Of a DNA stretch of 64,000 bases, positions 1-64,000 are shown in pieces (position 1 is the first letter of the stretch; each line of letters opens with the position of its first letter). The DNA lies in assembly GCA_019118645.1 (NCBI GenBank), contig DWYN01000140.1:1-64000 (forward strand), read 5' to 3'. This DNA is from Candidatus Blautia excrementipullorum (GTDB lineage Bacteria > Bacillota > Clostridia > Lachnospirales > Lachnospiraceae). The notes under the pieces were generated by a model that ran no database searches, was not told where the DNA came from, and saw only the letters and a list, made by a program, of their open reading frames with translations. A program made the translations under genes and the position numbers.

Positions 1-1
1 C

Positions 2-223
2 GGTTCCGGCGGGGCTTATAAAAGTGCCTCTATTCTCGGTACTGCCATTCCAGAACTCTCAAAAAAACGGCAGATTGGTACTTGGAGAGGACATATCTAT
101 CTTTTCAATGCAGTTTGCGGAAACTCAAGGAAGATTCTCGCCGGGAGAAATAATCCCCTTTTATTCCCTGCCGCGGGAATACGTGTTATCATTGACGAAC
201 TGCGCCCCTTAATTATACAATAA
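2..223 (+). CDS. C-terminal fragment of a YjbQ-like (secondary thiamine-phosphate synthase family) protein
   Basis: A frame is open from the left edge of the window and ends at TAA 221-223, so only the C-terminus is present. The segment reads KSASILGT, then IP, then IGTWRGHIYL and SRKILAG. From memory this resembles the end of E. coli YjbQ (KSSMLGTS, LPVHKGR, TGTWQGIWL, SRRIIA). YjbQ-family proteins have weak thiamine-phosphate synthase activity and an unclear main role. The family normally ends shortly after the SRR/SRK stretch. Here about 25 further residues follow, so the end may be extended or frameshifted; a stop in another frame lies near 150. The family assignment is tentative. Confidence 0.45.
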   Translation, partial: GSGGAYKSASILGTAIPELSKKRQIGTWRGHIYLFNAVCGNSRKILAGRNNPLLFPAAGIRVIIDELRPLIIQ

Positions 224-267
224 TTCATATAAACAAGCACAATTATTCAGATAAATGGAGGGATTCT

Positions 268-480
268 ATGCAGTCATTATCGCAGTCCTGTCAGGGATTG
301 ACCTATACGGTTAAATGGATGTTCGGGGTTCCGGAAGCACTGAATGCACTGCGGAACATGGATATCCGGGAGGGCAGTTCCATTCAGGTGATACGCAAAT
401 ACCAGGACTGTCTGATCATCGGAGCTTCCGGACGGCGCATTGTTCTGGGCAATGAGGTTGCGGACCGGATTCAGGTCTGA
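268..480 (+). CDS. FeoA-domain small protein
   Basis: This 70-residue protein matches the short FeoA/SH3-like fold: a YTVKWMFG start, an EALNALRNMDI helix, then the beta-barrel core with CLIIGASGRRIVLGNEVADRI. FeoA proteins are small cytosolic partners of the ferrous iron transporter FeoB. This copy has no feoB next to it within the window, so it may act alone or with a distant feoB. An AGGGATTCT-type ribosome binding site (GGAGGG at 256-261) precedes the ATG. A strong terminator follows directly, so the gene is probably monocistronic or the last gene of an operon entering from the left. The fold is clear; the physiological partner is unknown. Confidence 0.85.
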   Translation: MQSLSQSCQGLTYTVKWMFGVPEALNALRNMDIREGSSIQVIRKYQDCLIIGASGRRIVLGNEVADRIQV

Positions 481-486
481 TTTTTT

Positions 487-515
487 CACTGCGGCGCATA
501 TGCCGCAGTTTTTTT
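487..515 (+). terminator. Rho-independent terminator after the FeoA gene
   Basis: The arms CTGCGGC (489-495) and GCCGCAG (502-508) form a perfect 7-bp stem with a short loop, followed by seven T residues (509-515). Confidence 0.9.
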
Positions 516-536
516 GTACCTGCCTGTATTTTTCTG

Positions 537-559
537 TTCTATAAATTATTTTTATAGAA
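537..559. promoter_or_regulatory. Inverted repeat upstream of the MarR-ABC promoter
   Basis: Arms TTCTATAAA (537-545) and TTTATAGAA (551-559) are a perfect 9-bp inverted repeat with a 5-base spacer. It lies just upstream of the -35 of the MarR-ABC operon, a plausible site for the MarR protein or another factor. This is inference; it is AT-rich and could be incidental. Confidence 0.4.
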
Positions 560-575
560 AATAAAAAAAATCAAT

Positions 576-604
576 TTCACATTTTTATAAAATCGCGTTA
601 GAAT
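576..604 (+). promoter_or_regulatory. Promoter of the MarR-ABC exporter operon
   Basis: TTCACA (576-581) and TAGAAT (599-604) are separated by 17 bases, which fits a sigma-A promoter. The start of transcription would be near 611, leaving a leader of about 75 bases. Confidence 0.65.
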
Positions 605-634
605 CTCTAAAGAACAGAAAATAAGGATACAAAC

Positions 635-650
635 TGTTCGTATATGAACA
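635..650. promoter_or_regulatory. Candidate MarR operator
   Basis: TGTTC (635-639) and GAACA (646-650) flank a TATA-like core, forming a 16-bp dyad just downstream of the predicted transcription start. Its size and position suit autorepression by the MarR protein encoded next. This is inferred from position and symmetry only. Confidence 0.5.
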
Positions 651-685
651 ATCAAAAGATTTCTTCAGGGGAGGTGTAAACACGG

Positions 686-1165
686 ATGGCAGAATGTCCT
701 GAAACGGAGGAGCTGCTTTTTATGATAAAGAAAATCGGGCTGAATCTGTCGGCCCGGCTGGAGCTGAGCTTAAAAAACAGAGATCTGACCGGCGTTCAGG
801 TCTATTTTCTTGTCTACATACTGCGGCATCATCCAGATGGCACATATCTTACGGAACTGTACCATGAAATCGGAGTGTCCAAAGCGACTCTGTCCGCTCT
901 GATTAAAAGACTCAAAGAAAAAAATTATCTTTATTTTCATGAAGATCCGGATGACATCCGGAAAAAGAGAGTGCTTCCCACAGAAAAGCTTCTGGCGGAA
1001 AAAGAACGATTTCTCCAGGAGACCGAACAGATGGAAGCCGAGATCTGCAACGTACTGGACCGGCAGGAAAAAATCCAGCTCAGAAATCTGGAGCAGAAAC
1101 TGATCCGGCAGTTTGCTGAAATGGAAAAAAATGAAAAAAACAGACAGGAGGTATATCTACAGTGA
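686..1165 (+). CDS. MarR-family transcriptional regulator
   Basis: The 159-residue protein has the MarR winged-helix layout: an N-terminal dimerisation helix, a recognition helix in YHEIGVSKATLSALIKRL at about residues 60-80, a wing with YFHEDPDDIRKKRV, and a long C-terminal helix rich in E, K and Q. MarR proteins usually repress by binding a short palindrome and are released by ligands. The gene overlaps the start of the next ABC exporter gene by 4 bases, so it is translationally coupled to it and almost certainly regulates it. The ribosome binding site is GGGGAGGTG, spaced a little widely from the ATG. The inducer is unknown; a toxic compound exported by the ABC pair is the obvious guess. 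Confidence 0.9.
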   Translation: MAECPETEELLFMIKKIGLNLSARLELSLKNRDLTGVQVYFLVYILRHHPDGTYLTELYHEIGVSKATLSALIKRLKEKNYLYFHEDPDDIRKKRVLPTEKLLAEKERFLQETEQMEAEICNVLDRQEKIQLRNLEQKLIRQFAEMEKNEKNRQEVYLQ

Positions 1166-2901
1166 GAAAAGTATTGCAGCAGCTTGGAAAGTATAAACGG
1201 GACACCTTTCTCTGTATTGGTCTTACCGCTCTTGAAGTTATCATGGAAATACTAATGCCCTTTGTCACCGCCATAATCATTGACAGGGGACTTGAGGCAG
1301 GCAACCTTCCGGTTGTATACCGCTACGGAGCTCTTATGGTTGTCATGTCCTTCCTGAGCCTTGCCTTCGGCGCTCTTGCCGGAAAGAATGCGGCCAGTGC
1401 GGCGTCCGGGCTGTCGGCGAATCTGCGTGAAGCGATCTACGCCAACATTCAGACATTTTCCTTTTCCAATATTGACAAATTCAGTGTACCGGGACTGGTT
1501 ACCAGAATGACCACGGATATCACCAACGTGCAGAACGCTTACATGATGATCATCCGTGTGGCTGTCCGCGCCCCGCTGAATCTGATTTTCAGCTTTGCCA
1601 TGTGCATGATCATCAGTCCGCGGCTGAGTTCCATGTTCCTCATTGCCGTTGTATTCCTCGTGGCAGTCATCGGTTCTATCATGGTAGTGACGCTGAAGAT
1701 CTTCCGCCAAGTATTTCAGAAATATGACGATCTGAATGCCAGCGTACAGGAAAACGTAACCGCCATCCGCGTGGTCAAAGCTTTTGTCCGCGAAGACCAT
1801 GAGGACAAGAAATTTTCCAAAGCCTCAAAAATGCTCTATGACCTTTCCGTAAAGGCAGAGGGCCTTCTGGCATTCAATAACCCGGCCATGATGGTGGCTG
1901 TCTATTTCTGCATCATTTCCGTATCCTGGTTCGGAGCGCAGTTTATTGTGGGAGGCACCCTGACGACAGGCGATCTGACCAGCCTCTTCAGCTACATCAT
2001 GGCTCTGCTGATGAGCCTGATGATGCTCTCCATGGTAGTAGTTATGATCAGTATGTCCATGGCAAGTATCCGCCGTATCAGTGAAGTGCTGAATGAAAAA
2101 GCAGATCTGACAGATCCTGAAAATCCCGTATCTGATGTGGCAGACGGAAGTATTGATTTCAACCATGTGAATTTTTCCTATAAGCATGGCAGCGGAAAAA
2201 ATGCTCTGACAGATATTGATATTCATATTAAGAGCGGAGAAACCATCGGTGTGATCGGAGGAACAGGCTCCGGAAAAAGCAGTCTGGTCAACCTGATCTG
2301 CCGCCTGTATGACGTGGATTCAGGTTCTGTCTGCGTAGGAGGTGTGGACGTCCGCAAGTATGATACGGAAGTCCTTAGAAATCAGGTTTCTGTAGTACTT
2401 CAGAAAAACACGCTGTTCTCCGGCACTATTCTCGAAAATCTGCGCTGGGGAAATCCGGACGCTACAGATGAGGAATGTATGGAGGCATGTAAAGCGGCAT
2501 GTGCTGATGAATTTATCGACAGAATGCCCGCCGGTTATCAGACAAAAATCGAAAGAGGCGGCTCTAACGTATCCGGCGGCCAGAAACAGCGTCTGTGTAT
2601 CGCCAGAGCGCTTCTGAAGAAACCGAAAGTTCTGATCCTGGATGACTCCACCAGCGCAGTGGATACCGCCACAGATGCCAGCATCCGCGCTGCTTTCGCA
2701 AAAAAAATTCCGGGAACCACAAAGATTATTATCGCTCAGCGTGTCTCCAGTGTGGAATCCGCAGACAGAATCCTTGTTCTGAATGACGGACGGATCAATG
2801 CTTTTGACACCCACGAAAATCTGCTGAAGACAAATGCAATTTATCAGGATATCTATAATTCACAGCTTGAAGGCAGCGGCGACTTTGACCAGCCGGCCTG
2901 A
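1162..2901 (+). CDS. ABC exporter half-transporter, degenerate-site subunit (pair 1)
   Basis: This 579-residue half-transporter has an N-terminal six-helix exporter domain (about 1-310) and a C-terminal nucleotide-binding domain. The Walker A is GGTGSGKSS and the signature is VSGGQKQR. Walker B is VLILDDSTSAVD, with Asp where the catalytic Glu is expected, and the switch region reads IIIAQR, with Gln replacing His. Such substitutions mark the subunit that carries the degenerate ATP site in heterodimeric exporters of the BmrCD/TM287-288 type. It starts with GTG inside the end of the MarR gene. The partner follows at 2928. The substrate cannot be told from the sequence; drug, peptide or lipid export is typical. 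Confidence 0.93.
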   Translation: MRKVLQQLGKYKRDTFLCIGLTALEVIMEILMPFVTAIIIDRGLEAGNLPVVYRYGALMVVMSFLSLAFGALAGKNAASAASGLSANLREAIYANIQTFSFSNIDKFSVPGLVTRMTTDITNVQNAYMMIIRVAVRAPLNLIFSFAMCMIISPRLSSMFLIAVVFLVAVIGSIMVVTLKIFRQVFQKYDDLNASVQENVTAIRVVKAFVREDHEDKKFSKASKMLYDLSVKAEGLLAFNNPAMMVAVYFCIISVSWFGAQFIVGGTLTTGDLTSLFSYIMALLMSLMMLSMVVVMISMSMASIRRISEVLNEKADLTDPENPVSDVADGSIDFNHVNFSYKHGSGKNALTDIDIHIKSGETIGVIGGTGSGKSSLVNLICRLYDVDSGSVCVGGVDVRKYDTEVLRNQVSVVLQKNTLFSGTILENLRWGNPDATDEECMEACKAACADEFIDRMPAGYQTKIERGGSNVSGGQKQRLCIARALLKKPKVLILDDSTSAVDTATDASIRAAFAKKIPGTTKIIIAQRVSSVESADRILVLNDGRINAFDTHENLLKTNAIYQDIYNSQLEGSGDFDQPA

Positions 2902-2927
2902 GCAGCAGAAAGGAGGAAAACCGATCT

Positions 2928-4826
2928 ATGAACGAAAAAGTGAATGAAAAGAAACCGGAAGGCCGTATGAATACAGCCACGAAGCTGATCAGCCGTGTAA
3001 TCCGGTATATGCTTCATTATTATAAAATACCGTTTCTTATTGTACTTGCCTGTATATTGGTCACTGCCATCGCCACGGTAGTGGGAGCAACATTTCCTCA
3101 GAAGCTGGTGGATGATTATATCACTCCTATGCTCCAGAACGGCTCCAGAGACTTCAGCGGACTTGCCTCCGACCTTGTCCGCCTGGCATGCATTATGGGT
3201 CTTGGCGTGATTACGGCCTTCTCCTACAACAGGATCATGGTCAATGTAAGCCAGGGAACCATGCGCAGATTAAGGGATGATCTGTTCAGCAAAATGGAAT
3301 CTCTGCCTATCAAATATTTTGACACCCATGCTCACGGTGATATCATGTCCGTGTATACCAACGATGTGGATACCCTCCGGCAGCTTCTCAGCCAGAGCAT
3401 TCCTCAGATTATCAACTCCATAATCACCATGGCGGCCACTCTGGTTACCATGATTATTCTGAATCCGGCACTGACCGTTATTTCCATACTGACAGCCGCA
3501 GTCATGCTCCTTGTGACTTCCAATTTTTCAAAGCTGTCAGGAAAATACTTCATCCGCCAGCAGATCGATCTTGGTACAGTAGACGGATTTATTGAAGAAA
3601 TGCTGGACGGCCAGAAGGTTGTAAAAGTCTTTTGCCATGAAGAAGCGGCTAAAAGAGAGTTCCACGAAGTAAACGAAAGGCTGCGGGACAGCACGAACAA
3701 AGCAAACCGCTACGCCAACCTGCTGATGCCGATTAACGCCAATATCGGCTGGATCAGCTATGCGCTGGTTGCCATTGTAGGCGCAATCCTGGGCATCAAC
3801 GGCCTGGCAGGAGTAACCATTGGTACTGTTGTCACCTTCGTCGGCCTGAACAAAAGTTTTACAAACCCCATTACCCAGGTCAGCCAGCAGATCAACTTTG
3901 TGGTTAATGCCGCGGCAGGAGCACAGCGAGTATTTGATTTGATGGATCAGACGCCGGAAGTGGACGAGGGCTATGTAGAACTTGTAAACGCCGTGGAAGA
4001 CGAAAACGGAAACCTTACGGAATCTCCTGTAAGAACAAATCTGTGGGCATGGAAGCATCCCCACAAGGCGGACGGAACCGTTACCTATACAAAGCAGGAG
4101 GGCGGCGTTGTATTTGACGATGTGGATTTCGGATATAATGAAGATAAGATCGTCCTTCACAACATCAGTCTCTATGCGAAGCCCGGACAGAAAATCGCTT
4201 TTGTAGGCGCAACCGGAGCAGGCAAAACTACAATCACCAACCTGATCAACCGCTTTTACGATATTGCTGACGGCAAAATCCGCTACGACGGCATTAATAT
4301 CAACAAAATCAAAAAGCCAGATCTGCGGAGATCCCTGGGAATGGTTCTGCAGGACACTCATCTGTTTACCGGAACTGTTATGGACAATATCCGTTACGGA
4401 AAACTGGACGCCACAGATGAAGAGTGTATAAAGGCGGCCAAACTTGCCAATGCGGACGGATTTATCCGCCGTCTCCCTGACGGATACAACACCATGCTTA
4501 CCGGAGACGGGGCCAACCTGAGCCAGGGGCAGAGGCAGCTTCTTGCCATTGCCCGTGCAGCCGTTGCAGACCCGCCGGCCCTGATTCTGGACGAGGCAAC
4601 CTCCTCTATTGACACACGTACAGAGAAACTGGTGCAGGCCGGCATGGACGCTCTGATGAAGGGTCGAACCACTTTTGTCATCGCACACCGGCTGTCCACT
4701 GTTAAAAACTCCGACTGTATCATGGTTATGGAGCAGGGCCGCATCATTGAAAGAGGCACCCATGATGAACTGATTGAAGCCAAAGGTAAATATTATCAGC
4801 TGTACACCGGAAACTTCGTCTCCTGA
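2928..4826 (+). CDS. ABC exporter half-transporter, catalytic-site subunit (pair 1)
   Basis: This 632-residue half-transporter is the partner of the preceding gene, 26 bases downstream with AAGGAGG before the ATG. It has a membrane domain of about 340 residues, with an exporter coupling-helix region around YFDTHAHGDIMS. Its nucleotide-binding domain has Walker A GATGAGKTT, Walker B ALILDEATSSID with the catalytic Glu, and the switch VIAHRLST. The signature is LSQGQ rather than LSGGQ. It would therefore contribute its poor signature to the same composite site in which the partner lacks the Glu, leaving one competent and one degenerate ATP site. An extra stretch of about 50 residues before the nucleotide-binding domain (around LWAWKHPH) is shared with the gene at 30360. 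Confidence 0.93.
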   Translation: MNEKVNEKKPEGRMNTATKLISRVIRYMLHYYKIPFLIVLACILVTAIATVVGATFPQKLVDDYITPMLQNGSRDFSGLASDLVRLACIMGLGVITAFSYNRIMVNVSQGTMRRLRDDLFSKMESLPIKYFDTHAHGDIMSVYTNDVDTLRQLLSQSIPQIINSIITMAATLVTMIILNPALTVISILTAAVMLLVTSNFSKLSGKYFIRQQIDLGTVDGFIEEMLDGQKVVKVFCHEEAAKREFHEVNERLRDSTNKANRYANLLMPINANIGWISYALVAIVGAILGINGLAGVTIGTVVTFVGLNKSFTNPITQVSQQINFVVNAAAGAQRVFDLMDQTPEVDEGYVELVNAVEDENGNLTESPVRTNLWAWKHPHKADGTVTYTKQEGGVVFDDVDFGYNEDKIVLHNISLYAKPGQKIAFVGATGAGKTTITNLINRFYDIADGKIRYDGININKIKKPDLRRSLGMVLQDTHLFTGTVMDNIRYGKLDATDEECIKAAKLANADGFIRRLPDGYNTMLTGDGANLSQGQRQLLAIARAAVADPPALILDEATSSIDTRTEKLVQAGMDALMKGRTTFVIAHRLSTVKNSDCIMVMEQGRIIERGTHDELIEAKGKYYQLYTGNFVS

Positions 4827-4858
4827 TACAGACACAGAAACCCGTATTGCAGCTGCAG

Positions 4859-4914
4859 AATAAGCCCTCCCGGGCAGACAGCCAGATAAAAGGCTGCTGC
4901 CGGAAGGGCTTATT
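4859..4914. terminator. Bidirectional terminator between convergent genes
   Basis: AATAAGCCCT (4859-4868) and AGGGCTTATT (4905-4914) are perfect arms around an inner GC-rich hairpin. They sit between the convergent ABC and histidine kinase genes and could serve both strands. Confidence 0.75.
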
Positions 4915-4928
4915 TTATCCCACTGTTT

Positions 4929-7538
4929 TCAGTTCGTCACAGGCTCTTCTTTATCCTTCACCTGAAACACAATTGTTACTTTAAATAGATCGCCGTCGAG
5001 ATACAGCCGGAACTCGCCGCCCTGAAGCTCAGTCAGGCTTTTCGCTATAGAAAGGCCAAGACCGCTTCCTTCCGTATTTCTGGAAACGTCTCCCCGGATA
5101 AATCTCTCCGTAAGCTCATCGGCAGAAATATTCAGGGGCTGTGCGGAAATATTTTTCAGAGAGAAAATCACCTTTGGTTTTTTCACCTTAATTTCCGCGT
5201 AAACTCTGGTGTTCTCCATGGCATATTTCGATACGTTTCCGAACACATTTTCCAGAACTCTCCACATTCTGCGTCCGTCCGCACAGATGATGGCCTCTTC
5301 CTCTTCAAAATGAATCATTAGAGACAGATTCTTTTCCTGGAATTTTTCTTCGAATTCGCCAATCACCTGATGCACCAGTTCCACAAAATTCAGATCTGTC
5401 ATCTCCAGAGAAATATTTCCTGTGCTCGCCTTGGAGGCTTCCACCACATCCTCTGTAAGATTCTTCAGCCTCTGGGCCTTTTCCTCCAGAATCTCCAGGT
5501 ATCCGCAGATCTTGGGATCCGTGGGATTTTCCCGCTTCAGAAGGTCGATATAATTAATGATCGAGGTAAGAGGCGTCTTAATGTCATGAGACACATTTGT
5601 GATCAGCTCCGTCTTCATCCTCTCATTTTTCAAGCTGTTTTCCACCGCCGCGTCAAGTCCTTCGCCGATGCGGTTGATATATTCCGCTATGGTTTTCTGT
5701 TCCCCTGTCAGCTTTTCCAGCGGAATCTTGTACTGAAGATCCCCGTCGGTGATTTTTTTCAGTCCCTTCAGAATAATCTCCCTTCCCTGCGCCTTTCTCA
5801 GAAGATAAACAAGGCCTGCCGCATCCGCAGCCAGAAGAACAAAGAGCATCACAAGACCGCCGTCGGCAATAATAAGACACACAATAAGCTGAAAGAAACA
5901 GAAACCTCCGAAAATCAGAGTCATCTTTATCCGTCCGGATGTGTTGTGAGAAAAAATTTCCGCCGCATCCTTCGCCGCTTCTCCCACAGCGCGGAACGCT
6001 TTCGCCGCCAGTCTGAAAATCCACCTTGTAAGGCTGTGTTTCCATAAGGATTTCGCCTTTATCCGCCTTGCAAGGCTCAGCCATCCGGTGAAAAACCAGA
6101 GGGCAGTCCACAGGCCCAGCACATTGAAGAGCATCACATAGCCCACTGTCGGACTGATGTCCAGATTCCAGGAAGACGCATTCAGAATAACCGTGATTCC
6201 GGCAGCCCAGATTCCCACTACCAGGGCTGCTGCAATTTCTGTCAACCAGCGGTCAAAGAAATTCAGATGCACTTCCTCGTCCTGGTTGTTCCTTCCTGCG
6301 CCTGCGGTCAATACAATCAGGCTTGCAACAAACAGTACAAGAGAGGCCGCTCCTGCCGCCAGGGCCGGTATCATCCATCTGGCATATGTCTGGTACTGGT
6401 CTCTGGCTTGTGCCAGAAAATCAGGCACCGCAAGCTCCCTGTCCGTCCAGACGGCAAAAACATAGTCCGATTTGTCTGTGCTGACGCCGTCTGCCAGATG
6501 ACGCCAGCGCTCCAGTCCGATGTTCAGTGTGGTTTTGAGATTCGTTCCCCCTTCTTCCGGCGAAAGAACTGCATAGCGGTTGCCGCCTTTTTCCGCCAGC
6601 TTCGATACGCTCTCATAATCCGAAGATTCCAGATCCTCCACGTTTGTATATACTTTATCCGCCCCGTTGTCAGCAAAAAGATAGTTGAAATTCGTCCGGC
6701 CCGGGCCGTAGGTCTCCTCCAGTGTCTTCTGCGCTTCCACAGATAAGGCCGCCTGATTCAGCGCCGAAGAAAGGGCATTATACGCCTCATATATTTTTCC
6801 CTTCCACTGAGGATCTTCGTTCAGCACCTCCAGGATGCTGTCCGCGCCTTCCGGAGAGTATTTTTCAGGAATGGCATAGTCTGAGAAATTGAAAACGTCT
6901 GTATAGACCACGTTTCCCTCCGCATCCGTCACAGCAGCGCCGTAAAAGCTGTCCTGAATGCCTGTCCCGTAAGTAAACTCCCGCATTCTCAGCCATTCCA
7001 GAAGTTCCGCGTTTCCATCAAAGGCATTCTCCGCGTCACTGTATTCGTATGCCTGTTCGGAATCTGCGTCTATCTGAAATTTCAGTTCTCCGTTCTCAAT
7101 CTTCTCCGCGAAATCATCATAATACAGGTACTCTTCCTCTCCATTTTCCTTTTTGCAGATCAGAATATTTTCGGTATCTTCGCCCAGCCAGTCGTCCTCC
7201 ACCCACTGCGCCAGATCTTCCACACTGTACGCAAGCCCGGAGGTATTCCTATAGCTGAGCGCATCCCCGTCGGCAACCTCCTTCAGATCGATTACTCCGC
7301 TGCCGTCTCCAAGAAATTTCTGCTGTTCCAGCGCACCCACGACTGTGCCGGCATTTGTATACATATCCATGGAAAAGCTTCTTGAATCCACATAAATCTC
7401 ACTGTCAAAGGGCTGTATCCCCATGCCTGCAATCCCGGCCACAGTGCCTGCACTGACCGCGGCCATTTCCAGGGACAGAACCCCCACAGCCAGCCAGATA
7501 CCCTTTATCCCTTTTCTTCTGTACCATCTCTTCTTCAT
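4929..7538 (-). CDS. Membrane sensor histidine kinase with large extracytoplasmic domain
   Basis: This 869-residue kinase starts with a basic N-terminus and a membrane helix (about 13-40), followed by an external region of about 340 residues. Several further helices lie near 388-412, 432-452, 465-490 and 538-581. The kinase core has the H box NVSHDIKTPLTSI with phospho-acceptor His651, an N box around 763-769 (ENVFGNVSK), and the G box EGSGLGLS at about 823-830. The H-box style resembles VanS-type and lantibiotic-resistance kinases. It follows the response regulator with a 35-base gap. It is much longer than the usual 350-600 residues, because of the sensor domain and the extra helices. The signal is unknown; cell-envelope stress is a reasonable guess. 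Confidence 0.92.
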   Translation of the reverse strand: MKKRWYRRKGIKGIWLAVGVLSLEMAAVSAGTVAGIAGMGIQPFDSEIYVDSRSFSMDMYTNAGTVVGALEQQKFLGDGSGVIDLKEVADGDALSYRNTSGLAYSVEDLAQWVEDDWLGEDTENILICKKENGEEEYLYYDDFAEKIENGELKFQIDADSEQAYEYSDAENAFDGNAELLEWLRMREFTYGTGIQDSFYGAAVTDAEGNVVYTDVFNFSDYAIPEKYSPEGADSILEVLNEDPQWKGKIYEAYNALSSALNQAALSVEAQKTLEETYGPGRTNFNYLFADNGADKVYTNVEDLESSDYESVSKLAEKGGNRYAVLSPEEGGTNLKTTLNIGLERWRHLADGVSTDKSDYVFAVWTDRELAVPDFLAQARDQYQTYARWMIPALAAGAASLVLFVASLIVLTAGAGRNNQDEEVHLNFFDRWLTEIAAALVVGIWAAGITVILNASSWNLDISPTVGYVMLFNVLGLWTALWFFTGWLSLARRIKAKSLWKHSLTRWIFRLAAKAFRAVGEAAKDAAEIFSHNTSGRIKMTLIFGGFCFFQLIVCLIIADGGLVMLFVLLAADAAGLVYLLRKAQGREIILKGLKKITDGDLQYKIPLEKLTGEQKTIAEYINRIGEGLDAAVENSLKNERMKTELITNVSHDIKTPLTSIINYIDLLKRENPTDPKICGYLEILEEKAQRLKNLTEDVVEASKASTGNISLEMTDLNFVELVHQVIGEFEEKFQEKNLSLMIHFEEEEAIICADGRRMWRVLENVFGNVSKYAMENTRVYAEIKVKKPKVIFSLKNISAQPLNISADELTERFIRGDVSRNTEGSGLGLSIAKSLTELQGGEFRLYLDGDLFKVTIVFQVKDKEEPVTN

Positions 7539-7573
7539 AACTTTTTACCCCTTTCTGCACAAAATCCTTTCCT

Positions 7574-8272
7574 CTACGAAATCTTTTCCACCTTATAGCC
7601 CAGTCCCCAGACAACCTTCAGGTACCGCGGTTCTCTCGGATTGATCTCGATTTTTTCCCGGATATGCCGGATATGAACCGCCACGGTATTGTCCGCCGCT
7701 ATGGCCTCTTCGTTCCATATATTTTCATAAATCTGACTGATGGAAAACACTCTTCCCTTGTTCTTTACCAGGAAAAGCAGGATCCGGTACTCAATCGGCG
7801 TCAGCTTCACCAGATCTCCGTCCACCCGGACCTCCTTTTTGTCATCATCTATGGAAAGACCGCCGGTCTCATAGACATTCGCCTTCCGGATTTCGGAAGC
7901 AGCTCCCAGCTGGGTGTACCTCCGAAGCTGGGATTTCACTCTGGCCACCAGTTCCAGAGGATTAAAGGGCTTTGTCACATAGTCGTCAGCGCCTACATTC
8001 AGGCCCAGGATTTTATCCGCGTCCTCTGATTTCGCGGAAAGAATAATGATAGGAAGAGAAAGCTCCTCCCGGATCTTCAGCGTAGCCCGGATCCCGTCAA
8101 GCTTCGGCATCATTACATCAATTACCAGAAGATCCACCGGACTGCTTCTGAGAATGTGAAGAGCCTCCTCGCCGTCATATGCTTTCTGTACATGGTGTCC
8201 CTCCTGGGTCAGATAAATTTCAATTGCTTCCACAATGGCTTTGTCGTCGTCACAAACAAGTATTTCCGCCAC
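7574..8272 (-). CDS. OmpR/VanR-family response regulator
   Basis: The receiver domain starts MAEILVCDDDKAI and has the acidic pocket (DDD), the phospho-acceptor Asp in LLVIDVMMPKLDG, the Thr/Ser of ILSAKSED, and Lys in YVTKPFNPLE. A winged-helix output domain follows with NKGRVFSISQIYENIW and DNTVAVHIRHIREKIE. I place the start at GTG 8272, since AGGAGG at 8281-8286 is 8 bases upstream and gives a standard N-terminus. An in-frame ATG at 8296 would add eight residues and overlap that site. The gene is followed by its cognate kinase. Binding of envelope-gene promoters, and possibly of its own, is typical of the family. Confidence 0.93.
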   Translation of the reverse strand: MAEILVCDDDKAIVEAIEIYLTQEGHHVQKAYDGEEALHILRSSPVDLLVIDVMMPKLDGIRATLKIREELSLPIIILSAKSEDADKILGLNVGADDYVTKPFNPLELVARVKSQLRRYTQLGAASEIRKANVYETGGLSIDDDKKEVRVDGDLVKLTPIEYRILLFLVKNKGRVFSISQIYENIWNEEAIAADNTVAVHIRHIREKIEINPREPRYLKVVWGLGYKVEKIS

Positions 8273-8370
8273 TTTCTCTACCTCCTGATCATTCATGCTT
8301 TCCTGTCGGACAGATTCCGGATCCCTCCGTCCCCTCTGTGATCTGTTATCCTAAGAATATCAGCTTAACT

Positions 8371-8411
8371 TTAAGATGAAAGGGGTAATTTATTAATATA
8401 TTCTTAAGATG
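8371..8411 (-). promoter_or_regulatory. Direct repeat upstream of the two-component operon
   Basis: The sequence TTAAGATG occurs at 8371-8378 and again at 8404-8411, spaced 33 bases (about three helical turns), in the AT-rich region upstream of the response regulator. OmpR-type regulators bind direct repeats, so autoregulation is possible. No clear -35/-10 pair was found, so confidence is low. Confidence 0.3.
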
Positions 8412-8514
8412 CAGATAAAATATAAAACCGTTCTGCAGGGCGGCTCCCGGACAGCCCGGAGCCGTTTCCGCCCAGAATATTGTATGCAGAGGCGGAAGAT
8501 CCGTCAAGTCCGCC

Positions 8515-9477
8515 TTATCCGGCGCATCCCGCCGTCTTCAGAAACTCTTTCATCGCGCGGCTGAAATACCGTCCTTTTTTCCAGTAGAAAAACAGATTCC
8601 GGCTGCTGTCGTCCCCCTTAAGTTTATAGTAAATTACATTGGGATTATCTGTCCCGTAAATAATCAGGGTATCGCTTATAAAGGAAATCCCCAGCCCGGA
8701 ACAGGTAACATGATATGCCGTCTGCTGCTGGTCAAGCTCAAAAATCACCTTAGGCGAAAATCCGTGAAGCTGGCAGAGATTTATTGCCCTTTTTCTTGTG
8801 TCATTATCTGGTTTCAGCAGTACAAAGGGTTCTTCTTTAAAATATTCCAGAGGCACCGCCGGGAAATCGGATACCGCCTGCACCCCGGCCCGGATTTCCT
8901 CTGCTGACAGAGCATAGCTTCCAAGCTTTTCATTAATGGCAAAGGCCCCGGGAACAGCCAGAAGAAGATGTTCCTTCTGATACACGCAGCTGTCGAATAC
9001 CGCAGAATCCAGAATGCAGTTATCCATCAAAAGATCCACGCCCCCGTTCTGCAGTAGCTCTTCCAGCTTGGAGGTATTTTCTTCTACAAGAGCGATTTTA
9101 ACCAGAGGATATTTTCTGGAAAACTTTCCCATAATCTGGGGAAGGATCCAGGAGGAAAAAAGACTGCTTCCTCCAAGTGTAAGACTTCCTGTCCTCAGAC
9201 CTTCCAGGTCATTGATATAGTGCATAAATTCGCTCTCCGCGGCCATCATTTTCTCCACCGCGGCAATATATTTTTCCCCGCACTCCGTAAGCTTCAGCGG
9301 TTTCGTGCTTCTGTCAAAGATCGCATACCCCACCTTCTGCTCCGCCCGCTTTACCGCCGCGCTCAGCGACGGCTGGGAAATAAAAAGCTTCTGAGCGGCC
9401 TTTGAGAAACTTTTCTCTTTGTACACTTCATAGACATATTCCTTTCCCTGAAACATTCTGGCATCATCTTCGTACAT
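8515..9477 (-). CDS. LysR-family regulator, divergent from aspartase
   Basis: This 320-residue LysR-type regulator has an N-terminal helix-turn-helix with SFSKAAQKLFISQPSLSAAVKRAEQKVG and a C-terminal effector-binding domain. The start is set at ATG 9477 (MYEDDARM), because GAGGAGG lies 8 bases upstream; the frame stays open far beyond that only as antisense of the aspartase gene. LysR proteins usually control the divergent gene and themselves from the shared intergenic space. A role in controlling aspA in response to aspartate, fumarate or a related ligand is the natural inference. The recognition helix and the core of the effector domain look intact. Confidence 0.9.
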   Translation of the reverse strand: MYEDDARMFQGKEYVYEVYKEKSFSKAAQKLFISQPSLSAAVKRAEQKVGYAIFDRSTKPLKLTECGEKYIAAVEKMMAAESEFMHYINDLEGLRTGSLTLGGSSLFSSWILPQIMGKFSRKYPLVKIALVEENTSKLEELLQNGGVDLLMDNCILDSAVFDSCVYQKEHLLLAVPGAFAINEKLGSYALSAEEIRAGVQAVSDFPAVPLEYFKEEPFVLLKPDNDTRKRAINLCQLHGFSPKVIFELDQQQTAYHVTCSGLGISFISDTLIIYGTDNPNVIYYKLKGDDSSRNLFFYWKKGRYFSRAMKEFLKTAGCAG

Positions 9478-9546
9478 AATCTCATCCTCCTCAAAGATAA
9501 ATGTTCCGGATCTCTTATTTTGCATAGTTTTTAAGCTATACAAAAT

Positions 9547-9562
9547 ATACAAATATAAGTAT
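9547..9562. promoter_or_regulatory. Candidate LysR binding site in the lysR-aspA intergenic region
   Basis: ATAC (9547-9550) and GTAT (9559-9562) form a dyad ending at the -35 of the aspA promoter. An extra ATAC half-site lies just upstream. The T-N-A type symmetry and the location fit LysR activation. Confidence 0.45.
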
Positions 9563-9591
9563 TTGATTATATTATAGGCCGCGAGTATACT
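9563..9591 (+). promoter_or_regulatory. aspA promoter
   Basis: TTGATT (9563-9568) and TATACT (9586-9591) are 17 bases apart, a good sigma-A promoter directly beside the LysR-type dyad. Confidence 0.75.
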
Positions 9592-9651
9592 GAACACAAC
9601 AGGAAGATTGCTCAGGAACGCCTGAAAATAGAAAACGTAAGGAGAATCATT

Positions 9652-11103
9652 ATGGATACCACAAATACAACAGATTACCGCAAAGAAAAAGACTCCATCG
9701 GCGTGAAAAATGTCCCGGAAGATGTTTACTACGGCGTACAGTCCCTCCGGGCCGCCGAAAACTTTCCGATCACCGGACTGAATATGCATCCGGAAATCAT
9801 CAACAGCCTGGCATATATCAAAAAAGCCGCCGCCATCACCAACTGTGAGATCGGAATACTGGACAAGAAAAGGGCTACGGCCATCGTTCAGGCCTGCGAT
9901 GAGATCATTGCCGGAAAGTTCCACGAAGACTTTATTGTAGATCCGATTCAGGGCGGCGCCGGCACCTCTCTGAACATGAACGCAAATGAGGTAATCGCCA
10001 ACCGTGCCATTGAGATTCTCGGAGGCCATAAAGGAGATTATTCCATAGTCAACCCCAACGACCATGTCAACTGCGGCCAGTCTACCAACGATGTCATTCC
10101 CACCGCCGGAAAGATGACCTCTCTCAGACTGCTGAAAAATCTGAAGAAAGAGCTTCTCCGTCTTCACAAGGCATTTTGTGACAAAGCTGCGGAGTTTGAC
10201 CATATTATTAAAATGGGCCGCACCCAGATGCAGGATGCTGTTCCCATCCGGCTGGGCCAGGAATTCCAGGCTTACTCCGTAGCGGTGAAAAGAGACATTA
10301 ACCGTATGGACAAGGCTATGGATGAAATGCGCACCCTGAACATGGGAGGCACCGCCATTGGAACAGGAATTAACGCAGATGAAGCTTATCTGGAACGTAT
10401 TGTCCCCAATCTGGTGGAAGTTTCCGATATGGAATTTGTCCAGGCATTTGACCTGATTGACGCAACCCAGAATCTTGATCCCTTTGTAGCAGTATCCGGC
10501 GCCATCAAGGCCTGCGCTGTAACTCTTTCCAAAATCGCCAATGATCTCCGTCTGATGTCCTCCGGCCCGAGAGCCGGCTTCGGAGAAATCAATCTTCCGG
10601 CACGCCAGAACGGTTCCTCTATTATGCCCGGAAAAGTAAATCCTGTCATACCGGAGGTGGTAAACCAGGTGGCCTTTAATATTATCGGAAACGATGTGAC
10701 CATTACGATGGCAGCCGAGGCAGGCCAGCTGGAGCTGAATGCCTTTGAGCCCATTATTTTCTACTGTATGTTCCAGTCCATCGACACTCTGGCCTATGCT
10801 GTGCGCACCTTTGTGGACAACTGTATTACAGGAATTACGGCCAACGAAGAGCGCTGCCGCTATCTGGTGGAAAACAGCGTCGGCGTCATTACCGCCATCT
10901 GTCCTTACGTCGGTTATCAGAAAGCAGCAGATATAGCCAAACAAGCAATGAAAACCGGAGAATCTGTACGAAGCCTGATCCTCAGAGAAAATCTTCTGAG
11001 CAAAGAGGAACTGGACCTGATTCTAAATCCGGTCAGCATGACGGAACCCGGAATTTCCGGCAAGGATCTTTTCCGCAAAAAGGCCCAGGACATCAGCAAG
11101 TAG
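9652..11103 (+). CDS. aspA: Aspartate ammonia-lyase (aspartase)
   Basis: This 483-residue member of the fumarase/aspartase superfamily carries the signature GSSIMPGKVNPVIPEVVNQV (about residues 322-341) with the catalytic loop serine. It also has the conserved TSTN-type region (CGQSTNDVIPTA) and GRTQMQDAVPI. It converts L-aspartate to fumarate and ammonia in the cytosol, feeding fumarate into anaerobic reduction or the partial TCA cycle. GSSIMPGKVNP alone does not exclude fumarase C, but overall length and the flanking residues favour aspartase. It is transcribed divergently from a LysR regulator. No terminator is obvious downstream, but the next gene has its own promoter. Confidence 0.9.
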   Translation: MDTTNTTDYRKEKDSIGVKNVPEDVYYGVQSLRAAENFPITGLNMHPEIINSLAYIKKAAAITNCEIGILDKKRATAIVQACDEIIAGKFHEDFIVDPIQGGAGTSLNMNANEVIANRAIEILGGHKGDYSIVNPNDHVNCGQSTNDVIPTAGKMTSLRLLKNLKKELLRLHKAFCDKAAEFDHIIKMGRTQMQDAVPIRLGQEFQAYSVAVKRDINRMDKAMDEMRTLNMGGTAIGTGINADEAYLERIVPNLVEVSDMEFVQAFDLIDATQNLDPFVAVSGAIKACAVTLSKIANDLRLMSSGPRAGFGEINLPARQNGSSIMPGKVNPVIPEVVNQVAFNIIGNDVTITMAAEAGQLELNAFEPIIFYCMFQSIDTLAYAVRTFVDNCITGITANEERCRYLVENSVGVITAICPYVGYQKAADIAKQAMKTGESVRSLILRENLLSKEELDLILNPVSMTEPGISGKDLFRKKAQDISK

Positions 11104-11130
11104 TCTTCCCAAAGGATCGGATTTTTCGAC

Positions 11131-11159
11131 TTGACAAACTTGCTCCACTTTTCTATAAT
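11131..11159 (+). promoter_or_regulatory. Promoter of the PerR-like regulator gene
   Basis: TTGACA (11131-11136), a 17-base spacer and TATAAT (11154-11159) form a consensus sigma-A promoter. Confidence 0.85.
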
Positions 11160-11161
11160 AT

Positions 11162-11176
11162 TAGTAACCATTATTG
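11162..11176. promoter_or_regulatory. Candidate Per box before the Fur/PerR-family gene
   Basis: TAGTAAC-C-ATTATTG is a 7-1-7 imperfect dyad overlapping the predicted transcription start. The 20-base stretch starting AGTAAC here matches the one upstream of reverse rubrerythrin at 17 of 20 positions, as expected for an autoregulated PerR regulon. Confidence 0.6.
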
Positions 11177-11209
11177 TTATTATATATTATAGAAGAAGGG
11201 AGTGAGTTA

Positions 11210-11605
11210 ATGGCCGCATTGAAATACAGCCGTCAGAGAGAATCCATAAAGGAATTCCTTATGACCCGTACAGATCATCCAACCGCAGATACTGTGTATG
11301 AAAATATGAAAATGATTTATCCTAATATCAGCCTTGGAACTGTTTACCGCAATCTCTCCCTCCTGTCTGATATTGGCGAAATACAGAAGCTTTCCAGCTT
11401 CGGCGGCGCCGACCGTTTTGACGGAAGAACGGAGCCCCACTGCCACTTTATCTGCACCAGATGCGGATGTGTGCAAGATCTGGAAATGGAGGATCTGGCA
11501 GAGATTATCCGGAAAGCCGGGGAGAATTTTAAGGGAGAAATTACAGAATGTACCGCCAGATTTTCCGGGCTTTGCGAAAACTGTTTAAAAAAAGAAAAAT
11601 GTTAA
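11210..11605 (+). CDS. Fur-family regulator, PerR-like peroxide sensor
   Basis: The 131-residue protein has the Fur-family winged helix (SLGTVYRNLSLLSDIG) and two structural zinc Cys pairs, C82-x2-C85 and C122-x2-C125. His23, Asp71, His77 and His79 occupy places matching the PerR regulatory metal site, with Asp rather than the Glu common in Fur. Metal-catalysed oxidation of such histidines releases PerR from DNA. The start is placed at ATG 11210 behind GAAGGGAG; an upstream in-frame ATG has no such site. The next two genes are rubrerythrins, and the shared operator motif supports peroxide control. The family does not by itself exclude an iron or zinc sensor. Confidence 0.85.
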   Translation: MAALKYSRQRESIKEFLMTRTDHPTADTVYENMKMIYPNISLGTVYRNLSLLSDIGEIQKLSSFGGADRFDGRTEPHCHFICTRCGCVQDLEMEDLAEIIRKAGENFKGEITECTARFSGLCENCLKKEKC

Positions 11606-11614
11606 GATTTCCCC

Positions 11615-11643
11615 TTGACATTTAGATACCTTTGTGTTAGATT
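11615..11643 (+). promoter_or_regulatory. Reverse rubrerythrin promoter
   Basis: TTGACA (11615-11620) and TAGATT (11638-11643) are 17 bases apart. Confidence 0.75.
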
Positions 11644-11658
11644 AAAGATATAGCAAAA

Positions 11659-11673
11659 CAGTAACAATTACTA
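11659..11673. promoter_or_regulatory. Candidate Per box before reverse rubrerythrin
   Basis: CAGTAAC-A-ATTACTA is a 7-1-7 dyad with a perfect AGTAA/TTACT core. It lies 16 bases downstream of the -10, where bound repressor would block elongation or initiation. It closely resembles the site at 11162. Confidence 0.6.
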
Positions 11674-11712
11674 TTATTAATTAAAACAAACTAAGAAAAG
11701 GAGATAATTACT

Positions 11713-12255
11713 ATGGCAAAATGGGTATGTAGTGTATGTGGTTATGTTTATGAAGGCGAGACAGCTCCGGAAGTATGTCCAATCTGCAAGGCTCCGGCTG
11801 AGAAATTCACAAAGCAGGATTCTGAAATGTCCTGGGCTGCTGAGCATGTAGTAGGCGTTGCAAAAGGCGTAAGCGAAGATATCCTTGCTGACCTGAGAGC
11901 AAACTTCGAAGGCGAGTGCTCTGAAGTTGGTATGTATCTGGCAATGGCTAGAGTTGCTCACAGAGAAGGTTATCCGGAAATCGGATTATACTGGGAAAAA
12001 GCAGCTTACGAAGAAGCAGAACATGCAGCGAAATTTGCTGAACTGCTTGGCGAAGTTGTAACAGACAGTACCAAGAAGAACCTTGAAATGCGCGTTGCAG
12101 CAGAAAACGGCGCTACTGCAGGTAAATTCGATCTTGCAAAACGTGCAAAAGAAGCTAACCTTGACGCAATTCATGATACTGTTCATGAAATGGCAAGAGA
12201 CGAAGCTCGTCACGGAAAAGCATTCGCCGGCCTTCTGAAGAGATATTTCGGCTAA
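11713..12255 (+). CDS. Reverse rubrerythrin (NADH-dependent peroxide reductase component)
   Basis: This 180-residue protein has the rubredoxin module at the N-terminus (Cys6, Cys9, Cys22, Cys25), followed by a four-helix ferritin-like di-iron domain with repeated ExxH-type ligands ([23 protein letters not shown]). That order is the reverse of classical rubrerythrin. Reverse rubrerythrins of clostridia reduce hydrogen peroxide and oxygen with electrons from NADH through redox partners. The gene has its own strong promoter and a PerR-type site, plus AAAAGGAG before the ATG. It lies directly downstream of the PerR-like gene and upstream of a second rubrerythrin. Confidence 0.93.
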
Positions 12256-12278
12256 TCTGAAATTCTATAGGAAAATAC

Positions 12279-12304
12279 GGGACCGGCATTAACTGCCGGT
12301 TCCC
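12279..12304 (+). terminator. Hairpin after reverse rubrerythrin
   Basis: GGGACCGGCA (12279-12288) and TGCCGGTTCCC (12294-12304) form a strong stem. No T run follows, so it may slow or stabilise the transcript rather than act as a full terminator. Confidence 0.5.
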
Positions 12305-12376
12305 TGATATCATTCTGTATCCTGGTCTATTTTATAATATAGCAGGATAAGCGAAACTATAATAATGGATTTGATA

Positions 12377-12440
12377 AGAGACTTGGAGAAAAGCAGTGTC
12401 ACCAATAAACGGCATCAGCAGCATCACAGGTCTCTTTTTT
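12377..12440 (+). promoter_or_regulatory. Possible attenuator in the rubrerythrin leader
   Basis: AGAGAC (12377-12382) can pair with GTCTCT (12430-12435), which runs into six T residues only a few bases before the AGGAGG of rubrerythrin. This could be a weak intrinsic terminator in the leader. The long loop makes it uncertain. Confidence 0.25.
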
Positions 12441-12457
12441 ACAAACAGGAGGAATTT

Positions 12458-12994
12458 ATGTCTAAATATGCAGGAACCAAAACAGAAAAGAACCTGATGG
12501 CGGCCTTTGCCGGGGAGTCTGAGGCAAGAAACAAATATACTTTCTATGCTTCCGCAGCAAAAAAAGCCGGATACGAACAGCTTGCCGCCCTTTATCTTGA
12601 AACAGCAGACCAGGAAAAAGAGCATGCAAAAATGTGGTTCAAAGAATTCCACGGAATTCATGATATCGCAGAAAATCTGGAAGACGCCGCAGCAGGCGAA
12701 AACTTTGAATGGACAGACATGTATGCCCGGATGGCAAGAGAAGCCCGCGAAGAAGGTTTTGAGGAGCTTGCTCTGAAGTTCGAGGGTGTAGCCAGAGTAG
12801 AAGCAGCTCATGAAAAGCGCTACAAAAAACTTCTGGAATCCTACAAAAACGATAAGACTTTTAAGGGAGACGCTCCTTTAGGCTGGAAGTGCCGCAACTG
12901 CGGTTATGTACATATGGCGGAGGAAGCGCCGGAAGTCTGCCCGGTATGCGCGCATCCCAGAGCTTACTTTGAGCGCAAAGTAGAAAACTACTGA
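12458..12994 (+). CDS. rbr: Rubrerythrin
   Basis: This 178-residue classical rubrerythrin has an N-terminal ferritin-like di-iron domain ([34 protein letters not shown]) and a C-terminal rubredoxin module with Cys145, Cys148, Cys161 and Cys164. It reduces hydrogen peroxide in anaerobes using electrons from rubredoxin or NAD(P)H oxidoreductases. The start is set at ATG 12458 behind AGGAGG; the frame extends 31 codons upstream without a ribosome binding site. It lies 200 bases after the reverse rubrerythrin, so the two opposite domain orders sit side by side. No clear Per box was found directly upstream of this copy. Confidence 0.93.
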
Positions 12995-13018
12995 TAATTC
13001 CCGCTTTTCATCCATAAG

Positions 13019-13069
13019 AAAAGCCAGAGGAAAATCAACGTACACCGTATGATTTTTCTCTGGCTTTTT
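13019..13069. terminator. Bidirectional terminator between rbr and the HD-domain gene
   Basis: AAAAGCCAGAG with its AAAATCA extension (13019-13037) pairs with TGATTTTTCTCTGGCTTTTT (13050-13069). T runs follow on both strands, and it serves two convergent genes. Confidence 0.85.
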
Positions 13070-13076
13070 CGCCGCT

Positions 13077-13637
13077 TTAATTTTCCGCGATTTTTCTCCT
13101 GCTGACCTCGCGTACTTCCTCTCTCAGTTTCTTCATATATTCCGAAAACTCCACCTTATCGTTGCCATAAGTCATCTGAAGAGAATATTCCAGAGGAAGC
13201 CAGGTGCGGATATCTGATTCATTGTGCTGTATCAGGGCCTCCAGATTGTCCAGAGCCTTGAATATCTTTGCTTCCAGAGAGTTCCTCTCCTTCATTTCCC
13301 GGAAGAGTTCCTGCATTTCTTCCGCAAAAGGCGCCGGAAGGTCTCTTACCCATGCGGACAGAAGCTCGTCTTCTCTTTTTTCATCCTTTTCAGTCTTTTC
13401 AAATGTGGGGATATCTCCTGTAAAAGCCTCCCCCAGATCATGTATCAGGCACATTTTAAGAAGCTTTTCCAGATCCGCCTCTGGAAACTCGCTGCTAACA
13501 AAATACGCCATCAGCGCTGTCCTCCAGGAATGCTCCGCTACGCTTTCTCTTCTTCCGCCTGAGGTATAACAGTGTCTCACCGCATCTTTCAATTTTTCCG
13601 CCGTTCCCATAATCTCCAGCAGTTTTCCAGGTTCCAT
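13077..13637 (-). CDS. HD-domain protein, YfbR/HDDC2-like 5'-deoxynucleotidase
   Basis: The 186-residue protein has the HD metal-dependent phosphohydrolase pattern: His in ESVAEHSWRTALMAY, the His-Asp pair in CLIHDLGEAFTGDIP, and a later Asp in FKALDNLEALIQHNESD. This arrangement and length fit the YfbR/HDDC2 group, which dephosphorylates deoxynucleoside monophosphates in the cytosol. GGGAGG precedes the ATG. It is convergent with rbr and lies downstream of the carboxypeptidase gene on the same strand, 112 bases away, possibly cotranscribed. The exact substrate is inferred from family only. Confidence 0.8.
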   Translation of the reverse strand: MEPGKLLEIMGTAEKLKDAVRHCYTSGGRRESVAEHSWRTALMAYFVSSEFPEADLEKLLKMCLIHDLGEAFTGDIPTFEKTEKDEKREDELLSAWVRDLPAPFAEEMQELFREMKERNSLEAKIFKALDNLEALIQHNESDIRTWLPLEYSLQMTYGNDKVEFSEYMKKLREEVREVSRRKIAEN

Positions 13638-13749
13638 CTCTTTCCTCCCTCTTCTCTTCCATCCGGCTTCTTTTTTCTGTATTTTTCATGTCTTCCAGTG
13701 ATCCGGCAGCCGCACTTTCCCGGCCAAAATCCGCTTCCGCCCCGGGCGC

Positions 13750-14712
13750 TCAGCTTTCCAGAGCCTGGGCAGCCTCTCCGAGACGGTTATAAATCGTCAC
13801 CGCGTCTGTAATATGCGGAGTTCCCGCCGAAAACGCCCCCGCCGTCACCAGTATGTACTCTGTACCGTCAATCTCTGCAAAACTCGCCAGGCACAGCCCT
13901 GCGTCATTTGTAAATCCGGTTTTGCCTCCCAGTATTTTGCCGCCTATCACTGAAGGATCCGGAAGATTATTGAACATACTGCTGTAAAAAGTAATTCCAT
14001 CCGGATGGATATTGGTCCCGGGAGTAGAATGATAGGGGCTCTCGATGATTTCCCGGAAAGTTTCATTTCGGATCGCGTACTTCAGAAGAACAGCAATGTC
14101 CTTCACAGTGCTGTAATGATTCGGATCATGAAGTCCTGTGCTGTCGCAGAAGTGTGTCCCGTCCATTCCCAGCTTCTCCGCCTTCTGATTCATGAGCTCC
14201 ACAAACCCTTCTTCCGATCCGGCAATCGTATCCGCCAGCGCAATACAGCATTCCGCCCCTGAGGGAAGCATGACGCCGTAGAGAAGATCGATGGCTCTTA
14301 CGGTTTCATCCGGCTGAAACCCTGCCTGTGTGGCGTCTCTCTCATACAGCCCGGCGAACGTCTCATTTGTCAGTGTAATCTCCTGGTTCAGATCATCCAG
14401 CTCCTCTATCGCCACGATAGCCGTCATGATCTTTGTCATAGAAGCAGGGTACATCGTCTCCTCACTGTTGATCTCCCCGATGACTTTTCCGCCTTTGGCC
14501 TGCATCAGCACTGCATAGGTGCTGTTGATCCCGCTGATATCCAGTTCCTGCACCACCGGCTTTCCAAGCTGCGCCAGCCAGTCGCCGAATCCGGAACGCC
14601 AGCCCAGCATCAGCACCAGAGCCAGGACAGCTGCAATTTCCACTGCAATACAGAGAAACAGCGTGCTTCTCTTCCTTCTCCTTCTGTTTTTTCTTCTCCT
14701 GTTATCTGCCAC
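13750..14712 (-). CDS. D-alanyl-D-alanine carboxypeptidase (penicillin-binding protein, S11)
   Basis: The 320-residue protein starts with a very basic cytoplasmic tail and a membrane anchor (about 17-37), then an S11 transpeptidase-fold domain. Active-site motifs are SMTK (Ser91 to Lys94), SGA at 151-153 where SxN is classical, and KTG at 264-266 in GGKTGFT. It trims the terminal D-Ala from peptidoglycan stem peptides outside the membrane. The start is GTG behind GGAGAGG. The N-terminal anchor replaces the C-terminal amphipathic anchor of DacA. SGA instead of SGN is, as I recall, a known variant in this group. It lacks a visible C-terminal extension domain. Confidence 0.88.
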   Translation of the reverse strand: MADNRRRKNRRRRKRSTLFLCIAVEIAAVLALVLMLGWRSGFGDWLAQLGKPVVQELDISGINSTYAVLMQAKGGKVIGEINSEETMYPASMTKIMTAIVAIEELDDLNQEITLTNETFAGLYERDATQAGFQPDETVRAIDLLYGVMLPSGAECCIALADTIAGSEEGFVELMNQKAEKLGMDGTHFCDSTGLHDPNHYSTVKDIAVLLKYAIRNETFREIIESPYHSTPGTNIHPDGITFYSSMFNNLPDPSVIGGKILGGKTGFTNDAGLCLASFAEIDGTEYILVTAGAFSAGTPHITDAVTIYNRLGEAAQALES

Positions 14713-14847
14713 GTAAATTCCTCTCCTTCAATATCAGCTCTGTATGAGCACGGACAGCTGCCGCACCTTCTTCTGCTGTTCTGTGATTTTTCTTTTTATC
14801 TTATCATACTACCATGGCTTTCTGTAAAGTATCTTTAAAATCTCACT

Positions 14848-15012
14848 TCAGTCTTCCATAATACATATCGCTGAAAGTCCCTTCCATCCCACCGCTTTCG
14901 GCGTCATCTGAGACAATGCGGCGGATACAATCATAATAACCAGAATCACTCCAAAAGTTATCTTCTGCTTCTCAGTCTTTTCTGCCTGTCCGAATTCCCA
15001 GGCAGGATTTCA
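14848..15012 (-). pseudogene. Possible remnant of a membrane transporter C-terminus
   Basis: On the minus strand a 53-codon stretch between two in-frame stops reads as EKTEKQKITFGVILVIMIVSA and then LSQMTPKAVGWKGLSAICIM. A charged lead followed by a hydrophobic helix and a Trp loop resembles a segment of an SLC13/DASS-type permease. It has no start or ribosome binding site. It lies in the 445-base gap between the carboxypeptidase and rplA, which otherwise holds only the rplA terminator. This is a weak call from hydropathy pattern and memory of the family. Confidence 0.25.
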
Positions 15013-15116
15013 TTATAGCACAGAAATTCAGCTCCTGCATCCTGGCCGAATGTTTTTCGCCGAAAATCCACTGCTTTCTCATATAGATCATAGAAACCGT
15101 TTTCGCTCATGGCAAT

Positions 15117-15149
15117 AAAAAAAGGCATCCTTATCGGATACCTTTTTTT
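15117..15149. terminator. Terminator after rplA
   Basis: AAAAAAAGGCATCC (15117-15130), loop TTATC and GGATACCTTTTTTT (15136-15149) form a near-perfect hairpin with T runs on both strands. It ends the rpmG-secE-nusG-rplK-rplA operon. Confidence 0.9.
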
Positions 15150-15157
15150 ACATCTAT

Positions 15158-15850
15158 TTAAGCTAATTTCATCGGGTTGATCTTTACGCCAGGTCCCATT
15201 GTAGAAGTCAGTGTTACGCTCTTCAGATACTGACCCTTTAAGGTACTGGGTCTTGCCTTCAGAATAGCCTCAATAAGCGTCTGGAAGTTGTCGCTTAACT
15301 GTTCCTCAGTAAAGGATGCTTTCCCTACCGGAACATGGATGATATTGGTCTTGTCAAGACGATACTCGATCTTACCTGCTTTGATATCATGAACCGCTTT
15401 GGTAACATCCATAGTTACTGTTCCGGCTTTCGGGTTCGGCATAAGACCTTTCGGTCCAAGTACACGTCCCAGACGTCCTACAACGCCCATCATATCCGGT
15501 GTAGCAACAACAACGTCGAAATCCAGCCATCCCTCGTTCTGAATTCTCGGGATAAGCTCCTCAGCGCCTACATACTCAGCGCCTGCAGCCTTTGCTTCCT
15601 CTGCCTTTGCATCCTTTGCGAATACAAGCACACGAACCTTTTTGCCGGTTCCGTGAGGAAGAACTACTGCTCCACGGATCTGCTGGTCAGCGTGACGTCC
15701 GTCGCAGCCTGTACGGATGTGTGCCTCGATTGTCTCATCGAATTTGGCAACTGCTGATTTTTTTACAAGGCTGATTGCCTCTGCGGTATCATATAATGTT
15801 GCGCGGTCTACTGCTTTCGCAGCTTCCACGTATCTTTTTCCTCGTTTCAT
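15158..15850 (-). CDS. rplA: 50S ribosomal protein L1
   Basis: The 230-residue protein has the L1 features [16 protein letters not shown], the conserved [42 protein letters not shown], and the C-terminal [22 protein letters not shown]1 forms the mobile stalk at helices 76-78 of 23S rRNA and, in many bacteria, represses its own operon by binding an mRNA copy of that site. The start is set at ATG 15850 behind AGGAGG, since the frame upstream covers the leader. A leader hairpin that resembles the rRNA site lies directly before the ribosome binding site. It is the last gene before a terminator; rplJ and rplL do not follow. Confidence 0.97.
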
Positions 15851-15864
15851 TTCTATAACCTCCT

Positions 15865-15892
15865 GTGGTAATTGCGGGAACTTCCCTCCCAC
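15865..15892 (-). promoter_or_regulatory. Putative L1-binding mRNA leader before rplA
   Basis: On the minus strand GUGG GAGGG ... CCC GCAAUUA CCAC forms two short stems around an asymmetric loop. It resembles the 23S rRNA L1 site (GGUGGGAGG ... AAAUACCAC in E. coli). It ends at the AGGAGG of rplA, so L1 binding would block initiation. The same element occurs before rplK. This is inference from sequence similarity and position. Confidence 0.6.
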
Positions 15893-15918
15893 TTCATTTT
15901 GTAGTTTCTGTCCTGTAC

Positions 15919-16344
15919 TTAGTCTACTACTTCAATTCCCATGCTTCTTGCAGTACCTGCAATCATGCTCATGGCTGCCTCAAGAGAAGCCGCGTTCAGG
16001 TCCTTCATCTTCAGCTCTGCGATCTCCTGGATCTGAGCCTTAGTAACCTTTGCAACCTTTGTCTTGTTCGGCACGCCGGAACCGGATTTAATGTTTGCTG
16101 CCTTCTTCAGAAGAACTGCTGCCGGCGGAGTTTTGGTTATGAAGCTGAAACTTCTGTCTGCATAAACAGTAATCACAACCGGGATGATCAGATCTCCCTG
16201 GTCTGCTGTTCTAGCATTGAACTCTTTTGTAAACTGTACGATGTTTACTCCGTGCTGTCCAAGAGCCGGACCTACAGGCGGCGCTGGGGTTGCCTTGCCA
16301 GCCGGAATCTGTAATTTAATATAACCTGTTACTTTTTTTGCCAT
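15919..16344 (-). CDS. rplK: 50S ribosomal protein L11
   Basis: The 141-residue protein is a full-length L11: N-terminal [35 protein letters not shown] with the proline-rich helix, and the C-terminal rRNA-binding domain with [12 protein letters not shown] and [10 protein letters not shown]. It binds the GTPase-associated region of 23S rRNA. The gene sits between nusG and rplA in the usual order, 57 bases after nusG and 68 bases before the rplA start codon. A leader element like the L1 binding site precedes it. Confidence 0.98.
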
Positions 16345-16361
16345 TTTTCGGCACCTCCTAT

Positions 16362-16391
16362 GTGGTATTGGCGGGGGTGTTTCCCTCCCAC
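16362..16391 (-). promoter_or_regulatory. Putative L1-binding mRNA leader before rplK
   Basis: On the minus strand GUGG GAGGG AAACA CCCCC GCCAAUA CCAC forms an outer GUGG/CCAC stem and an inner GGG/CCC hairpin. The GUGGGAGG and AAUACCAC strings match those that bound the L1 site of 23S rRNA. It lies just before the ribosome binding site of rplK. Confidence 0.65.
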
Positions 16392-16401
16392 TTAAAATGT
16401 G

Positions 16402-16917
16402 TTACGCTTTCCTGATTTCTGCGAAACTTATTTCTACCGGCGTTTCGCGGCCAAACAATTCAACATTGATGGTAACCATCTGCTTCTGAGTATTAATTGC
16501 AGTGACAACTCCTGCGGTGTCCTTCCAGGCTCCGCCTGTGACAACCACCATATCGCCTTCTGCAAAATCCACCTGGACGGTTTCTTCCCTGATTCCCAGC
16601 GGTCTCATTTCCTCCTCCGTAAGCGGTACAGGCTTGGATCCCGGTCCTACAAACCCGGTTACACCTCTGGTGTTGCGGACAACATACCAGGTATCGTCGT
16701 TCATGACCATATTAATCAGTACATATCCCGGAAACATTTTTTTCTGAACCTGCTTTGCAGCTCCATTCTTCATTTCCACGACTTCCTGCAGAGGAACACG
16801 AACTTCAAGAATCTGGTCTTCCAGGTGTCTGTTCTCGATTGTTTTTTCAATGTTGGCTTTTACCTTGTTCTCATACCCGGAATAGGTATGAACAACATAC
16901 CATTTCGCTTCTGACAT
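16402..16917 (-). CDS. nusG: Transcription antitermination factor NusG
   Basis: The 171-residue protein has the NGN domain (WYVVHTYSGYENKVKANIEK; MFPGYVLINMVMNDDTWYVVRNTRGVTGFVG) and a C-terminal KOW domain (DFAEGDMVVVTGGAWKDTAGVVTAINTQKQMV). NusG binds RNA polymerase, affects pausing and termination, and links transcription to Rho or the ribosome. It lies between secE and rplK in the conserved order, 16 bases after secE. The ribosome binding site (GGTGAT) is weak. Confidence 0.97.
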   Translation of the reverse strand: MSEAKWYVVHTYSGYENKVKANIEKTIENRHLEDQILEVRVPLQEVVEMKNGAAKQVQKKMFPGYVLINMVMNDDTWYVVRNTRGVTGFVGPGSKPVPLTEEEMRPLGIREETVQVDFAEGDMVVVTGGAWKDTAGVVTAINTQKQMVTINVELFGRETPVEISFAEIRKA

Positions 16918-16933
16918 ACAATCACCGTTATCC

Positions 16934-17143
16934 TTATCTTATTAAAAGATTAATACCTTCCAGAATAGCTGAATCCATAATGCTGATCATCACAGCCAGA
17001 ATAATTGTAATCACTGTCACCGCTACCGTCTGCTTTGCCAGAGTAGGTCTGTCAGTCCATACAATCTTTTTGAATTCTGATCGCAGTCCCTGAAACCAGT
17101 TTTTCTTCTGACGCTTGCCAGTAGATTTTACTTTCTCCTGCAT
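16934..17143 (-). CDS. secE: Preprotein translocase subunit SecE
   Basis: The 69-residue protein has a basic cytoplasmic helix (LRSEFKKIVWTDRPTLAKQT) followed by a single membrane helix (VAVTVITIILAVMISIMDSAIL). This is the minimal SecE form found in Gram-positive bacteria. It clamps SecY in the membrane channel. The gene lies between rpmG and nusG, as usual. Confidence 0.96.
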   Translation of the reverse strand: MQEKVKSTGKRQKKNWFQGLRSEFKKIVWTDRPTLAKQTVAVTVITIILAVMISIMDSAILEGINLLIR

Positions 17144-17168
17144 AGTCTAAACCTCACAATCTCTGTGA

Positions 17169-17318
17169 TTACTTCGTTTCCTTGTGCAGAGTATGTCTAC
17201 GGCAGAACTTACAATATTTCTTGGTTTCCATACGCTCAGGATGGTTTTTCTTTTCCTTGGTCATATTGTAGTTACGCTGTTTGCACTCCGTACAAGCCAA
17301 TGTAATCTTTACGCGCAC
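17169..17318 (-). CDS. rpmG: 50S ribosomal protein L33
   Basis: The 49-residue protein reads [21 protein letters not shown] and then [22 protein letters not shown]. It has two CxxC pairs (CTEC, CKFC), so it is the zinc-binding form of L33. The start is GTG 17318 behind GGAGG at 17328-17332; the longer frame reaches into the promoter region and is not used. It heads the secE-nusG-rplK-rplA operon. The zinc-binding form suggests that a zinc-free paralogue might exist elsewhere. Confidence 0.95.
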
Positions 17319-17375
17319 AACTTCCACCTCCAGTGTTTTCATTTGCATGGTCTTCTTCTGTCCGTTTTCGGGCAT

Positions 17376-17445
17376 AAAAAAAAGACCCAACTTCCATGTC
17401 GCTTGTCTAGTTTATCACAGAACATACATGGAAGTCAAGTCTTTT
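17376..17445 (-). terminator. livF terminator whose hairpin contains the rpmG promoter
   Basis: AAAAGACCCAACTTCCATGT (17380-17399) and its partner (17426-17445) form a stem of 7 plus 10 bp, broken only by 3 unpaired positions. On the minus strand the second arm ends in eight T residues, so it terminates transcripts coming from livF. The -35 of rpmG lies in one arm and the -10 in the loop. Confidence 0.75.
17411..17438 (-). promoter_or_regulatory. rpmG operon promoter
   Basis: On the minus strand TTGACT (17433-17438) and GATAAA (17411-17416) are 16 bases apart. The three TTG bases of the -35 are exactly the positions that do not pair in the overlapping terminator stem. Confidence 0.65.
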
Positions 17446-17518
17446 CCCTTTATTTCTGCCTTTAATTATTGCCCCGGCACTGTTTCTGCCGCTGCCTGCG
17501 GCAGGACGCATGAGCCGT

Positions 17519-18238
17519 TTATTTCTTTTTTGCTTTGCCCAGATAGGCGGCCTTCACCGACTCGTTCTCCGCCAGCTCCTGTCCGGTGCCGAACAGAGTG
17601 ATCCTTCCGGTTTCCATAACATATCCGTGATTTGCCGCGTGAAGCGCCATGTTGGCGTTCTGTTCCACCAGAAGGATGGTCTTTCCCTGGCGGTTGATCT
17701 CACGGATAATATCAAACACACTGCGCACGATCAGCGGCGCGAGTCCCAGAGACGGCTCGTCCATCATAATAATTTCCGGTCTGCTCATCAGGGCTCTGGC
17801 AATGGCCAGCATCTGCTGCTCGCCGCCGGAGAGCGTTCCGGCAAGCTGCCAGTGCCGTTCCTTAAGCCTCGGAAACAGATCGTAGCACCAGTTCAGATCG
17901 TCCTCCAGGGAATCCTTTCTCATGTAGGCACCGATCTTCAGATTTTCCAGAACCGTGAGATCCGCAAAAACTCTTCTGCCTTCCGGCACCAGAGTGATGC
18001 CTTTTGCCACGATCTGCTCCGGCGCTTTGCCGGCGATCTCCTGCCCGTCCAGAAGAATGCTTCCCGACGCCGGCTTCACAAGACCTACGATCGAACGGAG
18101 GGTAGAGCTTTTTCCCGCTCCGTTTGCGCCGATCAGGGTAACCACCTCTCCCTTCGGAACCTGAAAGCTGATGTTCTTCACAGCCTGGATTCCGCCGTAG
18201 GACACACTCAAATCCTTTACTTCCAGTATATTACTCAT
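17519..18238 (-). CDS. livF: Branched-chain amino-acid ABC transporter ATP-binding protein LivF
   Basis: This ATPase of about 239 residues has Walker A GANGAGKSS, the LivF-type signature GTLSGGEQQMLAIARALMS, Walker B IIMMDEPSLGLAP, and the switch ILLVEQNA. Together with LivG it powers import through LivHM. The start is ATG 18238 behind GGAGG, overlapping the end of livG by 8 bases; a TTG one codon upstream is less likely. It is the last gene of the livJHMGF operon, and a terminator follows. Confidence 0.94.
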   Translation of the reverse strand: MSNILEVKDLSVSYGGIQAVKNISFQVPKGEVVTLIGANGAGKSSTLRSIVGLVKPASGSILLDGQEIAGKAPEQIVAKGITLVPEGRRVFADLTVLENLKIGAYMRKDSLEDDLNWCYDLFPRLKERHWQLAGTLSGGEQQMLAIARALMSRPEIIMMDEPSLGLAPLIVRSVFDIIREINRQGKTILLVEQNANMALHAANHGYVMETGRITLFGTGQELAENESVKAAYLGKAKKK

Positions 18239-19070
18239 CAACGCTACCTCCCAGATATGCTTCGATTACCCTCGGATTGTTCTGAATCTCCTCCGGAGTG
18301 CCGGATGCAATGGGTTTTCCGAAATCGAGCACATAGATTCTGTCGGAAATCTCCATAACAAGATCCATGTGATGCTCGATCATAAAAATAGTGAGACCGA
18401 ATTCATCCCGGATTCTTGCGATAAAGGCCGTCAGTTCGTCCGTTTCCTGAGGGTTCATTCCCGCCGCCGGCTCGTCCAGAAGCAGAAGCTCCGGTCTGGT
18501 AGCCATCGCCCTGGCAATCTCCAGACGCCGCTGCTTGCCGTAGGGAAGCGATGTGGCCAGCTCGTCCCGGACATCCTCCAGCCCGAGGATCTTCAGAAGC
18601 TCTTCCGCTTCCGCTCTCATCTGCGCCTCTTCTTTTCCGTTCAGGTGGAACGTCGCGGTAAACAGATTGCTCGTTCTTCTTAAATGCTTCGCGATCAGGA
18701 TGTTTTCAAATACCGTCTGGCTTTTGAAAAGGCGGATATTCTGGAACGTCCTGGCAATTCCCATCTTTGTGATCCTGTCCGGCGTGGGCGCAAGCACGGA
18801 ATTGTATTTTCCGCTGTTCTCGCCCTGATAGAGCTTTTTCATCTTGCCCTGCGGATGGTTTTCGATAATTTTCTTTCCATTAAAATATACTGCACCGTTG
18901 GTGGGGGCGTATACACCGGTGATCACGTTAAATGCCGTAGTTTTTCCGGCGCCGTTGGGGCCGATCAGGGAAATGATTTCTCCCTTGTTCACCTCCAGGT
19001 TCATATTGTCAACCGCGATCACTCCGCCGAACTGCATCGTCACATTCTCAACCTTCAGAACATTACTCAT
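18231..19070 (-). CDS. livG: Branched-chain amino-acid ABC transporter ATP-binding protein LivG
   Basis: The 279-residue ATPase has Walker A GPNGAGKTT, signature TSLPYGKQRRLEIARAMA (LivG-type, with YGKQ in place of SGGQ), Walker B LLLLDEPAAGMNP, and the switch FMIEHHMD. An insertion around GKMKKLYQGENSGKYNSVLAP is seen between Walker A and the signature. The start is ATG 19070 behind AGGAGG, overlapping the end of livM by 8 bases. Confidence 0.94.
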   Translation of the reverse strand: MSNVLKVENVTMQFGGVIAVDNMNLEVNKGEIISLIGPNGAGKTTAFNVITGVYAPTNGAVYFNGKKIIENHPQGKMKKLYQGENSGKYNSVLAPTPDRITKMGIARTFQNIRLFKSQTVFENILIAKHLRRTSNLFTATFHLNGKEEAQMRAEAEELLKILGLEDVRDELATSLPYGKQRRLEIARAMATRPELLLLDEPAAGMNPQETDELTAFIARIRDEFGLTIFMIEHHMDLVMEISDRIYVLDFGKPIASGTPEEIQNNPRVIEAYLGGSVDE

Positions 19071-20148
19071 TGGAGTTTCCTCCTTTCGCCGTTTTCCTCT
19101 TCCTGGACTTTCCGGTAAAGAAGTTGCAGATACCCTGTACGGAAAACTCCTTTGTTCCCATAAGTCCCTTCCGGAAGAACAACACAATGATCATAATGAT
19201 CACAGAAAAGACGACTTTTCGGAAACCGGAACGCAGAAGCGGTACATGAAAGCTTCCGATATAAGTATCGTTGTCCAGGAATCTCAGGATCCACTCCGAG
19301 AAGATAATGAACAGGAAGGAACTGATGCAGCTTCCCGTCACAGAACCGATTCCTCCGATCACCACGATCAGAAGGATTTCATACGTCATGGCAGACCGGA
19401 ACATGGACGCCTGTATGGTGGTCTGGTACATGGCAAGCAGCGCTCCGGAAACACCGGCAAAGAACGAACTGATGGTAAATGCCATTCTCTTGTGATGAGC
19501 CAGATTGATCCCCATCGCCTCCGCGGCGATCTCGTCATCGCGGATTGCCTTGAAAGCGCGCCCGTAAGTGGAGTTGATCAGCATCACGATGATGGCAATG
19601 CAGATTCCGGATACCACAAAAGGAAACAGGATGCTGTTGTAAGTCGGGTAGCTCCTCAGGAGATTGGAGCCGTTTGTCAGCGGTCCGAGTTTATCCCACT
19701 GGAAAACCGCGCGGATGATCTCCGCAAATCCCAGCGTGGCAATCGCCAGATAATCGCTTTTCAGGCGGAGCACCGGAAGGCCGATCAGATATGCGAATAC
19801 TGCCGCAACCGCGCCTGCCGCGATCAGAGCCACAACAACCGGCACCGTAAACTGAACGATACCGCCGTCAAAATACTGATAAACAAACTCTCTCTGATCC
19901 ACCGGGATCGTCAGAATGCCGTATGTATAAGCGCCAAGAAGCATAAAGCCGGCCTGTCCCAGGGAAAAGAGTCCCGTAAAGCCGTTCAGAAGGTTCATGG
20001 AAACTGCTACCAGCGCGTAAATGGCGCCCTTTTCCAGAACGGTAAAAATCATTGCCGTGGACGGAAGCACATGCTCCATCACATATAAGACAACCAGCAA
20101 CGCCACGATCAGGGAAACGTTTATGATTGTCGCTTTCTTCTTTGTCAT
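19063..20148 (-). CDS. livM: Branched-chain amino-acid ABC transporter permease LivM
   Basis: The 361-residue permease has about ten hydrophobic segments and the LivM motifs GFTGLFSLGQAGFMLLGAY and GRAFKAIRDDEIAAEAMGINLAHHKRMAF (the EAA-like loop that contacts the ATPases). A basic tail rich in K and R ends the protein. The start is ATG 20148 behind AGGAGG. It pairs with LivH to form the membrane channel. Confidence 0.94.
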   Translation of the reverse strand: MTKKKATIINVSLIVALLVVLYVMEHVLPSTAMIFTVLEKGAIYALVAVSMNLLNGFTGLFSLGQAGFMLLGAYTYGILTIPVDQREFVYQYFDGGIVQFTVPVVVALIAAGAVAAVFAYLIGLPVLRLKSDYLAIATLGFAEIIRAVFQWDKLGPLTNGSNLLRSYPTYNSILFPFVVSGICIAIIVMLINSTYGRAFKAIRDDEIAAEAMGINLAHHKRMAFTISSFFAGVSGALLAMYQTTIQASMFRSAMTYEILLIVVIGGIGSVTGSCISSFLFIIFSEWILRFLDNDTYIGSFHVPLLRSGFRKVVFSVIIMIIVLFFRKGLMGTKEFSVQGICNFFTGKSRKRKTAKGGNSNE

Positions 20149-20164
20149 AATCACGCCTCCTCTG

Positions 20165-21049
20165 TCATACCTTGTCCGTTGCCTTCTCGCCGAAGAGTCC
20201 CGTGGGCTTCGCGATCAGCACAACGATCAAAAGTGCAAATGTAAATGCATCGGAGAATGTGGTCCATCCCATTCCCTTGATGATGTTCTCACAGATACCG
20301 ATGATAAACGCTCCGATCACCGCCCCGGGGATGGAGCCGATTCCTCCGAACACAGCTGCCACGAAGGCTTTCAGCCCCGGCATGGCGCCCACCGTCGGAG
20401 TAACGCCGGTGTAATTCGTGAAAAACAGAAGACTTCCCACTGCCGCCAGGAAAGAACCGATGATAAAAGTCATGCTGATGACAGAATTGATCTTGATCCC
20501 CATCAGCTGGGAAGTTTCAAAATCTTTTGCCGCGGCGCGCATGGCCATACCGATCTTCGTATATTTGATCAGCGCCACCAGGATCACCACCAGAAGGATC
20601 GTCAGGATCGGAGTGACCACCGTGACTCTCTTTGTACTGGCGCCGAAGACCTGAATCGTATCGCTGATCCAGGGGATCGCCGGATACTGCTGCGCAAGAC
20701 CGCCTGTGATATACAGAGCAAGGTTCTGCAGCAGATAAGAAACACCGATTGCCGAAATCATGACCGACATTCTGGGCGCGGACCGGAGGGGCTTATATGC
20801 CACCCGTTCGATCAGGAATCCCAGGATGACCGTGGCGATCAGCACCAGCGGTATGGAAACATACATCGGCATGGATGCCGACGCGTAGATCATGATCAGA
20901 CCTGCAATCATAAAAATATCGCCGTGAGCGAAGTTAATCAACCGTAATATGCCATACACCATGGTATAACCGATCGCGATCAGCGCATACTGACCTCCTA
21001 CGGAAATGCCCGCGAGCAGGTATGGCAGATTCTTACTGAACCATTCCAT
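20165..21049 (-). CDS. livH: Branched-chain amino-acid ABC transporter permease LivH
   Basis: The 294-residue permease has the LivH motifs GGQYALIAIGYTMVYGILRLINFAHGDIFM, GMAMRAAAKDFETSQLMGIKIN and PGLKAFVAAVFGGIGSIPGA. It lies 16 bases upstream of livM and about 190 bases downstream of livJ, separated from livJ by a very stable hairpin. Confidence 0.95.
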   Translation of the reverse strand: MEWFSKNLPYLLAGISVGGQYALIAIGYTMVYGILRLINFAHGDIFMIAGLIMIYASASMPMYVSIPLVLIATVILGFLIERVAYKPLRSAPRMSVMISAIGVSYLLQNLALYITGGLAQQYPAIPWISDTIQVFGASTKRVTVVTPILTILLVVILVALIKYTKIGMAMRAAAKDFETSQLMGIKINSVISMTFIIGSFLAAVGSLLFFTNYTGVTPTVGAMPGLKAFVAAVFGGIGSIPGAVIGAFIIGICENIIKGMGWTTFSDAFTFALLIVVLIAKPTGLFGEKATDKV

Positions 21050-21130
21050 GAAATCTCTCCCTAAAAATTAGTCTGTTTCTGTCCGGCTTCGCCGGATCTC
21101 TGCGAAAAAGTTTCCGGACTCCTATCACAA

Positions 21131-21162
21131 CTTCGAGGCGGGGAGTTACTCCCGCCTCGAAG
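21131..21162 (-). terminator. Very stable hairpin between livJ and livH
   Basis: CTTCGAGGCGGG (21131-21142) and CCCGCCTCGAAG (21151-21162) are perfect 12-bp arms. No T run follows on the minus strand. It probably protects the livJ 3' end or lets only part of the transcripts continue into livHMGF, giving more binding protein than membrane subunits. Confidence 0.7.
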
Positions 21163-21237
21163 TATATCCATATTTCACTGTATCTTCTATTGCAAACGGC
21201 AGATCGATCCGCCGCATGCGTCAGACAACGAATGACT

Positions 21238-22407
21238 TTATTCCGCGGAAGCGACGCCCTGTTCTCCTACAAAATCCCATGCGCCGGTCTCGGTGTTCGC
21301 AGTCTTTACATAAGCGTTTTCTCTCATTGCGTCACCGTTTTCATCGAATTCCACATGTCCGCAGACACCGTCATAAGTCACATCCCAGAGAGCCTCGTTC
21401 ACAGCCGCCGGATCTGTGGAGCCTGCAGCTTTGAGCGCTTCCAGAGCCACATAATATGCATCGTAACCCATTGCGGATACTGCCGCGATGGTATCGTCGC
21501 CGCCGTTGTTGGCAAGGTTCGTGGAATCGGAGTTAATATATTCCTTCATTCCGGCGTCAAATTCCTCATTGCCGCCTTCCTGATAGAACGTTGTTACATA
21601 AATCTGTACATCCTTGTCCTTTGCCGCGTTCAGGATAACGTTGGAATCCCAGGTATCGCCTGCCATGATCGGCATCTCAAGTCCCTGAGAAGCAGCCTGC
21701 TCAATGATCAGCGCTGCCGCCTCTGTGGAAGTGGGAGCAAAGAACACATCTGCCTCCGCATTTTTCGCGGATGTAATATAGGAAGCGAAATCACTGTTTC
21801 CTTCCGGGAAAGTCTCCTCTACGACTTCTCCGCCCAGCTCTTCAAAGGCCTGTGTGAAATAATGTCCCAGACCTGCGGAATAATCATCGCCCAGCTTGGT
21901 CAGCACATAGGCCTTCTTTGCCTCAAACTGCTCGCTGGCAAAATTCGCAAGTACGGTTCCCTGGAACGGATCCAGGAAGCAGATACGGAAATAATGGGTA
22001 TTTCCCTGGGTAATCTGCGGATTCGTGCAGGTAACGCCGAGAGCCGGAACGCCGCCCTGCTTGAAGATGTCAGACGCCGCGATGGAAACGCCGGAACCAT
22101 AGGAACCCAGGACAATGGAAACACCGTCGCTCACAAGCTGAGACGCTGCGGAAGGTCCCTTGTCATTGGAAGATTCGTTGTCCACGATATCCAGCTCCAC
22201 TGTATACTCCGTTCCGTCGATCTCTACGGTAGGCGTTTCACTGTTCGCATACTGAATCCCCAGTGTTTCCTGTTTTCCGCCGGCGCCGTTATCTCCGGAC
22301 GCAGGCTCATACACACCGATCTTTACCGTATCTGCAGCAAAAGCCGGTACTGCAGTGGCCGCAACCATCGCCGCGGCGATCAGAACGGACATAATTTTTT
22401 TCTTCAT
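21238..22407 (-). CDS. livJ: Branched-chain amino-acid ABC transporter substrate-binding protein
   Basis: The 389-residue protein has a signal peptide (MKKKIMSVLIAAAMVAATAV followed by PAFA) and a type I periplasmic-binding fold: KIGVYEPASGDNGAGGKQETLGIQYA near the start, and GSYGSGVSIAASDIFKQGGVPALGVTCTNP. It would capture leucine, isoleucine, valine or other amino acids and deliver them to LivHM. The start is ATG 22407 behind AGGAGGG. The signal sequence ends in AFA, as for signal peptidase I, and has no lipobox Cys, which is odd for a binding protein in a monoderm cell. Confidence 0.93.
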   Translation of the reverse strand: MKKKIMSVLIAAAMVAATAVPAFAADTVKIGVYEPASGDNGAGGKQETLGIQYANSETPTVEIDGTEYTVELDIVDNESSNDKGPSAASQLVSDGVSIVLGSYGSGVSIAASDIFKQGGVPALGVTCTNPQITQGNTHYFRICFLDPFQGTVLANFASEQFEAKKAYVLTKLGDDYSAGLGHYFTQAFEELGGEVVEETFPEGNSDFASYITSAKNAEADVFFAPTSTEAAALIIEQAASQGLEMPIMAGDTWDSNVILNAAKDKDVQIYVTTFYQEGGNEEFDAGMKEYINSDSTNLANNGGDDTIAAVSAMGYDAYYVALEALKAAGSTDPAAVNEALWDVTYDGVCGHVEFDENGDAMRENAYVKTANTETGAWDFVGEQGVASAE

Positions 22408-22472
22408 AATCTTATCCCTCCTCTTGTTCATTCACGAAAGACACTTGTATCTGCCCCTCGAACATGCCACAA

Positions 22473-22501
22473 ATTATAGCACTGTTTCTCACTGTAATCA
22501 A
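22473..22501 (-). promoter_or_regulatory. livJ promoter
   Basis: On the minus strand TTGATT (22496-22501), a 17-base spacer and TATAAT (22473-22478) form a strong sigma-A promoter for the liv operon. Confidence 0.8.
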
Positions 22502-22585
22502 GTAAAACATTAAAATTCCCGTCAATTTTTTTCACTTCCGTCCGTTTTTTTCTTGAAATACTTCCTTTAAATCCTTAATTTTCCC

Positions 22586-22614
22586 TTGTCAATCATAATT
22601 TGGTAGTGTATGAT
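22586..22614 (+). promoter_or_regulatory. Promoter of the polysaccharide exporter genes
   Basis: TTGTCA (22586-22591), 17 bases and TATGAT (22609-22614). The -10 covers an upstream in-frame ATG at 22610, which therefore cannot be the translation start of the permease. Confidence 0.65.
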
Positions 22615-22708
22615 AAGAAATGTTCGGATCCTTTTCCGGCGGCCGGTGTCAGACAGCGGTTCCGGGAGCGGATTTTATATTATTTCTATGTATACAGGAG
22701 CGGATTTT

Positions 22709-23494
22709 ATGTTAAAAAGATTCATGGATGACATGAGGAAATACTGGAAATATGCCATCTATTCTTCCAAGGCTCAGTTAAAATCCGAAATAGCCAATTC
22801 CTATCTCAACTGGCTGTGGTGGATACTGGATCCTCTTTGCTTCATGTTGATTTATGTATTTATGTTCGGTTATGTATTCAAATCCAGTGAACAGTATTTC
22901 GCTATATTCGTCTTTATCGGCATCACTATGTGGGACTTTTTCAATAAGACGCTGATCCAGAGTGTACGGGTCATCAAAAACAACAAAGCGATTGTTTCGA
23001 AGGTTTATATACCAAAATTTATCCTTCTGATCATCAAAATGGGAGTCAACGGCTTCAAGATGTTCATCTCCCTTCTGATCATTGTTGCCATGCTGTTTGT
23101 ATGGCGGGTACCCATCACCTGGAATGTGCTCTTCTTCATTCCGATCCTGATCACTCTGTTTGTGCTGGTGTTCGGGCTGGGCTGTTTCCTCCTGCACTAC
23201 GGCGTATTTGTGGAGGATCTCTCCAACGTACTGAATATTGCCCTCAGACTTCTGTTTTACCTGACCGGTGTGTTCTGGAACGTCATGGACCGGCTGCCTG
23301 CTCCCTACAACAGCTATATCGGAGAGGGAAACCCCATCGCGTTTCTGCTGACCGCCATGCGCGACTGTGTGATATATGAGAAAACACCGGATCTCACTCT
23401 GCTTCTGATCTGGTTCCTGATCGGTCTTGTCATCAGCATTTTCGGTGTCCGGAAAATCTACAAGAACGAAAACAGCTATGTCAAGGTAATCTGA
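22709..23494 (+). CDS. ABC-2 permease of a polysaccharide/teichoic-acid exporter (Wzm/TagG type)
   Basis: The 261-residue protein has six predicted membrane helices and the ABC-2 pattern: YLNWLWWILDPLCFMLIY near the start and FLTGVFWN-type sequence (LFYLTGVFWNVMDRLP) near the end. Wzm/TagG permeases export undecaprenyl-linked O-antigen, teichoic acid or capsule chains with an ATPase of the Wzt/TagH type, which is encoded next. The start is ATG 22709 behind CAGGAG, downstream of the promoter. The duplicated 14-mer GGAGCGGATTTTAT at 22665 and 22697 lies in its leader. Confidence 0.88.
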   Translation: MLKRFMDDMRKYWKYAIYSSKAQLKSEIANSYLNWLWWILDPLCFMLIYVFMFGYVFKSSEQYFAIFVFIGITMWDFFNKTLIQSVRVIKNNKAIVSKVYIPKFILLIIKMGVNGFKMFISLLIIVAMLFVWRVPITWNVLFFIPILITLFVLVFGLGCFLLHYGVFVEDLSNVLNIALRLLFYLTGVFWNVMDRLPAPYNSYIGEGNPIAFLLTAMRDCVIYEKTPDLTLLLIWFLIGLVISIFGVRKIYKNENSYVKVI

Positions 23495-23599
23495 CAGACC
23501 GGACCGTATGTTCTTATCAGAAGGCAGCAAGCGAAAAATCCGGAAAACGGTTCCGGATCTGACTGAACGGCGCGGCTGCCGCGCCAGAAGGAGGAAATC

Positions 23600-24337
23600 A
23601 TGGAAGAACAGCATGCTATCGAGGTAACGGATCTCGTCATCAGTTACCAGAATCTGAAAAAAACTTCTATAAAAAAGAGTCTGCTGCATTTTAAACGCCG
23701 GACCGTGGATCGCTTCGTGGCCGTAAAGGGAATTTCCTTCTACGTGCGCCAGGGCGAGATCCTCGGGATCATCGGCAAAAACGGCAGCGGAAAATCCACT
23801 ACACTGAACGCTCTCGCGGGGATTTTTTCTCCCGACAGCGGTACCATCGATCTGAAAGGCCACAGCATTTCCCTTCTTTCGATCGGCGTCGGTTTTCAGA
23901 GAGAAATGACCGGCAGGGAAAACATCATCCTCTCCGGAATGCTTCTGGGCTTCTCCGAGGAACAGGTGCGTGAAAAGGAGCCGGAGATCGTGGAGTTCGC
24001 GGAACTGGGAGAATTTATCGACATGCCGGTGCGCACCTACTCCAGCGGTATGTATTCCAAACTGGCATTCTCCATCACCGCGATTCTTGAAACCGATATT
24101 ATGCTGATCGACGAGGTTCTCAGCGTCGGCGACCAGAAATTCAAGAAAAAAAGTTATAACAAAATGAAAAGTCTGATCTCCAACGAAGACCGAACTGTTG
24201 TAATCGTTTCCCACAGCATTGAAACCCTGAAAGAGCTCTGCGATACCGTTATGTGGATGCATGACGGCCAGATCAAACGTATCGGAGAGCCCGGTCCTGT
24301 GCTGGAGGAATATGTGAATTTTATGGAAAACAATTAA
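23600..24337 (+). CDS. ATP-binding protein of a polysaccharide/teichoic-acid exporter (Wzt/TagH type)
   Basis: The 245-residue ATPase has Walker A GKNGSGKST, the family signature YSSGMYSKLAFS, Walker B IMLIDEVLSVGD, and switch VIVSHSIETL. The N-terminal stretch before Walker A includes a KKSLLHFKRRTVDRFVAVKG insertion, typical of Wzt/TagH. It lacks the C-terminal carbohydrate-binding domain of long Wzt proteins, so recognition of the chain end must come from elsewhere. It follows the permease by 105 bases, with GAAGGAGG before the ATG. Confidence 0.88.
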   Translation: MEEQHAIEVTDLVISYQNLKKTSIKKSLLHFKRRTVDRFVAVKGISFYVRQGEILGIIGKNGSGKSTTLNALAGIFSPDSGTIDLKGHSISLLSIGVGFQREMTGRENIILSGMLLGFSEEQVREKEPEIVEFAELGEFIDMPVRTYSSGMYSKLAFSITAILETDIMLIDEVLSVGDQKFKKKSYNKMKSLISNEDRTVVIVSHSIETLKELCDTVMWMHDGQIKRIGEPGPVLEEYVNFMENN

Positions 24338-24338
24338 G

Positions 24339-24384
24339 AAAAAGGCTTCCGCATCCGGAAAATATCCGGCACGGAAGCCTTTTT
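24339..24384. terminator. Bidirectional terminator
   Basis: AAAAAGGCTTCCG (24339-24351) and CGGAAGCCTTTTT (24372-24384) are perfect 13-bp arms between convergent genes. Confidence 0.9.
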
Positions 24385-24389
24385 ACATC

Positions 24390-25817
24390 TCATTTCTTTT
24401 TTTCCATCTCCGGGGTCAGATCTTCCACGGAATCCTTAAGTGCGTTTCTCTGGTTGTCATCCACGCCCTCTGACACTTCCTTCTGGAAAAAGATTTTTAC
24501 TGTCATAAGGAGAAGCTTCAGATCCAGGAAAAACGAATAGTTCTCGATATAAAACAGATCCAGTTTCAGCTTATCGTAAGGCGTTGTGTTATATTTTCCA
24601 TAAACCTGCGCATATCCGGTCAGTCCCGCTTTTACCTTCAAGCGATAGTAAAACTCCGGAAGCTCTTTTCGGTATTCCCGCATAATGGTCTGTCTCTCCG
24701 GCCGGGGGCCTACAAGGGACATATCTCCGACAAACACATTAAAAAGCTGGGGGAGCTCATCCAGGTGCAGATTCCGGAGCACTTTGCCCACCGGAGTAAT
24801 CCTGGAATCATGTTTTGACGCAAGGCGGGCTCCATTTTTTTCGGAATCCACACGCATGCTGCGGAACTTACATATTTTAAACGGCCTGCCGCCGATGGTC
24901 AGACGTTCCTGAAAATAAAATACCGGGCCGCCGTCATACAGCTTTACAAACAGCGCGATAATCAGCATAAGCGGTGAAGACAGGACAATTCCGACACCGG
25001 AGACCACAATATCCAGGATCCTTTTGGCAGCTCTCTGCTCTATGGACAGCCCCATGTTCCTGGACACAAGAAGCGGCGTGTCAAACAGGTGGATTCTCTC
25101 GCTTCCCATGAGTATTACATCTGAAATCTTCGGGCTGAGATAACAGCGGATCGAATGGGCAAAGCAGTACTTCAGGTACCTGTTCCGGATATTTGAGGGA
25201 AGATCCCAGATAATCACTCCGTCGTAATCGCGCATCATCCGGTGTATCTCTTTTTCTCCCACATTAATATGCACTTTTCCGCTGATGTTATATTTGTCCC
25301 GCCGGGAGTTCATCTTCTGTATCAGGTCTCCCGGATCCCGGTCTCCATAGATTACAAGAAGCTTTCTGGCCTGATACAGCCTGGAATATACAAATCTGGA
25401 GCCGAAAATCCAGATTACGATCACCACGAACTGAACCAGAGTCATCTCCACCATCGGCCAGGGATCCAGGAACCACCGGTTGATCAGCGTAATTTGGAAA
25501 TAAGTCACCACATTGGTGCATATGGTCGCCAGAATCATTGAGTAAAACACGTCAATCCGCTTCAGGTATCCCACTCTGAGTCCGCCGTAAAAGGTAGAAA
25601 ACAGTATATTAATCAAAGCGTAAATCGCAATCAGAACCCAGTTTCCCTTTCGCCAGAAGGGAGCAAATATCAGACCTCTGTAAAAGTCGTACCAGACATA
25701 GGCAAAAACCACTGTCTGGGCAATTACTGCAAGACTTGCCAGACAAAATACAATAAATCTTTTAAAATCCTCTAATTTATTTTTCACAGTATCCCTCGAA
25801 TCTGTATAAAACGCCAA
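24390..25817 (-). CDS. Polyprenyl glycosylphosphotransferase (exopolysaccharide priming sugar transferase)
   Basis: The 475-residue protein has four or five N-terminal membrane helices, a central domain, a further helix near residue 280, and the C-terminal bacterial sugar transferase domain with FKICKFRSMRVD, LHLDELPQLFNVFVGDMSLVGPRPE and GLTGYAQVYGKYN. Such enzymes transfer a sugar phosphate from a nucleotide sugar to undecaprenyl phosphate, the first step of exopolysaccharide or capsule synthesis. The listed start is TTG. A GTG at 25787 with GAGGG close upstream is an alternative. It converges with a Wzm/Wzt-type exporter pair, which suggests a related polymer, but no glycosyltransferase cluster lies here. 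Confidence 0.88.
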   Translation of the reverse strand: MAFYTDSRDTVKNKLEDFKRFIVFCLASLAVIAQTVVFAYVWYDFYRGLIFAPFWRKGNWVLIAIYALINILFSTFYGGLRVGYLKRIDVFYSMILATICTNVVTYFQITLINRWFLDPWPMVEMTLVQFVVIVIWIFGSRFVYSRLYQARKLLVIYGDRDPGDLIQKMNSRRDKYNISGKVHINVGEKEIHRMMRDYDGVIIWDLPSNIRNRYLKYCFAHSIRCYLSPKISDVILMGSERIHLFDTPLLVSRNMGLSIEQRAAKRILDIVVSGVGIVLSSPLMLIIALFVKLYDGGPVFYFQERLTIGGRPFKICKFRSMRVDSEKNGARLASKHDSRITPVGKVLRNLHLDELPQLFNVFVGDMSLVGPRPERQTIMREYRKELPEFYYRLKVKAGLTGYAQVYGKYNTTPYDKLKLDLFYIENYSFFLDLKLLLMTVKIFFQKEVSEGVDDNQRNALKDSVEDLTPEMEKKK

Positions 25818-26112
25818 TCTGCACTGACGCTCCCCTTATTTTTATCATTTCCTCTTAACTTTGATATTATAACTTAAATCTTCCATCCCGTCCAGTCATT
25901 CCAAATGGTTTCCTTCTGTTTCGCCTTTCCCCGGGCATCCAGAATGCATAAAAAGACAATTTCTCTGGTTTTTCATTGTAATATTGTAATTATCAACATA
26001 TTATTTCAATTTTTTTCACATATTTGATATAAACTTAACAAAGAATGTGTTTTTTTCACAATATAATTACACTTTTTTTCTCAAAATTATAGAAATTTTA
26101 AAATAAAAATTG

Positions 26113-26123
26113 TATAATATAAT
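26113..26123 (+). promoter_or_regulatory. -10 region of the glgC promoter in an AT-rich gap
   Basis: TATAAT occurs at 26113 and, overlapping, at 26118, about 40 bases before the glgC start, with a TG directly before the first. The -35 is not clear. The 342-base gap 25818-26159 is very AT-rich. It also carries two copies of TTTTTTCACA exactly 40 bases apart (26011 and 26051). I see no gene in it. Confidence 0.5.
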
Positions 26124-26159
26124 ACATATAAGCATATAAAAGGAAAGTGAGGGTTCACT

Positions 26160-27299
26160 ATGAAACAGAACAACATGTTAGCGATGATTTTGGCTGGCGG
26201 ACGCGGAAGCCGTCTCCACGAGCTTACCAATAAAGTTGCCAAGCCTGCAGTTTCATACGGCGGCAAATACCGCATCGTTGACTTCCCTTTGAGCAACTGT
26301 GCCAACAGTGGGATTGACATCGTAGGCGTACTTACACAGTATGAATCTGTACTTCTGAACAGCTATGTGGCAGCAGGCGGACGCTGGGGGCTGGATGCAA
26401 GAGAGAGCGGCGTTTTCGTTCTGCCTCCCCGTGAAAAAGCTGACTCTGATCTTGACGTTTACCGCGGCACTGCAGATGCCATTGCTCAGAATATTGACTT
26501 TATCGACCAGTATTCTCCTGAATATGTCCTGATTCTTTCAGGTGACCATATCTACAAGATGAATTATGCGAAAATGCTTGCTTATCACAAGGAAATGAAC
26601 GCAGATGCCACCATCGCGGTTATCGAAGTTCCCATGAAGGAAGCAAGCCGTTTCGGTATCATGAATACGGATGAAAACGGGCGTATCGTAGAATTTGAAG
26701 AGAAACCGGAACATCCCAAGAGCAACCTTGCCTCTATGGGAATCTATATCTTCGAGTGGAAGCTTCTCCGCAAAATGCTTCTGGCAGATATGAAAGATCC
26801 CGAGTCTCATCATGATTTCGGAAAAGACATTATTCCGGATCTTCTCGCCGACGGAAAAACTCTGGTTGCCTATAAATATAAAGGCTACTGGAAAGATGTA
26901 GGAACCATTGATTCCCTCTGGGAAGCAAACATGGATCTTCTTGACAGCAACAATGAGCTGGATCTGAATGATCCCACCTGGAAAATATACACTGAAGACA
27001 CACCTGCGCTTCCGCAGTATATCGGCCCCAACGCAAAAATCGACAAGGCATTTATCACTCAGGGCTGCGTAGTAGAAGGAGAAATAAAGAACTCCGTTCT
27101 GTTCACCGGCACAAGAGTCGGTGAAGGCGCAAAAATTATTGACAGCGTCCTGATGCCCGGCGTAGAAGTGGAAGCCGGCGCGGTTGTACAGAGAGCGCTT
27201 GTTGCCGACAATGTCAAAATCGGCAGAGAAGCCGTTGTAGGAAGTGCGGACAGCGAACATATCGAGCTTGTGTCAAAACGTGTGAAGGGGGTAGAATAA
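26160..27299 (+). CDS. glgC: Glucose-1-phosphate adenylyltransferase
   Basis: The 379-residue protein has the nucleotidyltransferase motif [13 protein letters not shown], then [20 protein letters not shown], the [10 protein letters not shown] active-site segment, [19 protein letters not shown], and a C-terminal left-handed beta-helix of hexapeptide repeats. It makes ADP-glucose for glycogen synthesis, the committed step. The gene directly precedes glgD, one base apart. AAGTGAGGG lies before the ATG. Confidence 0.96.
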
Positions 27300-27300
27300 G

Positions 27301-28416
27301 ATGGCTAAAGCATTTGGAATTATTACGTCTTCCGGAACTCATATCAGGGTGGAGGGCTTACAGCAATACCGTCCCATCGGTGCATTTTCTTTCCTGGGAA
27401 GATATCGTGTAATCGACTTTCCAATTTCTAATATGAGCAACAGCGGAATCGACCGCATTCAGGTATATGTAAGACGCAAACCGCGTTCTCTGGCAGAGCA
27501 TCTGGGAACCGGCCGTCACTACAACATCAATTCCAAGAGAGGCAGACTGCAGCTTCTTTTCTCAGAGAACAGCTCTGAAAATGATGTTTATAATACAGAT
27601 ATCGCATACTTCATGGAAAACATTGATATCATCGAACGGATGCATCAGCCTTATGTTGTCATCGCGCCTAATTATATGGTATATGCAGCCGACTATTCCG
27701 CTCTCCTGGAGACCCATATTGAATCCGGAGCTGATATCACTCTTCTGTATCACTCTGTAGATAACGCAAAAGAAGCTTTCCTGAACTGCGATATTCTGAA
27801 TCTGAATAAGCAGAAAGGCGTAGAGTCCATAGAAAAGAACCGCGGAAGCGCAAAGAATCGCAACATCTTTATGGATACCTATGTTATGAAAAAAGATCTC
27901 TTTGTGGATCTGATACATAAGGCAAGAAAAATGTCCTCTATGATCACGCTTCCGCAGATTGTCAATGCGTCCTGCGGAGAGCTTGATATCCGCGGCGTAG
28001 CCCACAAGGGATATTTCGCAAGCATCACCGACTTTAAGAGCTACTATGATGCCAATATCTCCCTGATCGACATCAAGACAGCCCAGAGCCTTTTCAATCC
28101 GGAATGGCCTATTTACACCAGAACCAATGATTCCTGCCCCACCCAGTATTTTGAGGGAGCGGAAATTAAAAATTCTGTTGTATCCAACGGCTGCCTTATA
28201 GAGGGAACTGTTGAAAACTCTGTAATCGGCAGAGGCTGCCATATCAAAAAAGGCGCTGTTGTGAAAAACAGTGTGATACTGGCAAACACCGTTATCTGCG
28301 AGGATGTCCATCTGGAAAACCAGGTAGTTGACAAATGGGCAAAAATCACCCGCGGAAGAGAAATCATCGCTGATCCTCAGCATCCCGGTTATATTCGTCG
28401 GGATGACATCCTTTAA
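27301..28416 (+). CDS. glgD: Glucose-1-phosphate adenylyltransferase regulatory subunit GlgD
   Basis: The 371-residue protein is paralogous to GlgC but lacks the GGxGxRL nucleotide-binding loop; its N-terminus reads ITSSGTHIRVEGLQQYRPIGAFSFLGRYRVIDFPISN. The C-terminal beta-helix is kept. GlgD proteins in Firmicutes form hetero-oligomers with GlgC and raise its activity. It is cotranscribed with glgC and followed by a terminator. No other glycogen genes follow, so the rest of the pathway must be elsewhere. Confidence 0.94.
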   Translation: MAKAFGIITSSGTHIRVEGLQQYRPIGAFSFLGRYRVIDFPISNMSNSGIDRIQVYVRRKPRSLAEHLGTGRHYNINSKRGRLQLLFSENSSENDVYNTDIAYFMENIDIIERMHQPYVVIAPNYMVYAADYSALLETHIESGADITLLYHSVDNAKEAFLNCDILNLNKQKGVESIEKNRGSAKNRNIFMDTYVMKKDLFVDLIHKARKMSSMITLPQIVNASCGELDIRGVAHKGYFASITDFKSYYDANISLIDIKTAQSLFNPEWPIYTRTNDSCPTQYFEGAEIKNSVVSNGCLIEGTVENSVIGRGCHIKKGAVVKNSVILANTVICEDVHLENQVVDKWAKITRGREIIADPQHPGYIRRDDIL

Positions 28417-28425
28417 TATATGCAG

Positions 28426-28458
28426 AACAGCCGGCAGATCAAACCTGCCGGCTGTTTC
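28426..28458 (+). terminator. Terminator after glgD
   Basis: AACAGCCGGCAG (28426-28437) and CTGCCGGCTGTT (28445-28456) form a perfect 12-bp stem. It can also serve the convergent secreted-protein gene. Confidence 0.85.
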
Positions 28459-28469
28459 ATTTCCTCACT

Positions 28470-30125
28470 TTATATCAGTTCTTCTGGTTTTTCCGCCTGA
28501 TAGTCAGACCACTGCCCTGCATTTGCCGCACCGGAGAGGTCTGCGTCTTCCGAATAAGAATCCACCGTTATCGTGCAGCTGCCGGCTCCCTCCTGATAAA
28601 TAGTTCCGTCTGTTCCTTTCACCGTTACGGTCGCACCATTTTTATCCACGATATTTCCCGCGTTAAAAAGCCTGCTCAGAGTACTGTCTCCCGTGACGGT
28701 CCAGGTACAGTCCTCACCGATATAAAGATTGCAGTAGCCGTCTCCGCCATCGCCTGCATTGGTTTCATCGTCCACAATGGCGCCTTCCAGAGTACTTCCC
28801 TCCGTCATATAAAAATCAAGCTTGCTGATGCTGTCCCAGATCACGTCTCCCTCCATCTGCTGCTGTATGCCAGTGAACAGACAATCCGCACCGTTTTCTC
28901 CGGCTGTTCCCCAGCCTCTTTCATTGCGGTTTCCTGTGCATCGGAGAAAGAACTCGCTGTCATCTGCATTGACAATATCCACCCCCGACAGAGTAATTGT
29001 GGATTCGGTATTCGTCGTGTAGAACATTCCTCCGTTTCCGGCTGTAACCGATCCTCCCGTCATCTCAAAAGTACTGTTTCCGATTTCTGAATCTCCGGAC
29101 ATACTCTGGTAAAGAATCACATTCCAGGTGCAGTCATTCTGTTCCAGATCACTCATGTTTCCCGTAAGATCCGAGTCAAACAGGCGGACAGTATTCATCC
29201 CTTCAATACAGACTGCCTCGGATCCATTGGCTGTCAGCTCTGCGTTGTTTATGGAAATATCTGCCGTACTGTACACAGCCGGAGAGCCAATGCCGTTGGA
29301 GGTATAGCTTCCGCCGTCAATCACCATGGTTCCTCCTCCCCGGTCGCTTCTGACTGCAGCCGAAGATTCCCCTTCCGTCTCTATGTCCATATCCCAGGCA
29401 TAGAGGGTTCCTCCGCCGGCCACATGAATCCCTCCGGAAGTGTCCTTCTTTGTTGTGATCTCTGTATCCGAAGCATAGACTGTTCCGTCCCCATACGCAA
29501 AAATCCCCGCAGCTCCTGCTGCGTCTGTATCGATCGTACTGTTTTTAATATAAGCGGTCCCGTCTGTGTCCAGAACCGCAGCTCCAACTCCATAAAAGCT
29601 GGAATTATCTCCTCCGGTACTTTCCTCTGACTTTCTGGAAATCTCAGCTTCATCCAGAAGTACTTTTGCTCCTTCGGAAATGTGGATGGCATTTTCGTCT
29701 TTTCCTGTGGAAGCAAAGGTTTCTTTTTCCGCCTCAGCGTCTTCTGTATAATCTTTCACTGCCGAATAACTTTCCACTCCGGAAGACTGTCCTCCGGGAT
29801 CTCCCTGGGGAGGCTCGCCATCTGGTTTTTCCCCTCCGCCTCCATTTTCAGGCATTTCGGGAGGCTCTTCTCCGTTTCCTGCCTCTCCCTCAGGCTTTTC
29901 CGGGGGATCGCCTTGTTCACCGCCTTTTTCCTGAGGCCTCTGTTCTTTTTTGCTTCCATCTTCAGGTGTCTTTTCCTGATCTGTCTGTGTTTCTGTGTCC
30001 GCTGAGTCTTCTGTATCCGCAGCCGCTTCCGGGGCCGCGTTCACCGTGAATCCTGCCCCGCAGACTCCTGCCTGAGAAATGCTCAGAGTCAGCCCGAGGA
30101 CAACTGCCGCATATTTTTTTCTCAT
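28470..30125 (-). CDS. Secreted repetitive protein, probable right-handed beta-helix
   Basis: The 551-residue protein has a signal peptide (residues 1-30, cleavage likely after VNA). Residues 31-117 form a low-complexity acidic stretch rich in E, P, G, D and K. The region 145-500 has degenerate repeats of the type GTAYIKNSTI, GTVYASDTEI, GTLYAWDMDI and GTMVIDGGSY, the spacing of a parallel beta-helix like those of pectate lyases and adhesins. The protein ends without an LPXTG motif or membrane anchor, so it may be released or held by charge. I do not recognise a specific family; surface adhesin or carbohydrate interaction are guesses. It stands alone between glg genes and an ABC exporter. Confidence 0.75.
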   Translation of the reverse strand: MRKKYAAVVLGLTLSISQAGVCGAGFTVNAAPEAAADTEDSADTETQTDQEKTPEDGSKKEQRPQEKGGEQGDPPEKPEGEAGNGEEPPEMPENGGGGEKPDGEPPQGDPGGQSSGVESYSAVKDYTEDAEAEKETFASTGKDENAIHISEGAKVLLDEAEISRKSEESTGGDNSSFYGVGAAVLDTDGTAYIKNSTIDTDAAGAAGIFAYGDGTVYASDTEITTKKDTSGGIHVAGGGTLYAWDMDIETEGESSAAVRSDRGGGTMVIDGGSYTSNGIGSPAVYSTADISINNAELTANGSEAVCIEGMNTVRLFDSDLTGNMSDLEQNDCTWNVILYQSMSGDSEIGNSTFEMTGGSVTAGNGGMFYTTNTESTITLSGVDIVNADDSEFFLRCTGNRNERGWGTAGENGADCLFTGIQQQMEGDVIWDSISKLDFYMTEGSTLEGAIVDDETNAGDGGDGYCNLYIGEDCTWTVTGDSTLSRLFNAGNIVDKNGATVTVKGTDGTIYQEGAGSCTITVDSYSEDADLSGAANAGQWSDYQAEKPEELI

Positions 30126-30278
30126 CCTATCATCCTTTCCGGCCCCTCTTTTTCACCTGCTTGCAAAGCTTATTTTACCGGAAGCCAATGTTATTGTAAC
30201 AGGCAAATGTGTTGTAACCTTGAACGCAGAAAAACTTCACAGAATTTCCACAACTTTCCATTGCTTTTTCCAATGGAA

Positions 30279-30314
30279 AACCGGAGCATGGATCTGTCTC
30301 TCCATACTCCGGTT
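30279..30314 (-). terminator. Terminator after the second ABC exporter pair
   Basis: AACCGGAGcATGGA (30279-30292) pairs with TCCATaCTCCGGTT (30301-30314); on the minus strand a short T run follows. A second small hairpin (CCATTG/CAATGG) lies next to it. Confidence 0.7.
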
Positions 30315-30359
30315 AAAATCCTGCAGTTCTGTTATTCAGCCGGATCTCCGCCCGGACTT

Positions 30360-32258
30360 TTATTCCAGTTCAAAAGCTCCCGTATAGAGCTGATAATACT
30401 TGCCTTTTCTGGCGATCAGCTCGTCATGGCTTCCTCTCTCGATAATCCTTCCCTGTTCCAGGACGATAATCATGTCGGAATTCCGCACTGTTGAAAGTCT
30501 GTGGGCAATGACAAACACCGTCCTTCCCTTCATCAGCGCGTCCATGCCTTTCTGTACAATCGCCTCCGTACGGGTATCAATGGACGCGGTCGCCTCGTCC
30601 AGAATCATTACCGGCGGATCCGCAACCGCAGCCCGGGCAATCGCCAGAAGCTGGCGCTGTCCCTGAGACAGGTTGCTTCCATTCCCTGTAAGCATCGTAT
30701 CATATCCCTCCGGAAGGCGGGTAATAAAGCTGTCCGCTCCGGCCAGTTTTGCCGCTTTTACGCATTCTTCGTCGGTAGCCTCCAGTCTCCCGTAGCGGAT
30801 GTTGTCCATAACGGTACCGGTAAACAGGTTTGTATCCTGAAGAACGATTCCCAGGGACCGTCGAAGATCCGCCTTCTTAATCTTATTGATATTGATACCG
30901 TCGTATCGGATCTTTCCGTCCGCAATGTCGTAGAAACGGTTAATCAGGTTGGTGATCGTCGTCTTTCCGGCTCCCGTAGCCCCCACAAAGGCAAACTTCT
31001 GTCCGGGCTCCGCCACCAGAGAAATATCATGAAGCACTGTCTTCTCCGGCACATAGCCGAAATCCACATTATAAAGCTGGACTTCTCCCTCCAGTCTCTG
31101 ATAGGTAACCGTACCGTCCGCAGCATGAGGGTGCTTCCAGGCCCAGATGCCTGTCCTCTCTTTGCTTTCCGTAAGTTTGCCGTCTTTTTCTTCCTTTGCA
31201 TTCACCAGCGTTACATATCCGTTGTCCGGCTCCGGCTCCTGATCCAGAAGATCAAAAATACGGGAAGCTCCCGCCAGGCCCATAACCACCGCGTTGATCT
31301 GCTGGGATACCTGATTGATATTTCCGGCAAACTGTTTAGTCATATTCAGGAAAGGAACAACAATGCTGATTCCCAGGGCTTTCCCGGAAAGGCTCACATT
31401 GGGCACGTTCAGCAGCAGAAGGATTCCGCCCGCCACAGCTACAATTACGTACAAAATGTTTCCTACATTATTGAGGATAGGGCCCAGGGTATTGGCATAT
31501 TTGTTTGCCGTCTCCGCTTCATGGAACAGCTCTTCGTTAATCCGGTCAAAATCGTCTTTTGTCTCCTCCTCATGGCAGAAAACCTTGACTACTTTCTGGC
31601 CGTTCATCATTTCTTCCACATAGCCTTCCACATTTCCCATAGCTTCCTGCTGGCGGATAAAATACCGGGTGGATTTTCCGCCCACCTTTTTTGTGATAAA
31701 GAACATGCAGCAGATTCCTGCCAGTACCACGACTGTCATCCACACGCAATAATAAATCATAATGCAGAACACCGTCGTTACCATAATTCCAGATACCAGA
31801 AGCTGAATAAAGCTCTGGGAAATCATCTGGCGCAGCGTGTCAATATCATTGGTATAATGACTCATAATATCTCCGTGATTATGAGTATCAAAATATTTTA
31901 CCGGAAGGGTCTGCATCTTATTAAACATCTTCTCTCTGAATTTCATCAGAGATCCCTGGGTAACCGTAGCCATCATCCGGTTAAAGGCGAAGGAGGCCAC
32001 AAGGGAGATCACATAGAGCATCAGGAGCGTCAGCACCCATTTTGTGATTGTTCCGGATACGGCGCCCCAGTCTCCGGTTTTCCAGGATTTTTCCATAAGA
32101 GCGATAATATTCTGCTGAAAAACTGCCGGAATAGAGGAAACCACTGCATTGACTACCACGCACACCAGAACCACCGGCATCATCACAGGATAAAACTCAA
32201 ATACCGTTTTGATCAGGCGCCATGCAGTTCCTTTTTTTGCTGTTGTCTTATTTTTCAT
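30360..32258 (-). CDS. ABC exporter half-transporter, catalytic-site subunit (pair 2)
   Basis: This protein of about 632 residues closely resembles the one at 2928: the same YFDTHNHGDIMS coupling region, the LWAWKHPH-like insert (IWAWKHPHAADG), Walker A GATGAGKTT, signature LSQGQRQL, Walker B VMILDEATASID with catalytic Glu, and switch VIAHRLST. It starts at ATG 32258, overlapping the end of its partner by 11 bases. As in pair 1, the poor signature sits opposite the partner's Asp-substituted Walker B. The substrate is unknown. It has no MarR gene beside it. Confidence 0.92.
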   Translation of the reverse strand: MKNKTTAKKGTAWRLIKTVFEFYPVMMPVVLVCVVVNAVVSSIPAVFQQNIIALMEKSWKTGDWGAVSGTITKWVLTLLMLYVISLVASFAFNRMMATVTQGSLMKFREKMFNKMQTLPVKYFDTHNHGDIMSHYTNDIDTLRQMISQSFIQLLVSGIMVTTVFCIMIYYCVWMTVVVLAGICCMFFITKKVGGKSTRYFIRQQEAMGNVEGYVEEMMNGQKVVKVFCHEEETKDDFDRINEELFHEAETANKYANTLGPILNNVGNILYVIVAVAGGILLLLNVPNVSLSGKALGISIVVPFLNMTKQFAGNINQVSQQINAVVMGLAGASRIFDLLDQEPEPDNGYVTLVNAKEEKDGKLTESKERTGIWAWKHPHAADGTVTYQRLEGEVQLYNVDFGYVPEKTVLHDISLVAEPGQKFAFVGATGAGKTTITNLINRFYDIADGKIRYDGININKIKKADLRRSLGIVLQDTNLFTGTVMDNIRYGRLEATDEECVKAAKLAGADSFITRLPEGYDTMLTGNGSNLSQGQRQLLAIARAAVADPPVMILDEATASIDTRTEAIVQKGMDALMKGRTVFVIAHRLSTVRNSDMIIVLEQGRIIERGSHDELIARKGKYYQLYTGAFELE

Positions 32259-33993
32259 CCTGATCACCCGCCTTATTCTGGGATTCGTAAACTTCCTGAT
32301 AAATCTCACAGGTCTTTATAAGCTCCTCATGGGTACCGCAGTCCACAATCTTTCCTCCGTCCATGACGATAATCCTGTCCGCTTCCTGTACGGAAGAAAT
32401 TCTCTGAGCAATGATGATCTTGGTGGTCTCCGGAATGTACTCCTTAAATCCCTTCCGGATCAGAGAATCCGTGCGGGTATCCACTGCGCTGGTGGAATCA
32501 TCCAGGATCAGAACCTTCGGTTTTTTCAGAAGAGCCCTTGCGATGCACAGCCTCTGCTTCTGTCCTCCGGAAACATTGGAGCCGCCCTGTTCTATGTAAG
32601 TGTCATACTGTTTTGGAAGCCGCATAATAAATTCATCCGCCTGGGCCAGCTCGCAGGCCGCTTTCATCTCCTCATCGGTGGCGTTTTTATTTCCCCAACG
32701 GAGGTTGTCTTTGATTGTGCCGGAAAACAGCACATTCTTCTGGAGCACGACTGCCACCTGATTTCTCAGAGTATCCAGATCATATTCCCGCACGTCGCGG
32801 CCGCCGACCTTAACCGTTCCCTCTGTGGCATCGTAAAGCCTGGAGATCAGCTGGATCAGAGAGGACTTCGAGGATCCTGTTCCCCCGATAATGCCGATAG
32901 TCTCGCCGGATCTGATATGCAGATTGATGTCAGCCAGCGCCATTTTATCGGCTTTTTCGGAATATTTAAAGCTTACATTGTCAAAGTCTACAGAACCGTC
33001 TTTCACCTCATATACCGGGTTTTCCGGATTGGAAAGCGTGCTCTTTTCATCCAGCACCTCCACAATTCGTCTTGCGGACTCACTTGCCATGGTGATCATA
33101 ACAAAAACCATGGACAGCATCATCAGACTGCTCAGAATCTGGAAATTATAAGTCAGAAGCGCGGAAAACTGTCCCACGTCCAGCTCAAGGCCCCTGGAGG
33201 TAATAATCGTGTAAGAGCCAAAATAAAGGACAAAAATCATTACAGAATACAGGCAGAACTGCATCAGCGGATTGTTGAAGGCGAGGATTTTCTCCGCCTT
33301 TGTAAAGTCCATGCAGACATCCTCCGCCGCAACACGGAATTTATCCTGCTCAAAAGCTTCCCGGTTATAGGATTTCACCACCCGCATTCCCTTGATGTTT
33401 TCCTGGATGGAAGCATTCAGCCGGTCATATTTGCGGAACACCCGGCGGAACAGCGGCATGGCCCGGCTGATCACCAGGCCCAGGCCCACTCCAAGGACAG
33501 GAATCACCAGCAGAAAAATCACTGCCATTTTTCCGCCCATAACAAAGGCCATAGCAAAAGCAAAGATCAGCATCAGAGGACAGCGGATTGCCGTCCTGAC
33601 AATCATCATATAAGCCAGCTGCACATTGGACACGTCCGTAGTAAGCCTGGTCACAAGAGAAGATGTGGAGAACTTGTCAATGTTGGCAAAAGAGAATTCC
33701 TGAATATTATAGAACATGTCCTTGCGGAGATTTTTTGCAAATCCGCAGGAGGCCGTGGAACAGGCATTTCCTGCTCCTATTCCAAATATCAGGGACAGGG
33801 TGGCCATCACCACCAGCAGGGCGCCGTACTGCACAATCACAGAGAGCGCGCATCCCGCCTTAATCTCATTGACCAGCCTGGAAATAATAAACGGAATGAT
33901 ACATTCCATTACCACTTCCAGAGATACGAGAACCGGCGCCTGCAAAGATGCTTTTTTGTACTCGCGCACACACTTCATCAGATCTTTTAACAT
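32248..33993 (-). CDS. ABC exporter half-transporter, degenerate-site subunit (pair 2)
   Basis: The 581-residue half-transporter has Walker A GGTGSSKSS, in which the usual GSGKS reads GSSKS. The signature is VSGGQKQR, Walker B VLILDDSTSAVD with Asp for catalytic Glu, and the switch IIIAQRISS with Gln for His. It is paralogous to the gene at 1162. AGAGGAAC precedes the ATG. The promoter upstream overlaps a perfect palindrome, so control differs from the MarR-linked pair. The altered Walker A is a further sign that this ATP site binds but does not hydrolyse well. Confidence 0.92.
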   Translation of the reverse strand: MLKDLMKCVREYKKASLQAPVLVSLEVVMECIIPFIISRLVNEIKAGCALSVIVQYGALLVVMATLSLIFGIGAGNACSTASCGFAKNLRKDMFYNIQEFSFANIDKFSTSSLVTRLTTDVSNVQLAYMMIVRTAIRCPLMLIFAFAMAFVMGGKMAVIFLLVIPVLGVGLGLVISRAMPLFRRVFRKYDRLNASIQENIKGMRVVKSYNREAFEQDKFRVAAEDVCMDFTKAEKILAFNNPLMQFCLYSVMIFVLYFGSYTIITSRGLELDVGQFSALLTYNFQILSSLMMLSMVFVMITMASESARRIVEVLDEKSTLSNPENPVYEVKDGSVDFDNVSFKYSEKADKMALADINLHIRSGETIGIIGGTGSSKSSLIQLISRLYDATEGTVKVGGRDVREYDLDTLRNQVAVVLQKNVLFSGTIKDNLRWGNKNATDEEMKAACELAQADEFIMRLPKQYDTYIEQGGSNVSGGQKQRLCIARALLKKPKVLILDDSTSAVDTRTDSLIRKGFKEYIPETTKIIIAQRISSVQEADRIIVMDGGKIVDCGTHEELIKTCEIYQEVYESQNKAGDQDEK

Positions 33994-34071
33994 AACTGTT
34001 CCTCTCCCCGTTTCTGTGTAAAAAATTTGAAGAACGCCAAGCGTCAGGCGTCTCTAAGTACTTGTATGTAT

Positions 34072-34100
34072 ATATTACACAGTATAAAAATTCTTTTCAA
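34072..34100 (-). promoter_or_regulatory. Promoter of the second ABC exporter pair
   Basis: On the minus strand TTGAAA (34095-34100), 17 bases and TAATAT (34072-34077). Confidence 0.55.
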
Positions 34101-34109
34101 GACTTGAAA
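34095..34109. promoter_or_regulatory. Perfect 15-bp palindrome over the -35 region
   Basis: TTTCAAG-A-CTTGAAA is a perfect 7-1-7 palindrome that includes the -35 of the second ABC exporter promoter, the position of a repressor operator. The regulator is not encoded nearby. Confidence 0.6.
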
Positions 34110-34161
34110 TATTTTTGTTTTGCCAAATTTGATCTGTTTTCATTTTTCTTCACTGCACAGC

Positions 34162-34221
34162 AAAAAATCCCCGGCAGACGGGCTCCATGACTGCTTCATG
34201 ACGCCCCTTCTGCCGGGGATT
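34162..34221 (-). terminator. Terminator of the fatty-acid operon
   Basis: AATCCCCGGCAGA (34166-34178) and TCTGCCGGGGATT (34209-34221) are perfect 13-bp arms with a T run on the minus strand, after accDA. No other feature was seen in the 293-base gap apart from this and the ABC promoter region. Confidence 0.9.
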
Positions 34222-34286
34222 ACATATTTTCGATATGCAGAGATAAAATCCTCCTGCCAAAAACTTTTTCCCTCTGAATTTAAATA

Positions 34287-36035
34287 TCAGAACTTCCGGA
34301 ACCGCTGATAACGTCTGTCAAGAAGCTCCTCTTCCGTTAAACGCATATAGGTATGAAGGAAACGCACAATCTGCGGTTCCAGCCGTTCTGTCACTTCATT
34401 AAGATTATCCTGGCAGAACTCTTCCGGTTCCGGAATAATCTGCTCGATAATTTCTCTCCGGTAAAGATCCGCCGCTGTCAGTTTCATTACCTCCGCAGCC
34501 TCATGAGCCTTGGAGCTGTCCTTCCAGAGAATGCTGGCAAAGCCCTCCGGAGACAAAATCGAATATACAGAATTTTCCAGCATCCATACCTCGTCTCCTG
34601 CTGCCAGAGCCAGAGCTCCGCCGCTGCCGCCCTCGCCGATTACAATAGAAAGCACCGGAACACTCAGGCCCGCCATCTCCCAGAGATTCTTTGCTATAGC
34701 CTCGCCCTGTCCTCTTTCCTCCGCCTCAATGCCGCAGAAAGCTCCTGGTGTATCCACAAAACAGATCACAGGTCTTTTAAATTTCTCCGCCTGCTTCATA
34801 AGGCGCAGAGCTTTACGGTAGCCCTCCGGCATGGGCATGCCGAAATTCCGTTTAATATTTTCCTTGGTGCTGGTTCCCTTTTCCTGTGCAATAACTGTCA
34901 CCGGCATTCCATGGAATCTGGCAATGCCACCGATCACAGCCTGGTCGTCTCCGTAGTTCCGGTCGCCGTGAAGTTCAATAAAATCCGTAAACAGCTCCTG
35001 AATATAATCACTGCCGGAAGGGCGGTCGATTTTTCTGGAAAGCTGCACCCGGTCCCAGGCGGTAAGATACTGGTGCCTTGACACACCGGCCGTATCTTCT
35101 GTCTCAGTCATTTCCTGCACGTCTGACGCCTTGAAGGAATCGTCTCCGCCGTTTTCAGAAGACGCCTCCTGTCCCTGGTATCCGTGAAGTCTGAGAATCT
35201 GAGTCAGCACGCTTCTCTGGTCCTCCCGTTTTACGATGGCGTCCACAAATCCATGTTCAACCAGAAACTCCGCTCTCTGAAAACCTTTCGGCAGCTTCTG
35301 GCGGATAGTCTGTTCAATTACCCGGGGGCCGGCAAATCCGATCAGCGCTCCAGGCTCTGCCAGGATCACGTCTCCCAGCATACCGAAACTTGCGGTCACT
35401 CCCCCTGTGGTCGGCTCCATGAGGAAGGAAATATAAAGAAGTCCGGCCTCGCTGTGTCTTTCCAGCGCCGCGGAAGTTTTTGCCATCTGCATCAGAGAAG
35501 TAATCCCCTCCTGCATTCTGGCTCCCCCGGAACAGGCGTAAAGAATGACAGGAAGTTTTTCCCGGGTGGCCCGCTCTATGGCTCTTGTAATCTTTTCGCC
35601 CACGGCCCATCCCATACTCGCCATCAGAAAGCGTCCGTCGCAGACGCCGATCACTGTCTCAATTCCATTGATTTTTCCTTTTCCGGTTACCACAGCCTCG
35701 CAGAGTTTTGTTTTTTCCTGGGCTGCGGCAAGCTTTTCTTTATATCCCCGGTAATGCATGGGATTTTCGCCAACCAGATCTTTATCCCATTCTTCAAAGG
35801 TTCCCTCGTCAATGATCATCTGAATTCTGCGGTATGCGTGAACACGAAAATATCCTCCGCACTTTGGACAGATATAGTATCCTGCTTTTACATCCTCTGC
35901 AATAATTGCCCCACCGCATTTATTGCACTTGCGCAGCAGGCCTTCCGGCACTTCCGGCCTTAAGTTTCTGCCGAAACCGTGGCTCTGGCCTCTGGAAGAG
36001 ATTTTCGTTTTTTTGAACATATTTTCCAACTTCAT
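34287..36035 (-). CDS. accDA: Fused acetyl-CoA carboxylase carboxyltransferase (AccD-AccA)
   Basis: The 582-residue protein joins both halves of the carboxyltransferase. The N-terminal AccD part has the zinc ribbon Cys37, Cys40, Cys56, Cys59 and [17 protein letters not shown]; the AccA part starts near residue 320 with [20 protein letters not shown] and has [16 protein letters not shown]. It transfers carboxyl from carboxybiotin to acetyl-CoA, giving malonyl-CoA. The E. coli enzyme uses two polypeptides. A short acidic linker (residues about 295-318) joins the domains. It is the last gene of the fab-acc operon. Confidence 0.96.
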
Positions 36036-36063
36036 AACCTGTCACTCCTGTATTCTGATACCC

Positions 36064-37434
36064 TTACAAAGCCTCTTTTTCTTTCCGGGAAAGCTCTTCC
36101 TCCATCCGCTCAATAAACTCTACGTCTATATTTCCGGAAAGAAAGTCCGGGTGATTCAGTATTTCATACTGATAATCCACATTGGTGTCAATTCCCTCTA
36201 TGATCACTTCTCCCAGCGCGCTCTGCATCTTCCGGATGGCCTCGTTTCTGTTCTTTGCCCAGACAATCAGCTTGGCGATCATGGAATCGTAATAAGGCTG
36301 AACTGTATATCCGCTGTAAACCGCCGAGTCAATACGAATTCCCTTTCCTCCCGGAAAGTACATGTCTGTAATTGTTCCCGGCGAAGGCCTGAAGCCTTTG
36401 GATGGATTTTCCGCATTAATACGGCATTCAATGGCATGCCCTGTCAGGTGAATATCCTCCTGTCTGTAGGACAGGGGCTGTCCGGAAGCAATACGGATCT
36501 GTTCCTTTACAAGGTCCACTCCTGTCACCCACTCGGTCACCGGATGCTCCACCTGAATTCTGGTATTCATCTCCATGAAATAGAACTTTCCGTCCTTTTC
36601 AAGGAGAAACTCTATGGTTCCGGCATTGACATAACCGGCTGCCTTTGCCGCCCTCACGGCTGCGTCTCCCATCTCTTTGCGAAGCTCATCGGAAATAGCA
36701 ATGCTTGGTGATTCCTCTATCATTTTCTGATGATTTCTCTGAATGGAGCAGTCCCTCTCGCCCAGGTGAATCACATTTCCGAACTTGTCAGCCATAATCT
36801 GGAACTCAATATGGCGGGGACGGCGCACAAAATGTTCGATATACATGGTGCCGTCTCCAAAAGCCATCTGCGCTTCCTTCTGGGCAGTCTGAAAGCTTTC
36901 TTTGAACTCCTCAGGCGTATCCGCAACTCTCATTCCTTTTCCGCCGCCGCCGAGAGCTGCTTTGATAATCACCGGGTAGCCGATCTCATCTGCTTCCCGC
37001 GCCCCGTCCTCAGCTGTGTACACCGGATTGGAACCGCCCGGAATTACCGGGACTCCCGCCGCCGCCATAGTATTTTTTGCCGCCTGTTTGTTTCCAAGGC
37101 TTGCAATTACACCGGACGGAGGTCCGATAAAGGTAATGTTGCACTGCTCGCAGAGTTCAGCAAATTTGCTGTTTTCAGACAGGAATCCAAATCCCGGATG
37201 AATGGCGTCCGCCCCGGACACAATCGTTGCGCTGATGATATTTTCCATACTCAGATAGCTCTGGGCCGATGGAGCCGGTCCTATACAGATGGCCTGGTCC
37301 GCAAGCTGTGTATGGAGGGCTTCTTTATCCGCTTCCGAATAAACAGCCACCGTCTCTATGCCCATTTCCCGGCAGGCACGTATGATGCGCACGGCAATCT
37401 CGCCGCGGTTTGCTATCAGTACTTTTTTGATCAT
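36064..37434 (-). CDS. accC: Acetyl-CoA carboxylase, biotin carboxylase subunit
   Basis: The 456-residue protein has the start MIKKVLIANRGEIAVRIIRACREMG, the ATP-grasp glycine loop KAALGGGGKGMRV, and the HxER/EMN motifs (ERDCSIQRNHQKMIEESPS; FYFMEMNTRIQVEHPVTE). It carboxylates the biotin on AccB using ATP and bicarbonate. The start is ATG 37434, giving the standard N-terminus. It follows fabZ with an overlap of the longer frame only. Confidence 0.96.
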   Translation of the reverse strand: MIKKVLIANRGEIAVRIIRACREMGIETVAVYSEADKEALHTQLADQAICIGPAPSAQSYLSMENIISATIVSGADAIHPGFGFLSENSKFAELCEQCNITFIGPPSGVIASLGNKQAAKNTMAAAGVPVIPGGSNPVYTAEDGAREADEIGYPVIIKAALGGGGKGMRVADTPEEFKESFQTAQKEAQMAFGDGTMYIEHFVRRPRHIEFQIMADKFGNVIHLGERDCSIQRNHQKMIEESPSIAISDELRKEMGDAAVRAAKAAGYVNAGTIEFLLEKDGKFYFMEMNTRIQVEHPVTEWVTGVDLVKEQIRIASGQPLSYRQEDIHLTGHAIECRINAENPSKGFRPSPGTITDMYFPGGKGIRIDSAVYSGYTVQPYYDSMIAKLIVWAKNRNEAIRKMQSALGEVIIEGIDTNVDYQYEILNHPDFLSGNIDVEFIERMEEELSRKEKEAL

Positions 37435-37444
37435 GTTCTTCCAC

Positions 37445-37873
37445 CTATCCAATCATAAAGGTAAGCTCTGCTTCTACAACTACTTTTCCGTCCACACTGG
37501 CTACTGCCTGGCCGATTCCCAGAGGACCTTTGCTTTTTATAATTCTGGTCTCCAGCTTTACCTTATCTCCGGGCCCGATCTTGCCGCGGAAACGGCAGTT
37601 CTTTATACCGCCGAAGTAAGCTGTCTTTCCCCTGTTCTCCTCTTTGCTGAGGATGGCCACAGCCCCTGTCTGGGCAAGAGCTTCTACGGTCAGAACACCC
37701 GGCATTACCGGTTCCTGGGGAAAATGTCCTCTGAAAAAGTCTTCGTGAAAAGTCACACATTTATATCCTACAGCATACTGTCCCGGTTCGTAGTCCTCAA
37801 TATAATCTACCAGCAAAAAGGGATGTCTGTGAGGAATAATCTGCTCAATTTCCTTGATACCCAGTCGTTTCAT
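37445..37873 (-). CDS. fabZ: 3-hydroxyacyl-ACP dehydratase FabZ
   Basis: The 142-residue hot-dog fold protein has the catalytic His in IIPHRHPFLLVD and Glu in PGVLTVEALAQTGAV, plus HFPQEPVMPG. It dehydrates 3-hydroxyacyl-ACP to trans-2-enoyl-ACP. The start is set at ATG 37873 (MKRLGIKEI). It lies between accB and accC. Confidence 0.95.
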   Translation of the reverse strand: MKRLGIKEIEQIIPHRHPFLLVDYIEDYEPGQYAVGYKCVTFHEDFFRGHFPQEPVMPGVLTVEALAQTGAVAILSKEENRGKTAYFGGIKNCRFRGKIGPGDKVKLETRIIKSKGPLGIGQAVASVDGKVVVEAELTFMIG

Positions 37874-37886
37874 GATTCTCACTCTC

Positions 37887-38336
37887 CTACTGATTTACAA
37901 TGCGGAACAGCGGCTGGCCGTACTCTACCGCCTGACCGTTTTCCACATAAATCTCCGCAATTTTTCCGTTATAATCGCTTTCAATTTCGTTCATAAGCTT
38001 CATCGCTTCCACAATGGCAAGGGTCTGTCCTTTTTTCACAGTGTCTCCCAGGGATACGAAGGGATCCGCATCCTCGGCGGGAGCTGCGTAAAAGGTTCCT
38101 ACAAGAGGAGATTTTACGATCATTCCTTCCGGCTCCTCTGAAGCGGCCGCAGCGCTGTTCTCCGGCACCGCCGCTGTCACAGCCGCCGCAGGAATTGTCT
38201 GGATTTCCACAGGAATCTGCTGAGGCTGTTCCTTTACGAAATGAATATTTACGCCTTCCTCCTCATACTGAAACTCTGTCAGCTCAGAATCGGATACTGC
38301 TTTTATCAATGTAAGAAGATTTTCAAATTCCATCAT
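37887..38336 (-). CDS. accB: Acetyl-CoA carboxylase biotin carboxyl carrier protein
   Basis: The 149-residue protein has an N-terminal helical part, an Ala/Pro-rich linker (residues about 48-70), and a biotinyl domain with the biotin-attachment motif VEAMKLMNEIES, in which the Lys is modified. It carries carboxybiotin between AccC and the carboxyltransferase. It starts four bases after fabF. Confidence 0.95.
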   Translation of the reverse strand: MMEFENLLTLIKAVSDSELTEFQYEEEGVNIHFVKEQPQQIPVEIQTIPAAAVTAAVPENSAAAASEEPEGMIVKSPLVGTFYAAPAEDADPFVSLGDTVKKGQTLAIVEAMKLMNEIESDYNGKIAEIYVENGQAVEYGQPLFRIVNQ

Positions 38337-38339
38337 AAT

Positions 38340-39581
38340 TTACTCCTCGTATTTCTTCACCAGAAGTGTTGCGTTGTGGCCTCCAAAGCCAAGAGAATTG
38401 CTCATGGCGTAACGGATCTCTTTTTCCACAGGAGCACCAATGGCATAGTTCAGATCACACTCTTCGTCTGTTTCTGTTGTTCCCATTGTCTGATGAATGA
38501 AACCGTCCTCAATAGATTTCACACAGGTAATAAACTCCACGCCGCCGGCTGCGCCCAGAAGGTGGCCGATCATAGATTTTGTAGAGTTTATGACTACATT
38601 TTCCGCTGCCGGTCCAAAAGCTGCATGAATGGCTCTTGTCTCAAACAGGTCGTTGTGATGGGTGCTGGTTCCGTGAGCATTAATATACTCTACTTCCTCC
38701 GGCTGTACGCCTGCTTCTTCCATGGCGAGCGTCATGGCTTTGGCGGCTCCGCTTCCGTCCTCGATAGGGGAGGTAATATGGTATGCGTCTGCTGTAGCGC
38801 CGTAGCCGACTACTTCCGCATAGATTTTGGCTCCTCTTGCCTTTGCGTGTTCCAGTTCTTCCAGAACTACCACGCCTGCGCCTTCGCCCAGAACAAATCC
38901 GCTTCTGTCCTTGTCAAACGGAATAGAAGCTCTCTTGGGATCTTCTGCCTTCGTCAGCGCGGTAAGTGCGGTAAATCCTGCCACACCTGTAGGACAGATA
39001 CAGCTTTCCGTACCTCCGGCGATCATAATATCCGCATCATCATACTGGATTGCGCGGAAAGCGTCCCCGATGCTGTGTGTTCCGGATGCACAGGCGGTCA
39101 CCACATCCGTGCATTTTCCCCGGAAGCCAAGCTGAATAGAAATATTTCCGGCAGCCATATTGGAAATCATCAGCGGCACCATCAGCGGCGGAACCTTATT
39201 CGGTCCCTGGTTCAGGATTTTTCCGTAGCTCAGCTCCAGCTCCTGAAGACTTCCGATTCCGGAACCTACAATCACGCCGGCTCGGAAGGGATCTTCCTCC
39301 TCAATGTTCAGCCCGGAATCTTCATAGGCCTCTCTTGCCGCAGCCACCGCATACTGGGAAAAGGGCTCCATACGTCTGGCGGCTTTTGGATCCATGTGGT
39401 CTTTTGCCTTGAAATCTTTTACCTCCGCCGCAAGCTTTACTTTATATTCTGATGTATCAAATTTGGTAATCGGGCCGATGCCTACTTTTCCTTCACGGAT
39501 TCCCGCCCAGAAATCCTTTACATTGTTTCCGATAGGCGTTACAGCTCCAAGCCCTGTGACAACTACTCTTCTTTTACTCAT
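38340..39581 (-). CDS. fabF: 3-oxoacyl-ACP synthase II FabF
   Basis: The 413-residue thiolase-fold enzyme has catalytic Cys in [14 protein letters not shown] and the two His in [13 protein letters not shown] and [15 protein letters not shown]. It elongates acyl-ACP with malonyl-ACP. The start overlaps the end of fabG by 4 bases (ATGA). Confidence 0.96.
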
Positions 39582-40330
39582 ATCACCATTCCTCCGTCAA
39601 CCTGGATTACCTGTCCGGTAATATATCCTGCGTCCTCCGATGCCAGAAATGCCACCGTCTTCGCAACATCCTCCGGCTTTCCGAAATGTCCCAGCGGAAT
39701 CTGGGCCACAGAAGCTTCTTTTACCTTATCAGGCAGAACCGCAGTCATCTCTGTCTCAATGAATCCGGGAGCTACAGCATTAACTGTGATGCCCCGGGAA
39801 GCAAGTTCTCTGGCCGCCGATTTTGTCAGTCCGATCACGCCGGCCTTGGAAGCCGCGTAGTTGGCCTGTCCTGCATTTCCGGCAATTCCCACCACGGAAG
39901 CCATGCTGATGATTCTCCCGCTCCGCTGCTTCAGCATCTGGCGGGATACAAATCTCATCATATTAAAGGTTCCCTTGAGATTCACGTTAATCACATTGTC
40001 AAAATTCTCCTCTAACATTGCCATCAGAAGGCCGTCCTTGGTGATTCCGGCATTATTAACCAGAATATCAATGCTTCCGAATTCTTTTACAATCTCACGG
40101 ACAGCAGACTCGCATGCCGCATGATCCGCCACATTCCACTGGCGCACCTCAGCCTGTCCGCCGTTTTCCTGAATTTCCTTCTGCACTTCTTTTGCTCTGT
40201 CAGAAGAGCCATTATAATTGATGATCACCCGCACGCCTTTTGATGCAAGCTCCAGGGCAATGGCTCTTCCGATTCCCCTGGAAGCACCTGTGACAACGGC
40301 TGTTTTTGTCTTATTCTGCTGTTCTGCCAT
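39578..40330 (-). CDS. fabG: 3-oxoacyl-ACP reductase FabG
   Basis: The 250-residue short-chain dehydrogenase has the cofactor loop [14 protein letters not shown] ([12 protein letters not shown]), and the catalytic YxxxK in [12 protein letters not shown]. It reduces 3-oxoacyl-ACP with NADPH. GAGGAG precedes the ATG, and it lies between fabD and fabF. Confidence 0.96.
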
Positions 40331-40360
40331 TCTCTTATCTCCTCTCCGGAATCCCTCTGA

Positions 40361-41293
40361 TCAGCGGCTGCAGCCTGTCAGTTCTTCACAGACTTTCTCT
40401 GCCTCTTCCCAGGTTCCGATATGATACATTTTTACATCTTTATTAATCTTTCTCATGAATCCGGCCAGTGTCTTTCCCGGTCCAATCTCAACGAAGGTAT
40501 CCACGCCTTCCCGGATCATGGTTTCCATGCTCTGCTCCCAGCGCACGGAGGAACTTACCTGTTTCACAAGAAGCTCTTTGATCTGGGCAGAGTCTGTGAT
40601 TACCTCCGCATTCACATTTGCCACATAAGGAAGTGTAAGAGGAGCGATTACCACACTGTCCAGAACCTCTTTCAGCTTCTCTCCCGCCGGAACCATCATT
40701 GGTGAATGGAAAGGTCCGCTGACATTTAAAGGCAGCACTCTTCTGGCCCCCGCTTCCCTCAGCGCCTCAGAGGCTGTTTTAACCGCCTCGGCTTTTCCGG
40801 TAATAACAATCTGTCCGGGGCAATTATAATTGGCAATGGACACTCCCTCAATATCTTTTATGGTGTCCTCAATCACAGAGGCTTCCATTCCGAGAACCGC
40901 CGCCATGGCTCCGGATCCCTCCGGCGCCGCGTTTTCCATGTAAATTCCTCTTGCCCGCACAGTACGGACAGCATCCAGATCGCTCATGCCTCCCGCCGCC
41001 GCAATGGCACAGTACTCTCCAAGGCTCAGGCCTGCCGTCATGTCAGGCTTCAGTCCCCTGGATTCCACCTCTCTCGTCATGGCAAGACAGGCTGTTACCA
41101 TAGCCGCCTGTGTATACTCCGTCTTATCCAGACGATCATTTTTTTCGAAGCACAGCTCCCTCAGATCCAGATCCAGAATCTCAGATCCCTTATCAAAGAT
41201 TTCCTTTGCCAGAGTGCTGTTCTCATAAAAATCTTTTCCCATGCCGGCTGTCTGGGCGCCCTGTCCGGGATATATAAATGCAATTTTACTCAT
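40361..41293 (-). CDS. fabD: Malonyl-CoA:ACP transacylase FabD
   Basis: The 310-residue protein has IAFIYPGQGAQTAGMG, the nucleophile Ser in GLSLGEYCAI, and the His in NVSGPFHSPMM. It loads malonyl groups onto ACP. The start is ATG 41293, one base after the stop of fabK. Confidence 0.95.
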   Translation of the reverse strand: MSKIAFIYPGQGAQTAGMGKDFYENSTLAKEIFDKGSEILDLDLRELCFEKNDRLDKTEYTQAAMVTACLAMTREVESRGLKPDMTAGLSLGEYCAIAAAGGMSDLDAVRTVRARGIYMENAAPEGSGAMAAVLGMEASVIEDTIKDIEGVSIANYNCPGQIVITGKAEAVKTASEALREAGARRVLPLNVSGPFHSPMMVPAGEKLKEVLDSVVIAPLTLPYVANVNAEVITDSAQIKELLVKQVSSSVRWEQSMETMIREGVDTFVEIGPGKTLAGFMRKINKDVKMYHIGTWEEAEKVCEELTGCSR

Positions 41294-41294
41294 C

Positions 41295-42224
41295 TTATAA
41301 CGCTCCATTCATCAGGCTTTCCGCCTTTGTGACCATTGTACGGATCAGATCGCTGCAGGATAAGCTCTCCTTAACGAGCCCTGCGCTCTGTCCGGCCATC
41401 AGGCTGCCGCCCTTTACGTCTCCGTCCTGTACCGCTCTTCTGAGACTTCCCAGTGTCAGAGACTCCAGCTCCTCAAAAGGCGCTCCTGCCTGCTCCAGCT
41501 CCAGATATTTTCTCGCCATATCATTGCGGAGCACACGGATAGGATGACCGGTGGATCTTCCTGTCACACGGGTATCGATATCTTTTGCTTTCAGAATACT
41601 GTTCTTATAGTTCTCATGAATCACAGATTCCTTGGAAGCCGCAAAGGCAGTTCCTACCTGTACACCCTTTGCGCCCAGCATAAAGGCTGCCGCCATACCT
41701 CTTCCATCGGCAATTCCGCCTGCCGCGATTACCGGAATGCTTACCGCATCCACTACCTGAGGCACAAGAGCCATGGTGGTAATCTCGCCGATGTGGCCGC
41801 CCGCCTCTGTACCTTCCGCTACAACCGCGTCAGCTCCGCAGCGTTCCATGCGCTTTGCAAGCGCCGAGGATGCAACCACAGGAATCACCTTTACTCCTGC
41901 CGCTTTCCAGTCCGCCATATATTTTTCCGGGCTTCCGGCGCCTGTGGTAACTACCTGTACGCCTTCTTCTATTACAACCTTTGCCACAGCGTCAGCTTCC
42001 GGACTCATCAGCATAATATTAACGCCAAAGGGCTTGTCTGTCATTTTCTTTGCCTGGCGGATCTGATCACGCACCCATTCCGCAGGAGCTGCCGCCGCCG
42101 CAATCAGGCCGAGGCCGCCTGCGTTGGATACTGCAGACGCCAGATGACATTCTGCCACCCAGGCCATACCTCCCTGAATAACAGGATACTCAATTCCTAA
42201 TAATTCTGTGATTTCTGTTTTCAT
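41295..42224 (-). CDS. fabK: Enoyl-ACP reductase II FabK
   Basis: The 309-residue TIM-barrel flavoprotein has IEYPVIQGGMAWVAECHLASAVSNAGGLG, EGTEAGGHIGE and PVIAAGGIADGRGMAAAFMLGAKGVQVGTAF, typical of the FabK/2-nitropropane dioxygenase family. In this operon it must be the FMN-dependent enoyl-ACP reductase, which replaces FabI and is insensitive to triclosan. No fabI is seen here. Confidence 0.94.
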   Translation of the reverse strand: MKTEITELLGIEYPVIQGGMAWVAECHLASAVSNAGGLGLIAAAAAPAEWVRDQIRQAKKMTDKPFGVNIMLMSPEADAVAKVVIEEGVQVVTTGAGSPEKYMADWKAAGVKVIPVVASSALAKRMERCGADAVVAEGTEAGGHIGEITTMALVPQVVDAVSIPVIAAGGIADGRGMAAAFMLGAKGVQVGTAFAASKESVIHENYKNSILKAKDIDTRVTGRSTGHPIRVLRNDMARKYLELEQAGAPFEELESLTLGSLRRAVQDGDVKGGSLMAGQSAGLVKESLSCSDLIRTMVTKAESLMNGAL

Positions 42225-42287
42225 TTGAAACCCTCTTTCATTCCATATACTTCTGCCGTTATGATCTGTTTTTATAATCTGTTATCA

Positions 42288-42512
42288 TTATTTATGCTCT
42301 TCGATATATGCGATAGCATCGCCTACCGTTGTAATCTTCTCCATATCTTCACTTGGAATCTCTACAGAAAACTCTTCCTCCAGAGCCATAGCCAGCTCAA
42401 AAAGATCCAGGGAATCTGCGTGAAGATCCTCTGTAAAGGAAGTTGTCTCCGTAATGGAAGATGCGTCTGCTCCTAAAGTTTCTGCTGTAAGTTCAATAAC
42501 TCTTTCTAACAT
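42288..42512 (-). CDS. acpP: Acyl carrier protein
   Basis: The 74-residue acidic protein has the phosphopantetheine-attachment Ser in LHADSLDLFELAMALEEEF. The usual DSL motif is followed by DLFEL in place of DTVEL, a common clostridial form. AAGGAG precedes the ATG. It lies between fabH and fabK. Confidence 0.96.
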   Translation of the reverse strand: MLERVIELTAETLGADASSITETTSFTEDLHADSLDLFELAMALEEEFSVEIPSEDMEKITTVGDAIAYIEEHK

Positions 42513-42634
42513 GGTTGTTCTCCTTTTTGCTTTTTATTTTATTTTGTTTATTAACTGTTGAGAAATATATCTTTCCGGCATACATCCGGAATTTAAATGC
42601 CTGCGCCAATATCCGCGCAGCTTTCTTCCGGGTT

Positions 42635-43636
42635 TTATATGCCCCACTCCAGTACTGCGGCCCCCCAGGACAATCCGGCTCCGAATCCGGCCATCATCAG
42701 TTTCTGTCCCTTTTTCAGCATGCCTCTGCGGTTCATCTCATTGAGAAGAATGGGAATGCTTGCCGATGAAGTGTTGCCGTATTCCTGAAGGTTCATGGGA
42801 AATTTGGAGATATCTGTTTTCAGTCTCTTTGCCACAGATTCCACGATTCTTTTATTCGCCTGATGAAGAATGAACCAGTCAATATCCTCCGCCGTCAATC
42901 CATTGGCGTCCAGAACCTCCCGGACCACCTCCGGAACCTTTCTCACCGCGAACTGGAAAACTGCCTTTCCATCCATAGAAATGCCGGGCCTTTTTCCTCC
43001 GTCCCCTTCCGGCTGAGCCTGTCCGGGGAGATTTCCCGTTTTTCCGCTTTCTTCCGCATTCGGACCCTGACACAGAAGGGCAGGGCCTCCTTTTCCGTCA
43101 GAATGAGCCGCCGAAACCCAGTTCCTTCCTTCTGCAGCTCTTAAAACCGCCGCGCCGGATCCGTCTCCGAAGAGAATACATGTCCCGCGGTCTTCCCAGT
43201 TTACAATACGTGAGAGGCATTCGCTTCCCACCACAAGAATCGTCCTGTACATCCCGGAGACAATATATGCCTGGGCAGTCTGATAGGCAAATAAAAAGCC
43301 GCTGCAGGCAGCATTCAGATCAAAGCATACGGCGTTGACTGCTCCCAGCTTCTCCTGTATCTCACAGGCAGCGCAGGGAAAAATATGATCCGGCGTTGCT
43401 GTGGCAGCCAGAATCATATCAATTTCTTCCGGCTTTATTCCAGCCTCCTCTATCGCCTGTCTGCCGGCCTCGGCCGCCATGGATGACGTTGTCTCCTTCA
43501 CAGCGATCCGTCTCCGGATTACTCCGGTTCGTTCCTGTATCCACTGATCACTGGTATCTACAAACTCTGCTATTTCATTATTATCCAGGATACGGTCCGG
43601 CACACATGCTCCGGTCCCGCAAATCACACCTGTCAT
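42635..43636 (-). CDS. fabH: 3-oxoacyl-ACP synthase III FabH
   Basis: The 333-residue thiolase-fold enzyme has catalytic Cys111 in LNAACSGFLFAY, His in FILHQANKRI and Asn in QEYGNTSSASIPI. It starts fatty-acid synthesis by condensing acetyl- or branched acyl-CoA with malonyl-ACP. Residues about 185-215 hold an uncommon Gly/Pro/Lys-rich insertion (NAEESGKTGNLPGQAQPEG). The start is ATG 43636 behind AGGAG. It heads the ten-gene operon. Confidence 0.95.
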   Translation of the reverse strand: MTGVICGTGACVPDRILDNNEIAEFVDTSDQWIQERTGVIRRRIAVKETTSSMAAEAGRQAIEEAGIKPEEIDMILAATATPDHIFPCAACEIQEKLGAVNAVCFDLNAACSGFLFAYQTAQAYIVSGMYRTILVVGSECLSRIVNWEDRGTCILFGDGSGAAVLRAAEGRNWVSAAHSDGKGGPALLCQGPNAEESGKTGNLPGQAQPEGDGGKRPGISMDGKAVFQFAVRKVPEVVREVLDANGLTAEDIDWFILHQANKRIVESVAKRLKTDISKFPMNLQEYGNTSSASIPILLNEMNRRGMLKKGQKLMMAGFGAGLSWGAAVLEWGI

Positions 43637-43705
43637 GGTTTGCTCTCCTCTCACGAAAATTTTCTATAAAAATCTTTTGAGCCTTTATTTTTGAAAATAA
43701 AATAT

Positions 43706-43718
43706 TTTGATTATCAAA
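43706..43718. promoter_or_regulatory. FabT-like operator at the fab promoter
   Basis: TTTGA-TTA-TCAAA is a near-perfect palindrome. As I recall, streptococcal FabT recognises TTTGATTATCAAA-type sites. Read on the minus strand it starts directly at the end of the -10, so a bound repressor would block the promoter. No MarR/FabT gene is in the operon. Confidence 0.65.
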
Positions 43719-43746
43719 GTATAATCCTGTACAGAATCCTTGTCAA
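43718..43746 (-). promoter_or_regulatory. fab-acc operon promoter
   Basis: On the minus strand TTGACA (43741-43746), 17 bases and TATACT (43718-43723) form a near-consensus sigma-A promoter. Confidence 0.85.
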
Positions 43747-43830
43747 GAGTAAAATTACATAAGAACCGCCTTTTCTTTTCGAATTTTGTTGACAATCCAC
43801 AAACCATTCCGATAATACAGCGGAGCTTTT

Positions 43831-44589
43831 TTACAGTACAGAATCCACCAGACGCCGGGTATATTCTTCCCGGGGACTGGAAATAATCTCATCCGGAGTT
43901 CCACTTTCTACGACCCTTCCCTCGTACATAACCAGAACACGGTCGCAGAATGCCTGTACCAGAGTGAGATCGTGACAGATAAAAAGAAAACTTCCCATCC
44001 CCTTTTCCTTCAGCTTCAGAAGCAGCTCCAGAATTTGTTTCTGAACAGTAACGTCCAGAGCGCTGGTAGGCTCGTCACAGATCAGAAGCTCCGGCTGGAC
44101 AGCAAGCGCTCTCGCAATTGCTGCCCGCTGGCATTCTCCTCCGCTGACCTGATGGGGATATTTCCCCGCAAATTCCGGCGTCAGGCCGCACTGCACCAAC
44201 AGCTCTTTCACCTTCTCTTTTGTCTCTCTCCGGCTCATTCCGGCGTTTCTCAGGCTTTCACCAATTCCGTTTCCAAGGGTATATCTGGGGTCAAAGGATT
44301 CTCCCGGCATCTGAAAGATCATCTGCATGTTCCGGTATGCCTTTCTCATTTCTCTGCTCCCCGCTTTTGTGAGATCCTGTCCCATCAGAAGAATCCTCCC
44401 CTCCGTAGGGGGAATAAGCCCCGTTACCAGCCGGGCTACCGTAGTTTTCCCGGATCCGGACTCTCCTACAATTCCCAGAGCCTCGCCTTTTTTTACCTCA
44501 AAACTTACATCGTGGACAGCGGTAAATCCGCCTTTTTCCGATGAAAATTTTTTTGTCAGGTGTTCCGCCCTTAATATGATATCTGTCAT
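43831..44589 (-). CDS. Nickel/peptide ABC importer ATP-binding protein (NikE/DppF type)
   Basis: The 252-residue ATPase has Walker A GESGSGKTT, signature VSGGECQRAAIARALA, Walker B LLICDEPTSALDVTVQ and the switch LFICHDL. The GECQR form and short length match the second ATPase of nickel, oligopeptide and dipeptide importers. It is the last gene of a five-gene importer operon on the minus strand. The C-terminus ends at RRLVDSVL, so it lacks the oligopeptide-binding extension of OppF. Confidence 0.9.
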   Translation of the reverse strand: MTDIILRAEHLTKKFSSEKGGFTAVHDVSFEVKKGEALGIVGESGSGKTTVARLVTGLIPPTEGRILLMGQDLTKAGSREMRKAYRNMQMIFQMPGESFDPRYTLGNGIGESLRNAGMSRRETKEKVKELLVQCGLTPEFAGKYPHQVSGGECQRAAIARALAVQPELLICDEPTSALDVTVQKQILELLLKLKEKGMGSFLFICHDLTLVQAFCDRVLVMYEGRVVESGTPDEIISSPREEYTRRLVDSVL

Positions 44590-44681
44590 GCTCTACTCCT
44601 GTATCCAAAACAAAATACGCCATTTTCCGGCGTCCGCATACATTTCCCTCCGGATCTTCCCGGATTTCATCACGATTTTTC

Positions 44682-45464
44682 TCAGTCTCTCTTCAGACTC
44701 AGGACGGAATCCATCAGCTTCCTTGTATATGCGTCGCAGGAATGTTCCAGAACTTCCCCGGTTTCTCCGTAATCTCTTACACGACCGTCTTTGAGGATCA
44801 GTATTTTATCCGCCATTTTTTTCACCAGTCCGATATTGTGCGTCACAAGGATCATGGCGGTATGATATTCCTCCCGCATAAAAAGAAGCTCGTCCGCCAC
44901 CTGCTTCTGTACTGTAACGTCCAGGGCGCTGGTGGGCTCGTCCGCAAGGAGAAGTCTTGGATTCATCATCATGGCCGTACAGATTCCCACACGCTGGTTC
45001 ATCCCTCCGGACAGTTCAAAAGGATAGCTGTTCCATACTCTCTCATAATCCGGCAGGCCGATTTTTTTCATGATCTCCGCAGCCCGTTTTTTTGTCTCTG
45101 ATTTTTTAATCTTTTCATGGGCGGATACTGCTTCATGTATCTGCGCGCCTACCGTCCGGACTGGGCAGAAAGACGCCTTGCAGTCCTGAAACACCATGCC
45201 GATCTCCGGTCCCAGATACTTTCGCCTGGTTCCTCCCGGCATATCGGTCAGATTCTCGCCTTTGTACCAGATGTCTCCCCGGGTTACCATGCCGTTTTCT
45301 CCAAGGATTCCAAGTACGGCCCGGACGATCGTACTTTTTCCGCTCCCGGATTCACCTACAATACCCAGAATTTCTCCCTGCTCCACCTGAAAACTGACAT
45401 CCTGCACAACGGGAATTCCATTATAGCAGACAGTGATATGTTCCGCACAAAGCAGAGGTTCCAT
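44682..45464 (-). CDS. Nickel/peptide ABC importer ATP-binding protein (NikD/DppD type)
   Basis: The 260-residue ATPase has Walker A GESGSGKST, signature ELSGGMNQRVGICTAMM (the GGMNQR form of the NikD/OppD group), Walker B LLLADEPTSALDVTVQ and the switch ILVTHNIG. It pairs with the ATPase at 43831. Both NBD genes follow the binding protein. Confidence 0.9.
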   Translation of the reverse strand: MEPLLCAEHITVCYNGIPVVQDVSFQVEQGEILGIVGESGSGKSTIVRAVLGILGENGMVTRGDIWYKGENLTDMPGGTRRKYLGPEIGMVFQDCKASFCPVRTVGAQIHEAVSAHEKIKKSETKKRAAEIMKKIGLPDYERVWNSYPFELSGGMNQRVGICTAMMMNPRLLLADEPTSALDVTVQKQVADELLFMREEYHTAMILVTHNIGLVKKMADKILILKDGRVRDYGETGEVLEHSCDAYTRKLMDSVLSLKRD

Positions 45465-45574
45465 AAGCTATTTTTCCTTTCTTTCTGACGTCATATCCCA
45501 TACGGCCGGCGCAGGAGCAGATACTCCAGCCCCTCACCTCCGCACCGGATATCTTCATAAATTCCCTGCTTCAT

Positions 45575-47110
45575 TTACTCCACATCCAGCTCTGCCGTGA
45601 TCTCGTAGTAATCGCAGGGATGAGCCGCCATTCCTGTAACGTTGGACTTTGTGACAATTCCCATATTCAGATGGGATACAAAGAACATCGCGTTGTCATC
45701 CAGAATCTTCTGCTGAAGCTGCACCGCCAGATCGTCCCTCTCCTCTGGATCAAAAGTCTGGTGAAGCTTTTCCGTAAGCGCCGTCACTTCCTCGTTCTGA
45801 TAATTCCCGTAATTCTTTGGCCCGGTTACCGTACTGGTGAAGAAATACTCCGGATCTCCTGTTGGCGCTGTTGTGAAAGAGCTTACATATACGTCAAAAT
45901 CCCCCTCCTGGGCATAGGTCATATGATCGGAGGTATTGTTCACCGCCACATCAATACCGATCTCCTTCAGGGTAGCCTGGGCATACTCCGCCAGCTTGGG
46001 CTGTTCCAGCCGGGTTGGATATGTCAGCCAGTTCACTGTCAGCTTTTCTCCGTCTTTGTCCACATAACCGTCACCGTCTGTATCCGTCCAGCCGGATTCC
46101 TTCAGAAGTTCCTTCGCTCCTTCCGGGTCGTAGGATACTGTTGTCACCGCTTCATTTCCATAGGAAAAACTGTCGGGAAAGGCTGCTGCTGCCGGAAGCC
46201 CCCGCCCCGCCATAATCACAGAACAGAAACCTTCCTTGTCGATTCCCATTGCCACCGCTTTTCTCACATTCTCATCCTGCATGATCTCTGATTCAAAATT
46301 AAACTGTCCAAAGAAGCAGCGGCTGGTAGCACAGGAATTAATCGTATAGTCAGAATTTCCTTCAAAAAGCACATAGTTGTCATACTGAAGACCGTAAGTA
46401 CCCTGGACGTCCCCAGTCTGAAGCGCTGCCGTAAGGGCGCTTCCGTCGGAAAAGGATTTCACCGTTACTTTATCCACTTTTACGTCTCCGCCCCAGTAAT
46501 CATCATTTTTTACAAGTTCAATCTGGGTAGGCGTTACTTCTGTAGCGATATAGGGCCCTGTTCCCGCCACATTTGCAAAACCGTCTTCGCCCCGAACCCC
46601 ATATTCCATATCAATGATCGCCCCATAAGGATCTCCCAGATAATTGATGATGGCCGGGCAGGGTTCCGTCGTATAAATGGTAAGGGTCATTCCTTCTGCT
46701 TCGATATGATCGATCTTAAGATCAGAAGGCGCCCGGTCATGCACAGCAACCAGATTGTCCAGACATTCCTTCACTGCCTGGGCGTCCATGGTACGGCCGC
46801 TGGAAAATTTTACACCGTCGCGGAGAGTGATCTTCACTGTAGTGTCATCCACAAACTCATAGTCTGTGGCAAGCCAGGGCTCCACTTCCATGTTGTCGTT
46901 ATACTTGAACAGTGTTTCGCCTACTCCGTAGCGCACCGCGCTCCATCCAGAATAATTGTCATGAGGATTCAGCCCCGCGTCTCCCATTTCCTCACTGTAT
47001 CCTGTAGTGCCGTAAACAAAGGTTTTCTCCTCCCCGGCAAAGGCCTGGGCCGGCAGACATACTGACAGCATTGCTCCCGTCAGAGCGGCTGCGATTATTT
47101 TTTTCTTCAT
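45575..47110 (-). CDS. Nickel/peptide-type ABC substrate-binding protein
   Basis: This protein of about 511 residues belongs to the SBP_bac_5 family (NikA, OppA, DppA), with GLNPHDNYSGWSAVRYGVGETLFKYN near the start, WLATDYEF and ITLRDGVKFSSGRTMDA. The signal peptide (MKKKIIAAALTGAMLSVCLPAQAFA) ends in a signal peptidase I site; a Cys at residue 18 follows LSV, which is a poor lipobox. The start is ATG 47110 behind GGAGGAG. By length and N-terminal motifs it is closest to NikA-like proteins, but a ligand cannot be read from the sequence. Its neighbours, the LysR and methyltransferase-hydrolase fusion genes, suggest a modified amino acid, chelator or short peptide. Confidence 0.85.
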   Translation of the reverse strand: MKKKIIAAALTGAMLSVCLPAQAFAGEEKTFVYGTTGYSEEMGDAGLNPHDNYSGWSAVRYGVGETLFKYNDNMEVEPWLATDYEFVDDTTVKITLRDGVKFSSGRTMDAQAVKECLDNLVAVHDRAPSDLKIDHIEAEGMTLTIYTTEPCPAIINYLGDPYGAIIDMEYGVRGEDGFANVAGTGPYIATEVTPTQIELVKNDDYWGGDVKVDKVTVKSFSDGSALTAALQTGDVQGTYGLQYDNYVLFEGNSDYTINSCATSRCFFGQFNFESEIMQDENVRKAVAMGIDKEGFCSVIMAGRGLPAAAAFPDSFSYGNEAVTTVSYDPEGAKELLKESGWTDTDGDGYVDKDGEKLTVNWLTYPTRLEQPKLAEYAQATLKEIGIDVAVNNTSDHMTYAQEGDFDVYVSSFTTAPTGDPEYFFTSTVTGPKNYGNYQNEEVTALTEKLHQTFDPEERDDLAVQLQQKILDDNAMFFVSHLNMGIVTKSNVTGMAAHPCDYYEITAELDVE

Positions 47111-47141
47111 GTTTTCTCCTCCTGTATTCTTCACTGTATTT

Positions 47142-47996
47142 TCACCCTCTCCGCTTAGGATCCATATAATCTCTGAGGGCGTCTCCCAGCAGATTGAAAA
47201 TCATTACAGTAATAAAAATTGCTGCTCCGGGAGCAAGTACCATCCACGGGGAAATCTGCAGCATGCTTCTCCCGTCATTAATCATACTTCCCCACTCGGC
47301 CACAGGGGGCTGTACCCCGAGTCCCAGAAAGGAAAGTCCCGCAAGCTCCATCATCATAGTTCCGATATCCAGCACCGCCGTTACCAGAACCGGTCCCGCA
47401 ATATTCGGCAGCACATGCTTTAAAAGAAGTCCCAGAGTACTGCATCCCGAAAGTTTTGCCGCCATGATATAAGGGGAATTCTTCTGCGTCATTGTCAGTC
47501 CTCTGGCAAGGCGGGCAAATTTCGGCCATCCGATAACCGCCAGGGCAATCACCGCGTTATGGATCCCTCCGCCGAGCACCCCTGCCACAGCCAGGGCAAA
47601 CACAAGGCTGGGGAAGGCCAGAAACAGATCGGAAAGCCTCATCAATACTGCGTCCGCCCCTTTGTCGTACCAGCCGCAGATCATACCGACCGCAGTTCCC
47701 ACCGCCGTCACAACGGCCACAAGTGCGAGAGTGGCATATATGCTTATAGTGCTGCCTGCCAGCACACGGGAAAACATGTCTCTGCCGAACCGGTCGGTTC
47801 CCAGAAGATGAGAAGCTCCCGGCGGCTGCTGCGCAATCATAAGATTCTGCTCATTAGGATCATAAGGACAGAGATATTCCGCAAAAGCCGCTGTTAGAAG
47901 AAGCAGTGCTGTCAGGACTGCAAAAAAAATCAACTTTCTCTTTATATGATTCTTTTTTATTTTTTGTTTTCGTTCCGTAATTTTTCCACTGTTCAT
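47142..47996 (-). CDS. Nickel/peptide ABC importer permease (NikC/DppC type)
   Basis: The 284-residue permease has a basic N-terminus, about six hydrophobic segments, GASHLLGTDRFGRDMFSRVLAG (the DppC/NikC lead motif) and the EAA-like loop with KLSGCSTLGLLLKHVLPN. It forms the membrane channel with the upstream permease. AGGAGG precedes the ATG. Confidence 0.93.
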   Translation of the reverse strand: MNSGKITERKQKIKKNHIKRKLIFFAVLTALLLLTAAFAEYLCPYDPNEQNLMIAQQPPGASHLLGTDRFGRDMFSRVLAGSTISIYATLALVAVVTAVGTAVGMICGWYDKGADAVLMRLSDLFLAFPSLVFALAVAGVLGGGIHNAVIALAVIGWPKFARLARGLTMTQKNSPYIMAAKLSGCSTLGLLLKHVLPNIAGPVLVTAVLDIGTMMMELAGLSFLGLGVQPPVAEWGSMINDGRSMLQISPWMVLAPGAAIFITVMIFNLLGDALRDYMDPKRRG

Positions 47997-48023
47997 GGAT
48001 ACCTCCTGGTAAATTAAAACAAA

Positions 48024-48959
48024 TCAGCGCGACAGTCTTACACGGGGATCCAGATAATGATAAATAATGTCCGTCACCAGATTTACCAGTACATAGATCA
48101 CCGCCATCCATGCCACATACGCCTGAACAATGGGATAATCTCTCATGGTTATGGCATCCACCGCCATTTTTCCTACTCCGTCCCACATAAAGATCGTTTC
48201 CACGATCGTCGTACCACCCAGGAGACTTCCCACAGAAAGCGCCAGAAGAGTAATGATCGTCAGCATAGAAGCTTTCATCACATTTTTCCAGACAATCACA
48301 CTACCCCTCACGCCTCTGGCCATTGCTCCCATAACATAATCCTTATTCAGCTCCTCAAGAACCGTAGCTCTCACCTGTCTGGTGTATTTCGATGCCATGG
48401 AAACGGCCAGGGTCAGCGTTGGAAGAATCAAGCTCAGCAAACGGTTTTCCGATGTAACCACAGGAAGCCATCCAAGTTTCACAGAAAAAAAGTACATCAA
48501 AACCAGAGCCACAAAAAAATTCGGCATAGAATTTCCAATAAAACTCAGAAAGCGTATCAGGTAATCTACCCATCTGTTATGCCTGACTGCCGAGATGATC
48601 CCCAGAGGAATGGAGATCATCATTGTCAAAACCAGAGAGGAAAGCATCAGGAGAACCGTTGCCGGGAGCTTTTCAATAAACGTATCATAAACATCACGGT
48701 TCGACACATAACTGATCCCCATGTCCCCAGTTATCATTCCGGCAAACCACCGACCATACTGCACCAGAAAAGGCTGGTCAAGCCCATATTCTTTTCTTGC
48801 CTGGTCGATTACCTCCTGGGAAACCGCCGTCCCGGTATTTTCATACATATAAGTAACCGCGTCCCCTCCGGCCAGTCTCATCATGGCGAAGGAGAGAAAG
48901 GTAATCCCGATCAGCACCGGAATCATCTGTAGCAGCCGTTTTATGATATATTTCAGCAT
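48024..48959 (-). CDS. Nickel/peptide ABC importer permease (NikB/DppB type)
   Basis: The 311-residue permease begins MLKYIIKRLLQMIPVLIGITFLSF and has YTRQVRATVLEELNKDYVMGAMARG, the EAA-type loop of DppB/NikB. It heads the operon permease-permease-binding protein-ATPase-ATPase. No clear -35/-10 was found upstream; a hairpin at 49063-49103 separates it from the LysR gene. Confidence 0.93.
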   Translation of the reverse strand: MLKYIIKRLLQMIPVLIGITFLSFAMMRLAGGDAVTYMYENTGTAVSQEVIDQARKEYGLDQPFLVQYGRWFAGMITGDMGISYVSNRDVYDTFIEKLPATVLLMLSSLVLTMMISIPLGIISAVRHNRWVDYLIRFLSFIGNSMPNFFVALVLMYFFSVKLGWLPVVTSENRLLSLILPTLTLAVSMASKYTRQVRATVLEELNKDYVMGAMARGVRGSVIVWKNVMKASMLTIITLLALSVGSLLGGTTIVETIFMWDGVGKMAVDAITMRDYPIVQAYVAWMAVIYVLVNLVTDIIYHYLDPRVRLSR

Positions 48960-49062
48960 ATTATAATCCTCTTAAATGATAATCTGCAGTCGGGCCCCTC
49001 TCCGCCGGAAGTTCAGAAATCCCCGGCTGCCTTTCCGCAATGACAAAATTTTATCAAAAACC

Positions 49063-49110
49063 AGAATACCGCACAACCCTCCACTGGGGTTATGCGGTAT
49101 TCTTATTTTT
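49063..49110. terminator. Hairpin between the LysR gene and the importer operon
   Basis: AGAATACCGCA (49063-49073) and TGCGGTATTCT (49093-49103) are perfect 11-bp arms around an inner hairpin. A T run follows on the minus strand (GGTTTTTG) and also on the plus strand. It ends the LysR transcript. Confidence 0.75.
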
Positions 49111-49176
49111 CATATTTTATCCATTTTATGGAATACCTGCCCTGCAGGAATTACCGTCACCACATATAAACGTATC

Positions 49177-50088
49177 TCATTGCCGGCATAATCTTTCATT
49201 CAAAAACGAGATCAGCTCCTCCACTGCCTCATCAGGCACCTCTCCCCGGTGCCTGATATAACCGAAAATAACTTTGTTTTCCGGCATATCCAATGAAATT
49301 GCCCGGGCACCCCCCTGCTGTTTGTCTGAGAGATAACTGCCGCTGATATTCGCCGCGCTTGTGCTTTTCAGCATCCGTTCCATTATATAGTCGCTGTTTG
49401 TCACCACTGAAATATCCAGTCCGCTCCATGAAAACTGAGGCTTTTCCTCAGACTGTCCCAGATTGAAAAACTCATCCTGATAATTCTGGATAAACCGCAG
49501 TCCTTTCAGCTCCTCCGGCTTCACCGTTTTCTGACCGCTGCTGGAAAGTCCGTTTCCGGCGCCCGGATACAGCATCAGCTCCGTCTCGTGCATCGGAATA
49601 AATTCCAGCCTGTTTCTGGAAAGCTCATACAGAAAGTCCGACTTCTGCTGCTCCGGAATATAAACGAAGCCCACATCATCCAGATAATCTCTCACTCTTT
49701 CCAAAACTGTACGGACGCCTGCCGTATAAATCTGAAAATGATAATTTTTATCATAATTTTGATTGTAAAAATCTATAAACTGATCGGCAAACCAGGAACT
49801 TGGATTCAGCGAGATCCTGATCCATTTTGTCATTCCATGCTCCGCCATCCCCTCCAGGGTCCGGACCTCATTAACGATTTTGCAGGCATGGCGGTAAAAT
49901 TTTTTTCCCCGGGCTGTCAGGCGGATTCCCCGGGGAAGGCGCTCAAACAGCTGAATTCCCAGAGAATCCTCCAGCGCCTTAATTACCTTGCTTACGCTTG
50001 GCTGAGTGGAATATAAAATTTTCGCGGCTTCGCTCACAGATCCCGTCTCCGCGCAGGCCATAAAATACTCAAGCTGTTTAATGTCCAT
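49177..50088 (-). CDS. LysR-family regulator of the fusion-protein/importer locus
   Basis: The 303-residue protein has the LysR helix-turn-helix (GSVSEAAKILYSTQPSVSKVIKALEDSLG, residues 17-45) and an effector domain. It overlaps the end of the methyltransferase-hydrolase gene by 11 bases, so the two are cotranscribed and translationally coupled. The importer operon follows on the same strand after a terminator, so this regulator probably controls the importer, the fusion gene, or both. The effector is unknown and may be the imported ligand. Confidence 0.9.
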   Translation of the reverse strand: MDIKQLEYFMACAETGSVSEAAKILYSTQPSVSKVIKALEDSLGIQLFERLPRGIRLTARGKKFYRHACKIVNEVRTLEGMAEHGMTKWIRISLNPSSWFADQFIDFYNQNYDKNYHFQIYTAGVRTVLERVRDYLDDVGFVYIPEQQKSDFLYELSRNRLEFIPMHETELMLYPGAGNGLSSSGQKTVKPEELKGLRFIQNYQDEFFNLGQSEEKPQFSWSGLDISVVTNSDYIMERMLKSTSAANISGSYLSDKQQGGARAISLDMPENKVIFGYIRHRGEVPDEAVEELISFLNERLCRQ

Positions 50089-52606
50089 AAGGTTTCCTCG
50101 TACGCAGCATAAACATAGGCACCGGATTGTAAAAGGCGTCTTTTTCCAGATAAATTCTGCCGCTTATCCCCAGATCCACCGCAAACTCCTGAAGCTTCAT
50201 AGCTCCCAGAGTTTCCAGATCCCAGGCCGGACGGCTATAGGAACTGATAGGCAGCTGACGCTTAATCTCCTCACATTCCCTCATCATTTCGTCACCGATG
50301 GTCTGATGGGCATGGTTTTCAGGAAGGGAAGAGACATCTGTAAAGTCGCTCAGTCCATAGTTAGCATCAAAATTCAAAAGTACCCCGCCCTTTTTCAGCA
50401 CACGGACCCAGTCCCGGTAAGCATGGCGTACATGGGGAAGCGTCCATGTAAGATTTCGGGAAATTACCACATCAAAGGTTTCATCAGAAAAATCAAGTTT
50501 CTCTGCATCCATGATCAAAAATTCACAGCCTGCCTTCTCCTCAGCCGCCAGAATCTTCGCGTTCTCGATCATGTCCGGCGTCAGATCGATTCCTGTCACC
50601 CTGTGTCCTTCCCTGGCCAGAAGCACTGAGAAAAAGCCCGCACCGCAGCCCACGTCAAGAATCCGCAGGCTTTCCCCCTCCGGAAGCTGGGACCGGATCT
50701 CTTTCATCCAGCGCTCAGCCATCTCGCTGTGAAGCTCCTCTCTTTTATGCGTCAGAAAATCGCTGCTGCGTTTTTCCCAATAATGTACGATCCGTTCCTT
50801 CCGTTCATCGTAGGGATTTACTATCTTTCCATAGGCGATCATAGGACCGTCTCCAAGGACCTGAAGGGATCCCGTCTGATAGAGGATCACGCCGCCGAAC
50901 TCCGCTATACTGACCTCTTTCACATTTCCTTCATAATCCCGTATCTCTCCCAGCTTTTCACCTCTGTGGATCATGTCTCCCGGTTTCCTGCAGGGATACC
51001 AGAGACCATCCTGGGAGGCGTCCTGGTAGCGGACATCCGTCACCTCCAGAGGATAATATGTCCGGTAATCCTTCTGTCCCTGATAAAGTCCCAGATGGCA
51101 GAGAATATTGCGGACGTCCCGTCTTGTAGAACGAACCTCCTCATATGTCCATCCCCCCATGCCGCCTCTCTCTATGAGAATACTGGGAATTCCCTGAGAC
51201 GCGGCATAATTATAGGAACCGCCGGAAGCCACATCTGATCTTACCATATAAGGCACATCCACCTGCTCCGCCATTCTTCTGGACATTGCCACAACCTCTT
51301 TATCCGCCCTGCCCGCGTAATAGACATAGGGGGTAAGCTGCTCATAATCATCTCCGCTGTGGAGATCAATATAATAATCCGCCGCAGGCTGCAGTTCACG
51401 GGCCAGGGCCCAGGCAAGGCGCTCCATCTCCGTTCCGTCAGGATCTCCCGGAAATTCCCGGTTCAGATTCTTTCCGTCCTCAAGTCCCATACTTCCGTTC
51501 CGCCGCTCAAAGGCAGGAAGATTCGCAACCTTTACAATAATCACAGTTCCTATGACTTTCTCAATCTTCAGTTTTTGAGAAAGCTCCACAGCCGCCTGAA
51601 TCCCCACATACTCTCCGGCATGCACCCCCGCGGTGATCAGCATGGTCTTTCCCGGTCTTTCGCCGTGCAGCACGGAGGCGGGCAGGCGGAATTTTCCTCC
51701 GTCCAGTTCAAGATAGCCGCTCCACCGCTGTCCGGGAAGCACTTCTATATTATTTAACCGAAATATCCTGTTTTTTTCCCCGGTCAGCAAAAATACAGGA
51801 GTAGATCCATTATTGATAATCTCCTCTTCTGTCCAGACTTCCTTCCATACATCTTTATCGCAGCTCACCCTCTGGAATCCTGCTGTTTTCATAGCTTCCA
51901 TATCCCAATGCGGGCGCTTCATGCGGCTTAAAGGAACCTGTCTGGCAATATTTTCCATACGCTCAATATCGGTTCCTCTGTAATAGTCCTCCACTTCCTT
52001 TTCTTCCGTCTGGCGGCGGTCCATCTCGTATCCGCTCCTTTTTTCCTCATCAAAAAGATGCCCGTACCAGTCGGCGTCAAAATTATAAAGAACTCCGCCC
52101 TCTTTCAGAACCCGGTGCCATTCCCGGTATGCCTGCTCCGGTTTCGGAAGGTTCCAGGTTACATTTCTGGTAACAACTGCATCAAACACCTCATTATCCT
52201 CGCTAAGATCCTGCACGTCTTCCAATTTCCACAGAATCTTCTCTGCCATTTCTCCGGCATTCCGGCGGGCTTCCCTCAGCATCTCTTCCGTAGCGTCCAC
52301 AGCAGTCACCTGATATCCCGCTTCCGCAAGAAGGATGGCAAAAAATCCCGGGCCTGTACCTGCATCCAGGATTTTTATCTCCGAAGGTTTCCTGTCAGGA
52401 AATCTCCCTCTTAACAGGGAGAGAAGTTTTTCTCTCCACATATCTCTCCTGGCGTCCGCCATTTCCTGCTGGTTATATTCCGAATAGCCCCTGGCCCGCT
52501 CTGTCCAGTATGCGCGGATTTCCTCCCGCAGTTCCGTGCTCTCCATCTGTATTGCTGTTTCCCGGCCGGTAACGTCCCGGTCTACTTTTTTCTGTGATAT
52601 CGTCAT
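50078..52606 (-). CDS. Methyltransferase - M14 zinc hydrolase - methyltransferase fusion protein
   Basis: This 842-residue cytosolic protein has three domains. Residues 27-270 form a class I SAM methyltransferase (motif I ILDAGTGPGFF at 79-89). Residues 280-595 form an M14/AstE-aspartoacylase-like hydrolase with zinc ligands His329 and Glu332 (HAGE) and His416 (DLHSGDD), a substrate motif NLNREFPG (380-387), likely catalytic Glu479, and a barrel-sandwich tail with DGLWYPCRKPGD. Residues 600-842 form a second methyltransferase (ILDVGCGAGFF at 649-659). The two methyltransferases share SRNLTWTLP/TRNVTWNLP and the surrounding block, so they arose by duplication. All key residues look intact. GGGGAG precedes the ATG. 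The gene overlaps a LysR gene and lies upstream of a nickel/peptide-type importer. I do not know a characterised protein with this architecture. Confidence 0.88.
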   Translation of the reverse strand: MTISQKKVDRDVTGRETAIQMESTELREEIRAYWTERARGYSEYNQQEMADARRDMWREKLLSLLRGRFPDRKPSEIKILDAGTGPGFFAILLAEAGYQVTAVDATEEMLREARRNAGEMAEKILWKLEDVQDLSEDNEVFDAVVTRNVTWNLPKPEQAYREWHRVLKEGGVLYNFDADWYGHLFDEEKRSGYEMDRRQTEEKEVEDYYRGTDIERMENIARQVPLSRMKRPHWDMEAMKTAGFQRVSCDKDVWKEVWTEEEIINNGSTPVFLLTGEKNRIFRLNNIEVLPGQRWSGYLELDGGKFRLPASVLHGERPGKTMLITAGVHAGEYVGIQAAVELSQKLKIEKVIGTVIIVKVANLPAFERRNGSMGLEDGKNLNREFPGDPDGTEMERLAWALARELQPAADYYIDLHSGDDYEQLTPYVYYAGRADKEVVAMSRRMAEQVDVPYMVRSDVASGGSYNYAASQGIPSILIERGGMGGWTYEEVRSTRRDVRNILCHLGLYQGQKDYRTYYPLEVTDVRYQDASQDGLWYPCRKPGDMIHRGEKLGEIRDYEGNVKEVSIAEFGGVILYQTGSLQVLGDGPMIAYGKIVNPYDERKERIVHYWEKRSSDFLTHKREELHSEMAERWMKEIRSQLPEGESLRILDVGCGAGFFSVLLAREGHRVTGIDLTPDMIENAKILAAEEKAGCEFLIMDAEKLDFSDETFDVVISRNLTWTLPHVRHAYRDWVRVLKKGGVLLNFDANYGLSDFTDVSSLPENHAHQTIGDEMMRECEEIKRQLPISSYSRPAWDLETLGAMKLQEFAVDLGISGRIYLEKDAFYNPVPMFMLRTRKPYGH

Positions 52607-52704
52607 TTTTCTCCCCTGTTGTTTCCTAATATATTTTAGTAATCCGCCTTAGCGCTGATGCCAGATCGACGCTGAGCTTTTTTCCCGGCAAATATGTTAC
52701 ACAT

Positions 52705-52744
52705 TATAAAAAAAAGCTTCCCCCGGGACAAGCCTCCCCGGGGG
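52705..52744 (-). terminator. Terminator after the glycolipid glycosyltransferase gene
   Basis: CCCCCGGG (52720-52727) and CCCGGGGG (52737-52744) are perfect arms; on the minus strand a run of T residues follows. It separates the lipid operon from the fusion-protein gene. Confidence 0.9.
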
Positions 52745-52763
52745 ATAGTTTTACAGTTTCCTG

Positions 52764-53951
52764 TTACATGATCTGATCTTTATTTTCTCTGCTCTCAGCC
52801 CCGCTGCGCGAAGAACCAAATTCCTCATCCGCCGCCGATGCGTCTTCTACTTTCCCTCTGATAAACTCATATAATTCTATCACTGCGTCTCCATGAATCT
52901 GGTTTTTCTGGCATTCCACCATCTTCTCAGCCGCAGCACGTTCCTTCATCAGGGCGATCCCTTTTTTCGCCTGTCCTTTCACAGTGCTGGCAGACCAGCT
53001 CATGCCTGAGCGGACAAAAAATTTCCGGTTGGCTGTTTCGCACCCGGGAATCGGGGTAGTATGGATCATTGGCACACCTGCCACCGCGGCTTCCGTGGAG
53101 GTAAGTCCTCCCGGTTTTGTAAAAAGAACATCGCAGGCCTTCAAATACAGCGGCATCTGAGTGGTAAATCCGAGAATCTTCACCCGTTCTTCTCCCTGAT
53201 ACTTTTTCTTCAGCTTCTGCTCCGCCTTCTGGTTGCTTCCGCAGATAACTATGATCCTTTCCTCCTCTGTCCGCGCCAGAAGTTCCTCCAGAAGTTCATC
53301 CAGATCTCCTGCTCCCATACTGCCTCCTGCCGCCAGAAAATATTTTTTGTCCATCTCAAGGCCTAGCTTTTTCCTGGCTTCAGTCTTTGACGTCTTTTTT
53401 CTGCAGGCTCTTGAGACAGGAATGCCAAAGGGAAGCAGCTTATCTTCCGGAATTCCCCGTTTTACACAGGATTTCCGCAGCGCCTCATGAGACATGACAT
53501 AATAATCACAATCCGTCTCCTCCCAGAAAGGAATACAGGTATAATCTGTCATAACCGCCACCGTCAGAGGCAGCTTCATCCCTTTTCTTTTCATATAGGT
53601 AATGGTCTCCGCCGGATAAAGATGCGGCATCACAAGTACATCTACAGGATGCTCCCTTAAGTACTTGTCCAGATATTTCGCCATTCTCCCATTCAGATAA
53701 TAAACCGGAGATTTTTTCGCAAGCTTGCTGACGCCCATCCCCAGTTTGTAGGCAACGCCAAAAAGCCTGGGCGTCTTTTTTACAATCTGTACATATCCGT
53801 CTCCTACCAGCCTGGAAACTCCTTCCCCGGCCAGGCAGAGATAATCGAGAACATATGCCTCGTCTCCCCTTTCCTGCATTTCCTCTGCAACAGCTCTGGC
53901 TGCGGAGTTATGACCGCCGCCTGTATTGCAGGACAAAATCAATGCTTTCAT
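52764..53951 (-). CDS. GT28 glycosyltransferase, glycolipid (MGDG/UgtP-type) synthase
   Basis: The 395-residue protein begins ALILSCNTGGGHNSAARAVAEEM, the lead motif of the MGDG synthase/UgtP N-terminal domain, and has the MurG-like C-terminal domain with LAAGGSMGAGDLDELLEELL, ILGFTTQMPLYLKACDVLFTKPGGLTSTEAAVAGVPMI. Such enzymes attach glucose or galactose from a UDP-sugar to diacylglycerol on the membrane. The C-terminal tail (about 30 residues, rich in S, E, D and G) is not conserved in the family. It overlaps the PlsY-like gene by 4 bases, consistent with lipid synthesis. The sugar donor cannot be told. Confidence 0.85.
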   Translation of the reverse strand: MKALILSCNTGGGHNSAARAVAEEMQERGDEAYVLDYLCLAGEGVSRLVGDGYVQIVKKTPRLFGVAYKLGMGVSKLAKKSPVYYLNGRMAKYLDKYLREHPVDVLVMPHLYPAETITYMKRKGMKLPLTVAVMTDYTCIPFWEETDCDYYVMSHEALRKSCVKRGIPEDKLLPFGIPVSRACRKKTSKTEARKKLGLEMDKKYFLAAGGSMGAGDLDELLEELLARTEEERIIVICGSNQKAEQKLKKKYQGEERVKILGFTTQMPLYLKACDVLFTKPGGLTSTEAAVAGVPMIHTTPIPGCETANRKFFVRSGMSWSASTVKGQAKKGIALMKERAAAEKMVECQKNQIHGDAVIELYEFIRGKVEDASAADEEFGSSRSGAESRENKDQIM

Positions 53952-54568
53952 TCAAGCCTCCATTCTTTTCCGTGCCGAAATTCCGCGTTTGCTTTCAGGC
54001 AATGCTTGTGAACCACGATGGCAGATATCAGAAGACATCCCAGACGGATCTCCCTTGAAGATATTGTCAGTATTGAAAGGACCACAAACAGTAAAAACGC
54101 ATAAACACTTTTTCTGGTATTGGACTTCACCGGAATAATAACCGCAAACAAAAGATAGCAGCCGGCCAGCATAAGCAGCGGCCGGCTCTCCGGATACAGC
54201 CCTATGAACACGCCGAATGACACCGCAATAGCCTTCCCTCCATGACCTTTCTGAAAAACAGAATGGGCATGTCCGAACACAGGCGCCGCCATCACCAGCG
54301 CAAACTTCCAGGACTCCGTTCCGAGATTTCTGGCGCAGAGCGCCACCGGAACCAGCCCCTTTCCTATATCTGCAAGGAGAACCAGTATGCCGCAGAATAT
54401 CCCTCCGCAGACAAACGCATTATAGGTGCCGGGATTTCCGTCCTTGGATTCCTTCTGCACATCCACCTTATATAAAATCATGGGAATCAGGCGTCCAAAG
54501 AGTATGCTTCCCGACAGAAATCCTGCAATGATATAGAAATCATATCCGTATTTCACCATTTCAAACAA
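53948..54568 (-). CDS. PlsY-like glycerol-3-phosphate acyltransferase
   Basis: The 206-residue protein has five to six membrane helices and versions of the three PlsY motifs: SGSILFGRLIP, DGNPGTYNAF (for SGNxGATN) and GHAHSVFQKGHGGKAIAVSFG (for GHxFPVFxxxKGGKGVA). PlsY transfers acyl from acyl-phosphate to glycerol 3-phosphate in the membrane. Motif 2 and the end of motif 3 differ from the classical form, so this may be a paralogue with altered substrate. It is coupled to the glycosyltransferase gene. Confidence 0.75.
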   Translation of the reverse strand: MFEMVKYGYDFYIIAGFLSGSILFGRLIPMILYKVDVQKESKDGNPGTYNAFVCGGIFCGILVLLADIGKGLVPVALCARNLGTESWKFALVMAAPVFGHAHSVFQKGHGGKAIAVSFGVFIGLYPESRPLLMLAGCYLLFAVIIPVKSNTRKSVYAFLLFVVLSILTISSREIRLGCLLISAIVVHKHCLKANAEFRHGKEWRLE

Positions 54569-54592
54569 CTCCCATATAAATTTTTAAAGAAG

Positions 54593-55495
54593 TCATATAA
54601 ACAGACTCCAGATGCAGATCGTAGGCAATGACAGTAAGGTGGAAAAAATCACCATCTTAGTTGCAAAAGCCGGCTCCATATCATATTTCTCAGCCAGGAT
54701 ACTCGTAGTGGCTCCTGCCGGCATTGCCGCAAGAAGAACACAGATCCCAAAGGCCTCTTCATCCAGAGGCAGGAAACGGCAGACAATATATACCGCCGCA
54801 GGTATGATGATCAGTCTGTGTAGGGTAAATTTTACCACGGTCCAATCCCAGAAATCTTTTACATTAATATCCGCAAGGATCATTCCGATCACCATCATAG
54901 ACATTGCCGTATTGCAATTTCCAATGGCCGTCACCATACCGTCCAGGCCATCCGGAAGATTCAGATCCAAAAGCATCATGGGAATTCCGATCACACAGGC
55001 AAGAATGCAGGGATGCGTCACTACCTTTTTGATAGTCTGCTTCCGGTCGCTGGTTCCGGAAAAAACCGCCAGTCCTGAAGACCACATCATGATTCTTTGA
55101 GGAATCAGATAAATACTTGCAAGCATCAGTCCCTCCGTACCATAAATCCCCTCCGCAATAGGATTTCCCAAAAAACCGGCATTAGAACAGATCGTGCCAT
55201 ACCGGAGACATTTATTTTTCCCCTCCGGTTCCCTGCGAAACACTATCCTGCCGTATACGACACAAAATGCCTGAATAAAAACAGAGATCAAAAGAACCTC
55301 CAGGTAAGACAGCAGTCCCCCGTCAGCAGGACTGTCCAGAAATGCGCGCAGAATATTACAGGGCAGTATAACATAAATCACCATATCATTCAGGTTTTTC
55401 TGTCCCTGCGGCCCCACCAGGTGAATACGCTTCAAAACAAAACCGACAGCAACCAGAAGAAAAATTGTAATCTGCAGTATAATTAGTGTTCCCAT
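54593..55495 (-). CDS. AEC-family transporter (auxin efflux carrier superfamily)
   Basis: The 300-residue protein has about ten hydrophobic segments, with LVGPQGQKNLNDMVIYVILPCNILRAF near the start and SNAGFLGNPIAEGIYGTEGLMLASIYLIPQRIMMWSSG in the middle, the AEC pattern. Bacterial members move malate, malonate or similar carboxylates or amino-acid derivatives. It precedes the PlsY-like gene by 24 bases and may be cotranscribed, but its link with lipid synthesis is not evident. Confidence 0.85.
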   Translation of the reverse strand: MGTLIILQITIFLLVAVGFVLKRIHLVGPQGQKNLNDMVIYVILPCNILRAFLDSPADGGLLSYLEVLLISVFIQAFCVVYGRIVFRREPEGKNKCLRYGTICSNAGFLGNPIAEGIYGTEGLMLASIYLIPQRIMMWSSGLAVFSGTSDRKQTIKKVVTHPCILACVIGIPMMLLDLNLPDGLDGMVTAIGNCNTAMSMMVIGMILADINVKDFWDWTVVKFTLHRLIIIPAAVYIVCRFLPLDEEAFGICVLLAAMPAGATTSILAEKYDMEPAFATKMVIFSTLLSLPTICIWSLFI

Positions 55496-55600
55496 ATTCT
55501 CCTTCTTTCTACTTTTTCACATTCCTCAGTTTATCACAACAGAAAAATCCCCGCAACCAAAACCCCCGGGATTGAAAATACAGACTAAAGTATTTTTCTC

Positions 55601-55630
55601 TTGACTCTTTCTGGCTGTGCATGCTACAAT
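55601..55630 (+). promoter_or_regulatory. MATE gene promoter
   Basis: TTGACT (55601-55606), 18 bases and TACAAT (55625-55630). The leader before the start codon is about 220 bases. Confidence 0.65.
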
Positions 55631-55662
55631 CATTCCATCCAAAACCTGGTGTGGATTTTTCT

Positions 55663-55795
55663 GGACAAGCCATTTTTCGCCACACAACTGTCCCAAGGCA
55701 GTTGCGTGGCTTTTGTTTTGTCCGGGAGAAATTTTTCTCTATACGGCTTCTTGCCGGGACAAAGGCCGGTTTTTGAATACCTCCGGCCGTCCCGG
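55663..55795 (+). promoter_or_regulatory. Structured leader with internal terminator upstream of the MATE gene
   Basis: GCCACACAACTG (55679-55690) pairs with CAGTTGCGTGGC (55699-55710), followed by TTTTGTTTT: an intrinsic terminator within the leader. GGACAA before it can pair with TTGTCC after it. Downstream CCGGGAC (55754-55760) pairs with GTCCCGG (55789-55795), and GGCCGG (55764-55769) with CCGGCC (55783-55788). It may be an attenuator or riboswitch. It does not match any class I can recall. Confidence 0.6.
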
Positions 55796-55854
55796 GATAA
55801 CGAAATTACAAAAAAACGCAAAATAAATTCAGAGAACGGAGGAATCAGCTAAAA

Positions 55855-57192
55855 ATGAACGAAACCTTTATGAAAGAAAAACCAGTTTTCCCATTAATCA
55901 TGTCCATGGCCCTTCCCATGGTAATTTCCATGCTGGTCAATTCTTTATATAATATTGTAGACAGTTTTTTTGTGGCGCAGATCAGCGAAAAAGCCATGAC
56001 CGCCCTTTCCTTAGTCTATCCTGTCCAGAATTTTATTAACGCTGTGGCTATCGGCTTTGGAATCGGAATCAATGCTCTGATTGCTTTTTATCTGGGCGCC
56101 GGCAACAACGAGGCCGCAGATGCCGCGGCTACACGGGGTACAGTGCTGACCATTCTCCACGGACTTCTTATGACTGCCGGCTGCATCGCGGTTATGCCCC
56201 ATTTTCTCCGTTTCTTTACCACAGACCCGGAAGTAACAGAGCTGGGGATCCGCTACTCCAATATTGCGTTTTCCTTCTCCCTGGTCATTGTTCTGGATCT
56301 GTCTTTTGAAAAAATCTTCCAGGCTCTTGGAAAAATGAAGATTACGATGATTGCTCTTATGTGCGGCTGTCTCACCAACATTTTTCTGGATCCTGTACTG
56401 ATCTTCGGCCTGGGGCCTTTCCCTGAGATGGGCATCGATGGAGCCGCCCTTGCCACAGGACTGGGACAGATGGTAAATCTTGTGATTTATCTGGCAATTT
56501 ATAAACTTCGTCCCATTCATGTACAGCTAAAAAAGAAATACCTGAAACCAGATAAAAGCATTGATCTGAGACTATATTCTATCGGAATTCCTTCAGCACT
56601 GAATCTGGCCCTGCCGTCTCTTCTGATCTCCGTGCTGAACAGTCTTCTGGCCGTATACTCTCAGAGCTATGTGGTAATACTGGGAATCTACTACAAGCTT
56701 CAGACCTTCCTTTATCTTCCGGCCAGCGGAATCATTCAGGGAATGCGCCCGGTAATCGGCTATAACTACGGGGCAAAGGAATACAATCGCGTACGGAAGG
56801 TCTATCTGGTCACTCTGGCTATGAGCAGTGTGATCATGATCGCCGGGACGATAATCTGTCTTGCCGTTCCGGGACAGCTTATCGGTCTCTTTACCGAAAA
56901 TCCCGAAACCGTACAGGCCGGGAAAACGGCACTGCGCATTATCAGCGCGGGATTTCTCGTATCCGCCGTTTCGGTTACATCCTCCGGCGCACTGGAGGGA
57001 CTTGGAAAGGGAACCTCTTCCCTGATCATCTCGCTTTGCCGCTATGTAATCGTCATACTGCCAGCCGCCTTTCTTTTAAGCCGCATCTTTGGCGCCCCGG
57101 GAGTATGGCATGCCTTCTGGATCGCAGAAGCCGTTACCGCTGTTGTGGCCTTCCTGATCACCAGAAAAAAAGTATATCTGACCTGCCGTTAA
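55855..57192 (+). CDS. MATE-family multidrug/toxin efflux transporter
   Basis: The 445-residue protein has twelve predicted membrane helices and the MATE pattern: PLIMSMALPMVISMLVNSLYNIVDSFFVAQ near the start and a repeat of the same fold in the second half (DLRLYSIGIPSALNLALPSLLISVLNSLL; GIIQGMRPVIGYNYGAKEYNRVRK). It couples sodium or proton influx to export of organic cations or metabolites. GGAGG lies 12 bases before the ATG. The unusually structured leader suggests ligand-dependent expression. Confidence 0.92.
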   Translation: MNETFMKEKPVFPLIMSMALPMVISMLVNSLYNIVDSFFVAQISEKAMTALSLVYPVQNFINAVAIGFGIGINALIAFYLGAGNNEAADAAATRGTVLTILHGLLMTAGCIAVMPHFLRFFTTDPEVTELGIRYSNIAFSFSLVIVLDLSFEKIFQALGKMKITMIALMCGCLTNIFLDPVLIFGLGPFPEMGIDGAALATGLGQMVNLVIYLAIYKLRPIHVQLKKKYLKPDKSIDLRLYSIGIPSALNLALPSLLISVLNSLLAVYSQSYVVILGIYYKLQTFLYLPASGIIQGMRPVIGYNYGAKEYNRVRKVYLVTLAMSSVIMIAGTIICLAVPGQLIGLFTENPETVQAGKTALRIISAGFLVSAVSVTSSGALEGLGKGTSSLIISLCRYVIVILPAAFLLSRIFGAPGVWHAFWIAEAVTAVVAFLITRKKVYLTCR

Positions 57193-57246
57193 TTCTGTTT
57201 TATTTTGTGCTGAGCAAGATTTTTAATGATGTTTTCTATAACATAC

Positions 57247-57298
57247 AAAACAGAGGGCACGGGTTTCTTATATGTGAGAAACCTGTGCCCTCTGTTTT
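57247..57298. terminator. Bidirectional terminator
   Basis: AAAACAGAGGGCAC (57247-57260) and GTGCCCTCTGTTTT (57285-57298) are perfect outer arms, extended by a GGTTTC/GAAACC inner stem. It separates convergent genes. Confidence 0.9.
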
Positions 57299-57325
57299 AT
57301 GCGCCGCACGCAAACAAATGCCATC

Positions 57326-57787
57326 TCATTTCCGATACAGCTTCACCAGCCAGAATATCATATCTCCAAATATCAGGCCCAAAAATGCAAAAGTAAACCA
57401 TCCGGGCAGATTTTTCCCGGACAAAGTATGCAGAATCAGATAAGTAAAAATAACTGCTATGATAAGCTTCATGGTTTTTATCATATATTTCAGCGTACGG
57501 TATACCCGCTCCCTGTTTTCCGGCGTCACCTTTACACCGGTATTCCAGATCCGCGGAAACCTCTCTGTCACCGTGATCAGGAGATAAATCCCCCAGGCTA
57601 TCATAAGAAGAAAGATTATTTCTCCTTTTCCGCCCCAGCGGTCAATCTCGCCGGCAAAATTGTAGTGCATAGGCACCTTATCGGGAATTGAAGGCCAGTA
57701 AAAGAACAGTCCCGCAGATGTTCCGGCCAGAAGCAGCAGGCTCAGTGCCTCCATGATGATATCCGCAGCCGTTGGCTTTATCTTCAT
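57326..57787 (-). CDS. DUF1648-domain membrane protein (SdpI-like)
   Basis: The 153-residue protein has four hydrophobic segments and the DUF1648 motif WPSIPDKVPMHYNFAGEIDRWGGKGE in the first loop. Proteins with this domain include SdpI, an immunity protein, but most members have no known role. The start is ATG 57787, because AGGAGG is 9 bases upstream; ATG 57793 is too close to it. It follows a DUF6506 gene by 28 bases. Confidence 0.8.
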   Translation of the reverse strand: MKIKPTAADIIMEALSLLLLAGTSAGLFFYWPSIPDKVPMHYNFAGEIDRWGGKGEIIFLLMIAWGIYLLITVTERFPRIWNTGVKVTPENRERVYRTLKYMIKTMKLIIAVIFTYLILHTLSGKNLPGWFTFAFLGLIFGDMIFWLVKLYRK

Positions 57788-57815
57788 TTCCATATTCCTC
57801 CTGCAGCCGCACTCC

Positions 57816-58106
57816 TTACTTTGAAAAAGCCGCGTTATACACCTCATCCTGCTCCGGCAGATGGGTGATATAACCTACCGGAATTTTATTGTCTGTGGCT
57901 TCTATAATTTTTCTGGCGCCCTCCGGTCCGAATGCTCCGCACAATTCGATGCAGTCTACGCCGTCGTCCTCATATAATTTCCGGGCCGTCAGCGCAGCCT
58001 CCTGCACGCTGGGGACTCCGATGATCCTGGCCGTACCATTATGGATCAGCGCTTGGTCCTTTTCCCTGTCAAAATTATTTCCCAGAATTAAAAATGCAAA
58101 TTTCAT
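57816..58106 (-). CDS. DUF6506-type small protein
   Basis: The 96-residue protein begins MKFAFLILGNNFDREKDQALIHNGTARIIGV and has DCIELCGAFGPEGARKIIEATDNKIPVGYI. I recall it as the DUF6506 family, small cytosolic proteins without a known function. The start is ATG 58106 behind AAGGAG; the frame upstream has no such site. A Cys in IELCGAFG is conserved-looking. It may be cotranscribed with the DUF1648 gene. Confidence 0.65.
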   Translation of the reverse strand: MKFAFLILGNNFDREKDQALIHNGTARIIGVPSVQEAALTARKLYEDDGVDCIELCGAFGPEGARKIIEATDNKIPVGYITHLPEQDEVYNAAFSK

Positions 58107-58236
58107 ATTTTCTGTCTCCTTAAGGTCTGTGATGTAAAAAATATTTTCTGCAGTTTTTCGTCTCTGCTGATCTCTCCTTACAGGGATTATACCATCCTGC
58201 TTCTTTGCTGTCATCTTTTTCCATATCCTCAGCCGC

Positions 58237-58617
58237 TTACTTTTTATCAGAAAAAACTGCGGCTTCTTTCACCCATTCCATAAGCTCCCCGTCAATCTCT
58301 GAAAGATCTGATATCAGGATGTGATGTGTCCAGCGGTTCGGATAAGGCTCTGTCGCAATATCGATCCGGGATGATTCTGCTTTGTGATCCAGACCAAAGG
58401 TCACAACAATATAGCTGTCCGGACAGTCTTTCTTTTTCCTTACTCTGGCAAAAGAAACACAGGCAAACATATGCCGGTTATAAAAAGAAACCTGCGTTTT
58501 CTGAACCTTGATCCTTACATCTGGCACAAGTTCTGCAACACATTTTTCAAATTTTTCATACAGAGGCAGCGCGTCCGGCTGCCGGTCAAAAAACTGCAAT
58601 ATTTTTTCATCTGTCAT
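58237..58617 (-). CDS. DUF5655-domain protein
   Basis: The 126-residue protein reads FEKCVAELVPDVRIKVQKTQVSFYNRHMFACVSF and has YIVVTFGLDHKAESSRIDIATEPYPNRWTHHILIS, the pattern of DUF5655. Members are small cytosolic proteins, often called by stress or nucleic-acid roles without proof. GGGAG precedes the ATG. It lies 23 bases downstream of the arginase-like gene and is probably cotranscribed. Confidence 0.7.
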   Translation of the reverse strand: MTDEKILQFFDRQPDALPLYEKFEKCVAELVPDVRIKVQKTQVSFYNRHMFACVSFARVRKKKDCPDSYIVVTFGLDHKAESSRIDIATEPYPNRWTHHILISDLSEIDGELMEWVKEAAVFSDKK

Positions 58618-58640
58618 GACATCTTTTCTCCCTGCCGTCT

Positions 58641-59360
58641 CTATTTCTCTGTAAAAATATTGATATCGGAAAAAATCTTATGCAGATGGTGCTCGTCAAA
58701 GGGAAGATATTCCGCAATGGTAAAGCCCGCCACATCCGAGTTTTCCGTGATAACATGAAGAACCTTTTCCAGTTTTTCCATTGTCATCCTTCCTCCGCCG
58801 GAGCCGTCTCCCACCAGTTCTTCATTAGCAAAATAAGTAGAATGGAACTGTTTCTGATAATCATGCAGACTCTGAAGCCCCACATACAAAATTTCATCCG
58901 GCTTAAATTTTTCATTTTTCATCTGGCCAGAAAGGGCGCTGTCTCCATATCCCATCAGGGAGCCCAGTACCATGGCATGGGCATTGGGATACCCGTCTTT
59001 TGTCATGGACACATCCGGATGAGCATCTATCCAGATAATTCCGGTATTTTTATATTTTCCGTGCAGATAGTCAAACGGGGCGAGAGAAACCATACAGTTT
59101 CCTCCAATCGTGATAATCCTGTCGGGATTCTCGCTTTCAATTTTCTCCATTGCATCCTGAATTCCGGCCAGAACCTCGTCTTTTGCATATATGCCGTCTT
59201 TTACAGGCTTTTCTTCTCTGTCCGGCGGTGTAATTTCCACTTTAACAAGAGGCTGTGCCTCATTGGAAGGTAAAATATGAGCCATTAAGTTTGCCCCAAA
59301 GTAATAGGTTTCCAGCCCGCCGCTTACATAGTCCGGATATAATAGTCTTATTGTTTTCAT
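58641..59360 (-). CDS. Arginase-family protein with altered metal ligands
   Basis: The 239-residue protein has the ureohydrolase fold pattern. The second metal motif is intact (IDAHPD, residues 111-116). The first, usually GGDHS, reads GGNCMVS (86-92), with Cys in place of the His ligand. The third, usually SxDxDxxDP, reads GFTIAEYLPFDE, lacking the usual Asp ligands. Such GGDC/GGNC members form a subgroup of the arginase family whose substrates are unknown. It may bind one metal or none. The start is ATG 59360 behind AGGAGG. Confidence 0.75.
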   Translation of the reverse strand: MKTIRLLYPDYVSGGLETYYFGANLMAHILPSNEAQPLVKVEITPPDREEKPVKDGIYAKDEVLAGIQDAMEKIESENPDRIITIGGNCMVSLAPFDYLHGKYKNTGIIWIDAHPDVSMTKDGYPNAHAMVLGSLMGYGDSALSGQMKNEKFKPDEILYVGLQSLHDYQKQFHSTYFANEELVGDGSGGGRMTMEKLEKVLHVITENSDVAGFTIAEYLPFDEHHLHKIFSDINIFTEK

Positions 59361-59443
59361 GTACCCTGCCTCCTTAGCTTTCACTTCTCCGTCATACATT
59401 CAAAACCAGCTTGTCTTTCCCTCTCTTCAGCATCAAATATAAG

Positions 59444-60484
59444 TTACGGTGTTACCGCATATTTGATCACATGCTTTCTCTTGTTTTCAAACACCTCATA
59501 CGCCTCCATAATCTCGTCCAAACGGCAGCGGTGAGTAATCAAAAAGCCTGTGTCCAGCTTCCCGCATGCTGTCAGATCCATGATCTCCTGACAAAAACTT
59601 CCGTCTACTCCTCCTGTTTTAAACACTAGATTTTTTCCATACATGTCGGGAAGAGGAATTACCTGGGGCTCTTCATACATTGCTACAACCACCACAACCC
59701 CGTTGGGTCTTGCGATCTTCCATGCCGTCTGAAAAGTATCCTGTCCTCCGGCGGCCTCAAACACCGTATCCGCGCCTCTGCCGTCTGTCAGACTGCGTAT
59801 CGTTTCTTCTATGGGATCCCGTCCTGCCACAAGCGTAATATCCGCCAGTCCTCTTTCTTTTGCAAGCTTCAGCCTGTATTCGTCCGTATCCACCGCAATA
59901 ACTCTGGCAGGCGTATACAGATGTGCGCAGAGCATCGTACAGAGTCCCGTAGGGCCGGCGCCGATTACAGCCACTGTATCCGCGGGCCTGATCTCACCGA
60001 TTTTTGCCGCCCAATAACCGGTAGAAAGAATGTCTCCATTAAAAAGCGCCTGTTCATCTGTCACATGATCCGGAATTACCGTGAGACCGTTATCCGCAAA
60101 CGGAATTCTGGCATATTCTGCCTGGCCGCCATCAATGCGGCAGCCCAGAGCCCAGCCGCCGTGCTCATTCGTACAGTTATTTACAAAACCACGTTTACAG
60201 AAAAAACACTCTCCGCAGAAGGTTTCCACATTTACCGCCACCCGGTCTCCCGGCTTTACCTTCTTTACAGCGCTTCCCGTTTTTACCACTCTTCCTACAA
60301 ATTCATGCCCAAGAATCGTTCCCGGCACGGCTCGTGGAACTGCCCCGTGTTTGATATGAATATCGCTGGAACAGATCGTGGTCAGCGTCACTTTCACAAT
60401 AGCGTCTCTTTCATCTGTAATCACCGGTTCCGGCCGCTCCTCCAGAGTGATCTCACCGTTTCCTTTATATACGACTGCCTTCAT
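59444..60484 (-). CDS. Zinc-dependent alcohol dehydrogenase (MDR family)
   Basis: The 346-residue medium-chain dehydrogenase has the catalytic-zinc region CSSDIHIKHG and GHEFVGRV. The structural-zinc Cys cluster is CGECFFCKRGFVNNC. A Rossmann loop AVIGAGPTGL and Asp in VIAVDTDEYR favour NAD(H). It oxidises a secondary alcohol or polyol in the cytosol; the substrate is not clear. The start is set at ATG 60484 (MKAVVYKG), with AAAGG upstream; an ATG at 60493 is an alternative. It is probably the first gene of a short operon with the arginase-like gene. A copy of a dispersed 20-mer lies just upstream. Confidence 0.88.
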   Translation of the reverse strand: MKAVVYKGNGEITLEERPEPVITDERDAIVKVTLTTICSSDIHIKHGAVPRAVPGTILGHEFVGRVVKTGSAVKKVKPGDRVAVNVETFCGECFFCKRGFVNNCTNEHGGWALGCRIDGGQAEYARIPFADNGLTVIPDHVTDEQALFNGDILSTGYWAAKIGEIRPADTVAVIGAGPTGLCTMLCAHLYTPARVIAVDTDEYRLKLAKERGLADITLVAGRDPIEETIRSLTDGRGADTVFEAAGGQDTFQTAWKIARPNGVVVVVAMYEEPQVIPLPDMYGKNLVFKTGGVDGSFCQEIMDLTACGKLDTGFLITHRCRLDEIMEAYEVFENKRKHVIKYAVTP

Positions 60485-60500
60485 ATGATTCATCACCTTT

Positions 60501-60520
60501 CCTTGTACACCGATGCTACT
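60501..60520. repeat. Dispersed 20-mer repeat, copy 1
   Basis: CCTTGTACACCGATGCTACT differs at two positions from the copy at 61467-61486, about 1 kb away. It overlaps the region just upstream of the dehydrogenase start. Confidence 0.6.
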
Positions 60521-60790
60521 ATATTAAAAAACAAAAAGTACAAATCCTCTTCGTTTCCCTATATCTCTTCACAGCTGCTGCCGTACTGTTTTTCCGGATT
60601 CTCTGTGATCATCCTTGTAAAAAAGACAGTACACTGCTGCTATTATTATATCATCCCACCCAGGGACTGTCATGGCTTTCCTGTCCAATCTTTTCCTTAT
60701 AAGCAATTGACTGAATATGATAAAAAGGATAATATACAACTATCGAAGACGCCTCAATAAACAGAGGCAACCTTAAAAAGGAGAATTTTT

Positions 60791-61264
60791 ATGGATCTGA
60801 TAAAAGAAGCACTGTCGCTTGGCTTTGCCGATGCCGCGGTTATGGATGTAAAAGACCTGGTATTTGTTCTGGAATACAGAACATTCTGCGAAGAAAATTT
60901 GTGCGGAAATTATAATGTGGTTCCGGCCTGTCCTCCTACATGCGGCACGCCGGAAGAAATGCGCCAAAAGGCTCAGGCTTATGAAAAAGCTCTGGTACTC
61001 CAGACAATACTCAAACAGCCTGGAATGGACTCTGCCTTAGTTAAAAAAGCCAAACACGATCAGAATATTCTTACAGAAAAACTGGCAGAACAGATGAAAA
61101 CCGCCGGAAAAGATGACCTGCTGATCATGAGCGCTGGCCCTTACAAACAGTATTCCTGCATGTCCGCTTACGGCGTAGACGCTCAGAAGATGGCGGATGC
61201 CGCAGGTATGGTCTGCTGGGCAGATGACGGCGATGTACGGTTCTTTTCCCTTATCCTTTTCTGA
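60791..61264 (+). CDS. DUF2284 metal-binding protein
   Basis: The 157-residue protein has Cys33, Cys38, Cys47 and Cys51 in the block FCEENLCGNYNVVPACPPTCGTPEE, typical of DUF2284, and two more Cys near the C-terminus (YSCMSAYG; GMVCWADDG). The family is described only as predicted metal-binding, perhaps iron-sulfur. AAGGAG precedes the ATG. A small GCCTC/GAGGC hairpin lies at 60748-60765 in the leader. It is divergent from the dehydrogenase. Confidence 0.8.
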   Translation: MDLIKEALSLGFADAAVMDVKDLVFVLEYRTFCEENLCGNYNVVPACPPTCGTPEEMRQKAQAYEKALVLQTILKQPGMDSALVKKAKHDQNILTEKLAEQMKTAGKDDLLIMSAGPYKQYSCMSAYGVDAQKMADAAGMVCWADDGDVRFFSLILF

Positions 61265-61466
61265 AATCGGCATCTCAGCCCAGATGGATAAACGAGACAG
61301 TAAGCGGTCAAATACCTGAAGGAAAAAATCAGCACATTTTTGTCCCGCGGACTCCAGCCGCAGAAATTTTATCGACTTAAAAGGCCAAAATTGAACCGCA
61401 CTGGCATATGCTGATTGGGAATAGCACAGGAAATTACTGAAATCACGCGCTTTGGAGCGTATTTCC

Positions 61467-61510
61467 CCTTGTATACCGATGCTATTGCGCCCTTATACGC
61501 AGATGCTACC
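61467..61510. repeat. Dispersed 20-mer repeat, copies 2 and 3 in tandem
   Basis: CCTTGTATACCGATGCTATT (61467-61486) and a weaker copy CCTTATACGCAGATGCTACC (61491-61510) follow each other with a 24-base period. The first matches 60501-60520 at 18 of 20 positions. Confidence 0.6.
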
Positions 61511-61514
61511 ATAC

Positions 61515-61660
61515 CAGCACGGTTAAAATTTGTATTTCCTGATTTTCAACCGTAATTTCCGCCAGGTTTCTACAGTTAGAATCTTCATTTCCTGATTTTT
61601 AACCGTAATTTCTGCCCAGCTCCTACGGTTGATATCTTCATTTCCTGGATTTTACCTCCA
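61515..61660. repeat. 53-bp tandem repeats in a gene-free region
   Basis: Units starting with ATTTCCTG begin at 61534, 61587 and 61640, exactly 53 bases apart; the third is partial, and a degenerate partial unit precedes the first. On the minus strand each unit has AACCGTA and TACGGTT arms that can form a stem. The 661-base gap 61265-61925 holds no gene I can support; its other content is these repeats and the csoR promoter. Confidence 0.75.
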
Positions 61661-61852
61661 TCCCCTGAAAAAATGTATCCCTTCTTCCGCAGGGCAGTCT
61701 CTCTGCTCTGGCCTCATCCCTTCTGCATTCCCCCATCCCTGCTGCCGCATTCCTTCTATAATCCACAGCTCCCTCCAAATGCCTCTCTGTCATTATGTTA
61801 TCAATTTTATCCCTGCGTCTCTATTTTTCAGAATATGAAACTATTTTCCCTC

Positions 61853-61881
61853 TTGACAAATACCCTCACGGGGTATATAGT
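61853..61881 (+). promoter_or_regulatory. csoR-copA promoter
   Basis: TTGACA (61853-61858), 17 bases and TATAGT (61876-61881) form the promoter, with one operator in the spacer and one after the -10. Confidence 0.85.
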
Positions 61882-61902
61882 ATAGATACCCCGTGAGGGT
61901 AT
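61860..61902. promoter_or_regulatory. Twin CsoR operators
   Basis: ATACCCTCACGGGGTAT (61860-61876) and ATACCCCGTGAGGGTAT (61886-61902) are perfect inverted copies of each other, and each is itself a palindrome with ATACCC/GGGTAT ends, the CsoR operator form. They cover the spacer and the region after the -10. Confidence 0.85.
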
Positions 61903-61925
61903 TCAAAACATAGGAGGAATATCAG

Positions 61926-62234
61926 ATGACAAATAAAAATGTCTGTCCCGCCTGTCAGAAGAAAACAGAACGTTCTGAAGAGGAACGCAAAAAACTGATC
62001 AACCGTCTGAAGCGTATAGAGGGACAAATCAGAGGAATCATCGGAATGCTGGAAAATGACGCGTACTGCAATGATATCCTGATGCAGTCCGCTGCAGTCA
62101 ACGCTGCCGTCAATTCATTCAATAGAGAACTGCTTGCCAGTCACATCCGCTCCTGTGTAGCACGGGACATCCGGGAAGGGAAAGACGAAACGATTGACGA
62201 GCTTGTGGCGACTCTGCAGAAATTAATGAAATAA
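61926..62234 (+). CDS. csoR: CsoR-family copper-sensing repressor
   Basis: The 102-residue four-helix protein has the CsoR copper site Cys48, His73 and Cys77 (AYCND; SHIRSC) and the conserved RLKRIEGQIRGIIGMLEND. Cu(I) binding releases it from its operator. An extra Cys pair lies in the N-terminal tail (NVCPACQKK). AGGAGG lies 8 bases before the ATG. It heads an operon with the copper ATPase. Confidence 0.93.
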   Translation: MTNKNVCPACQKKTERSEEERKKLINRLKRIEGQIRGIIGMLENDAYCNDILMQSAAVNAAVNSFNRELLASHIRSCVARDIREGKDETIDELVATLQKLMK

Positions 62235-62266
62235 GATTATTAATATTTTAATCGGGAGGGATTTAT

Positions 62267-64000
62267 ATGGAACAATATACCGTAACCGGGATGAGCTGCG
62301 CAGCCTGCAGCGCCCGGGTGGAAAAGGCCGTCTCTCATGTTCCGGGAGTCACGTCCTGTTCGGTCAGCCTTCTGACTAATTCCATGGGAGTTGAGGGAAC
62401 CGCTTCTCCCCAGGAAATCATAAACGCCGTGGAACAGGCGGGATATGGCGCTTCCCTGAAAGGCGCGGCCAATGAAACAGTGTCCTCCTCCGCTGTGGAA
62501 GATGCTCTGGCAGATCACGAGACTCCAGTGCTGAAAAGACGTCTCATCGCCTCCATTGGCTTTCTGCTGGTTCTAATGTACTTTTCCATGGGACATATGA
62601 TGTGGGGATGGCCTCTGCCTTCATGGTTTGACGGCAATCACGTTGCCGTAGGGCTGGTCCAGCTCCTGCTGGCAGGTATTGTCATGGTAATTAACCAGAA
62701 ATTCTTTATCAGCGGCTTTAAGGCTCTGTGGCACCGGGCACCCAACATGGATACTCTTGTGGCCCTGGGTTCCATGGCATCCTTTGTATGGAGCGTTTAC
62801 GCGCTGTTTGCTATGACAAGGGCTCAGGTGGACGGGGATATGGAAGCTGTCATGGAATATATGATGGAGTTCTATTTTGAATCTGCAGCCATGATCCTGA
62901 CTCTGATCACCGTAGGAAAAATGCTGGAGGCCCGCTCCAAGGGAAAAACCACAGATGCTTTAAAAAGTCTCATGAAACTGGCACCAAAAACCGCCGTGGT
63001 TCTCAGAAACGGAAAAGAATCCACGGTTCCCATTGAACAGGTACACAAGGGCGATATCTTCCTGGTTCGTCCCGGGGAAAACATTCCTGTGGACGGCGTG
63101 ATCCTTGAGGGCACAAGCGCAGTCAATGAATCTGCTCTCACCGGGGAAAGTATTCCTGTTGACAAGGCTGCCGGGGATCTTGTTTCCGCAGCTACCGTTA
63201 ATCAGTCCGGTTTTATCAAATGCGAGGCAACCCGGGTGGGAGAAGATACCACCCTCTCCCAGATCATAAAAATGGTCAGCGACGCGGCCGCAACCAAGGC
63301 TCCCATTGCCAAGATCGCAGACCGTGTTTCCGGAGTCTTTGTTCCGGCGGTTATTACCATCGCCGTAATCACAACCATCGTCTGGCTGCTGGCCGGACAG
63401 ACCTTTGCCTATGCTCTGGCCCGCGGTATTTCTGTTCTTGTTATAAGCTGTCCCTGCGCTCTGGGTCTTGCCACTCCCGTGGCAATTATGGTAGGAAACG
63501 GAATGGGCGCCAAAAACGGCATCCTCTTTAAAACCGCCGTATCTCTGGAAGAGGCCGGAAGGATCCAGATCGTTGCCCTGGACAAAACAGGAACCATCAC
63601 CAGCGGTCAGCCGGAAGTCACAGATCTGCTTCCCTCCGATGGATTCTCAGAGGAAGAGCTGCTTTCCTATGCCCTTGCTCTGGAAAAGAAAAGCGAACAT
63701 CCTCTTGCCAAAGCCATTCTCAGCCGTGGAGAAAAGCTCCGGCTTGACGCCCCGGCGGTATCCGATTTCCATGCTCTTCCCGGAAACGGCCTCTCGGCGG
63801 TTCTGGATGGAGAAATACTTCTTGGCGGAAGCATGAAATTTATCGGGGAGCAGGTAACTGTTCCGGAGCATTTAAAAAAGAAAGCGGAGGCCCTTGCGGA
63901 AAATGGAAAAACACCTCTTCTGTTTGCAAAAGAAGGAAAACTGATCGGTATTATCGCTGTCGCCGACGTCATCAAAAAAGAAAGTCCCCAGGCAGTACGG
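62267..64000 (+). CDS. copA: Copper-translocating P-type ATPase CopA (partial, continues past the window)
   Basis: 578 residues are in the window and no stop is reached. One N-terminal heavy-metal domain with MSCAACSA (Cys11, Cys14) is followed by membrane helices, TGES (292-295), the CPC metal motif (395-397, VISCPCALG), the phosphorylation motif DKTGT (Asp439) and SEHPLAKAI (476-484). It pumps Cu(I) out of the cytosol. A Met/His-rich loop near residues 107-113 is seen between the first helices. GGGAGG precedes the ATG. It lies 32 bases after csoR. Confidence 0.95.

Follow-up and report, generated by a model that had tools for sequence, protein, structure and literature searches.

The window analysed here is a stretch of 64,000 nucleotides from Candidatus Blautia excrementipullorum (contig DWYN01000140.1). 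It contains, on the minus strand, a gene for a three-domain enzyme, which is followed by genes for a LysR-type regulator and an importer. The features of this locus are:

52703..52745 (-): hairpin resembling a terminator, belonging to the upstream gene, and a promoter-like site 5' of the fusion gene (consensus matches only)
50078..52606 (-): fusion gene, 842 aa (open reading frame and domain matches), with methyltransferase domain MT1 (residues about 24-280), M14 hydrolase domain (284-600) and methyltransferase domain MT2 (601-842)
49177..50088 (-): LysR-type regulator, 11-nt overlap with the fusion gene
49063..49103 (-): conserved hairpin in the lysR-nikB gap, its core (ATAACCC..GGTTGT) being invariant
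48024..48959 (-): NikB-type permease (NCBIfam Opp2B, 369.9 bits, cut-off 350)
47142..47996 (-): NikC-type permease (NCBIfam Opp2C, 306.4 bits, cut-off 300)
45575..47134 (-): NikA-like solute-binding protein with a secretion-signal-like start, without a lipobox match
44682..45464 (-): NikD-type ATPase
43831..44589 (-): NikE-type ATPase

A preliminary description of this DNA had reported an MT-M14-MT chain of 842 residues with intact M14 residues, a gene overlap with lysR and a subsequent five-gene importer of the Nik/Dpp type. All of this was borne out; the importer genes have the order B-C-A-D-E. Pfam family AstE_AspA_cat (PF24827) matches residues 318-504 of the fusion protein with 99.6 bits (gathering cut-off 25), and the M14 residues H329, E332, H416 and E479 are all found. 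Methyltransf_11 matches two stretches with 161 bits, and both copies are class I SAM methyltransferases. MT1 and MT2 share 33% sequence identity over 254 columns (E 1e-45). An alignment of 15 fusion proteins shows no variation at the four M14 residues or in the glycine-rich SAM motifs of the two methyltransferases; among 38 aligned sequences, E479 is kept in at least 90%, but not in all. The start codon is assigned to the ATG at 52606, with AGGGGAG four bases upstream. The first ca. 20 residues vary among relatives, and residues 1-18 have a pLDDT below 50 in a structure prediction that otherwise has a mean pLDDT of 89 and a pTM of 0.72 (MT2 alone: pLDDT 95).

Of the named M14 enzymes, the closest to the fusion is DoeB (N-acetyl-2,4-diaminobutyrate deacetylase, 6twm). 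The two share the M14 fold, and the NLNR motif, the zinc ligands and the catalytic Glu can be aligned. Sequence identity is, however, only 26%, the M14 domain of the window is fused to two methyltransferases, and the DoeB equivalog model is missed (119.5 for the fusion and 119.2 for the M14 domain alone, cut-off 402.7). The CpaM model (corrinoid-protein-associated, NF043040, cut-off 180) gives 115.9 for the fusion and 58.4 and 62.4 for the single methyltransferase domains. UbiG (TIGR01983) was rejected as an assignment: the whole fusion reaches 109.7 (cut-off 102.95) only by summing over two methyltransferases, which fail singly (51.4 and 63.2). The bipartite phosphoethanolamine N-methyltransferases (5wp5), which we take to have two class I methyltransferase domains in one chain, match the fusion by sequence and by Foldseek, but they lack an M14 domain between the methyltransferases, and their context is unrelated.

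The importer resembles NikABCDE from E. coli in being encoded by five genes, and both permeases pass the nickel permease models Opp2B and Opp2C at their curated NCBIfam cut-offs. It differs in that the solute-binding protein and the permeases stay under the cut-offs for E. coli-type NikA, NikB and NikC, and in having the methyltransferase/M14 enzyme and LysR as partners. The solute-binding protein scores below the nickel models (Opp5A_nikA: 337.8, cut-off 600; TIGR02294: 192.4, cut-off 393), which counts against a nickel/cobalt module. The Cnt importers for staphylopine and pseudopaline, presumably of the same class, are likewise accompanied by enzymes for the ligand. Nevertheless, the operon in the window has no opine dehydrogenase or nicotianamine-synthase-like gene, and the models for CntA, CntC, CntD and CntF give scores of 134, 209, 235 and 238, all below their cut-offs (800, 440, 380 and 385). 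CntL and CntM are absent from the gene run in the window, all seven genes of which fall into other families.

Among the matches listed, Blautia (B. caecimuris, B. wexlerae, B. luti, B. schinkii, B. massiliensis and B. glucerasea), Fusicatenibacter saccharivorans and others carry the fusion, while Acetobacterium, Clostridium magnum, Lactonifactor longoviformis and others carry split forms. Some part of the enzyme was matched in 49 of 299 family genomes from 298 genera (E<=1e-30) and in 42 of 398 phylum genomes (E<=1e-35), in both cases among the matches listed. Besides the single chain, we encountered M14-MT2 with a separate MT1, MT-MT chains, three separate genes, methyltransferase pairs, single methyltransferases and M14 alone. 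Split forms thus replace the fusion elsewhere, a point that the preliminary description had proposed to check.

The loci were collected by enzyme, not by importer, from 140 stretches (five being flank extensions, L117-L120 and L126) and from 78 loci in named genomes, which correspond to the best 80 of 372 relatives in a scan with two peptide patterns; weaker matches were left out. Loci with a first core gene sharing its last 150 residues were counted once, leaving 193, which are not independent because related species remain. An importer was called Nik-type if a protein had at least 180 bits to NikB or NikC, or at least 230 bits to NikA, from the window. Such an importer is encoded within 9 kb in 141 of the 193 loci; in five, the importer belongs to the wider class only, and 23 were not classed. 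The link between enzyme and importer that the preliminary description had drawn is therefore conserved across homologues. By architecture, the importer accompanies the fusion in 22 of 28 loci, M14-MT2 in 30 of 38, separate methyltransferase and M14 genes in 14 of 15, two methyltransferases in 23 of 25, a single methyltransferase in 33 of 51, M14 only in 17 of 30 and the MT-MT chain in 2 of 6. The genome under study has only one NikB-like gene (E<=1e-20), so that chance adjacency is unlikely. Two observations count against a module: an importer of this class is absent from 24 of the 193 loci despite at least 6 kb on both sides, and just three of the 17 loci that combine M14 alone with an importer have nikA, nikB or nikC within 1.5 kb. 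LysR, whose adjacency the preliminary description had also proposed to tabulate, is a partner only in part: it is encoded within 3 kb in 16 of the 28 fusion loci.

In the hairpin between lysR and nikB, compared over 13 distinct sequences, 7 of the 14 outer-stem pairs change on both sides. The covariation score is 0.359, compared to at most 0.105 when the alignment is slid, and was reached by none of 500 shuffles; the count of two-sided pairs alone was reached by 153 of 500. The hairpin is absent from the lysR-nikB gap in some loci. Across 41 genomes, the exact core pattern has seven occurrences, of which four precede nikB, one lies between nikE and cbiM in G023 and two are elsewhere; the reversed pattern has no occurrence in these genomes. 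The hairpin could serve as a terminator, as an operator for LysR or as both. Because it is terminator-like, enzyme and importer need not share a transcript in the window, and this possible uncoupling also counts against the module.

A first indication of the metal comes from riboswitches. Rfam reports cobalamin riboswitches in loci from Acetobacterium, C. magnum and other sources; L191 and L173 gave no such match. A model (R1) built from seven Rfam hits finds 35 matches in 191 sources, including these seven; 28 of the 35 are confirmed as RF00174 by Rfam, the other seven not having been submitted. Twenty-four head gene runs with importer or enzyme genes, 23 with Nik-type importer genes and 17 with methyltransferase or M14 genes, the latter representing 16 distinct loci (L079 is identical to L198) and thus a minority of the 193. 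Examples are riboswitch-NikBCADE-M14-MT1-MT2-MATE (L079), riboswitch-M14-LysR-NikBCADE (L201) and riboswitch-CbiK-MT-MT-NikBCADE-MATE-CbiM-CbiQ (L098).

The window itself has no upstream RF00174 according to Rfam and R1. A cobalamin riboswitch was also not found in 19 loci from the same genus (1.5 kb flanks) or in L174, which argues against the module. The sole riboswitch in these 20 loci is a fluoride riboswitch (L020). When 132 NikA-like proteins are placed in a tree, the clade of the window has 67 rows, and the only one labelled with a riboswitch is from A. dehalogenans, where the order is M14-LysR-NikBCADE, as in the window. Since cobalamin riboswitches are missing from the window and from most members of its clade, nickel and cobalt are both possible there. 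Both kinds of locus are found within single genomes of the same genus (G001: L037, L056; G004: L038, L054, L065; G016: L036, L053), and we infer that these are paralogs for different metals.

Genes in the vicinity also point to nickel and cobalt. Ten of 192 loci have a gene for CbiM, assigned by similarity to Pfam-named examples, at a distance of up to 8 kb. With 20 copies in 41 genomes, this gene is infrequent, so that by rough arithmetic ca. 0.6 loci would be expected by chance. CbiM was rejected as proof of cobalt: six of seven scanned proteins are under every NCBIfam cobalt cut-off and only that from L029 passes, so that nickel is possible there. As raw counts without a control set, CbiK is near 6 and a P-type metal ATPase near 9 of 192 loci (within 8 kb), both assigned by similarity in the same way as CbiM. 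The run in L116 is MT-NikBCADE-LarE-LarB-LarC, with the Lar genes (nickel-pincer cofactor) above their cut-offs. A gene for a metal-sensing repressor directly precedes nikA in L203 and directly follows nikE in L183 and L201. L097 has genes for a tetrapyrrole methylase, HemD and CbiK, and in L095 a NiCo riboswitch precedes a cation-efflux gene.

CO dehydrogenase creates a demand for nickel in acetogens and many anaerobes of the gut, and corrinoids create one for cobalt. Ni-CODH (TIGR01702, E<=1e-60; above the cut-off in 61 of 64 genomes) is encoded in 31 of 49 family genomes with an enzyme match but in only 33 of 250 without (p 1.4e-12), a link that is confounded by shared descent, though the 299 genomes represent 298 genera. 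It is present in 12 of 13 genomes carrying the fusion or the M14-MT2 chain. Lar_N is also more frequent with an enzyme match (18 of 49 versus 44 of 250, p 0.003), while the control, rhamnose isomerase RhaA, has no link to the enzyme (12 of 49 versus 78 of 250, p 0.87). The genome under study has three CODH and two Lar_N matches. Riboswitches, neighbors and CODH co-occurrence together strengthen the earlier guess of a metal-related role, and the locus very probably serves nickel or cobalt uptake. The preliminary interpretation as a whole is supported in part.

The same observations bear on two other explanations. The importer might supply an amino acid or peptide nutrient that is deacylated by the M14 domain, the metal context being incidental. 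The importer superfamily also carries peptides, peptide models match the window below their cut-offs, and the nearest named M14 relative is the deacetylase mentioned above; with cobalamin riboswitches, CbiM, CbiK and Lar neighbors and CODH co-occurrence against it, we consider such catabolism very unlikely. Alternatively, hydrolase and methyltransferases might act on an imported cobamide or precursor. Corrinoid salvage of this kind would be in line with the cobalamin riboswitches, with the presence of CbiK and of tetrapyrrole methylases in the surroundings of some loci and with a Peripla_BP_2 neighbor that is BtuF-like by our reading, but both the NikA-type binding protein and the LarEBC context indicate the metal, and this explanation is highly improbable. 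The enzyme folds neither favor nor disfavor it.

We thus slightly favor the interpretation that the locus is a nickel/cobalt acquisition module, with the fusion being a cytoplasmic enzyme that processes the ligand of the metal, likely after import. NikB-C-A-D-E would bring in a complex of Ni2+ or Co2+ with a small organic ligand. The M14 domain would then cut an amide next to a free carboxylate of the ligand, and both methyltransferase domains would methylate it, probably at amines. The processed ligand would release the metal and be recycled or expelled, and LysR would sense an organic molecule of the pathway. We infer the metal-ligand cargo, the substrate and the order of events from the gene content of the loci, its conservation and its association with importers and nickel/cobalt genes, which are observed directly. 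That the enzyme acts on the ligand of the metal is probable.

It could, however, act in biosynthesis. It would then make or tailor a secreted nickelophore or cobaltophore, which is exported by a MATE or other pump and re-imported as a complex by NikABCDE, similar to staphylopine. Two methyltransferases fit tailoring, and opine metallophores are also among the cargo of this importer class. MATE genes stand within the run of operons such as L079, L098, L114, L183 and L206, the order in L183 (A. wieringae) being MATE-MT1-M14-LysR-NikBCADE-metal repressor. They occur in eight operons (six of the eight genes were checked by Pfam), contributing 8 of 127 extra operon genes but only 28 of 1446 others (p 0.006). 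MATE as the commonest neighbor (14 loci) was discarded as an argument, its density being estimated to be close to chance and only the in-operon count being mildly enriched. Against biosynthesis, the operon in the window has no exporter, the Cnt cut-offs are missed, M14-only and single-methyltransferase loci are common, and no bond-forming enzyme is prominent among the recurrent neighbor families listed, most of which were named by eye. Biosynthesis comes close to our interpretation but is clearly less probable. More speculative still, and unlikely, is that the methyltransferase and M14 proteins make a dedicated secreted nickelophore or cobaltophore of a new chemical class in acetogens and gut Lachnospiraceae, with paralogs in the same genus for cobalt (B12 riboswitches) and nickel (LysR or Lar context).

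Processing after import is the order of events to which we give a slight preference, because single-methyltransferase and M14-only loci often retain the importer, because of the lack of a prominent bond-forming neighbor, and because LysR regulators usually sense organic molecules.

Importers of this type are already known, some with predicted B12 riboswitches, a prediction that presumably goes back to Rodionov in 2006. In the accessible part of Zhang et al. 2009 (PMC2667541), NikABCDE from Clostridium tetani and Desulfitobacterium hafniense, with a predicted B12 riboswitch, are exceptions to nickel specificity; Nik-type genes would be under a cobalamin riboswitch as for 23 of our 35 riboswitch matches, but that part mentions no methyltransferase or M14 partner. 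Such a partner is likewise not mentioned in the available parts of PMC9847067, PMC4285132 and PMC7689651. The first of these three proposes, in the part available, that NikABCDE overexpression, which aids growth of Butyribacterium methylotrophicum on methanol, provides nickel for CODH/ACS. Extracts from a zincophore survey (PMC7438024) note extra methyltransferase genes beside some zincophore clusters. Among the open-licence papers listed by literature searches, none was, judged by title and abstract opening, about a methyltransferase/M14 partner of the importer or its fusion.

To our knowledge, little is known about how acetogens and gut anaerobes win scarce nickel and cobalt. The recurrence of enzyme parts with an importer, often with nickel/cobalt genes nearby, points to an undescribed handling of a metal-carrying small molecule. 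If our interpretation is correct, a widespread, unnamed enzyme set would handle the organic ligand of a nickel/cobalt importer. Many methyltransferases and DoeB-like hydrolases that are encoded beside Nik operons and lack an assignment would thereby gain a suggested function, and whether gut bacteria have a nickelophore or cobaltophore would become a directly testable question.

A hairpin with an invariant ATAACCC..GGTTGT core is conserved across loci. It is present in the window and in related loci (L032, L067, L133, L135, L140, L142, L155, L183, L184, L191, L201, L249 and L250).

Window 49063-49103, minus strand: hairpin with the ATAACCC..GGTTGT core

Across the loci carrying it, the core is invariant and the outer stem covaries. 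The hairpin lies upstream of nikB, except in L249, where it lies upstream of cbiM instead. At most loci, a T-run and a TAAAAT-like box lie downstream of it.

No lipobox match, even a loose one, was found in 16 of the 21 binding proteins nearest to that of the window (NikA-like, encoded at 45575-47134). In contrast, only 2 of 46 lack a match in the next group. The missing lipobox in most of these nearest proteins is unusual for a Gram-positive importer.

MATE exporter genes are in line with the methyltransferase (MT), M14 hydrolase and Nik genes at these positions:

L183 7363-8775: MATE exporter gene
L079 6591-7961: MATE exporter gene
L098 1759-3105: MATE exporter gene
L114 6626-7981: MATE exporter gene
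L206 14203-15600: MATE exporter gene
L201 6477-7835: MATE exporter gene

The MATE gene of the window (55855-57192) is on the opposite strand to the operon and is not part of it. FmdE-type genes (assignment checked by Pfam on the L195 copy) are found inside the operons of L073, L139, L195 and L218; they make up 5 of the 127 extra genes in operons, against 1 among the 1446 others. In the riboswitch-led operons of L223 and L226, a gene located between MT and nikA (8767-9465 and 7278-7976, respectively) codes for a 4Fe-4S-domain protein (Pfam run on the L223 copy). A lipoprotein-like protein is encoded in L083 (1478-2704), and a Pfam search of that copy gave no match; similar genes recur (seven loci), frequently downstream of nikE.

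One fusion gene is adjoined by a riboswitch:

L020 4080-4151: fluoride riboswitch

L078, the second copy in genome G162, has MT1, M14 and MT2 in separate short frames and looks like a decaying fusion.

In L095, a riboswitch and a cation-efflux gene are placed between MT2/M14 and a Nik operon:

L095 7814-7891, minus strand: NiCo riboswitch, upstream of the cation-efflux gene

The gene run MT-NikBCADE-LarE-LarB-LarC in L116 (5814-14485) is a nickel-pincer cofactor context.
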